NCBI GenBank assembly: GCA_947426355.1
Contig: CANEDU010000009.1
Coordinates: forward strand, 1-34,722
Source: an uncultured Adlercreutzia sp.
GTDB taxonomy: Bacteria > Actinomycetota > Coriobacteriia > Coriobacteriales > Eggerthellaceae
Direction: 5' to 3'
Length of the DNA: 34,722 bases
Below, piece by piece: positions 1 to 34,722 of this stretch. The notes below the pieces were generated by a model that worked only from the letters and a program-made list of their open reading frames with translations, had not been told where the DNA came from and made no database searches. A program made the position numbers and the translations under genes. Numbering within the stretch: the stretch's first letter is position 1; every line of letters begins with the position of its first letter.

Positions 1-1432
1 GATGCTTGGCCACCACTTCTACGATACGGCGGGCCACATCGCGCTTGCTCATAAGGGGCAGCAGCACCTCGTCATCGGCGGTCACAAGCCACACCTCGTT
101 ATCATCGGTACCAAAAGCAAGCCCGTCGCCCACCTGATTGGCCACGATCATATCGGCATGCTTTTTCTTAAGCTTGGCATGGGCGTTCATGAGCACGTCG
201 TTGGTTTCGGCAGCGAAGCCCACGACATACTGGTCGGGCCGCTTGCCTGCGGCAAGCGTGGCCAGAATATCGGGATTCTCCGTCAGGGCGACGTTGGCCA
301 AAGCCGCATCGTCGCGCCCCTTCTTCAGCTTGCGATCGGAGGGATTGGACGGACGCAGATCGGCCACCGCAGCAGCGAACACCGCAACGTCAGCCGCCGG
401 AAACACCGACGAGGCAGCAGCCAGCATATCGCGGGCCGTCTTCACCGACACCACCTCCACGCCCTCCGGAGCAGGCAGAGCCACCGGTCCGGACACGAGC
501 ACCACGCGGGCGCCCTGGGCCGCGGCGGCCTCGGCGATGGAATACCCCATTTTCCCCGAAGAGTAGTTGGAGATATAGCGCACCGCATCAATGGGCTCCA
601 CCGTAGGACCCGCCGTGACGAGCACAGTTTTACCCGCGAGCGCGCCGGAGGACGCCGGCGCAACGGGAGCGCTCGCCGCGGCGGGAGGCTGGGAGGTTTC
701 AGGGGCTTGGGAGGGCAGACTGGCGTCTGTCCCCACAGAGGCAGTCCCGGGGCAAACCGCGGGAGCTGCGAATGCGGCATCGCGACCGCCGACAGCTTCC
801 ACGGCTTGGGCAATTTGGGCGGCAACGGTTTCGAAGGGCACTTCGCCGTACTGCTCGCAGGCGATGCGCAGGGCGTCCTCGCCCAATGCCTCCTCCAAAA
901 CCGCCAGGGTCTCGCGCACGACAATAGCCGGATCGGCCAAGCGGCCACGGCCCACATCGCCGCAGGCCAGATAGCCCGAATCCCCCTCAATGAAGCGCGC
1001 GCCGCGATTGCGCAGCGTGCGCATGTTCTGCTGCGTGGGCGCCGCCTCGTACATGTGCACGTTGCAAGCCGGCGCAATCACCAGCGGAGAAGTGCAGGCG
1101 AGCGCCGTCGTGGTGAGCAGATCGTCGGCCAGGCCGTAGGTCACCTTCGCCATAACATTGGCCGTGCAGGGCGCGATGAGGAACACGTCGCATTCTTCGG
1201 CCAGCGAAATATGATGGATGGGGTCGCTCGGGTCATCGAAGAGCCCTACCGCCACCTTCTCGTGGGAGAGCGCCCGGAACGTGACCGGGTCCACGAACTT
1301 CGTGGCATGCTCGGTCATGACCACCTTCACGCGCACCCCGGCCTTTTGCAGCCCGCGCAGAATCTCGCAGGCCTTGTAAGCGGCGATGCAGCCGGTGATG
1401 CCCAGCAGCACCAACGGACGTTCCTTCGACAT
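1..1432 (-). CDS. coaBC: Bifunctional phosphopantothenoylcysteine decarboxylase / phosphopantothenate-cysteine ligase, 3' end missing
   Basis: Catalyses two consecutive steps of coenzyme A synthesis in the cytoplasm: ligation of cysteine to 4'-phosphopantothenate, then decarboxylation to 4'-phosphopantetheine. The protein starts MSKERPLVLLGITGCIAAYK, the typical flavoprotein (CoaC) start, followed by residues HHISLAEECD and APCTANVMAK, which carry the catalytic His and the FMN-binding PxxNxxM-like region. An Ala/Pro-rich linker (about residues 215-250) leads to the CoaB ligase domain, marked by LVTAGPTVEPID, YISNYSSGKMG and the KLKK region. About 477 codons are visible and the frame is open at the left edge, so the C-terminus lies outside. 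The ATG start is preceded by AAGGAGG at the right distance. A linker this long between CoaC and CoaB is unusual but the frame is intact. Confidence 0.93.
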   Translation of the reverse strand, partial: MSKERPLVLLGITGCIAAYKACEILRGLQKAGVRVKVVMTEHATKFVDPVTFRALSHEKVAVGLFDDPSDPIHHISLAEECDVFLIAPCTANVMAKVTYGLADDLLTTTALACTSPLVIAPACNVHMYEAAPTQQNMRTLRNRGARFIEGDSGYLACGDVGRGRLADPAIVVRETLAVLEEALGEDALRIACEQYGEVPFETVAAQIAQAVEAVGGRDAAFAAPAVCPGTASVGTDASLPSQAPETSQPPAAASAPVAPASSGALAGKTVLVTAGPTVEPIDAVRYISNYSSGKMGYSIAEAAAAQGARVVLVSGPVALPAPEGVEVVSVKTARDMLAAASSVFPAADVAVFAAAVADLRPSNPSDRKLKKGRDDAALANVALTENPDILATLAAGKRPDQYVVGFAAETNDVLMNAHAKLKKKHADMIVANQVGDGLAFGTDDNEVWLVTADDEVLLPLMSKRDVARRIVEVVAKH

Positions 1433-1459
1433 AGCGCCTCCTTGAGTCGTGTTCCATCC

Positions 1460-1465
1460 ATTATA
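1460..1465 (-). promoter_or_regulatory. -10 element of coaBC
   Basis: Perfect TATAAT on the minus strand, 27 bp upstream of the coaBC start codon. No convincing -35 hexamer is visible at 16-18 bp. Confidence 0.5.
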
Positions 1466-1542
1466 AACGCTCGCCCGCTAACATAGCTCGCGGGGGCGGC
1501 AGACCGCACGAAAGCGCATTCTTTCCGTCAGCGCATCTTTCG

Positions 1543-1571
1543 CTTTAGCGCGCTAAAGTTCGCGGTATGCT
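1543..1571 (+). promoter_or_regulatory. serA promoter with 16-bp perfect palindrome
   Basis: The perfect palindrome CTTTAGCGCGCTAAAG (1543-1558) lies where the -35 region of the serA promoter would be; a -10-like TATGCT follows at 1566-1571. A protein bound there would block RNA polymerase. A related 16-mer lies in the ilvE promoter (30738-30753). Confidence 0.5.
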
Positions 1572-1595
1572 GAAGGTGCCAGAGAAAGGAGCATC

Positions 1596-2513
1596 ATGTA
1601 CAAAATCTACTGCCTGAACAATATCTCGCCCAAGGGCCTGGCCCTGCTGACCGACAACTACGAGCTCACCGAGAACATCGACGAGGCCGACGCCATCCTC
1701 GTGCGCTCTGCCGACATGCACGAGATGGACATCCCGGCCAACCTGAAGGCCGTGGCCCGCGCCGGCGCCGGCGTGAACAACATCCCGCTCGACAAATTCG
1801 CCGAAGCCGGCATCGCCGTGTTCAACACGCCGGGCGCCAACGCCAACGCCGTGAAGGAGCTGGTGCTGGCCGGCATGCTGCTGGCGAGCCGCGACATCAT
1901 CGGCGGCGTGCAGTGGGTTCGCGACAACGCCGACGACGAGAACGTGGGCAAATCGGCTGAGAAGGCGAAGAAGCAGTTCGCCGGCGGCGAGATCATGGGC
2001 AAGACCCTGGGCGTCATCGGCTTGGGCGCCATCGGTCGAATGGTGGCCCAGTCCGCCGAGGCCTTGGGAATGAAGGTCGTCGGCTACGACCCGGCCATGG
2101 ACGAGATTACCGTGCACGAGCAGATCTCCCCTACCGTCGAGTTCGCTGATTTGCCGAAGGTGCTCAAGGAAAGCGACTTCATCACCATCCACGTGCCGGC
2201 GCTGCCCGCCACCAAGGGCATGATCAACGCCGAGGCCATCGACCAGATGAAAGACGGCGTCGTGTTCCTGAACTTCTCCCGCGACGTGCTCGTCGATGAC
2301 GCCGCCATGGCCGAGGCCCTAGCCGCCGGCAAGGTGAGCGCCTACGTGACCGACTTCGCCAACCCCGCCGTGGTGAAGATGGAGCGCGCCATCGTCATTC
2401 CGCATCTGGGTGCGTCCACCGCCGAGGCCGAGGACAACTGCGCCAAGATGGCCGTGGAGGAAGTTATGACCTACCTGGAGAGCGGCGAGAAGATTCACTG
2501 CGTGAATCTGTAG
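1596..2513 (+). CDS. serA: D-3-phosphoglycerate dehydrogenase-like protein without ACT domain
   Basis: Member of the D-isomer 2-hydroxyacid dehydrogenase family, most like clostridial 3-phosphoglycerate dehydrogenases, which make 3-phosphohydroxypyruvate for serine synthesis. Visible features: RAGAGVNNIPLD and NTPGANANAVKELV in the substrate domain, the NAD-binding GLGAIG, Arg in NFSRDVLVDD, and the catalytic His in IPHLGAST. At 305 residues it is about 80 shorter than relatives with a C-terminal ACT domain, and it ends directly against the convergent tetR gene, so there is no room for one; serine feedback through ACT is therefore unlikely. The position of the usual catalytic Glu reads ANPAVV. 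AAAGGAG precedes the ATG. No serC is adjacent. Confidence 0.85.
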   Translation: MYKIYCLNNISPKGLALLTDNYELTENIDEADAILVRSADMHEMDIPANLKAVARAGAGVNNIPLDKFAEAGIAVFNTPGANANAVKELVLAGMLLASRDIIGGVQWVRDNADDENVGKSAEKAKKQFAGGEIMGKTLGVIGLGAIGRMVAQSAEALGMKVVGYDPAMDEITVHEQISPTVEFADLPKVLKESDFITIHVPALPATKGMINAEAIDQMKDGVVFLNFSRDVLVDDAAMAEALAAGKVSAYVTDFANPAVVKMERAIVIPHLGASTAEAEDNCAKMAVEEVMTYLESGEKIHCVNL

Positions 2514-3152
2514 CTACGCGTTGGCGTGGTGCACGTAATCCTGAACATGGGAAAGAAAGGCCCGCTCGGTCTCGGCACGCGCCCGAGCGGGCTTGCACCC
2601 GCCCTCGATTTTCCGCTCGGCCTCGCGAATGTAGTGCAGCGTGGTCGTGAGCACCATACCCACGATGGCCACGGCCTCAAACGATGCGTCGATACCCGGG
2701 CGAATGCTGCCCTCGCGCTGGCCGCGCTCGATCTGGGAACGCAGCACGGCGAGCAGCCGCTCCTCCAAAACGCGCAGGGCATCCGACCACTCCCGCCCGC
2801 GACGCCACAACTCTGACACCAAAAAGCGCCCGAAATCGGCGTTGCGGAAGATAACGGCGGCGAAGGATTCCATCATGGCCACGAGCGCGTCGGTGGCCGA
2901 AGGGGCCGCGCTGGCGATGGCCTCGAAATCATCGACAATCCCGCCGACCCCCTCGGTCAGAATGCACGTGGCGATATCGGCCTTGCTGGCGAAGTGATAG
3001 TAGGCAACGCCCTTGGATACGCCGGCCACTTCCACAATGCGGTCCACGGTCGTGTCAGCGTAGCCCCGCTCGGAAATGACCGAGAGCGCCGCATCAAGCA
3101 ACTGGCGCCGCGTGGCATCCGCCTTACTCGTCTTCCCCCTCTGCTGGGCCAT
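2514..3152 (-). CDS. TetR/AcrR family transcriptional regulator
   Basis: One-component DNA-binding repressor of 212 residues. The N-terminal helix-turn-helix is clear: RRQLLDAALSVISERGYADT, then TVDRIVEVAGVSKGVAYYHF and SKADI, which are canonical TetR positions. The C-terminal ligand-binding half (about residues 65-200) is helical with no assignable ligand. I chose the ATG at 3152 because AAGGCGGG lies just upstream; an in-frame start at 3194 has no ribosome site. Its stop codon abuts the serA stop codon with no gap (convergent). The target is unknown: its own promoter or the neighbouring divergent gene are possibilities. Confidence 0.88.
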   Translation of the reverse strand: MAQQRGKTSKADATRRQLLDAALSVISERGYADTTVDRIVEVAGVSKGVAYYHFASKADIATCILTEGVGGIVDDFEAIASAAPSATDALVAMMESFAAVIFRNADFGRFLVSELWRRGREWSDALRVLEERLLAVLRSQIERGQREGSIRPGIDASFEAVAIVGMVLTTTLHYIREAERKIEGGCKPARARAETERAFLSHVQDYVHHANA

Positions 3153-3246
3153 GACCCGCCTTCCGAACCAGCCGCGCCCTCGGACGCAGCGCAAAACTCA
3201 CCTTGCAACCGAAGCGCACAACGCGGCCCCTCGGCGATGCGCAACG

Positions 3247-3252
3247 ATTATA
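3247..3252 (-). promoter_or_regulatory. -10 element of the tetR gene
   Basis: TATAAT on the minus strand about 95 bp upstream of the tetR start. The -35 region is weak. The 3153-3451 intergenic stretch contains no gene that I can support. Confidence 0.4.
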
Positions 3253-3451
3253 CCGTCCGAACCACGGGCTTCGACCTTAAGCGGAAGACTCACCAAATCC
3301 CTTAAATTCCTGACTCGTTTACTTAGCTTAAAAGCAAGGTTTTCCCCGGTTGGCGCCCACTTTTTCACGCATTTTCAACCGTTTGATGTCCGTATGGAAC
3401 AAGTGCTGCTACAATGCGCCCGTCATGAGGAGACAAGGAAAGGTTCGAGCC

Positions 3452-3895
3452 GTGACCGCCAAGATCATCAAATTCCCAGGCCAGCGGCAGCGCGCCAGCG
3501 AGCCCGCGCCGAGCGAACTCGCCTTCGGACGCACCGTCCTCGATGTGGTTATCAGCCTGGTGGACGGCGACCCCTCGCACTCGCGCAATGCCTCGGTGCG
3601 AGCCGACGACTCCCTCGCCGACCTGCACGGGGTCATCACGCGGCTCTACGGATGGGACGACGCCCACAATTACTACTTCAGCCACGGCAGCTGCCGCTAC
3701 GAGGACCCGCTTTTGTTCAGCACCCAGGATTGCCTGTCGGCCCGCTGCCGCCATATCTACTGCGCCGCCGATGTGCCCGTAGGCCGGCTGCTCGCCCACA
3801 GCGCCACGCCGCTCTACTACATGTACAACCTGACCAGCGGCCGGGAGCTGAAGATTTCCCTCGACTCCGCCCAAGTGATGGAGCAGTTCGGCTAA
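3452..3895 (+). CDS. Plasmid pRiA4b ORF-3-like family protein
   Basis: About 147 residues. The central stretch SLADLHGVITRLYGWDDAHN followed by YYF is the hallmark of the pRiA4b ORF-3-like family (also called IS1096 passenger TnpR-like), whose biochemical role is unknown despite occasional names suggesting recombination. The C-terminal YYMYNLTSGRELKISL matches the family's tyrosine-rich strand. I prefer the GTG start at 3452 because AGGAAAGG lies eight bases upstream; an ATG at 3425 lies only about ten bases after a TACAAT -10-like sequence (3410-3415) and has no ribosome site. Its stop overlaps the stop of the convergent downstream gene (CTAA shared at 3892-3895). Several Cys/His residues (CLSARCRH) might bind metal; this is a guess. 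Confidence 0.7.
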   Translation: MTAKIIKFPGQRQRASEPAPSELAFGRTVLDVVISLVDGDPSHSRNASVRADDSLADLHGVITRLYGWDDAHNYYFSHGSCRYEDPLLFSTQDCLSARCRHIYCAADVPVGRLLAHSATPLYYMYNLTSGRELKISLDSAQVMEQFG

Positions 3896-4734
3896 AAGCC
3901 CTCGCCGCCCTTCAGCACCCGATAGGGAACCGAGGCGCCCTGGCGCTGAAACGTCCGCATGCCCGCAAGATCGGGCCCCGCCTGGCGCACGGATATGCCC
4001 CGGATACGCAGGCCGAGTCGGCGCGCCCGAGACACGATGGCGCCCCCGAAGCTGTGCACGAGGCGCTTCATGGCCTCGGTGTCGTCCACGTAGAAGGTGA
4101 GCCAGTAGCGCTTCTCCCCCTGGCGGCACCCCTCGCGCGGCTCTCCCTCGGCGCCGTCGTTGGTCGCCAGCACCTCGTCCAGCGAGGCGCCGCGCACCTG
4201 CTCGAGGAACGCCCAGGCCTGCTCGGTATCTTCGAACACCAGGTAAACGGCGCGCTTCACCACATCAAGGGCCCGAGATTCGTCGCGTCCCTGAAGCGAA
4301 CGGCCCTCGGGCCGCTCGGCTGTTCCCGACGCGTCCTCGTCCCACAGCTCCGGGAACAGCCGGCGCTGGCGCATGTCCCACTTCGCCGGCAGAAACCGCA
4401 GCTCTTCCACGGAAAGCCCCTCTTGGCGCAGGGCCGTCAGCAGCACCGACTGCCAAGCGTCCACCTCGGTGCGCACCATGGCGTCATCCAGGTAGATGCC
4501 GAACACCCAAATGTCGCGGTCGCGATCGGGCCCTTTGCGCGGGCGCTCGTCCTTGGCGATATAGATGCCATTGGTGTGCATGAGCACCAAGCGCGCCACT
4601 TCGGGACGTCCGCGCCAAGCCCGCTCCACCGCGGCCCGATAGCGCTCCTTGTTGCGCGAGCGCTTCAGCGCCGCAGCGGCCTTGGGCCCCAGGCTGTCCG
4701 TGAGGGCATTCAGCCCCGTCGATAAGCTCTGCAC
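3892..4734 (-). CDS. Hypothetical protein, possibly distantly DUF721/DciA-like N-terminus
   Basis: About 280 residues; I do not firmly recognise it. The N-terminal half contains AAALKRSRNK, VERAWRG, HTNGIYI, RTEVDAWQSVLLTALRQEGL and VEELRFLPAKW, an order of elements that recalls DUF721/DciA proteins (a Trp/Gly core, a strand, then a helix before an arginine-rich end), but the match is weak. The C-terminal half has RYWLTFYVDDTEAMKRLVHS and no known motif. There are no membrane segments or signal peptide. The start is one of two consecutive GTG codons after AAAGGGAGG, 11 bp downstream of the stop of the SanA-like gene, so the two genes are probably an operon. The gene continues as an open frame upstream through the neighbour, but the ribosome site argues for the short form. 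Confidence 0.6.
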   Translation of the reverse strand: MQSLSTGLNALTDSLGPKAAAALKRSRNKERYRAAVERAWRGRPEVARLVLMHTNGIYIAKDERPRKGPDRDRDIWVFGIYLDDAMVRTEVDAWQSVLLTALRQEGLSVEELRFLPAKWDMRQRRLFPELWDEDASGTAERPEGRSLQGRDESRALDVVKRAVYLVFEDTEQAWAFLEQVRGASLDEVLATNDGAEGEPREGCRQGEKRYWLTFYVDDTEAMKRLVHSFGGAIVSRARRLGLRIRGISVRQAGPDLAGMRTFQRQGASVPYRVLKGGEGF

Positions 4735-4745
4735 CACGCCTCCCT

Positions 4746-5438
4746 TTACGTCAGGTCCCCGGACGCAGCCAGCGAAACCGTCTCCTCCGAAGTGGTTACA
4801 GGAAGACGCAGCAGCGCCGCGTAGAAGTCCTTGGTGCGGGCGAGCACCTCGCGAATGCTGTAGCGCTGCTGATTGTCGTAAGCGCCCTTGTCGCAGGCCA
4901 CACCCCAGGTTTCCATGCCGAAGCAGTCGGCGGCGAACATGGCGCGATAGAGGTGGTAGGCCTGCGTGGCCACGATGATGCGCTCGGCGCCGAAGACATG
5001 GCGCGCCCGCCACATCGATTCGTAGGTGGTATTGCCGGCGTGGTCCACGTACACATCCTCGCTCGGCACTCCGAGCGCCACGCAGTAGGCCTTCATGGCA
5101 TCGGATTCGTTGTAATGGGAGGTGCGGTTGTCGCCGCTGACGATGATCGCTCGGGCCGCGCCGGCTTTGTACAAGTCGCACGCCACCTCCAAACGATCGG
5201 CCAGAATGTCGCTCGGCGTGCCGTCGGGGTACACGCTCGCCCCCAGCACCACCACCGCATCGGCCGGATCGGCGGAAAGCACCCGAGCCGCGCCGTCCAC
5301 CGTGACGACCCTCTCGCGAGTCGTGGCCACTGTGACCACGTTGGCCACCACCACGGCGAGCGCAGCGGCAACAATGACGGCGAGAAGGACCGCAAAAACG
5401 CGACGCCACAGGGGCTTGGAACGGGTTTTATCGCGCAA
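4746..5438 (-). CDS. SanA/YdcF/ElyC-type DUF218 membrane protein
   Basis: A 230-residue protein with a basic N-terminus, one transmembrane helix (about residues 13-36) and an extracytoplasmic DUF218 domain. Family motifs seen: DAVVVLGASVYPDG, AIIVSGDN, ESDAMKAYCVALGVPSEDVY, the AGNTTYESM loop and TQAYHLYRAMF. Relatives (SanA, ElyC) affect envelope integrity, vancomycin sensitivity and peptidoglycan assembly; the reaction is not established. The start is TTG, supported by AGGAGG nine bases upstream. It is followed after 11 bp by the hypothetical gene, suggesting a shared cell-envelope function. A -10-like TATAGT lies on the minus strand at 5484-5489. Confidence 0.85.
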   Translation of the reverse strand: MRDKTRSKPLWRRVFAVLLAVIVAAALAVVVANVVTVATTRERVVTVDGAARVLSADPADAVVVLGASVYPDGTPSDILADRLEVACDLYKAGAARAIIVSGDNRTSHYNESDAMKAYCVALGVPSEDVYVDHAGNTTYESMWRARHVFGAERIIVATQAYHLYRAMFAADCFGMETWGVACDKGAYDNQQRYSIREVLARTKDFYAALLRLPVTTSEETVSLAASGDLT

Positions 5439-5536
5439 CGCAGGGCACCTCCTCGCAACGTATTCGGAAAAGCGGAAGGGTCTACTATAGCAAATTTGAA
5501 GTTCCCTGGCAGTGAGGGAAATACGCCTGATAAAGT

Positions 5537-5545
5537 TGGTATACT
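5537..5545 (+). promoter_or_regulatory. Extended -10 promoter of the hybrid kinase gene
   Basis: TGGTATACT, an extended -10 (TG-N-TATACT), 71 bp upstream of the kinase start. The -35 region is poor, which is normal for extended -10 promoters. Confidence 0.45.
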
Positions 5546-5616
5546 AGGCAGGTTAAGAAACCGTTGCCTATTCGTAACGATGACGAATCGCCGAGTGTTT
5601 TCAAAGGACGCGCGCT

Positions 5617-8367
5617 ATGTACCAATGCCCGGTAACTTTCTACCTCGTTGGTCTGACCGACGAGATTGCACGCATCATTCGAGATGCGAAGCCTCTGCCT
5701 TCGTTTACCCATAGCTTCACCTGCAGCGACGAGCCCGACAGCGAGCTCGTTGCGGCCGCCGACACCATCTTCGCCGACGTTACCGGCAAAGATGCCGTCG
5801 CCTGGGCCGAGATACTCCTCACCAGTCCCAAGCCAACCTGCACGGTCACCCTCATCGCCTCCCACGAGCAGATCGACCAGCTCGCGCCTTTCTTCGGAAA
5901 AATCGCCGACATCTGGACAGCCCCCATCGGCGCCGCCGAGGCCGCCTACCGCTTCAACCACTGGCAGCGCGGGTGCAAGCGCTATGCCGACGCCTGGGAA
6001 ACGAACCAGTACCTCGAGGCCACCATCAACTCCATCCCGTCGCTGGTGTGGTACAAATCCGACGACGGCATCCACCATAAGGTGAACGACGCCTTCTGCG
6101 CCACGGTGAACAAAACCAAGGAGCAGGTGCAGGGCCGCGGCCATGCCTATATCTGGGACGTGGAAACCGATGACCCTGCGTGCATCGAGTCCGAGCGCCA
6201 GGTCATGGAAACGGAATCCACCATCGTCTCGGAAGAGACCGTGCAGACCAGCGACGGCACACGCCTGCTCACTACCTACAAGTCCCCGCTCTACAACATT
6301 GACGGAACGGTCATGGGCACCGTCGGCGTCGGCATCGACGTGACCAAAGAGCGCGCCTTCGAAAACGAGATCGTCGAGAAGAACCGCACCATGGAAACCA
6401 TCTTCACCACCATGGAGTGCGGCGTTATCACCCACTCGCTCGACGGCGCGCGGCTCATCGGCATCAACCAGGCCGCGCTCAACATCTTGGGCTACGAGTC
6501 CAGCGACGAGCTGACGGCCGCCGGCTTCGACATGATAGCGTCCTCGGTCATCCCCGAGGATGCCACGCGACTGCGCGAGTCCATCAGCACGTTGAAGCAG
6601 GTGGGCGACTCGGTCAGCACCGAGTACCGCGTGCGTCACAGCAATGGCGACATTCTCCATGTCCTCGGCAGCGTGAAGCTCATCGAGAACGACGGCGAGC
6701 TGTTCTACCAGCGCTTCCTTCTCGATTACACCGACAAAAAACTGGAAGAGGTGCAGAGGGACCGCCGCCAGCACGACCTCATCCAGGCACTTGCCGAAGA
6801 CTACCTGGTCGTCTGCTCCTTCAATTTGGACTCCGAAAAGGGCATCGCGGTGCGCGTGAGCGATGGCGAGCACCGCAGCCTGGACAAGCTGTTCGCCGGC
6901 GATCTTACCTTGGGCGGTTGCGTCGACAACTACATCGAGGCGAACGTCGTCGAAGAGGACCAGCCCATGCTGCGCGAGTCGCTCTCGGCGGAAAATCTCC
7001 TCGAGGCCTTGACCGACCGGGGCCGCATCCATGTGAACTATCGCATCCACCGCGACGACGCCACGGAGTATTGCCAGGCCACCGTCGTGCGCAACGGCGA
7101 TTGGCAGATCGCCCACGACGTCGTTTTGGGCCTGCGCAGCGTGGACGCCCAAACCCGCGAGGAAATGAAGAAGAAGGCGCTGCTGGAAGAGGCCCTCACC
7201 GAGGCCAACCGCGCCAACGCGGCCAAGAGCGCGTTTCTCTCCAACATGTCCCACGACATCCGCACGCCCATGAACGCCATCGTGGGCTTCACCACCCTGG
7301 CGGCCAGCCGCATCGACCAGCAGGAGAAGGTGCGCGAATATCTGGGCAAGATTCAGTCCTCCAGCACCCATCTGCTGAACCTCATCAACGACATTCTGGA
7401 CATGAGCCACATCGAAAGCGGCAAGGTCTCCCTGGACGAGCAGCCCTACAACCTTGTCGATTTGCTGGAAGACCTCTACAGCATCATTCAGGCTGAGACG
7501 AGCGCCCGCCAGCTGTACTTCTCCGTGGATACCGACGACATTCGCCACACCGACGTGCGCTGCGACAAGCTGCGCCTCAACCAGATTCTGCTGAACCTGC
7601 TCGGCAACGCGCTGAAGTTCACCAAGCCCGGTGGGTTTATCAAGGTGAAAGTGGAAGAGCTGGACGATGCGCCGGCAGGGTATGGGCGCTTCCGCTTCAA
7701 GGTGTCGGATACCGGCATCGGTATGAGCCCCGAATTTGTCGAGCACATCTTCGACCCCTTCGAGCGCGAGCGCACCTCCACCATCAGCGGCATCCAGGGC
7801 ACGGGACTCGGCATGGCCATCACCAAGAACCTCGTGGACATGATGCACGGCTCCATTGCAGTGGAAAGCGCCAAAGACAAGGGCACCACGTTTACCATCG
7901 AGCTCACTCTGCAGCTGGCCAGCGCCGCTGCGGCCGCGGCGGCCCAGGCGGCCAAAACCGCTCACGTCGACCCGCGCCACCGCCTGCGCAATAGCCGCAT
8001 TCTGCTGGTGGACGACAACGACCTCAACCGCGAGATCGCCATCACCCTTTTGGAAGACGAGGGCTTCATCGTGGAATACGCCGTGAACGGCTGCGAGGCC
8101 GTCGAGAAGCTCATGGACGCCCCTTCGGGCCACTTCGAACTGGTGCTCATGGACGTGCAGATGCCGGTCATGAACGGCTACGACGCCACGAAGGCCATCC
8201 GTCGTTTGAACGACCCGGCGCGCGCGAACATCCCCATCTTGGCCATGACCGCCGATGCGTTCGAAGAGGACCGCCAGAAGGCCCTGCGCTGCGGCATGAA
8301 CGGCCACCTCACCAAGCCCCTAGAAATCGACAAACTCTTCGAAGCCTTGGATACCTTGCTGGGATAA
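5617..8367 (+). CDS. Hybrid sensor histidine kinase/response regulator with PAS domains
   Basis: 916 residues, no transmembrane helix, so a cytosolic sensor. Order: residues 3-115 resemble a degenerate receiver (Asp54 present, but the first acidic pair and the conserved Lys are missing, TAPI replacing xKPx); PAS at about 130-250; PAS at about 255-375; a third PAS-like region about 385-510; a short coiled coil; HisKA with SNMSHDIRTPMNA and phospho-acceptor His546; HATPase with NLLGNALKFT, DTGIGM and GTGLGM; an Ala-rich linker near 770-780; then a complete receiver with Asp799/Asp800, phospho-acceptor Asp846 (LVLMDVQMP) and Lys900. No output domain, so phosphate would pass to a separate HPt or regulator, not seen here. 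The ligand is unknown. AAAGGA precedes the ATG. Confidence 0.93.
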   Translation: MYQCPVTFYLVGLTDEIARIIRDAKPLPSFTHSFTCSDEPDSELVAAADTIFADVTGKDAVAWAEILLTSPKPTCTVTLIASHEQIDQLAPFFGKIADIWTAPIGAAEAAYRFNHWQRGCKRYADAWETNQYLEATINSIPSLVWYKSDDGIHHKVNDAFCATVNKTKEQVQGRGHAYIWDVETDDPACIESERQVMETESTIVSEETVQTSDGTRLLTTYKSPLYNIDGTVMGTVGVGIDVTKERAFENEIVEKNRTMETIFTTMECGVITHSLDGARLIGINQAALNILGYESSDELTAAGFDMIASSVIPEDATRLRESISTLKQVGDSVSTEYRVRHSNGDILHVLGSVKLIENDGELFYQRFLLDYTDKKLEEVQRDRRQHDLIQALAEDYLVVCSFNLDSEKGIAVRVSDGEHRSLDKLFAGDLTLGGCVDNYIEANVVEEDQPMLRESLSAENLLEALTDRGRIHVNYRIHRDDATEYCQATVVRNGDWQIAHDVVLGLRSVDAQTREEMKKKALLEEALTEANRANAAKSAFLSNMSHDIRTPMNAIVGFTTLAASRIDQQEKVREYLGKIQSSSTHLLNLINDILDMSHIESGKVSLDEQPYNLVDLLEDLYSIIQAETSARQLYFSVDTDDIRHTDVRCDKLRLNQILLNLLGNALKFTKPGGFIKVKVEELDDAPAGYGRFRFKVSDTGIGMSPEFVEHIFDPFERERTSTISGIQGTGLGMAITKNLVDMMHGSIAVESAKDKGTTFTIELTLQLASAAAAAAAQAAKTAHVDPRHRLRNSRILLVDDNDLNREIAITLLEDEGFIVEYAVNGCEAVEKLMDAPSGHFELVLMDVQMPVMNGYDATKAIRRLNDPARANIPILAMTADAFEEDRQKALRCGMNGHLTKPLEIDKLFEALDTLLG

Positions 8368-8403
8368 TCCTAGAAATTGGCTCGATGTTTTAGCCATTGC
8401 CTC

Positions 8404-8603
8404 GCTGTGGGAGGGCGGACCCGCTCGCAGACCTCTGGGCGCCCTGCGGAGAACGCCGTTAGTTAAAGAAATAGCCCCACGTCAGCAACAAACATGCTGG
8501 GATGGGGCTATCTTTTGTGCGTTCCTTCCGCTATTTCCTTTAGCGGCGTTCGCAGCAGGACAAAGCGCCCAGCGGGCTGCGAGCGGGTCCGCCCTCCCAC
8601 AGC
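8404..8603. repeat. 200-bp nested inverted repeat with 27-bp perfect ends
   Basis: The outer arms, 8404-8430 and 8577-8603, are perfect 27-bp reverse complements. Further inside, TGGGCGC (8436-8442) pairs with 8565-8571 and AACGCCG (8452-8458) with 8544-8550; a central hairpin pairs ATAGCCCC with GGGGCTAT. It fills almost all of the space between the convergent kinase and leuS genes. It could be an extended bidirectional terminator or a small palindromic repeat element. Confidence 0.85.
8471..8516. terminator. Bidirectional intrinsic terminator between the kinase gene and leuS
   Basis: Stem ATAGCCCC (8471-8478) with GGGGCTAT (8504-8511), and an inner CAGCA/TGCTG pair. TCTTTT follows on the plus strand and TTCTTTAA on the minus strand, so it can serve both genes. 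Confidence 0.7.
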
Positions 8604-8619
8604 CCACGAAGGGTCGCAG

Positions 8620-11193
8620 CTACACCGCGACGATGTTCACCAGGCGGCCGGGAACGTAGACTTCCTTCTTCACCTGCTTGCCCTCGATGGCGGCGGCCAC
8701 GGCCTCGCGAGCACAGGCCAGCACGTCGGCCTCGGGAGCATCGGCGGCCACCATGATGCGGGCCTTCACCTTGCCGCAAATCTGCACGGCCAGCTCCACC
8801 TCGTCGGCCTTGGCCTGCTCGGGGTCGAACGCGGGCCAGGGCTGGTCGTACACGAAGCCCTCGCGGCCCAGGGCGACGCGCCACAGCTCGTCGGCCAGGT
8901 GCGGCGTGAACGGCGCCATGAGCTTCACGAGCACCTCGGCCACCTCGGCATCCAGCACGCGATGGTCCTCGCAAGCGGCGCGGTCGGCGGGGCTGAACGC
9001 GCGCAGGTACTCGCCGGCGGCATTCGACAGCTCCATGATGGCAGCGATGGCGGTGTTGAAGTTGTTGCGCTCGATGTCGGCCGACACCTTCTCCACCACG
9101 CGATGGCGCTCGCGCATGAGCTTCTTCGCCGCGGCCACGGCCGCCTCATCGGCCGGCTTCTGCGCAAACAGCGTCTCGTCTCCTGCCTTGCCGCACAAAT
9201 CGTGCACCTGGCGCCACAGACGGTTCAGGAACTTGTACATGCCCGGCAGGCCGTCCTCGTTCCACAGCTTCTCCTTCTCGGGCGGGCCCAGGAACAAGAT
9301 GTAGGCGCGCACGGCATCGGCGCCGTACTCGGCGATCATTTCCTCGGGCGACACCACGTTGCCCTTCGACTTGCTCATCACATCGCCGTGGGCGTCGAGC
9401 ACCATGCCCTGGCACAGCAGGTTCGTGAAGGGCTCGTCGAAGTCGAGCATGCCGCAGTCGCGCAGCACCTTCGTGAAGAAGCGGCTGTAGAGCAGATGCA
9501 GAATGGCGTGCTCAATACCGCCGATGTACTGGTCCACGGGCATCCAGGCGTTTGCGCGGGCCGGGTCGAAGGGGCCGTGCTCGTTGTGCGGGTCGGTATA
9601 GCGCATGTAGTACCAGCTGGAGCAGGTGAACGTGTCCATAGTGTCGGTCTCGCGCTTGGCCGGGCCGCCGCAGTGGGGGCAGGTGGTGTTCACAAAGCCC
9701 TCGTGGGTGGCGAGCGTCTCGCCGGCAGCCAGGTCGATGTCCTCGGGCAGGCGAACCGGCAGGTCCTCTTCGGGCACGGGCACCACGCCGCACTTCTCGC
9801 AGTGGATAGCGGGAATGGGGTTGCCCCAATAACGCTGGCGGCTGATGAGCCAGTCGCGCAGGCGGAACTCAACCGTGCGCTTGCCGCGACCCATTTCCAT
9901 GAGGGCAGCCACCACGGCCTCTTCGCCTTCGGAATGCTTGCCGCCGGTCAGGCCCGTGAAGCGGCCGCTCTGCACGAGCTTGCCCTCGGCGGCGTAGGCC
10001 TCGGGCCAGTCCACCGTGGTTACCACACGGCCCTGCTCATCTTTCAGCTGCGGATAGAGCGGATCGTCCTCGGGAAGGATGATGGGGATGATGGGCAAAT
10101 CGTACTTGCGGGCGAACTCGAAGTCGCGCGCATCGCCGCAGGGCACGGCCATAACGGCGCCGGTGCCGTAGTCGGCCACGATGTAGTCGGCCACCCACAC
10201 GGGCACCTTCTCGCCATTGATGGGGTTCACCACGTAGCGGCCCGTGAAGGCGCCGTGCTTCTCATGGTCGCCCTGGGCGCGCTGTACTGCGGTGACCTTT
10301 TTGGCAGCTTCCACGATCTCCATGACGGGAGCCTCGTATTCCGTGCCCGCCACCAGGCCGGTAAGAAGCTTGCTCTCGGGGGCCAGGAGGAAGAAGCTGC
10401 AGCCGAAGAGCGTATCGGCGCGCGTGGTGAACACCGTGATGATGTCGTCTTCGGTAGGCTCGGCCGGCGCCACGCCCTCGGCGTCGCACAGGATGAAATC
10501 CACGTTGGCGCCCTCGGAGCGGCCGATCCAGTTGGCTTGCTGCTGCTTCACGCGCTCGGGCCAGCCTTCAAGCTGGTCAAGATCGTCCAGCAGCTCCTGG
10601 GCGTAGTCGGTGATCTTGTAGTACCACTGCGTGAGGTCGCGCTTCTCCACCTCGGAATCGCAACGCCAGCACTTGCCCTCGATGACCTGTTCGTTGGCGA
10701 GCACCGTGGCGCAGCTCGGGCACCAGTTCACCGGCGAGTTGCGACGCTCCACCAATCCGCGCTCCCAGAACTTCAGGAAGATCCACTGGCCCCAGCGGTA
10801 GTACTCGGGGTCGCACGCCACCACCTTGCGGTCCCAGTCGTAGGAAAAGCCCATGCGCGAGAAGCTCTTCTTCTGGGTCTCGATGTTCTCATAGGTCCAG
10901 ATGGCCGGATGACTGTGATGCTTGATGGCTGCGTTCTCGGCGGGCAGGCCGAAAGCGTCCCAGCCCATGGGGTGCAGCACGTCGAAGCCGCACATCTTGG
11001 CGTAGCGGGCGGCCACATCGCCGTAGGTGTAGTTGCTCGCATGCCCCATGTGCATGTCGCCCGAAGGATACGGGAACATCTCCAGCACGTACTTCTTCGG
11101 ACGCTCGGAATTCTCCGGCACCGTGTACAGCCCGGCCTCCTCCCAGGCCAACTGCAAGCGGGGCTCAATCTCATGGGGGTTGTAGGCTTTCAT
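8620..11193 (-). CDS. leuS: Leucyl-tRNA synthetase
   Basis: Class I aminoacyl-tRNA synthetase that charges tRNA-Leu in the cytoplasm; 857 residues, normal for a bacterial LeuRS. The HIGH signature reads HMGH (residues 48-51) after PYPSGD. Zn-ribbon-type CPSC/CWRC follow near residues 155-180; then the CP1 editing region and a second CPHC-like pair. The KMSKS loop reads VMSKSKGN (Met at residue 606), with Val in place of the first Lys. The C-terminus carries the anticodon-binding and tRNA-binding domains ending [15 protein letters not shown]. The ATG is preceded by AAGGGAGA. No T-box leader was recognised upstream. Confidence 0.98.
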
Positions 11194-11323
11194 GACTCTC
11201 CCTTGGAAACGTGGCTTTCGGCCACCGCTGCAACACCGTGTCCCTCAGCCAAGCCTGCGCCCCATCGGCCCAAGCCCCATGCCAGAACACGCGCCCCACC
11301 AGCGGCCGCGAGTTGATTTCCCC

Positions 11324-11329
11324 ATTATA
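11324..11329 (-). promoter_or_regulatory. -10 element of leuS
   Basis: TATAAT on the minus strand, about 130 bp before the leuS start. This leaves a leader of about 120 nt; I see no T-box signature in it. Confidence 0.4.
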
Positions 11330-11487
11330 GCCATGATGCGCCAACGGAAAAGGCCCGCACGCCCGATCGCGCCCCTCGCTGGACAGACGGGAGCACCCCG
11401 GGCTTCAGCCCTCCTGCGAAGACAAGGCAGCGAGTATGTGAGAAATGGCCCCGTCCTTCAAAGCTCGGCGAACGCCCATCGCGACCG

Positions 11488-11718
11488 CTACCGCACGCGC
11501 CGCAGCGAAGCGCCACAGTTCCAGCACGCCTCGCGGGCGCCATCGTTGTCAGCGGCGCAAACGGCGCAAGTCTTCACGGGGCGCGGAGCGTCCTCCTCGC
11601 TGGTGGGCAGCGGCACATCGGCGCCTTCCGCAGCCAGCACCTCCATAGCCGCGCGGATGCCCTGCACGCCCGTGATGCGCGCCACTTCCAGCTTGTCGCT
11701 TCTCCCCTTTTCGGTCAT
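11488..11718 (-). CDS. Small zinc-ribbon protein
   Basis: 76 residues. The C-terminal third carries a zinc-ribbon-type double pair, CAVC followed 13 residues later by CWNC, spaced to bind one zinc ion. The N-terminal half (about residues 8-32) is probably helical. Function unknown; comparable small ribbons serve as protein or nucleic-acid binding modules. GGAGCGAG precedes the ATG. It lies upstream of leuS, separated by 294 bp, and is divergent from engB. A second small zinc-ribbon gene of different design lies at 16694-16939. Confidence 0.7.
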   Translation of the reverse strand: MTEKGRSDKLEVARITGVQGIRAAMEVLAAEGADVPLPTSEEDAPRPVKTCAVCAADNDGAREACWNCGASLRRVR

Positions 11719-11815
11719 TTCTCGCTCCTATTCATACCAACTCGCCAACCCTGTCGTTCTTCCGCCCACCATAATAGCCAATCGTCACCCGCTCCCCGCC
11801 GCCAACAGCCCCTAC

Positions 11816-11951
11816 AATGGGAAGAAAATGACGGTTTTCGTAGTTTTTCGATGCCCTCTGCCGTCTGCAATCAAGGTTTTCCCAGGTCACAAAAAGAAGA
11901 AGTGGGAGAATCGACGAGACAGACTACGAAAACCGTCATTTTCTTCCCATT
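11816..11951. repeat. 29-bp perfect inverted repeat upstream of engB
   Basis: Arms 11816-11844 and 11923-11951 are perfect reverse complements, separated by 78 bp. The arms contain AAAATGACGGTTTTCG and are AT-richer than the surrounding DNA. The right arm ends 22 bp before the engB start, so the structure lies in its promoter or leader. The space between the small zinc-ribbon gene and engB holds nothing else that I can identify. Confidence 0.85.
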
Positions 11952-11973
11952 TCGCCGTAAAGAAGGACGCTCT

Positions 11974-12558
11974 ATGAACTTCCACAACGCTTCGTTTAAG
12001 GCCGCCTATGGCACGTCGGCCCAGCTGCCCGCCTCCACCGGTCCCGAGGTTTCCTTCGCGGGGCGCTCCAATGTGGGCAAGTCGTCGCTGCTCAACAAGC
12101 TTATGTACCGCAAGGGCCTGGCCAAGGTGTCGGCCACACCGGGCAAGACGGCCACCATTAACTTCTACGAGGTGGACGGCCACGACCTGGTCGACCTGCC
12201 GGGCTACGGTTTCGCGAAAGTGTCGAAATCGGAGAAGAACCGCTGGAGCGAGCTCATCGAGGGCTACTACAACCAGGACCGCGACTTCGCGCTCGTCGTG
12301 TCGCTCATCGACATTCGCCACGACCCCTCGGCGCTCGACCGCAATATGGTGCAGTTTCTCATGGACGCCGACCTTCCCTTCGCCATCGCGCTCACCAAGG
12401 CAGACAAGCTCTCGAAGCAGCAGCAGATGAAGCAACGCGCCGCCATCAAGAAGGCTCTGAAGCTGCCGAGCGGGGTGCCCATGGTGGTGACGTCGTCGGA
12501 GAAGGGCGACGGCGTCGACGAGCTGCGCGCCCTTATTGCCAGCGCCGTGGAGGGATAA
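11974..12558 (+). CDS. engB: Ribosome biogenesis GTP-binding protein EngB/YsxC/YihA
   Basis: 194 residues, an essential small GTPase for 50S ribosomal subunit assembly. G1 is GRSNVGKSS (Walker A), G2 TPGKTATINF, G3 DLPGYGFA, G4 TKADK, and G5 TSSEKGDG, all in expected order and spacing. The start at 11974 gives the usual family length and has AGAAGGA upstream; the frame is open further upstream but only through the inverted repeat. Probably monocistronic: it diverges from the zinc-ribbon gene and converges with the TDT transporter gene. Confidence 0.97.
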   Translation: MNFHNASFKAAYGTSAQLPASTGPEVSFAGRSNVGKSSLLNKLMYRKGLAKVSATPGKTATINFYEVDGHDLVDLPGYGFAKVSKSEKNRWSELIEGYYNQDRDFALVVSLIDIRHDPSALDRNMVQFLMDADLPFAIALTKADKLSKQQQMKQRAAIKKALKLPSGVPMVVTSSEKGDGVDELRALIASAVEG

Positions 12559-12604
12559 GGCAACGCGAGCCGCAGGGCGCGCGAAAGCTCCCCTGAAACG
12601 GGAA

Positions 12605-12630
12605 GCGCCCCGGAGAGGGAACCGGGGCGC
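12605..12630. terminator. GC-rich hairpin between engB and the TDT transporter
   Basis: Perfect stem GCGCCCCGG (12605-12613) with CCGGGGCGC (12622-12630). The T-run is weak on both strands (TTCCCGTTTC on the minus strand), so termination may be partial. Confidence 0.5.
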
Positions 12631-12704
12631 CAAGGAGAGAGAAAGAGCCGCCAGCAAGCCAGAGCAGAGGAATGGGGCTGCTGGGGCGAGAGGTATTCGA
12701 ACGA

Positions 12705-13694
12705 CTACTCGACAACCTCAGCGACCAAAATCGCCGGGGCCTCGGGAGCCTCCTTCGGGGCCTTCGCGGCCTTCGGCGTGCCGAAGAAGAACTTCATGAA
12801 GTGCACGAAGACGTAGGAGACCATAACGGCGGCGAACAGCGTCTCCACGGCGATGAGCGCCTGGATTGCCGGCAGCACCGGAATGGAGATACCGGCCGCG
12901 TAGAGCGCCTGCACGCCCTTGCCAAGCGCCATGGCGGAGATGACGAAGGGGAAGGTCATGGCCGCATAGCTCGGGTAGAACTGCAGGGCGAGGAACTTCG
13001 GCACGCGGGTGACGACGCCGACGAGCATCAGCTGGCCCAAAGCCATGAGCACGGCCACGAACACCGGGTTCGGATCGGGCATGACCGCCAGGTAGCCCAC
13101 CAGCGACAGCCCCATGGGAGCCGCATAGATGCAGAACAGAGGACGAGCACCCTCGGGAACCTCGTGCTTGATGTAGCGCGTCGTCACCACGGCGAGCAGC
13201 ACCAGATAGCAGGCAAAGCCGAACCAGAAGATGACCTGGCCGAAAGCCTCGGCACCGAAAGCCGGCGACGTCACCGCGGCCACGATGATGCCCACATAGC
13301 AGATGAAGTAGGTGGGGAACACCTCGGTGAGCTTGAAGCGGCGGATGTAGTACATCGTAAACCAGGCCATCAGCACAAAGTGGCCCGCCACCGCCGAGCA
13401 CCACAGCCCGAAGGCCAGCGCGATGGCCACAGGCGCCAGGTATCCGGCGAGCTGCATCAGGGTCATGAAGAACGTGGCGGAAACGCTCGCGAAAATGGAG
13501 TTCTTCATGTCGGCACGCAGCATGGAGGGGAACATGATCAGCTTGGCGACGAGCATGGCCACCAAAAAGAGGGACAACGTTCCGCAGACGATATGGGCGA
13601 TTTCAGCGTACGGCTGAAGCAGGTTGCCCAGAGCGGCCAGGCCCAAGGCCACGCCCGCTGTGGGGATGGGTACTTTCTTGATGATGTCGCGCAT
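12705..13694 (-). CDS. TDT-family (TehA/Mae1/SLAC1-like) transporter
   Basis: 329 residues of the tellurite-resistance/dicarboxylate transporter family, integral to the cytoplasmic membrane, with about ten hydrophobic helices. It begins with the family start VPIPTAGVALGLAALGN, and has the typical AHIVCG, MAWFTMYYI and FPFVISAMALGKG segments. Relatives move C4-dicarboxylates, sulfite or anions, or give tellurite resistance; the substrate cannot be read from sequence. The C-terminus is a short Lys/Pro/Ala tail (KAAKAPKEAPEAP). It is divergent from a LysR gene, the usual arrangement for regulator-transporter pairs, so that LysR is its probable regulator. Confidence 0.87.
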   Translation of the reverse strand: MRDIIKKVPIPTAGVALGLAALGNLLQPYAEIAHIVCGTLSLFLVAMLVAKLIMFPSMLRADMKNSIFASVSATFFMTLMQLAGYLAPVAIALAFGLWCSAVAGHFVLMAWFTMYYIRRFKLTEVFPTYFICYVGIIVAAVTSPAFGAEAFGQVIFWFGFACYLVLLAVVTTRYIKHEVPEGARPLFCIYAAPMGLSLVGYLAVMPDPNPVFVAVLMALGQLMLVGVVTRVPKFLALQFYPSYAAMTFPFVISAMALGKGVQALYAAGISIPVLPAIQALIAVETLFAAVMVSYVFVHFMKFFFGTPKAAKAPKEAPEAPAILVAEVVE

Positions 13695-13840
13695 GGACTA
13701 CCTTTCCTCGGACTCATTGCGTATTAAAGGGATCTCGACCACGAATCGCCGGAGGGCTCGCAGCGATTCGCGGGAGTGAAGTGACCTCATTATGCGCCGA
13801 TTCTTACCAAAAGAAAACTTATAAATACTTATGCACCAAT

Positions 13841-13862
13841 TAGCAAACATTATTGCTATGAT
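13841..13862. promoter_or_regulatory. LysR-type operator candidate and lysR -10
   Basis: TAGCAA-N6-TTGCTA (13841-13858) is a perfect dyad in the AT-rich divergent region, overlapping a -10-like TATGAT (13857-13862) for the LysR gene. This suits autoregulation and control of the TDT transporter gene. Confidence 0.45.
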
Positions 13863-13906
13863 ACTCGGAAATGAGCAGCGAAAACTCGCCCAGAGAAAGG
13901 AGAGGC

Positions 13907-14797
13907 ATGCAGGATTTTCGCGTGAAAACCTTCCTCACCGTGTGCCGCACCATGAATTACACCCGTGCCGCCGAAGAGCTGGCGCTCACCCAGCCGGCCG
14001 TCTCCCAGCACATCACCTACCTGGAGCGCGAGTACGGCGCAAAACTGTTCGCCTATCACCACAAAAAGCTGGAGCTGACCCCGGCAGGGAGAGTGCTGCG
14101 CGACGGACTGGCCACCATGGCCCACGACGATATGCTGCTGCACGAGCGAGTCGGGGAAGTGGCCCACGGGGCGGCCGTCAAGCTCCGCATCGGCATGACG
14201 CTGACAGCCGGCGAGTATGTGGTAGCCTCTCCCCTCGCCCGCTACCTGGCCGCTCGGCCCGACGTGCACGTCGCCGTGCGCTCCGGGGGCACGCAGCATT
14301 TGCTGGAGCTTCTGGACGATGGCGCCATCGACTGCGCCTTCGTAGAAGGCCTCTTCGACAAGGCCCGCTACGCGTCGCGGCCCTTCTCCAGCGAGCGGCT
14401 CGTGCCCATCTGCGCGGCCGACCACGTCTTCCCCGCGCCGCCGCGCACGATGGAAGACCTTTTGGGCGAGCGACTCATCCTGCGCGAAGAGGGCAGCGGC
14501 AGCCGCAACGTCCTCACCCACGCCCTGGCCCAGCGCAACCTCTCCCCTGCCTCGTTCGCCGACCACTTCGTCGTGGAGAGCCTCGACATCATCAAGATCT
14601 TCGTTCAGGCCGACTTGGGGACCTCGTTTGTCTACGAAGCCGCCGTGCAGCGAGAGGTGCAGGAGGGCACGCTGCGTATCATCTCCCTCACCGATGCGGG
14701 CATCTTCCACGACATCAGCTTCGTCTACCTGCGCGACAGCCTGTACGAGCAGGATATGGAAGACCTCTTCGCCGCCCTAAGCGCCTCGAACTCCTAG
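13907..14797 (+). CDS. LysR family transcriptional regulator
   Basis: 296 residues. The N-terminal winged helix reads FLTVCRTMNYTRAAEELALT, then QPAVSQHITYLEREYG and KLFAYHHKKLELTPAG, the canonical LysR pattern. Residues from about 90 form the substrate-binding domain (LRIGMTLTAGEYVV, LPxDGAIDCAFVEG-like region, REEGSGSRN). The start at 13907 follows AAAGGAGAGGC; an upstream ATG at 13871 has no ribosome site. It is divergent from the TDT transporter gene, which it likely controls in response to the transported compound. Confidence 0.93.
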   Translation: MQDFRVKTFLTVCRTMNYTRAAEELALTQPAVSQHITYLEREYGAKLFAYHHKKLELTPAGRVLRDGLATMAHDDMLLHERVGEVAHGAAVKLRIGMTLTAGEYVVASPLARYLAARPDVHVAVRSGGTQHLLELLDDGAIDCAFVEGLFDKARYASRPFSSERLVPICAADHVFPAPPRTMEDLLGERLILREEGSGSRNVLTHALAQRNLSPASFADHFVVESLDIIKIFVQADLGTSFVYEAAVQREVQEGTLRIISLTDAGIFHDISFVYLRDSLYEQDMEDLFAALSASNS

Positions 14798-14804
14798 CGC
14801 AGAC

Positions 14805-14842
14805 AGCAAAAGAAAAGGCGCCCCGCTTGCCGCGGAGCGCCT
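14805..14842 (-). terminator. Intrinsic terminator of guaB
   Basis: Minus-strand stem AGGCGC/GCGCCT (14837-14842 with 14816-14821), extended by further G-C pairs, followed by TTTTCTTTT. It also lies just past the end of the convergent LysR gene. Confidence 0.7.
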
Positions 14843-14916
14843 GGAAAGCGCACGAGACGCTAGCGCAAGGTGCAGCGTGCGGGGCGCGAGGCGCGCGCTT
14901 CGCCGCACTCGCGATC

Positions 14917-16434
14917 TTAGCGCGTGTTGCTGGCGTAGGGAGCCTTGTCCTTCAGCAGCACGTCGTGGGCGCCGCCCTCAACGATGGAGGTGGCGCTCAC
15001 CAGCGTGAGCTTCGCCTTATCCTGGAACTCGGGGATGGTGAGCGCGCCGCAGTTGCACATGGTGCTCTTCAGCTTCAGCAGCGTGATGGCCATGTTGTCC
15101 TTCAGGCTGCCGGCGTAGGGCACGTAGGAATCGACGCCCTCTTCGAAGGACAGCGACTTCTTGCCGCCCAAGTCGTAGCGGCCCCAGTTGCGAGCACGGG
15201 CGGAACCCTCGCCCCAGTACTCCTTCATGTAGGTGCCGTTCACCATGACCTTGGCAGACGGGCTCTCGTCGAAGCGGGCGAAGTAGCGGCCCAACATGAC
15301 GAAATCAGCCCCCATGGCGAGCGCCAACGAGATGTGATGGTCGTAGACGATGCCGCCGTCGGAGCAGATGGGCACATACACGCCGGTCTCGCGGAAATAC
15401 TCGTCGCGAGCCTTCGCCACCTCGATGGTCGCCGTGGCCTGGCCGCGGCCGATGCCCTTGGTCTCACGCGTGATGCAGATGGAGCCGCCGCCAATGCCGA
15501 TCTTCACGAAGTCGGCACCCGCATCAGCGAGGAAGCGGAAGCCCTCGGCGTCCACCACATTGCCCGCGCCGATCTTCACCGTATCGCCGTAGTGCTCGCG
15601 CACCCACTCGATGGTGAGCTTCTGCCAATCGGAATAGCCCTCGGAGCTGTCGATGCACAGCACGTCGGCACCAGCTTCCACCAGCGCCGGCACGCGCTCG
15701 GCGTAATCGCGGGAGTTGATGCCGGCGCCCACCATGTAACGCTTGTGAGCGTCCAGCATCTCGTCGGGGTTGCTCTTGTGGGAGTCGTAGTCCTTGCGGA
15801 ACACGAGGGCCACCAGGCAATCGTCGGCATCCACGATGGGAAGCGAATTCAGCTTGTGGTCCCAGATGATGTCGTTGGCGGCCTTCAGCGTGGTATCGGC
15901 CGGAGCCACCACGAGCTTCTCGCGGGGCGTCATGAAGTCGGCCACCTTCTCGTCCATGGACATGCGGGAGAGGCGGTAGTCGCGCTCGGTCACAATGCCG
16001 AGCAGCTTGCCGTGGGCGGTGCCATCAGCGGTGACGGGCATCGTGGAGTGACCGTACTGCTCCTTCAGCTCGACCACCTCGGCCAGAGTCATATCCGGCG
16101 AAAGGTTCGCATCGGAGGTGACGAAACCGGCCTTGTAGTCCTTCACACGGGCCACCATGGCGGCCTCGTCTTCGATAGACTGATTGCCGTAGATGAACGA
16201 CAGACCGCCCTCGGTGGCCAGCGCCACGGCCATCTTGTCGTCGGACACAGCGGCCATAATGGCGGACACCATAGGCACCGACAGGGTGAGCGGGCACTCC
16301 TCCTCGCCCTTGCGATACTTCACCAGCGGCGTCTTCAGGCTGACCGCCGCGGGCACGCAATCGGCGGGCGTGTGGCCCGGCACCAGCAGGTACTCGTTGA
16401 ATGTACGGGACGGTTCCTCGAAATAGTAGGCCAT
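14917..16434 (-). CDS. guaB: Inosine-5'-monophosphate dehydrogenase
   Basis: 505 residues; oxidises IMP to XMP with NAD, the first committed step of GMP synthesis. A TIM-barrel is interrupted by a CBS pair at about residues 95-215 ([26 protein letters not shown]). The catalytic loop is [20 protein letters not shown] with Cys320; most IMPDHs have GPGS rather than GGGS, but this variant occurs in a clostridial-type subgroup. The C-terminus [12 protein letters not shown] is also of that subgroup. A TATAAT and an AAGGAG ribosome site precede the ATG. A terminator follows it, so it is probably transcribed alone. Confidence 0.95.
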
Positions 16435-16481
16435 TGTCAGCGCTCCTTCTCTCCGCTTGGTGCCCAGAACGTAATTGATTC

Positions 16482-16487
16482 ATTATA
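16482..16487 (-). promoter_or_regulatory. -10 element of guaB
   Basis: TATAAT on the minus strand, about 48 bp before the guaB ATG. Confidence 0.5.
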
Positions 16488-16625
16488 GGCCGAGAGCGCG
16501 CCCCGTACCAGAGGGCGCCCAGACACGCCCCATTTTTTCGGCAGCGGCCGGAAGCGCAGAAGATTCCGCGCAACGCCGGCCGCCTCGATGCGGCCCCTGG
16601 CAGCCGCCAAGATGTCGGCCAAACA

Positions 16626-16663
16626 AAGAGGGCCCGCCGATCCTAAGACCGGCGGGCCCTCTT
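16626..16663. terminator. Intrinsic terminator after the zinc-ribbon/Pro-Ala-Gly gene
   Basis: 14-bp perfect stem (16626-16639 with 16650-16663) and a 10-base loop. The minus-strand exit reads TTTGTTT, so it terminates the gene at 16694. Confidence 0.75.
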
Positions 16664-16693
16664 CACCAGCTACCGCCTCCCCTTATCGGCGGC

Positions 16694-16939
16694 TTATTTT
16701 CCCGGAGCCGGGGGCACCTTGGGGCCCGGGGCTCCCGGAGCCTTCGGGGCGCCAGGCGCCGCAGGAGCACCGGGCGCCTTCGGGGCGCCAGGCGCCGTGG
16801 GCACGCCCGGAACAGCCGGCACCGCGGCTTCCGGCAAAGCCTCGCCGCATTGCTCGCATACGGCAGCATCGGCGGAGTTCGTGGCCCCGCAAGCAGGGCA
16901 CGTCTTATCGGCTTCCACCGAGGGGGGTCTGAAACACAT
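16694..16939 (-). CDS. Zinc-ribbon protein with Pro-Ala-Gly repeat tail
   Basis: 81 residues. An N-terminal zinc ribbon (CPAC at about residues 14-17, CEQC at about 29-32) is followed from residue about 38 by a low-complexity tail built from APGAPKAPGAP-type repeats to the end. The tail resembles collagen-like or Pro/Ala-rich disordered linkers, but the Gly-X-Y period is imperfect. There is no signal peptide, so it is probably cytoplasmic. AAGGAGAAAGCT precedes the ATG, and a strong terminator follows. The repeat DNA is GC-rich and reads open in several frames, but the zinc ribbon and ribosome site identify this one. Function unknown. Confidence 0.75.
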   Translation of the reverse strand: MCFRPPSVEADKTCPACGATNSADAAVCEQCGEALPEAAVPAVPGVPTAPGAPKAPGAPAAPGAPKAPGAPGPKVPPAPGK

Positions 16940-17026
16940 AGCTTTCTCCTTCGTTCATCTCTGCGCGACCGAGCTTGCGGCCGCGATGCTACCTGCCGGG
17001 ACAATCTCGCCGGCAGGGCTTAACGC

Positions 17027-17494
17027 CTACGACAAGGGCCCCACGTCGTCCTGCACAGCTTCAATGCGCTCGCCGCCCGGACCACGGAAGAACATGATTT
17101 TCAGCTTTGCGCCGCCATCGCCGTACACCTGGAAGATGTCCGAGTCCTCCTCGCCCAGGGGACGGTCAAACTCGCACAGCGCGTCAAACGGCCCGGCCTC
17201 GATGGCCACATCGCACTCGTTCAGGCGCGCAACGATGTCGTCCATGCTGTCAACGCGCACGGCGAGGTGGTTCAAGCACGCGGCCGCAGCGTCGATCGTC
17301 GCCTTGTCCTCTTGCTCAAGCAGCTCGATGACAACGCCATCGTTGCTCTTTATCCATGCCATTTTCAGCGGCTTGTCGCCCTCCATGGCCATCGTGGAGA
17401 ACAGGTGCCTAAAGCCCAGCACCTCGACATAGAAATCGATGGACTCGTTTATGTCTTTGCAGTACACGCCGTAATGATGGGTTCCGATATTCAC
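17027..17494 (-). CDS. VOC (glyoxalase/bleomycin-resistance fold) family protein
   Basis: 155 residues containing two beta-alpha-beta-beta-beta units: THHYGVYCKDINESIDFYVE opens the first and CLNHLAVRVDSMDDIVARLN the second. The His after THH, the His of NHLAVRV and the Glu of ERIEAV are candidate metal ligands. The family includes lyases, epimerases and dioxygenases; the substrate is unknown. I chose the GTG start at 17494 because AAGGAG lies just upstream and it gives the normal fold start MNIGTHHYG; a longer frame has no ribosome site. It lies downstream of the molybdoenzyme genes but a hairpin separates them, so co-regulation is uncertain. Confidence 0.8.
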   Translation of the reverse strand: MNIGTHHYGVYCKDINESIDFYVEVLGFRHLFSTMAMEGDKPLKMAWIKSNDGVVIELLEQEDKATIDAAAACLNHLAVRVDSMDDIVARLNECDVAIEAGPFDALCEFDRPLGEEDSDIFQVYGDGGAKLKIMFFRGPGGERIEAVQDDVGPLS

Positions 17495-17513
17495 GGCATT
17501 CTCCTTCTCTCTG

Positions 17514-17566
17514 CAAAAGGGCGGAGCCGATCTTGCGCCACGCATCGTTTGACGAGTCGGCTCCGC
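17514..17566 (-). terminator. Probable terminator after the molybdoenzyme operon
   Basis: Perfect 10-bp stem TCGGCTCCGC (17557-17566) with GCGGAGCCGA (17521-17530), a 26-base loop, and a CCCTTTTGC exit on the minus strand. The long loop makes it less certain. Confidence 0.5.
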
Positions 17567-17577
17567 ATTCTTGTTCG

Positions 17578-18399
17578 CTAGGCCTGGTACAGGGCAATGG
17601 TGCCGATGTTCAGGTCGCGGTCCACGGTGGAGACGAAGTCCTCAACATGGCGGGGCAGATAGCCCTCGGCCACAACATCGATCGCGTACTCGGCAGCGTC
17701 GATCTGCTTGAACCAGAAGTCACCGAAGTCGTCAGTGACCGTCGTCAGCGTCTCTCCCGTCGCCTTGTTGGTCAGCGTCACCTCGGCGCCGATGATAACC
17801 TCATCGGCCTCAAGGTCGGCAACCTCGCCACCGATGAAGCGCTTGGGCAGATTCAGGTAGTAGACATGCGGGGCGGTGGAAGCCTCGGGCTTCAAGGCCT
17901 CGGCGCCCTCGAGCATATCCGCAAAGTCCTCGTACTCGCCGAAGAGCAGCGCGTCGTGAGCGCACGCCTCGACGCAGCGCGGAACCGTCCAGCCGTCGTC
18001 GAGGAGGTGGGCACACCCCGTGCACTTCTGGGGAATCTCAAGCTCCTCGTTCCAGAACACCGCGTCGTAGGGGCAGGCCTCGACGATGGCCTTCTGGCCA
18101 CGGGCCTTCACCGGATCGACGACGACGAGCCCGTCCTCGCGACGATACACGGCGCCGTCTTTCGCCACGGCCATGCAGGGCGCGTTCTCGCAATGCTGGC
18201 ACATGACGGGCGTGTAGGACACCATCACCTTGGGAACCTGGCCGCGCTCCTTCTCGTCGACGCGCATCCAGAACTGACCGGTATCCGGCTGGGGCGCCGC
18301 ATAAGGCATCCAGTCGTTATCGCAATGCTCGTCCTTGCAAACCAGCTGGCAGCTTCGGCAGCCAACGCATTTGGCAACATCGACCACAAAAACCTTCAT
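17578..18399 (-). CDS. Transhydroxylase-type molybdoenzyme beta subunit: three [4Fe-4S] clusters plus C-terminal Cna/transthyretin-like domain
   Basis: 273 residues, electron-transfer partner of the adjacent alpha subunit. Cysteines: group I C11, C14, C17, C21; group II C67, C70, C75 (fourth position Ala79); group III only C109 (EACP); group IV C126, C129, C142, C146. These twelve suffice for three clusters, the number known in pyrogallol-phloroglucinol transhydroxylase beta, rather than the four of DmsB. The C-terminus (about residues 198-270; GAEVTLTNKATGETLTTVTD then DFGDFWF) is a carboxypeptidase-regulatory/Cna-B-like beta domain, also found in that subunit. There is no signal peptide, hence cytoplasmic. 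It starts 2 bp after the alpha stop (TAA CG ATG): translational coupling. Confidence 0.88.
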   Translation of the reverse strand: MKVFVVDVAKCVGCRSCQLVCKDEHCDNDWMPYAAPQPDTGQFWMRVDEKERGQVPKVMVSYTPVMCQHCENAPCMAVAKDGAVYRREDGLVVVDPVKARGQKAIVEACPYDAVFWNEELEIPQKCTGCAHLLDDGWTVPRCVEACAHDALLFGEYEDFADMLEGAEALKPEASTAPHVYYLNLPKRFIGGEVADLEADEVIIGAEVTLTNKATGETLTTVTDDFGDFWFKQIDAAEYAIDVVAEGYLPRHVEDFVSTVDRDLNIGTIALYQA

Positions 18400-18401
18400 C
18401 G

Positions 18402-20978
18402 TTATTCCCCTTCCTTGATGATTACCGCTTCAGCAATCTGGCCAGTCGCCTGGTCATAAGGCTTCGAGAACGCCTCGGGATACTGCTCGGCGAGAGCGAA
18501 CACGTCCACCTTCTCGATGTTGACGAGGAAGCTGTTGGTAACCTCACCGGGAGCATTCTTCGAGGTGGTGTTCGACGGGCAGATGAGGTTGTTCGCACCT
18601 GCGCGATCGAACTCGCCGACCACGATGTTGTCCACGCGCGCGCCATGGTCCTGATACAGCGCCCCGGGGATAACGCGCTCGCTCAAGCGCACGCCGCCGA
18701 GCACCGCACCGCGCTCGTTGAACATCTTCACGATGTCCCCGTCGTGCAGGTTCATGCGCACCGCGTCCTGGGGATTGACCCACAGAGGCTCGTAGGCGTA
18801 ACCGTCGGGGCCGACCACCTTGCACGTCTCGATCTCGCGGCACCACGTGTTGTCATCGTTGTTGGCGTGCACGCGCCAGCGCGGATGGTTCGTGATGAGA
18901 AGGAAGGGGTATTCCTTCGAGCGCGGATGGAGCATGCTCTCCTGGTGGCTCTCGCCGTAAGGCACGAAGTGGGGTACCGGCGGGCGCTCGACGTCGTCGG
19001 GATAGTGCTCGGCCAGCGCCGTCGAGTAGAACTCGATCTTGCCGGTGGGAGTGGAGAGGCGCTCGCTTTCGGCATCCTCGTACCAACCGCGCAGGTGGCA
19101 GCGGTCGTTCTCCCAGTCCTTTGCCGTGGGAACGACGTAGTAGCCCTTCTCCATCCACTCCTCATAGGAGATCATGTCCTGGCAGCCCGAGTTCATGAAG
19201 CCCTTCTTGATCAGCTCGTCCTCGGTGCCCTCGGCATACTGCTCGTACAGTCCGAGCTTCTTGGCGACCTCGCCTACGGCCTCCCAGTCGGAGAGGGACT
19301 CGCCGACATGGGGCACCGCCTGCTCCTCATGAAGAATCATGTTGTACTGACCGGAGAACAGGTCGGCGGAAATGTCGTTGACCTCAAGCTTGGTGGTGGT
19401 GGGCAGAATGATGTCGGCAAACAGGCAGTCGTTCTCGAGCCAGGGATGCTGGGCCACGATGAACTCCATGTTGGGATGACGCAGCGCGCGCTGCATCTCG
19501 TTGCCGCCATTCCAGCACGTCTGCCAGCAGGGGCTGTCGGTCCAGATCATGTGGAGCTCGCCAGCGCCGGGCTGCGGGAAGTCCCACTCGATGAACTGAT
19601 CTTGCGCGGGCATGCCGGCGATCACGTGACCGCCCGACCAATGCACCGGCGGGTTCATGATAGCCTGGGGAATCAGCGTCTTGGGAATGAAGTTGACCGG
19701 CTCGGTAAGCATGGCCCAGCCGTGGTAGACCGAATTCATGTCGGGCTGGCACTCAGAGCGCGGCAGCGGATAGATGTCATCGATGCCGAACAAGCCGAGG
19801 TCCATGAAGTTGATCTGGCCGGCACCCGGCTTACCCAGGCCCTGCATGACCAGCAGGCAAACTTCCAGACGAGCCGGCTCGCTGGAGTAGGCAGCGCGGA
19901 TGAGGCCGCCGCCCGCGCAGTGACCGATGGAGACCGCGTGCTTGGCCCAGTAGCGCGCAAGGGCCTTGATCTGACGCGCCGGCACACCGGTGATGGGCTC
20001 GGCCCACGCCGGCGTCTTCGGAACGCCGTCTTCCTTGCCCATGATGTAGTACTCGAACCAGTCGAAACCGACCGAATGGGCCTCGACCCACTCGCGGTCG
20101 AACAGGCCTTCCTTGAACCAGGTGTAGGCGATGGCGCACTGCAGCGCGGCGTCGGTGTTGGGAAGCACCGGAATCCACTTGTCGGCGTGCACCGCGGCGG
20201 CGTAGTTCAAGTCGGGGCAAATGAAGATCTGCTTGATGCCGGCCTCGGTGAAGAAGCTCTCAATGCGGCCGGGCATCATGCCGCCCCAGCCCCACGGCGT
20301 CGTCTCAGGGTCGCCGCCCCACATGATCACGCAGTCGCCGTTCTCGGCGATGTCCTTGAAGAGGTTCTCAGTATGGGCCTGCTTGCCTACAGGGTCCATG
20401 CCCCAAATGTGCTTCGCACCCCAGGTCCAGCCTTCCCAGCTGTCGGGCTGGCGCGCCTGCAGGGTGTAGCCGCCCAGAAGATCGAGCAGACGCCCGGGGC
20501 AGCCATGAGCAGCATGAATAATCTTCGACTCGCCGTGACCGTCGATCTGGGCGAGGACGGCAAAGGGGCCGTACGTCTCTTTGATGCGGAGAAGCTCGTT
20601 GGCGATAATCGTGGTGGCCTCGTCCCAGGAGATGCGCACGTATTTCGCCTCACCGCGCGTTTCGGGGTGACGATCTCCCTCGGGATCCCAGTCGACGCGC
20701 TTCAGCGGGTAGGGCACGCGATTCTTCGAATACACGCGCTTCTTGTAGGCATACTGCAAGGGCGTGGGAAGGGTGCGCGTCTTGGGCTCGAGCACCGCGC
20801 CGTTGCGGGCCGTGATCTTCCACGGACGCATATCTTCCATGTCGTACTTCTCGTCGTAGTGCATCGGACGGATGCGGAGAATCTTGCCGTCCTTCACATC
20901 GACCGCAGCGGAATTCGAACCAAGTCCAAACCCGCAAAGACCGAGAGACTTGTAAACGGTTTTTACCTCGTTTGACAT
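18402..20978 (-). CDS. Molybdopterin bis-MGD oxidoreductase alpha subunit, pyrogallol transhydroxylase/catechol dehydroxylase-like
   Basis: 858 residues of the DMSO reductase superfamily. The N-terminus lacks the four-Cys [4Fe-4S] motif (a single Cys, SLGLCGFGLG) and has no Tat signal, so the enzyme is cytoplasmic and receives electrons from the beta subunit. Residues QPDSWEGW (Asp179, Ser180) fit the Mo-ligand Ser and neighbouring Asp of pyrogallol-phloroglucinol transhydroxylase, and GHGESKIIHAAHG supplies the upstream His. MGD-binding segments include WGGDPETTPWG and the C-terminal ITNHPRWRVHANNDD. Relatives in Eggerthella and Gordonibacter remove a hydroxyl group from catechols such as dopamine or hydrocaffeic acid. 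The substrate here is inferred only as polyhydroxylated aromatic. Start at 20978 is chosen by GAGGAGG; the frame is open further upstream. Confidence 0.9.
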   Translation of the reverse strand: MSNEVKTVYKSLGLCGFGLGSNSAAVDVKDGKILRIRPMHYDEKYDMEDMRPWKITARNGAVLEPKTRTLPTPLQYAYKKRVYSKNRVPYPLKRVDWDPEGDRHPETRGEAKYVRISWDEATTIIANELLRIKETYGPFAVLAQIDGHGESKIIHAAHGCPGRLLDLLGGYTLQARQPDSWEGWTWGAKHIWGMDPVGKQAHTENLFKDIAENGDCVIMWGGDPETTPWGWGGMMPGRIESFFTEAGIKQIFICPDLNYAAAVHADKWIPVLPNTDAALQCAIAYTWFKEGLFDREWVEAHSVGFDWFEYYIMGKEDGVPKTPAWAEPITGVPARQIKALARYWAKHAVSIGHCAGGGLIRAAYSSEPARLEVCLLVMQGLGKPGAGQINFMDLGLFGIDDIYPLPRSECQPDMNSVYHGWAMLTEPVNFIPKTLIPQAIMNPPVHWSGGHVIAGMPAQDQFIEWDFPQPGAGELHMIWTDSPCWQTCWNGGNEMQRALRHPNMEFIVAQHPWLENDCLFADIILPTTTKLEVNDISADLFSGQYNMILHEEQAVPHVGESLSDWEAVGEVAKKLGLYEQYAEGTEDELIKKGFMNSGCQDMISYEEWMEKGYYVVPTAKDWENDRCHLRGWYEDAESERLSTPTGKIEFYSTALAEHYPDDVERPPVPHFVPYGESHQESMLHPRSKEYPFLLITNHPRWRVHANNDDNTWCREIETCKVVGPDGYAYEPLWVNPQDAVRMNLHDGDIVKMFNERGAVLGGVRLSERVIPGALYQDHGARVDNIVVGEFDRAGANNLICPSNTTSKNAPGEVTNSFLVNIEKVDVFALAEQYPEAFSKPYDQATGQIAEAVIIKEGE

Positions 20979-21315
20979 TACTCCTCCTCGTTGTTTGTCA
21001 TTGAGATGAGTAGTTTTAATCGTCGCAACTTTTACCCCTTGCAATCCTCCTAACTCTTGCGTATCTTGTGCCGTTGAACATTGCCTCTTTTTTCCTTCGA
21101 GTGCCAAGTCGAAGCATGAATCAAGCGTACACAGCAATCTCACCCGCAACAATCCCGCAGGCTTTCCGAAATTGGATGCTTCCGCGGGGTTCCTCTCGGA
21201 CGTGAGGCCATAGAAGCCTCTATGGCTTACCGCCATAGAGGTCTCATACACAAGCCGGTGAGCTGCTGGAACGCGAGAACTAAGACAAGCGGGTTCTACT
21301 TAGGGGGCAATGTAG
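20979..21315. other. Divergent regulatory region between the molybdoenzyme operon and the LuxR gene
   Basis: A 337-bp region with no gene. It is AT-richer than its surroundings and holds the alternating GCCATAGA repeats (21207-21241). A second ribosome-site-like AGGAGG lies near 21046-21051 on the minus strand, but it precedes no convincing start codon. Confidence 0.7.
21207..21241. promoter_or_regulatory. Operator candidate: three alternating copies of GCCATAGA
   Basis: GCCATAGA (21207-21214), its reverse complement TCTATGGC (21219-21226) and GCCATAGA again (21232-21239). The second pair extends to a perfect 10-bp dyad, CCTCTATGGC-N5-GCCATAGAGG (21217-21241). It lies 75 bp before the LuxR start and about 230 bp before the molybdoenzyme start, a fitting site for the LuxR protein. 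Confidence 0.65.
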
Positions 21316-22815
21316 ATGAACAGTCAGCAAAGCTCTAGCGCAACGCCTACGACGCAAGCGAAATACCAAATGCTCCCCCTCAGGCTGCTCGGGCCTGGCG
21401 TTCTCCTCGGGTGGCATTTCCTTATTCTGTACTTCCCTCTCGATGCGACCATAAACACGACCGAGCATGCCCTGCTTTTGCGCCAGGTAGCGCTCAACTG
21501 CTCGCTGTTCGTCTTCTTTCTCGTGAGCGCCCTCATCATCGAGGCGATATCGCGGAGACGTCGCGTGACAACGCCCCTTCTTCTAACCGTCGTCGCCAGC
21601 ATTGCCATGCTTGGCGGCATCGGCATCATCGTCACGCCGCCGTTTTTGGGCGATGCGGGCATTATCGCGTCGGTAGTGTTCATGGGCTCCGGCGAGGCGA
21701 CCCTCATGCTCCTCTGGCTGCGCTTCTATGCCGATGTGGCAATCGACTTCGCTGGCCGCTACCTCGCCGCCTCAACCGCAATAGGCGCCCTCATCTGCTT
21801 TTTCGCTCGCTATCTCACCTTCGAGGCGTCCCTCATCGTCTTCGTGGCGCTCCCGCTCCTGTCAGCCGCCATGCTGCTGGTCGCCAGCCGCACCGAATCG
21901 TTCCGCGAGAACGAGGAAGGCGGCGAGGGGCTTTCGGACTGGCCGAGCGCGCGGGGCCCTTTCGTGAAGAGCACCTCCCAGCTGATCATCTTCTCCATCG
22001 CATTCGGCCTGTTCCAGGGATGCGTGTCCACCGGATCGACGCTTCTGCCCGTGGCAAACCCCATCGCCATGCTTGGCGTGGGCATCGCAGGAGCCGCCGT
22101 CATGGCGCTCTACCAGTCTTCCCCTATCGCGCCCGACTTAAGGCCCGTGCACAAAGCCTCGCTGCTCCTGTTCTCGGCCGGCGTTCTGGCCGCGCCCTTC
22201 TCGGGTGATTTCATCTCGCATCTTGCCGCCGTGGCCATCATGACCGGCTTCCTTCTCTACGACATTCTGATTCTCATCTTCACCATCGACCTCATCCGCA
22301 CCTTCGACCTTCGCCCCGCCCCGGTGCTCGGCCTCAATCGAAGCTGCGAGTACGCCGGGTTCACCATCGGCATTTGCCTGGGTTACTTCGTATGGAGCCA
22401 TTTCCCCACAACCGGCGAGTTCCCCTACCTTCTTTCGTCCGTCACCGCCTTTGTGAGCTTTGCCGCCGCGTTGTTCTTGGTGACGGAGAAAAACATCTGG
22501 CACGCGAAGGTGTACGTCATGGACTCGGCAGACGACGCCATGGAAAGCGCCTGCGAGAGCCCTGTGCCCGCCCCCGACGCTCGCATCTGCGCCTGCGAGA
22601 GCGTTTGCGCGCGCTTCGCGCTCACGCCGCGAGAGCGCGAGGTCTTCATGCTGCTGGCGAAAGGACGAAATGCCGAGTACATCCAAAGCGCCCTGTGCAT
22701 CTCGAGCCACACCGTGAAGACCCATATTTCGAACATCTACAAGAAGATCGACGTCCATTCCGCCCAAGAGCTGCTCGACGCCATCGATCGCGAGCAAGAG
22801 CGCCCAGCCTCGTAA
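21316..22815 (+). CDS. Membrane-anchored LuxR-type regulator (12-TM N-terminus, C-terminal HTH)
   Basis: 499 residues. About twelve hydrophobic segments span residues 20-405, followed by a cytosolic linker rich in Cys and Glu (CESPVPAPDARICACESVC) and a LuxR helix-turn-helix at about 433-490 (FALTPREREVFMLLAKGRN, HTVKTHISNIYKKI). There is no receiver domain. The architecture is widespread in Eggerthellaceae, where such proteins lie beside catechol dehydroxylase and other oxidoreductase genes and are thought to sense the substrate in the membrane. It is divergent from the molybdoenzyme operon and upstream of the MFS gene in the same direction, making it the likely regulator of both. The ATG at 21316 is the first in frame; the GGGGG upstream is only a moderate ribosome site. 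Confidence 0.92.
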   Translation: MNSQQSSSATPTTQAKYQMLPLRLLGPGVLLGWHFLILYFPLDATINTTEHALLLRQVALNCSLFVFFLVSALIIEAISRRRRVTTPLLLTVVASIAMLGGIGIIVTPPFLGDAGIIASVVFMGSGEATLMLLWLRFYADVAIDFAGRYLAASTAIGALICFFARYLTFEASLIVFVALPLLSAAMLLVASRTESFRENEEGGEGLSDWPSARGPFVKSTSQLIIFSIAFGLFQGCVSTGSTLLPVANPIAMLGVGIAGAAVMALYQSSPIAPDLRPVHKASLLLFSAGVLAAPFSGDFISHLAAVAIMTGFLLYDILILIFTIDLIRTFDLRPAPVLGLNRSCEYAGFTIGICLGYFVWSHFPTTGEFPYLLSSVTAFVSFAAALFLVTEKNIWHAKVYVMDSADDAMESACESPVPAPDARICACESVCARFALTPREREVFMLLAKGRNAEYIQSALCISSHTVKTHISNIYKKIDVHSAQELLDAIDREQERPAS

Positions 22816-23150
22816 AGACAAGCATCGCCGAAACGAGACGCGGTAGGCGAAAATGGCTCACCAGGGCTGAGTCTTCCAGGCAAAATATGGCGCAGCGGGT
22901 GATGGCTTTTTCGACACGGCATGCTATCTTGCAAAGGCCAAGTCAAACATGAGCGTTCGTTTCTGCGCTCGTCGCAACGCGAACGTTCGCCCCGCGCTCG
23001 TCGCAAGCGGGGCAGAGCATGCCGTTGTCGTTGCCTCATCTACTCGCTTGAAGCGTTAGACGCTTGCGCGTTGGGTCGCACCCCGCCTCACAGGCGCGTG
23101 ACCGCCAATGCGCACTTCAATCTCAACGCTTTTGACTCATAGGAGTATCC
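22816..23150. other. LuxR-MFS intergenic region with imperfect tandem repeat
   Basis: 335 bp without a credible gene. GCGCTCGTCGCAA occurs at 22965-22977 and 22994-23006 (29-bp period), each preceded by CGTTCG (22954-22959 and 22984-22989). The second copy is the loop of a hairpin, CCCCGC (22990-22995) with GCGGGG (23007-23012). Another short dyad, AAGCGTTAGACGCTT, follows near 23053. The region presumably contains the MFS promoter and its regulatory sites. Confidence 0.6.
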
Positions 23151-24374
23151 ATGAGCAACTCGACTGAGTTTACGATGGGCAGAAGGTGGCTTATTTTCTG
23201 CTCGGTGTTCTTCCTGGGCGTTCTGACTTCGTTCTGCATGTTCAAGGCCCCCACTATGTTCACCACCGAGTTCATCAGCGAGCTCGGGTTCACTGACACC
23301 AATATCGGCTGGGTTATGTCGATGTTCACGCTTATCGGCGTTGTGCTCGCCTTCCCCGCCGGCGGCATTCTGGCCAAGCTCGGCACCAAGAAGAGCCTGC
23401 TCGTGACCGCGGCAAGCCTTATCATCGGCGCTGCAGGCGGCGCCCTGGCCACGAGCGCCACGTTCATGCTCGTCACGCGTTTCATCGAGGGCATCGGCAT
23501 GGGCCTCATGTCGGTCGTCGGACCGGCTGCCGTCGCTTCCATCATCCCGGCGCGCAAGCAGGGACTTGCCATGGGCATTTGGAGCGTCTGGTTCCCCGCC
23601 GGCGTTGTTGCCGCCTTCAATATCACGCCCATGGTGTACGCCCTTGCGGGCACCTGGCGCGCGAATTGGTGGCTCGCCGCTATCCTCGGCGTCATCGCCT
23701 TCGTTTTCGTGGCTTTTGTTTACGCCGACCCGCCGCAGGAGACCGTCGCGGAAAGCGACGGGGCGGCTGGCGCAGGCGAGGCCCTTTCGGCCCTTAAGCC
23801 GGATATGTTCAGCATTGTCATGGTGGCTTTGGCTTTCGGTGCCTGGAACGTGTTCAACGCGGGAGCCATCGGCGGATTCTATCCGACGTATCTGACCGAC
23901 GTGCATCATCTCGACACGCAGATGGCGGGGACCGTCTCCAGTGTCACGAACATCCTCGTTTTGGCCCTCGGCCCGCTGTCCGGCATCGCGGCCGACAAGT
24001 TCAACATCCACAAGGGCTTTATCGTGTTCGGCATGTTTGGCGCTGCCGCGCTTCTGACCTTCGGCTTCAGCGACAGCATGACGCTGGTGTGGGTGTTCGT
24101 TATCGCCCTGAGCTTCTGCTCCGCCTGCTGCTCGACCGGCGTGTTCTCAAGCGTTCCGCTGCTTGCGAAGAACCCGGCAAAGATCGGCTTCGGCATGGCC
24201 GTTGTTGCCTTCTTCCAGAACCTGGGCGGCCTTATCGGCTCGGCCGGCTTCCCGCTTGTCGTTGCCGCTATGGGCTGGAACGGTGCGTCCTTGGCTTTCT
24301 GCATTCCGTTCGCCATCGTAGGCGGCGTGTGCGCCGTGCTCATCCGCTCTGGCAAAAAGAGCAAGCAGGGCTAA
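23151..24374 (+). CDS. MFS transporter, oxalate/formate antiporter-like
   Basis: 407 residues, twelve predicted membrane helices in two halves. The A-motif-like loop between helices 2 and 3 reads GGILAKLGTKKSLL, and the equivalent in the second half is GIAADKFNIHKG. ERxxG-like and GMGLMSVVGPAAVAS segments fit the OFA/NarK-like MFS group. It follows the LuxR gene in the same direction and belongs functionally to the molybdoenzyme locus, where it probably imports the substrate, exports the product, or exchanges the two. AGGAG is placed well before the ATG. The transported compound cannot be deduced. Confidence 0.88.
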   Translation: MSNSTEFTMGRRWLIFCSVFFLGVLTSFCMFKAPTMFTTEFISELGFTDTNIGWVMSMFTLIGVVLAFPAGGILAKLGTKKSLLVTAASLIIGAAGGALATSATFMLVTRFIEGIGMGLMSVVGPAAVASIIPARKQGLAMGIWSVWFPAGVVAAFNITPMVYALAGTWRANWWLAAILGVIAFVFVAFVYADPPQETVAESDGAAGAGEALSALKPDMFSIVMVALAFGAWNVFNAGAIGGFYPTYLTDVHHLDTQMAGTVSSVTNILVLALGPLSGIAADKFNIHKGFIVFGMFGAAALLTFGFSDSMTLVWVFVIALSFCSACCSTGVFSSVPLLAKNPAKIGFGMAVVAFFQNLGGLIGSAGFPLVVAAMGWNGASLAFCIPFAIVGGVCAVLIRSGKKSKQG

Positions 24375-24864
24375 GCCTCCGCTCGCGCGCGCATCTCGCA
24401 TGAGACTCGCGTGCACCTGCGCCTAGCACCTTGCGTGCAGCACCAAAAAGACAGCCGTCCTTCGGGGCGGCTGTCTTGGTTATGCAGGTCCACTGCGAAG
24501 GGGGTTGCCCCTTGAAGCATGGAAGGCAAAAGCGCGTCCCACCTCCCTTGCCCGGTGCATGCATTCGAACGCTTCCGGAGAGCAGATGTGTCATGCACCA
24601 TGGCACGTGACCCATGACATAGTAAAGCCTCGAAAAAGGAAAGGAGCCCCGAGAGGCTCCTTCCTGTCGCATGTGGCGCTGCCACGCTTGCTTGGTGCGA
24701 GCTCGGCTGTACTTTGCCGGGCCGTGGGCGCCGTGGCCGCAAGCGAATCCGTTGTAGCGCGGCTTGCTCGCCAGCGTCGCCTCCTCGGACGACTGGCGCC
24801 ACACCACCTCGTCCTTCGGCTTCGGCACGTGCACCGGCACCGCCTTCTTGCGCTTCTTCGACAT
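24340..24864 (-). CDS. Small basic protein with an intrinsic terminator inside its reading frame; candidate ribosome-rescue (ArfA/BrfA-like) gene
   Basis: The start is strong: ATG at 24864 with AAGGAGG nine bases upstream, and a highly basic N-terminus (MSKKRKKAVPVHVPKPK) followed by KPRYNGFACGHGAHG, KYSRARTKQAWQRHMRQEG. No stop codon occurs in frame until 24340, inside the antisense of the MFS gene. However, at codons about 68-77 lies a hairpin, AAGGAGCC (loop) GGCTCCTT, followed by a TCCTTTTT run on this strand. Transcripts would then end near 24633, giving a non-stop mRNA and a product of about 77 residues. Residues past that point look non-coding. Non-stop mRNA from a terminator in the ORF is the control used by BrfA of Bacillus (ArfA of E. 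coli is related in logic). The ArfA motif KGKGSY is absent; loss of the normal stop by mutation is the alternative. Confidence 0.55.
   Translation of the reverse strand: MSKKRKKAVPVHVPKPKDEVVWRQSSEEATLASKPRYNGFACGHGAHGPAKYSRARTKQAWQRHMRQEGASRGSFPFSRLYYVMGHVPWCMTHLLSGSVRMHAPGKGGGTRFCLPCFKGQPPSQWTCITKTAAPKDGCLFGAARKVLGAGARESHARCARERRLSPACSFCQSG
24375..24632. other. Intergenic region after the MFS gene
   Basis: Apart from the antisense tail of the small basic gene, I see only hairpins: the terminator at 24448-24477 and TGTCATG (24592-24598) with CATGACA (24613-24619). No separate gene is supported. Confidence 0.5.
24448..24477. terminator. Terminator at the end of the MFS gene
   Basis: Perfect stem AAGACAGCCG with CGGCTGTCTT and a 10-base loop. 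The minus-strand exit has TTTTTGG, the plus-strand exit only CTTGGTTAT, so it is stronger in the minus direction but may act both ways. Confidence 0.6.
24633..24662 (-). terminator. Intrinsic terminator within the small basic-protein reading frame
   Basis: Minus-strand 8-bp stem AAGGAGCC (24655-24662) and GGCTCCTT (24641-24648), 6-base loop, then TCCTTTTT (24633-24640). It lies in frame at codons 68-77 of the 24864 gene with no stop codon before it. Confidence 0.75.
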
Positions 24865-24913
24865 ATCCTCTCACCTCCTTCAATATATAGGCCGCAGAGA
24901 CCCCATTCTACAC

Positions 24914-24946
24914 GCAAAAGCGGCCGCCCCGAGGGACGACCGCCTT
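24914..24946 (-). terminator. Terminator of the rubrerythrin gene
   Basis: Minus-strand hairpin pairing AGGCGGTCG-type and GGCGGCCGC-type arms around a CCCTCGGGG core, followed by TTTTG. Confidence 0.65.
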
Positions 24947-24972
24947 CGTGATGCGAGATTTCCGCTGCCGAA

Positions 24973-25581
24973 TTAGAACTTGCGGAACTTGTCGGCAGGG
25001 GTGAAGCAGATGGGGCACTTCTCGAAGTCGTCGCCCTTGTGGATGTAGCCGCAGACGGGGCACAGGTAGTAGGCCTCGTCGGTGGGGGCGTCGATGTTGT
25101 TGTAAGCGTCCATGTACAGCTCGGCATGCACGGCCTCGGCGAGCTTCGCGCGGGTGAACACGAACTCGGCCTTCTTGTTGCCCTCCTCCTGAGCGACCTT
25201 GATGAAGCTCGGGTACATGTCGGAGGTCTCGTAGATCTCGCCCAGGGCGCCAGCGATGAGGTTCAGGTCGGTGGCGATGCCCTCGGCCTCGGGGGCGGCG
25301 GGGCGCTCGTAACCCGGCTCGATCTCGCAGATCACGCCGGCTTCCAGGCCGATGTGGATCTGCTCGGCGGCGCTGGTGGCCTCGAACAGGCGGGCGATCT
25401 GGTCGAAGCCCTGCTCCTTGGCGGCCGCAGCGCAGGCGGCGTACTTGGCCGACGCGCCGGTCTCGCCGCAGACGGCGGCCTTCAGGTTCTCAAGCGTGGT
25501 GCCCACCTCGGTGATGGACTCGGGGACCACGTTGAAGTTGCTGGAGTTCTCAGCGGTGGGGATAACGTCACGCAGATTCAT
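24973..25581 (-). CDS. rbr: Rubrerythrin
   Basis: 202 residues; a non-heme di-iron peroxidase that reduces hydrogen peroxide in the cytoplasm of anaerobes. Di-iron ligands: Glu40, E73-x-x-H76, Glu115/Glu118 and E149-x-x-H152 in a four-helix bundle. The C-terminal rubredoxin-like domain has C174-x-x-C177 and C189-x-x-C192, close to the end KFRKF. The ATG at 25581 follows AGAAGGAG; an upstream in-frame start at 25674 lacks one. It is transcribed alone, with a terminator downstream. Confidence 0.95.
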   Translation of the reverse strand: MNLRDVIPTAENSSNFNVVPESITEVGTTLENLKAAVCGETGASAKYAACAAAAKEQGFDQIARLFEATSAAEQIHIGLEAGVICEIEPGYERPAAPEAEGIATDLNLIAGALGEIYETSDMYPSFIKVAQEEGNKKAEFVFTRAKLAEAVHAELYMDAYNNIDAPTDEAYYLCPVCGYIHKGDDFEKCPICFTPADKFRKF

Positions 25582-25862
25582 GGAATCGCTCCTTCTAACT
25601 CGTCTTCTTGTTCGGCAGTCGAATTGTTTGCCGCAGGGCAGTATAACGCGCTGTGTCCAGAACACCAGCGACACGGCGGGGGCTTCACAAACCCCTTATT
25701 TCGCGCGTTCGACAGAGCGCACGGCCCGTCCTGCAGCGGGCATTCGCTGTCTGCCATTATGGGGCAGAAGCCCTGCTTTTTCCTTGCAAGCTCCCCCATC
25801 CGTTGAGGTTTCGTAGCATACTGGGCAAGAACAACTGACACCTTCAGAGAAAGGGGCTTTTC

Positions 25863-27293
25863 GTGGAACGCGACGTGGCCTGGAAGAACTACGACGAGGC
25901 GGCACTCGATGAGCTCGAGGCGCTCGCCGCCGACTATATCGACTTCATCTCCGAGAACAAAACCGAGCGCGAGTGCGCTACGGCCGCCATCGCCGCGGCC
26001 GAGGACGCCGGCTACGACTCGCTCGCCGACCTCATCGCCGCCGGCACGCCTGTGGGCCCGGGCGCCAAGGTATGGGCCTGCGCCCAGGGCAAGGCCGTCA
26101 TCCTCGTGCACGTGGGAGCCGAGCCGCTCTCCGAGGGCCTCAACATTCTCGGTGCCCACATCGACTCGCCGCGACTCGACATCAAGCAGAACCCGCGGTC
26201 CGAGGCCGCCGCCTTCGCGCTGTTGGACACCCACTACTATGGCGGCGTCGAGATCTACCAGTGGACGGCGCTGCCCCTGGCCCTGCACGGCGTGGTGGCG
26301 AAGACCGACGGCAGCGTGGTGGAGGTGAACATCGGCGACGATGCGGGCGACCCCGTGTTCTGCGTGACCGACCTGCTGCCCCATTTGGGCGCCCAACAGA
26401 TGGACAAGAAGGGCTCGAAGGTGGTGGAAGGCGAAGATTTGGACGTGCTGGTGGGCAACCGACCGCTGCCCGCGACCGAAGCCAACGGAGACGCCGACGC
26501 CGAAGAGGCCTCTGCCAATGAGGCCGGCAAAGACCCCGTGAAGGCCCACGTGCTGGCGCTTCTGGCCGACAAGTACGGCATCACCGAGGAGGACTTCCTC
26601 TCCGCCGAGCTGGAAGTGGTACCGGCCGGCCGCGCCCGCGATCTGGGCTTCGACCGCTCCATGGTCATCGGCTACGGCCAGGACGACCGCGTGTGCGCCT
26701 ACACGTCGCTAGCGGCCCAGCTGGCCTTGGGCGACGATGTTCCGGCCCGCACCGCCGTATGCGTGCTGGTGGACAAGGAGGAAATCGGCAGCGTGGGCGC
26801 CTCAGGCATGGCCTCAATGTTCTTCGAGAACACCATCGCCGAAATCATGGCGCTCGCCGGCGAGGAGGGGGCCCTCGCACTGCGCCGGGCGCTCACCCGC
26901 TCGCGCATGCTGTCCTCGGACGTGTCCGCCGGCTTCGACCCCGCCTACGCGAGCGTCTTCGAGGCGAAGAACTCCGCCTACCTGGGCCGCGGTCTCGTGT
27001 TCAACAAGTACACTGGCGCCCGCGGCAAGAGTGGCTCCAACGACGCCTCGGCCGAGTACGTGGCCCAGGTGCGCCGCATCATGGATGATGCGGCCGTGAG
27101 CTTCCAAACCGCCGAGCTGGGACGCGTGGACGCGGGGGGCGGCGGAACCATCGCCTACATCCCGGCGAAGTACGGTATGGACGTCATCGACTCGGGCGTG
27201 CCGGTGCTTTCCATGCACTCCCCCTGGGAGGTTACAAGCAAGGCCGACATCTACGAGGCGCGCCGCGGCTACGAGGCCTTCCTGCGCGCGTAG
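25863..27293 (+). CDS. M18 family aminopeptidase
   Basis: 476 residues; a cytoplasmic di-zinc metallopeptidase that removes N-terminal residues from peptides. Metal and catalytic residues: H99 and D101 in GAHIDSPRLD, the Glu pair in DKEEIGS (E306, E307), Asp in SSDVSAGFDP, and His452 in LSMHSPWEVTSKAD. The stretch GRARDLGFDRSMVIGYGQDD and GSNDASAEYVAQ are typical of the family. A Glu/Ala-rich insertion (about residues 202-222) separates two halves. The start is GTG at 25863 after AGAGAAAGGGG. Its specificity (Asp or broad) is not visible from sequence. Confidence 0.93.
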   Translation: MERDVAWKNYDEAALDELEALAADYIDFISENKTERECATAAIAAAEDAGYDSLADLIAAGTPVGPGAKVWACAQGKAVILVHVGAEPLSEGLNILGAHIDSPRLDIKQNPRSEAAAFALLDTHYYGGVEIYQWTALPLALHGVVAKTDGSVVEVNIGDDAGDPVFCVTDLLPHLGAQQMDKKGSKVVEGEDLDVLVGNRPLPATEANGDADAEEASANEAGKDPVKAHVLALLADKYGITEEDFLSAELEVVPAGRARDLGFDRSMVIGYGQDDRVCAYTSLAAQLALGDDVPARTAVCVLVDKEEIGSVGASGMASMFFENTIAEIMALAGEEGALALRRALTRSRMLSSDVSAGFDPAYASVFEAKNSAYLGRGLVFNKYTGARGKSGSNDASAEYVAQVRRIMDDAAVSFQTAELGRVDAGGGGTIAYIPAKYGMDVIDSGVPVLSMHSPWEVTSKADIYEARRGYEAFLRA

Positions 27294-27334
27294 GTACATC
27301 GCGACCGCACCTACAGATTAGTGGCACTGAATAC

Positions 27335-27364
27335 GGAATGGGGCGACTGAAGTCGCCCCATTCC
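27335..27364. terminator. Hairpin between the aminopeptidase and the lipoprotein gene
   Basis: 13-bp perfect stem, GGAATGGGGCGAC with its reverse complement, TGAA tetraloop. No U-run follows on either strand, so it may act as a transcript-end stabiliser rather than a classical terminator. Confidence 0.55.
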
Positions 27365-27388
27365 GAGATTGGCTCTGTCGTCCAGCGC

Positions 27389-28213
27389 TTATGCGGCGTC
27401 TGCTTCGGCCCAGGGGCTGGCGTAGACGGCGTAGCTGGCGTACTCGGGTGCGCCCACGGCGTAGATGTCGTAGTCGGCAGCTTGGCCAGGCTGGGTGTCG
27501 ACGATCTTGAAGTAGCCGCCTTCAATATGGCCGTCTTTGTCGAGCAGCACCACATCGACGCGCGACTGCGTGGCACCGTCAAGGGCCTCGGAAGCCGTTA
27601 CCGTACCCGTGAACTCCTTAGCGCCGAATTGGGTATCAGCCGCACCGTTGTCCTGCACGGTGTACACATCGGCCAGCTTCTGATCGGTGGCCTTCCAAGA
27701 GCCCTCGGGGGTGGCGATGGAGAACTCGACCGTCGCAGGCTTCACGACCTCGGTAGAGCCAGCCGAGCCATTGGCCGTGGAGCCGGCCACATAAGAGTAG
27801 TAATAGGTAGAGTCGGGCAGCACGCCAGGCGTCTCGATGGTCTCGTCGAAGATTACGTTGCCGGCATCGTCTTTGCCCACGACTTCGATGACGGGATCGA
27901 CGGCCTCAACGGTGTGGTTGGGGTTTTGCACCTCGACGGCGAAATCCACCATGCCGTTGTCAGCGGCGAACCAGCCGGAGTCGACAATCTGCAGCTCGGC
28001 CGGATTCGCAGCCTCCTGCTCGGCGGTCTGCGCATCGGCCTGCTGGTCTACTGCGGCCTGCTCGGCCGCAGGGCCCTGGTTCTCGGCCTGCTCGACTGCC
28101 TGCTCGGAACCAGCGGGGGCGGGCTGATCAGCCTGCGTCGCGCAGCCGGCGAGGCTCACGGCAAACAAACCCGACAAGGCCACCCATCCCACATTCTTCA
28201 GTTTCATCGTCAT
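27389..28213 (-). CDS. Secreted lipoprotein, FxLYD-like domain possible
   Basis: 274 residues. The N-terminus is a lipoprotein signal (MTMKLKNVGWVALSGLFAVS, then the lipobox LAGC), so the mature protein is lipid-anchored outside the membrane. A Gln/Ala/Glu-rich disordered stretch (about residues 30-75) precedes a beta-rich domain with VDFAVEVQNPNHTVEAVDPV and GKDDAGNVIFDET, a layout reminiscent of FxLYD-type domains; this is a weak assignment. The start at 28213 follows AAGGGAACGG; ATG at 28207 is also possible. Function unknown. It converges with the aminopeptidase gene across a hairpin. Confidence 0.8.
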   Translation of the reverse strand: MTMKLKNVGWVALSGLFAVSLAGCATQADQPAPAGSEQAVEQAENQGPAAEQAAVDQQADAQTAEQEAANPAELQIVDSGWFAADNGMVDFAVEVQNPNHTVEAVDPVIEVVGKDDAGNVIFDETIETPGVLPDSTYYYSYVAGSTANGSAGSTEVVKPATVEFSIATPEGSWKATDQKLADVYTVQDNGAADTQFGAKEFTGTVTASEALDGATQSRVDVVLLDKDGHIEGGYFKIVDTQPGQAADYDIYAVGAPEYASYAVYASPWAEADAA

Positions 28214-28992
28214 CACCGTTCCCTTGAAAGCTCTCACTCGTAAGTCCAATCCGCACGGCACTCGAGCGTTCGCTCTCGCGCCGACACGCCCGAGCCGTAC
28301 GAGCCGGGCGCGTCCGCCTCAGTCGTGCGACCTCTTGAGCCTGTGGGTAAATGATTACCGAGAACGTGGGCGAAACGGGATTGCGCGAGTGCTTCGTATC
28401 CCCTGCGCGACCGCTTTGTTTCTGTTGAAATCCCCATGTCAACAAGGGGAAATCTATACTGGCAAGGTAATAGTTAACCTCACGTCAACCAAGATTACAG
28501 TCCCGCGACCGCCGCCCTTCACATTGACGAGGCGCAGCCGACCCGCGCTTCTTTCGAAGCCAGCGACAACCGGCGGCCGCCATTCGCTTCCCGAGCCCAA
28601 ACGCACGAAAGCCCGCGAAGGGGGACGCGGGCTTTCGTGTTGTGGCGACAGCAAGACGAGGAGAAGCTTCGCCACCCAGTAAAACAAGAAGAGAGGAGGT
28701 GTCGCAGCGCTTTCGGATGCCCTCGTTGCTCTCGCTTCGAAGGAGCCTTGGCCCTGCTGACAAAAGTTATAGTAGGTTAACTAATCTTAGGGCGCAAGAG
28801 AGTTAGACAAGGTTTACATGTTCTCCACAACTGACGTCGCCCCCCGCCGACATCACAGGCAAACCCCGCAAGGCCCAGCAAGCAAACAAGAATATCTCTC
28901 GGTTCTTTCAGAAAGATGAACGCTTATTTACGCCACGGTAACTGAGCGCATCGGACCCTTCCCGGCGGCGGTTCGTTCCCTATACTGCAAAG

Positions 28993-29175
28993 CAGCGAAA
29001 CGGAAAAGAGCAGATTACCCCCTCCTTTTCCCCTTTCCTTTCCTTTCCTTTCCTTCTTCTCTCTTTTGGGAGCCGGGAACCCCCACACAGCCCGGCTTCC
29101 GCGAGAACGAAATTCCCCGATTCGTTCTCGAACCCCTGCAAAGAGGCGGCTTCTCCGAGCCGCCTCTTCCTTTTC
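28993..29175 (+). ncRNA. Candidate CU-rich small RNA
   Basis: A -10-like TATACT (28981-28986) is followed by a 50-base uninterrupted pyrimidine run (29018-29067), a hairpin AGCCGGG/CCCGGCT (29071-29077, 29091-29097), a 10-bp hairpin CGAGAACGAA/TTCGTTCTCG (29102-29111, 29121-29130) and a terminator hairpin. The predicted RNA is about 180 nt. There is no clear -35. The CU-rich segment could pair with Shine-Dalgarno sequences. This is a prediction only. Confidence 0.35.
29141..29175 (+). terminator. Intrinsic terminator of the candidate small RNA
   Basis: Stem AAGAGGCGGCT (29141-29151) with AGCCGCCTCTT (29158-29168), then CCTTTTCCC on the plus strand. Confidence 0.6.
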
Positions 29176-29212
29176 CCGACATCCCACAAAGCTGGCGGCC
29201 CGCTCTTTTTTG

Positions 29213-29390
29213 GACAAATAATCGCGATATGGACGCGTTCCGCAAAGAGAGCAAAACTGCACGGGGCTCTGACCAGGTATTATTGCTCCCCTCTTGCTCG
29301 CACGGCGTCCAAAGCTGCTGAAAATGTGTCCATATCGCTGCTATTTGACTAGAAAAAATTTCGCTAGGGCAAATAACCGCGATATGGACA
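29213..29390. repeat. Three copies of a 24-bp motif (CAAATANNCGCGATATGGAC-type)
   Basis: Copies at 29213-29236 (plus), 29325-29348 (minus) and 29367-29390 (plus). All share CAAATA, two variable bases, then nearly invariant GCGATATGGAC. Copy 2 and copy 3 form a hairpin with an 18-base loop; copy 1 and copy 2 are inverted around 88 bp. No coding function is apparent. Confidence 0.85.
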
Positions 29391-29395
29391 CGGGC

Positions 29396-29427
29396 CAAAA
29401 AGGAAAGGCGCTCGAAAGCGCCTTTCC
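29396..29427 (-). terminator. Terminator of the ilvE-yerC operon
   Basis: Minus-strand 11-bp perfect stem GGAAAGGCGCT with AGCGCCTTTCC (29402-29412, 29417-29427), a 4-base loop, and a TTTTT exit. Confidence 0.85.
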
Positions 29428-29460
29428 AAGTTGCAACCGATGCGGACCGTCGCCTCCGAC

Positions 29461-29748
29461 CTACGACTCGCCAAGAATCTTCAGCGCCCGATCGTAGCCG
29501 CCGGAGCCGTAGCTCAGGCACTTCGAGACGCGGGCGATGGTGGTGGCCGATGCGCCGGTCTCGGCCTCGATGGCCGCGTAGGACTTTCCCGCTGCCAGAA
29601 GCCGCGCGACGCCCAAGCGCTGGGATGTCTCGCGAATCTCGCGCACGGTGAACAAATCTTCGAGCAAAGCAAAGATGGCGTCGGGGTCGTCGAGCGCGGC
29701 CAGCACGCGCAACAGGTCGTCGACGTCGGAAGTGCGAATCTCAGCCAT
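29461..29748 (-). CDS. yerC: YerC/YecD family TrpR-related regulator
   Basis: 95 residues. The helical N-terminus (DDLLRVLAALDDPDAIFALL) and the HTH region KSYAAIEAETGASATTIARV followed by SKCLSYGSGGYDRAL match the TrpR-like YerC/YecD family, DNA-binding proteins whose ligand is not established. Its ATG overlaps the stop of ilvE (TAATG), so translation is coupled and the pair is one operon, ending at the 29396-29427 terminator. The neighbour suggests a role in controlling amino acid synthesis, perhaps including its own operon. Confidence 0.9.
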   Translation of the reverse strand: MAEIRTSDVDDLLRVLAALDDPDAIFALLEDLFTVREIRETSQRLGVARLLAAGKSYAAIEAETGASATTIARVSKCLSYGSGGYDRALKILGES

Positions 29749-30671
29749 TAGACCTCCGTAAGCCAGTCGGCGTACTCTTCAATGCGGCCGTAGACCAGAT
29801 CGAAGAAGCGATCCTGCAGGGCGCGGGTGACCTCACCGGGCTTGCCCACGACACGGCCATCCACCGCACCAATGGGCGTGAGCTCGGCCGCCGAGCCGGT
29901 CATGAACACCTCGTCGGCAATGTAGAGGTCGCTGCGGGTGAGGCTCTCCTCCACTGCCGGGATTTCCAAATCGTCGGCCAGGCACAGCACGGTGTCACGC
30001 GTGATGCCCTCAAGCAGGCCATCGGACAGCGGAGGGGTGGACAGCACACCGTTGCGCACGATGAACAGATTCTCACCGGTGCCTTCGCAAACCAGTCCTG
30101 CCTCGTTCAGCATGATGGCCTCAGCGTAGCCGTGGGCCTTAGCCTCCAACTTCGCCAGAATTGAGTTCATGTAGGACGCCGTGGCCTTCACGGCCGGCGG
30201 AATGGCGTTGTTGGAGCGCTGGCGCCACGACGAGACGCCCACGGACACGCCGTTCTCCAGCGCGTCGGGACCCAAATAGGTATCCCACGGCCACGCGGCG
30301 ATAACCACATCCACCGGCGCACCCGACGGGTCGACGCCCATGACGCCGTAGCCGCGGTACACGAGCGGACGGATGTAGCAGGCCGGCAGCTTGTTGGCGC
30401 GAATCACCTCGAGAGTGGCCTCCATAAGCTCGTCTATGCTGTAGGGCAGCTCAATCTGGGCGATTTTGCAGCTACGGTGCAGGCGCTCCATGTGGTCACG
30501 CAGCCGGAACACGAAGGACGTGTCCTCGTCGGGCACCTTGTAGCAGCGAATGCCTTCGAACACGCCGGAGCCATAGTGCAGCGAATGCGACAGCACGTGG
30601 CAGGTCGCCTCCGCCCACGGCAGAAGCTCGCCGTTCTTCCAGATGTAATCGACCTCGGTGATGTCGGCCAT
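29748..30671 (-). CDS. ilvE: Branched-chain amino acid aminotransferase
   Basis: 307 residues, a fold-type IV PLP enzyme that transfers an amino group between glutamate and leucine, isoleucine or valine keto acids. The PLP-binding Lys is K162 in AVKATASYMNS; the conserved start HVLSHSLHYGSGVFEGIR, the RPLVYRGYG segment, NEAGLVCEGTGENLF and VFMTGSAAELTPI are all present. Its ATG lies a few bases after AAAGGGA. It is the first gene of an operon with yerC. A related 16-mer of the serA palindrome abuts its -10. Confidence 0.97.
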   Translation of the reverse strand: MADITEVDYIWKNGELLPWAEATCHVLSHSLHYGSGVFEGIRCYKVPDEDTSFVFRLRDHMERLHRSCKIAQIELPYSIDELMEATLEVIRANKLPACYIRPLVYRGYGVMGVDPSGAPVDVVIAAWPWDTYLGPDALENGVSVGVSSWRQRSNNAIPPAVKATASYMNSILAKLEAKAHGYAEAIMLNEAGLVCEGTGENLFIVRNGVLSTPPLSDGLLEGITRDTVLCLADDLEIPAVEESLTRSDLYIADEVFMTGSAAELTPIGAVDGRVVGKPGEVTRALQDRFFDLVYGRIEEYADWLTEV

Positions 30672-30731
30672 GCAACCATCCCTTTCTCAATGAAATCCGT
30701 GTCCGCGCGAAGCCGCGAACAGGCGCAGTTC

Positions 30732-30753
30732 ATTGTACTCCAACACGCTAAAG
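30732..30753 (-). promoter_or_regulatory. ilvE -10 and operator-like sequence
   Basis: TACAAT (-10) at 30732-30737, immediately preceded on the minus strand by CTTTAGCGTGTTGGAG (30738-30753). That sequence agrees with the serA palindrome at 12 of 16 positions, including an identical CTTTAGCG half-site. Confidence 0.4.
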
Positions 30754-30783
30754 TGCAGGAGCGGTTTCACGAAGGCGGCAAAA

Positions 30784-32193
30784 TCAGCGAGAGTGATTCT
30801 CCCTTGCCATGCGACGGGCGTATAGGAGGGCGCAGAGGAAGCCGGCGAGAGCGACGAGTAGAGCGGCAGCCATGGCCCAGGCGAAGCCCGTGGATGAGGC
30901 TGCGCTGGCGATTGCGCCTTCGGCTGCGGCTTGGGCAGTAGCGGCGCTCATGATGCCCACGTAGGTGGCCGGCCCCAAGCACGCCGACAGCTGCACGGCC
31001 ATGGACATGAGCGTGACGCCGTGGGAATTCAACGCATCGGGAAGCCGGCGCAGGCCCGCCGTCTGGGCCGGCGAGAGCACCATGCCCGTGCCAAGATAGC
31101 CGAAGAAGATGCCAACCGCAACGGCCGCCACCGAGCCTACGAGGGCCCCGGCGATAGTGGCCGCCAAGCCGAGCGCGGCAATGCCCAAACCCGCTGGAAG
31201 CAAGGGCCACTCGCCCCTGCGGTCAAGCACACGCCCGGACACCATGGCGGCCGTGGCGTTGGCGAGCACCGGCGCCACCATGAGAATGCCCGCCATAGAA
31301 GCGGCAAGTCCCGCGGCTTCCTCGAAATACAGCGGCGCCATAACGCTGAGGGAGAAGTAGGTCATCATGGTGACTACCACGATAATCGCGGCCGGCCAGA
31401 AGCTGCGAAGCTCAAGTGGCTTCAACGACACCAGCGGGTGGGCGATGCGACGGGAGCGCCGCGCGAAACCGCCGAGGGCCGCCACGGCCGCTGCCAGAGC
31501 CGCCAGCCCCACAAGCGGGCGCTGCGAGATTTCCGAAAGCCCCGCGGAGAGCAGCGTCACTCCCGCAGCCACCAGCAGCGCTGAGACCCCATCGAAAGGC
31601 ACGGCGGCCGCCGTGCGATCGTCGCGCACAAGGACCGCCCCCGCAACGAGCAGCACAAGCGCCGCCGCCAAAGGAATCACAAATACGCTGCGCCAACCGA
31701 AATCGGTCACGAGAAAGCCCGTGACGATGGGGGCCGTCGCGGGCCCCAAGGTAATCATGCTGCTGCCGACAGCCAGATAGGCGCCCATGTTTTCATGGGG
31801 CACCTTGTCCACAATAACGTTCATCATAAGCGGAATGAACACACCCGTGCCCACAGCCTGCACCAAACGGGCACCCATGAGCACCGCGAAATTCGGCGCC
31901 ACGAGCCCGCCGAGCGACCCGGCAAGGCTCAAAAACGAGGCGGCGAAAAACAGTGTGCGCATGGGAAGCCGTCGATAGAGAAAGGCCATACAGGTGACCA
32001 CCACGGTGACGGCAATCATATACCCGGTGACGAGCCATTGGGCCGTGACGGCATCCACCGCAAAGTCGCCCATAATAGTTACCAGCGCCATATTCACAAG
32101 ATTCTCGTTGAAGCCGGCCAGAAACCCGCAGCCGTAAAACACAGCGAGCAGCGCCGTGAGACTCGGGGTCGTCATAGTCCTTTTACTGCGCAT
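30784..32193 (-). CDS. MFS transporter, DHA2 (EmrB/QacA-like) family
   Basis: 469 residues with about 14 membrane helices, the DHA2 layout. The sequences GFNENLVNMALVTIMGDF, TAQWLVTGYMI, LVQAVGTGVFIPLMMNVI and VGSSMITLGPATAPIVTGFL correspond to family motifs (D1, A and C type). Such pumps expel drugs or metabolites by proton antiport. The ATG at 32193 follows GGAAGGG; a Met a few residues on is an alternative. No regulator is adjacent. It is preceded by the terminator of the neighbouring lipoprotein gene, hence an independent unit. Confidence 0.9.
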   Translation of the reverse strand: MRSKRTMTTPSLTALLAVFYGCGFLAGFNENLVNMALVTIMGDFAVDAVTAQWLVTGYMIAVTVVVTCMAFLYRRLPMRTLFFAASFLSLAGSLGGLVAPNFAVLMGARLVQAVGTGVFIPLMMNVIVDKVPHENMGAYLAVGSSMITLGPATAPIVTGFLVTDFGWRSVFVIPLAAALVLLVAGAVLVRDDRTAAAVPFDGVSALLVAAGVTLLSAGLSEISQRPLVGLAALAAAVAALGGFARRSRRIAHPLVSLKPLELRSFWPAAIIVVVTMMTYFSLSVMAPLYFEEAAGLAASMAGILMVAPVLANATAAMVSGRVLDRRGEWPLLPAGLGIAALGLAATIAGALVGSVAAVAVGIFFGYLGTGMVLSPAQTAGLRRLPDALNSHGVTLMSMAVQLSACLGPATYVGIMSAATAQAAAEGAIASAASSTGFAWAMAAALLVALAGFLCALLYARRMARENHSR

Positions 32194-32235
32194 CGAATGA
32201 CCCTTCCGTTTACCTTACCGTTCCGGGTCTTTGCG

Positions 32236-32280
32236 CAAAAAGGCCCCGGGCAGCGTAGATATTACTGCGCCCCCGGGGCC
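32236..32280 (-). terminator. Terminator of the Cthe_2159-like lipoprotein gene
   Basis: Minus-strand GGCCCCGGG (32272-32280) with CCCGGGGCC (32242-32250) around a loop with its own GCAG/CTGC pairing, then TTTTTGCG. Confidence 0.85.
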
Positions 32281-32369
32281 GTAACCGCGTTCTGCGATAT
32301 GCGAGTGTAACGCAACGCCGCGCGTTTTCGCCAACCTGTTACGGTCAGCGGCAAAGACGTTGCGGACGT

Positions 32370-34511
32370 CTAAGCGGAAAGCTCCGCGGAAGGGCCTGCC
32401 GCCTCCACGTTCCCGCGCGACGCCGCGTGGCCCTGGCTGGCGTCTTGGGCGCCGCGCGGACCGCCACCCGAACGGCCTCTCCTGTCATCCGAGCCTTCCG
32501 AGCCCGGCGCGCCGCCGCGGCCGCCCATACCGCTCGAGGTAGGCGTCGTGGAAGCGGTGAACTCGGTAGCCGTGCCGTCGACGGTCACCGTGCCGGCGTC
32601 GCCCTCGGCAAGCTGTGGCGCCGAGACGACAACGCACTGGAACGCAGTCGGGGCCGCGTACTCGATCAGCGCCGTTCCCGCCGCATCGGCCACCGTCACC
32701 GCAGAGCCCGCAGCCCCCTGGGCCATGACGAGAGCGAAGGGCTGGGTTCCCTCGGTGAAGGACTCGGCCATGCCGGCCGACCCGGCCAAAAGCACCGTAC
32801 CGCCCGTGATAGTGGCACCGTACTCGTAATCCAGCGCGCTGTCGCCGTTGCCCGAATTGGTTCCCAAAAGCGTACCGCCGGTCACCTCGATGTACCCGTT
32901 GGAGTCGACCGCGTCACCGCCGGCCTGGATGGTCACCGTGCCGCCGTTCACCTGAATGAGGCAATCCTCACTGGCATTGGCCCCCATGGGACCGCCTGCA
33001 CCGCCGCCCGGGCCTCCCATGCCGCCACGTCCGCCGAAGTTCTCGGCGCCTTCCGGACGCTGGGGCATCTGACCTTCTTCCATACCCTCGGGCAGCTCAG
33101 GGCGCCCGTCGCCGTCGGGCATCTCGGGGCCCTCACCGCCCTCCCCGTCAAAGCCCTCGGGCATCTCGGGCATCTGCCCGTCGGCGCCGGCCGGCGGCTC
33201 GGGCTGGCCTCCCTGCGCGGCATCGGGCGCGCCGCCCGCGTCGCCCCGGGCCTGCGCGTCCGTGCCGCTATCGGATGCCGCACCGCCTTCGGCCGCGCTC
33301 GCGGCATCAACACTCTCGTCGGAGCGCTCGGCAAGAGCAGCGTTGATGCCATCGTCGCTCGCCACGATGTTCAGCTCGCCATCGTTGATGATCACCTTCT
33401 CGGCCTCGATGCCCTCTTCGCAGCCCGTCACGTTCAGCGTGCCGCCGTCCATGGTGAAGCGCGTCTCGGGATTCATGCCCTTGCCACCGGCCTCTACTGT
33501 GAACTCGCCGCCGGTCATAGCGGCTTCGACTTCGGAGCGCAGGGCATGGTCGGCCGCGCGAATGGTGCCCTCGCCGCCGGCAATACGCAGGTAGGTGGCG
33601 GCTTGAATGCCATCGTCCTGCACGTCCAGGGCGAAGGTGCCGCCGTCGATAGCCACGAAACCGCGGGTGGGGTCTTCGTCGTTGTTCGACTTCACGCCGT
33701 CGCCGCCCGCCGTCACCGCGAAGGCGCCGTCGGCAATTTTCACGCAGTCCTTGCCGCGCAGGCCGTCCTCCACGGCCGTTACGGTAATGACGCCTCCCGT
33801 GATGACCAAACCGTCCTTGGAGTTCACCCCATGGCGATAGTTGCCCTCGATAGTCAGCGCACCCGTGCCGTTGATGGTCAAATCATCCTTGGAGAACAGG
33901 GCCGCGTTCGGCTCGTCCTCGCCCTCGGCCAGGGTGTAGGCCACCCCGTCGGCCAGGGTGTTCTGAGAGCCGTCGGCCAGGGTGAGGAACACCTTGTCGG
34001 CCTGCTGCACCTCGAAGGCTGCGCCGTCGCCGTGGCGAATGATCGCGCCATCGAGCACTACCTGCACCTTGTCCTGATCGCTCGCGTTCACCACGAGCGA
34101 TCCATCGGCCAACTCGCCGCTGACGATATAGGTGCCGGCCGCGGTGATGGACACTGTGGAGCCGTCAGCCTGAGCGCCCTCGCCCGTCACCGTGGCGCCC
34201 GACCCCGTAAGCGCAATGGTCGTCGCCGAGGCGGCGTCGTAGCTGGCGTCCTTGTCGCGGTCGGTGTACTCGAAATCCATTCCATCGATGTCGATGAGCG
34301 CGTCCCAATCGACCGCACCGTCCGTAATCGCGGTCGCGCCCGCCGCCTGCTCCGAGCTGCTCTCAGTGCGGCCGGGGTCCTCGCCGCTGTCGTAAGCGCC
34401 GCCCGCGCAGCCCGTCAGCGCCAGCGTGGCGGCCAACGCCGAGGCCACCGCCCCGCGCGCCCACCGACGACGACGCTCCACCACACCATCCATCACATTC
34501 ATCTTCTTCAT
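32370..34511 (-). CDS. Large lipoprotein with carbohydrate-binding beta-helix (Cthe_2159/DUF4353-like)
   Basis: 713 residues. A basic start and lipobox LTGC (near residue 34) mark a lipid-anchored exported protein. From about residue 110 the chain consists of beta-helix turns such as GVNSKDGLVITGGVITVTAV, GGDGVKSNN and GGKGMNPETRFTMDGGTLNV; this matches the Cthe_2159 family, calcium-dependent binders of polygalacturonate-like sugars. A long insertion (about residues 395-515) is rich in Gly, Pro, Met and acidic residues (MPEMPEGFDG-type repeats) and is probably disordered. The second helix part follows, and the C-terminus is Gly/Ser/Arg-rich. GGGAGGA precedes the ATG. In other bacteria this family accompanies VTC-type polyphosphate polymerase and DUF4956 genes, which might lie just beyond the edge. 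Confidence 0.85.
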   Translation of the reverse strand: MKKMNVMDGVVERRRRWARGAVASALAATLALTGCAGGAYDSGEDPGRTESSSEQAAGATAITDGAVDWDALIDIDGMDFEYTDRDKDASYDAASATTIALTGSGATVTGEGAQADGSTVSITAAGTYIVSGELADGSLVVNASDQDKVQVVLDGAIIRHGDGAAFEVQQADKVFLTLADGSQNTLADGVAYTLAEGEDEPNAALFSKDDLTINGTGALTIEGNYRHGVNSKDGLVITGGVITVTAVEDGLRGKDCVKIADGAFAVTAGGDGVKSNNDEDPTRGFVAIDGGTFALDVQDDGIQAATYLRIAGGEGTIRAADHALRSEVEAAMTGGEFTVEAGGKGMNPETRFTMDGGTLNVTGCEEGIEAEKVIINDGELNIVASDDGINAALAERSDESVDAASAAEGGAASDSGTDAQARGDAGGAPDAAQGGQPEPPAGADGQMPEMPEGFDGEGGEGPEMPDGDGRPELPEGMEEGQMPQRPEGAENFGGRGGMGGPGGGAGGPMGANASEDCLIQVNGGTVTIQAGGDAVDSNGYIEVTGGTLLGTNSGNGDSALDYEYGATITGGTVLLAGSAGMAESFTEGTQPFALVMAQGAAGSAVTVADAAGTALIEYAAPTAFQCVVVSAPQLAEGDAGTVTVDGTATEFTASTTPTSSGMGGRGGAPGSEGSDDRRGRSGGGPRGAQDASQGHAASRGNVEAAGPSAELSA

Positions 34512-34528
34512 GCAAGTCCTCCCAATAC

Positions 34529-34539
34529 ATGTAGTACAT
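34529..34539. promoter_or_regulatory. Short palindrome upstream of the lipoprotein gene
   Basis: ATGTAGTACAT, a symmetric 11-mer 18 bp upstream of the lipoprotein start, in an AT-rich patch. It might be an operator or chance. Confidence 0.25.
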
Positions 34540-34622
34540 TTCCGTTTGATCCAGAAAACCTTGGCAGCGGCTCCCCGGCGGTCTGATCGCGGACGTCTGA
34601 GCGCCCACGGAGAATGCGACTC

Positions 34623-34722
34623 TTAAGAAGCAGATTCCATTTCAGCAGCAACGATTCCGGGATGGTGCCGAAATGCATGCGTCATCTCCTCTGCTTCCCT
34701 GGTCGCATTCGTAGCGGGATTC
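34623..34722 (-). CDS. Possible C-terminus of a further gene, 5' end missing
   Basis: The minus-strand frame open to the right edge ends in TAA at 34623-34625 and encodes 33 residues ending HHPGIVAAEMESAS. It lies upstream of the lipoprotein gene in the same direction, 111 bp away. A second frame is open to about 34645, so the assignment is weak. I do not recognise the protein. Confidence 0.3.
   Translation of the reverse strand, partial: NPATNATREAEEMTHAFRHHPGIVAAEMESAS

Follow-up and report, generated by a model that had tools for sequence, protein, structure and literature searches.

The window analysed here (34,722 nucleotides of DNA from an uncultured Adlercreutzia sp.) carries a gene that very likely encodes a small basic alternative ribosome-rescue factor, made from a non-stop mRNA and supplied according to the state of trans-translation, as judged from comparative sequence analysis and from analogy with known systems. 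With somewhat lower confidence, we propose that it probably belongs to a new family of the Coriobacteriia and a few phages in which the strategy of ArfA and BrfA evolved independently, that the family replaces ArfB where ArfB is missing, and that the copies with ordinary stop codons (in phages and in f4, another family of the Coriobacteriales) are constitutive. The family appears to be new, its regulation of a known kind, and its function probably of a known kind as well.

The open reading frame reported in the first-pass annotation at 24340-24864 does exist and encodes 174 amino acids; the annotation named no strand, and the frame lies on the minus strand, with its ATG at 24864 and its nominal end at 24340. 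The strong ribosome site claimed together with the ATG was also found: a near-perfect Shine-Dalgarno sequence, AAGGAGGTGA (24871-24880, minus strand), stands upstream of the start codon, and a GGAGG-type site precedes the gene in nearly all relatives. A putative -10 box read from the sequence, TAGAAT (extended, TGTAGAAT; 24905-24910, minus strand), would place the 5' end of the mRNA some 35 nt ahead of the ATG; TAGAAT or TAGGAT occurs at a similar distance in the close relatives L002-L006, and a strict sigma-70 scan of the locus returned no promoter site. Upstream, the gene is flanked by a rubrerythrin gene in the same orientation (25674-24973), and its other neighbour is a convergent MFS transporter gene (23151-24374). 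The nominal tail of the frame shares sequence with the transporter gene's last codons (up to 24374) and probable terminator (24450-24476); consequently, this tail is implausible as a coding region.

An intrinsic terminator inside the frame, with no earlier in-frame stop, had been proposed, and the sequence bears this out: a hairpin, GGAAGGAGCCTCTCGGGGCTCCTTTC, followed by CTTTTTCG, occupies 24664-24631 (11 pairs by scan, 10 without the outermost bulge), and codons 67-77 read GGAAGGAGCCTCTCGGGGCTCCTTTC-CTTTTT, with the hairpin in frame and the frame open. The hairpin proper (24639-24664, minus strand) encodes EGASRGSF and folds as RNA with -20.6 kcal/mol (z = -3.0 versus shuffles). The T tract (24633-24637, minus strand) is the predicted mRNA 3' end, which would give a non-stop message comprising codons 1-77, MSKKRKKAVPVHVPKPKDEVVWRQSSEEATLASKPRYNGFACGHGAHGPAKYSRARTKQAWQRHMRQEGASRGSFPF (24634-24864, minus strand), and the nominal remainder of the frame (24340-24633, minus strand) is predicted to be untranscribed. 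Taken from the window sequence alone, the in-frame hairpin is weak evidence, because chance alone is expected to give the loose terminator scan about 2 sites in every 2 kb, and because strong hairpins fall fairly often inside spurious GC-rich frames (10 of 66 open reading frames, mostly of this kind, in a set made up of the window and 400 kb from a close relative). Comparison across relatives puts the arrangement far beyond chance, as it recurs in 58 of 58 intact genes.

The protein was found in 58 of the 138 Eggerthellaceae genomes searched (19 of 48 genera). Named carriers include Adlercreutzia hattorii, A. mucosicola, A. equolifaciens, A. muris, A. caecimuris, Slackia, Parvibacter caecicola and Ellagibacter. 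Class-wide, the gene was present, relics included, in 53 of 398 genomes of Coriobacteriia, all of them in one order, and no member was detected outside the Coriobacteriia in a phylum sample of 356 genomes. The comparison set comprised 58 intact full-length sequences after removal of duplicates, from the Eggerthellaceae and the sister family f6. Their conserved core is W..SAEEATLA.KPRYNG.ACGHGAHGDAKYNRAKAKRAW. Searches of Pfam, NCBIfam, PHROGs and PDB sequences returned nothing credible, and no factor of this kind was found for the Coriobacteriia in the open-access literature. An AlphaFold2 model from the 58 sequences had low confidence (pLDDT 62), with two helices (residues 26-33 and 54-69), and gives no support for a fold. 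Residues 42 (Cys) and 47 (His) of the window protein are nearly invariant (ACGHGAHG), the Cys being missing in L014, L077 and L108. Two genomes of one genus, G111 (L022/L053/L096) and G112 (L024/L060), carry two diverged copies each.

The non-stop design is conserved throughout the comparison set. None of the 58 intact relatives closes the frame before or within the in-frame hairpin, and a T-rich stretch follows it; the hairpin has decayed in one, the duplicate copy L060, whose frame is still open, and that of L115 was assigned by reading the sequence. In the interval that starts 24 nt ahead of the hairpin and closes with the T tract, none of 57 sequences has an in-frame stop, compared with stops in 16/57 and 9/57 for the two alternative frames (25/114 together) and in 19/55 for the reading frame over an equal length just downstream; the Fisher p values (about 2e-7 versus downstream, 2e-5 for the other comparison) treat the relatives as independent, which overstates the significance. 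The first stop lies 1 to 163 codons past the T tract, and the tails are unrelated between species except in a few close pairs. The sequence before the hairpin has a pooled pN/pS of 0.147 (14 pairs), indicating purifying selection on the encoded protein, and the tail is not conserved in most pairs.

Pairing was analysed in 53 aligned hairpins with a 4-base loop, using the ten inner pairs. Of the 530 cells for pairs 1-10, 527 held a standard pair, and each position showed several pair types (at position 4, G-C 34, C-G 13, A-T 5 and T-A 1). Hairpin sequence and codon phase vary by clade, all three phases are used (37/13/3), and the encoded residues vary accordingly, from EGASRGSFPF and EDARTRGRLPF to KGPHGPFF and DSSSFWCL. 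Since pairing persists across pair types and across all three codon phases, with compensatory changes and a conserved position, the hairpin is kept as an RNA structure and not as protein sequence. The more distant relatives L146, L148 and L150 are also non-stop, with unrelated hairpin sequences. The alignment of orthologues across the Eggerthellaceae thus gave the pattern that the first-pass annotation had set out for a rescue factor of this type: conservation covers the hairpin and the protein as far as about residue 77 and does not extend into the frame beyond, and no intact orthologue has a conventional stop before the hairpin, the sole case with a stop being the truncated relic L124. The opposite outcome, a conventional stop, was encountered only in two distant relatives of another family (L147 and L149), so that the expectation of a non-stop gene holds for the Eggerthellaceae and not for these two.

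Departures from the design are of several kinds. In G009 (genus g2) only the last part of the gene is left, with a TGA before the hairpin, and the congener L093 has an intact gene beside a similar tRNA-like upstream sequence; we read the G009 remnant as a dead relic. L095 is frame-shifted internally. Detached 3' ends of the gene, about 20 codons plus the hairpin, were observed in L018 (about 1490-1600), L123, L125 and L124, where they directly follow the stop codon of another gene or adjoin a tRNA; they resemble remnants of deleted copies, with a terminator that may have been taken over by the adjacent gene. The non-stop members L146 and L148 of family f4, whose hairpin is a different one, are closer relatives than L147 (680-898) and L149 (652-858), which have an ordinary TAG stop, no in-frame hairpin, the N-terminal variation FRGxGNTVFHMDGVDVTL and ordinary chromosomal gene neighbours, and no ArfB was found in their genomes. 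Two viral contigs, L164/L166 (region 2962-3123) and L167 (3001-3162), encode a 54-aa relative, MAKKKQKIYCGTITSMQMFDAQKPQYNGFVCGHGPHKTKKSYNRKDKSWRNDLY, with an ordinary stop; it matched the family with an hhalign probability of 97.9%, a collection of annotated phages held no good match, and the phage copy is possibly a phage-borne constitutive rescue factor. Non-stop control is therefore not universal in the wider family, ordinary stops being present in two distant relatives and in both phage copies.

Ribosome rescue is regarded as essential throughout the bacteria. Transfer-messenger RNA (tmRNA) was present in all gene-bearing relatives checked, SmpB in 7 of 8 same-genus genomes checked (the missing one is the window genome, a fragmented draft of about 80% completeness), and RF1 and RF2 were present in the relatives; because carriers have tmRNA and SmpB, a non-stop product should be tagged. 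ArfA (PF03889, which matches the E. coli control) and RqcH (with a working control) were each found in none of 60 related genomes. Many Coriobacteriia do encode an ArfB-like protein with a GGQ domain and a basic tail, which was found in none of the 50 carriers of an intact gene in the Coriobacteriia sample. Among 111 Eggerthellaceae genomes, 43 had the gene, 18 had ArfB, none had both and 50 had neither; among 111 genomes of family f4 the gene was present in 4 and ArfB in 74, with no overlap, and about 33 had neither. Within genus g76, one species carries the gene and one ArfB. With genomes counted as independent, the exclusion has P values of 5e-5 (Eggerthellaceae) and 0.01 (f4), and by genus of about 0.03 and 0.02, values confounded by phylogeny, the exclusion being partly clade structure. 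The lack of overlap is what functional replacement predicts, and together with the absence of ArfA and RqcH it supports a role in rescue. One genome, G033 (L154), has a PrfH-like release-factor homologue rather than ArfB. Given the roughly 50 Eggerthellaceae and 33 f4 genomes with neither factor, other backup factors may remain to be found.

In the mechanism that we propose, transcription would end at the in-frame intrinsic terminator, a step strongly supported by the comparison, so that every mRNA would be without a stop codon and ribosomes would stall on reaching its 3' end. With tmRNA-SmpB working, the product of about 75 residues would be tagged and degraded; with tmRNA capacity exhausted or lost it would escape and accumulate, by analogy with ArfA and BrfA. 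The protein may then enter the empty A site and mRNA channel of non-stop ribosomes by way of its basic KYxRxxxKxxW segment, its basic C-terminal part binding in that channel. Peptide release would follow, most likely through RF1 or RF2 brought in by the protein, as a GGQ motif is missing from every member. Truncation, tagging, accumulation, channel binding and release-factor recruitment are established for BrfA (PMC6881298) and ArfA (PMC6299226, PMC8012679).

Among the known factors, BrfA (YqkK) of Bacillus subtilis is alike in being a small basic protein of a Gram-positive host with an intrinsic terminator inside the reading frame before the stop (PMC6881298), a feature predicted here from the 58 relatives. 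The BrfA mRNA encodes about 62 residues, compared with about 75 in the candidate; the BrfA host also has RqcH, unlike the candidate-bearing bacteria; and the Lys-His motif of the BrfA tail is not evident in the candidate, whose tail shows no conserved Lys-His pair. BrfA is described as confined to Bacillus and relatives (PMC6881298), and it was not among the PDB sequences retrieved by a profile search up to E = 10. Small size, a basic character and a non-stop mRNA controlled by tmRNA are likewise features of ArfA (YhdL) of Escherichia coli, although the arfA mRNA is also cut by RNase III. The spacing P-x-F/Y ... Y-x-R-x-K looks similar by eye, but the homology that it suggested was ruled out by an hhalign probability of 0.2% versus E. 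coli ArfA; the Pfam profile PF03889 matched none of 16 members, and the KGKGS motif of ArfA is absent from the family alignments. The earlier view that the gene belongs to a sequence family different from ArfA therefore stands on motif, profile and alignment alike. ArfT of Francisella tularensis, also a very small, basic and release-factor-dependent protein, has 40 aa, a KKGGSTNKK motif and a normal stop codon (PMC6299226); identity with ArfT was ruled out (65-99 codons in the candidate, no KKGGS-like motif, non-stop in nearly all members). Like arfT, the ordinary-stop members (L147, L149 and the phage copies) have no terminator ahead of their stop, and the wider family therefore includes constitutive-looking members, such as ArfT is described to be. 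ArfB (YaeJ) is proposed to do the same cellular job and never co-occurs with the candidate in the sampled Coriobacteriia, but it has its own GGQ hydrolase domain, is not made from a non-stop mRNA and is unrelated in sequence; identity with ArfB was ruled out, with no PF00472 match in the Pfam search and no GGQ in any member.

Of the other explanations considered, the one that keeps the non-stop mRNA under tmRNA control and gives the protein another task (hibernation, ribosome splitting, regulation of trans-translation or of another stress response) is unlikely, and is the most probable of them. Homology tells no activity, as there is no sequence match to known rescue factors, and the conserved C42 and H47 could point elsewhere; a rescue role nevertheless agrees with the lack of both ArfA and RqcH and with the mutual exclusion of this gene and ArfB, and the non-stop genes described in the cited papers, arfA and brfA, encode rescue factors (PMC6881298). 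Slightly less probable again is that the hairpin serves not as a terminator but for mRNA processing of the RNase III type, known from E. coli arfA, with the same non-stop outcome. The perfect stems of 9-18 bp, the weak T tracts of a few members (L091, L046, L093) and the cleavage sites noted for arfA (PMC6299226) would suit processing, whereas the 4-6 T in the 6 bases right after the stem in most members are typical of an intrinsic terminator.

The remaining explanations deny the non-stop message itself. Every reading frame eventually meets a stop and terminators are never fully efficient, so an ordinary gene with a terminator over its C-terminal codons could be mostly read through and translated as the longer product; this is very improbable, as the tails of 1 to 163 codons are unrelated between most species, selection is visible in the core (pN/pS 0.15) and not in the tail of most pairs, and compensatory changes maintain the hairpin in frame. 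A stop lost through mutation or sequencing error in a metagenome-assembled genome, or a spurious frame, might be suspected in a fragmented draft of this completeness. This explanation is refuted, and left with next to no probability, by the recurrence of the arrangement in all 58 intact relatives, among them complete genomes (Adlercreutzia hattorii, for example). A ribosome-rescue factor encoded by a non-stop mRNA is the reading that we prefer.

Of the 3,213 Actinobacteriota in a survey of 15,259 genomes, 2,245 had ArfB, one had ArfA and not a single one had RqcH (PMC11633108), which leaves hundreds of Actinobacteriota with trans-translation as the only known system. A 2021 review considered that such systems may be hard to discover without genetic screens (PMC8012679); the present case suggests that such factors could generally be sought from sequence alone, as stop-free frames containing a conserved terminator that shows compensatory changes. 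The proposed factor would also have a bearing on trans-translation inhibitors as antibiotics. If our reading is true, the family would fill part of the backup-rescue gap of the Actinobacteriota, and the device by which a backup factor senses the failure of tmRNA, through the lack of a stop codon of its own, would have arisen once more, apparently independently.
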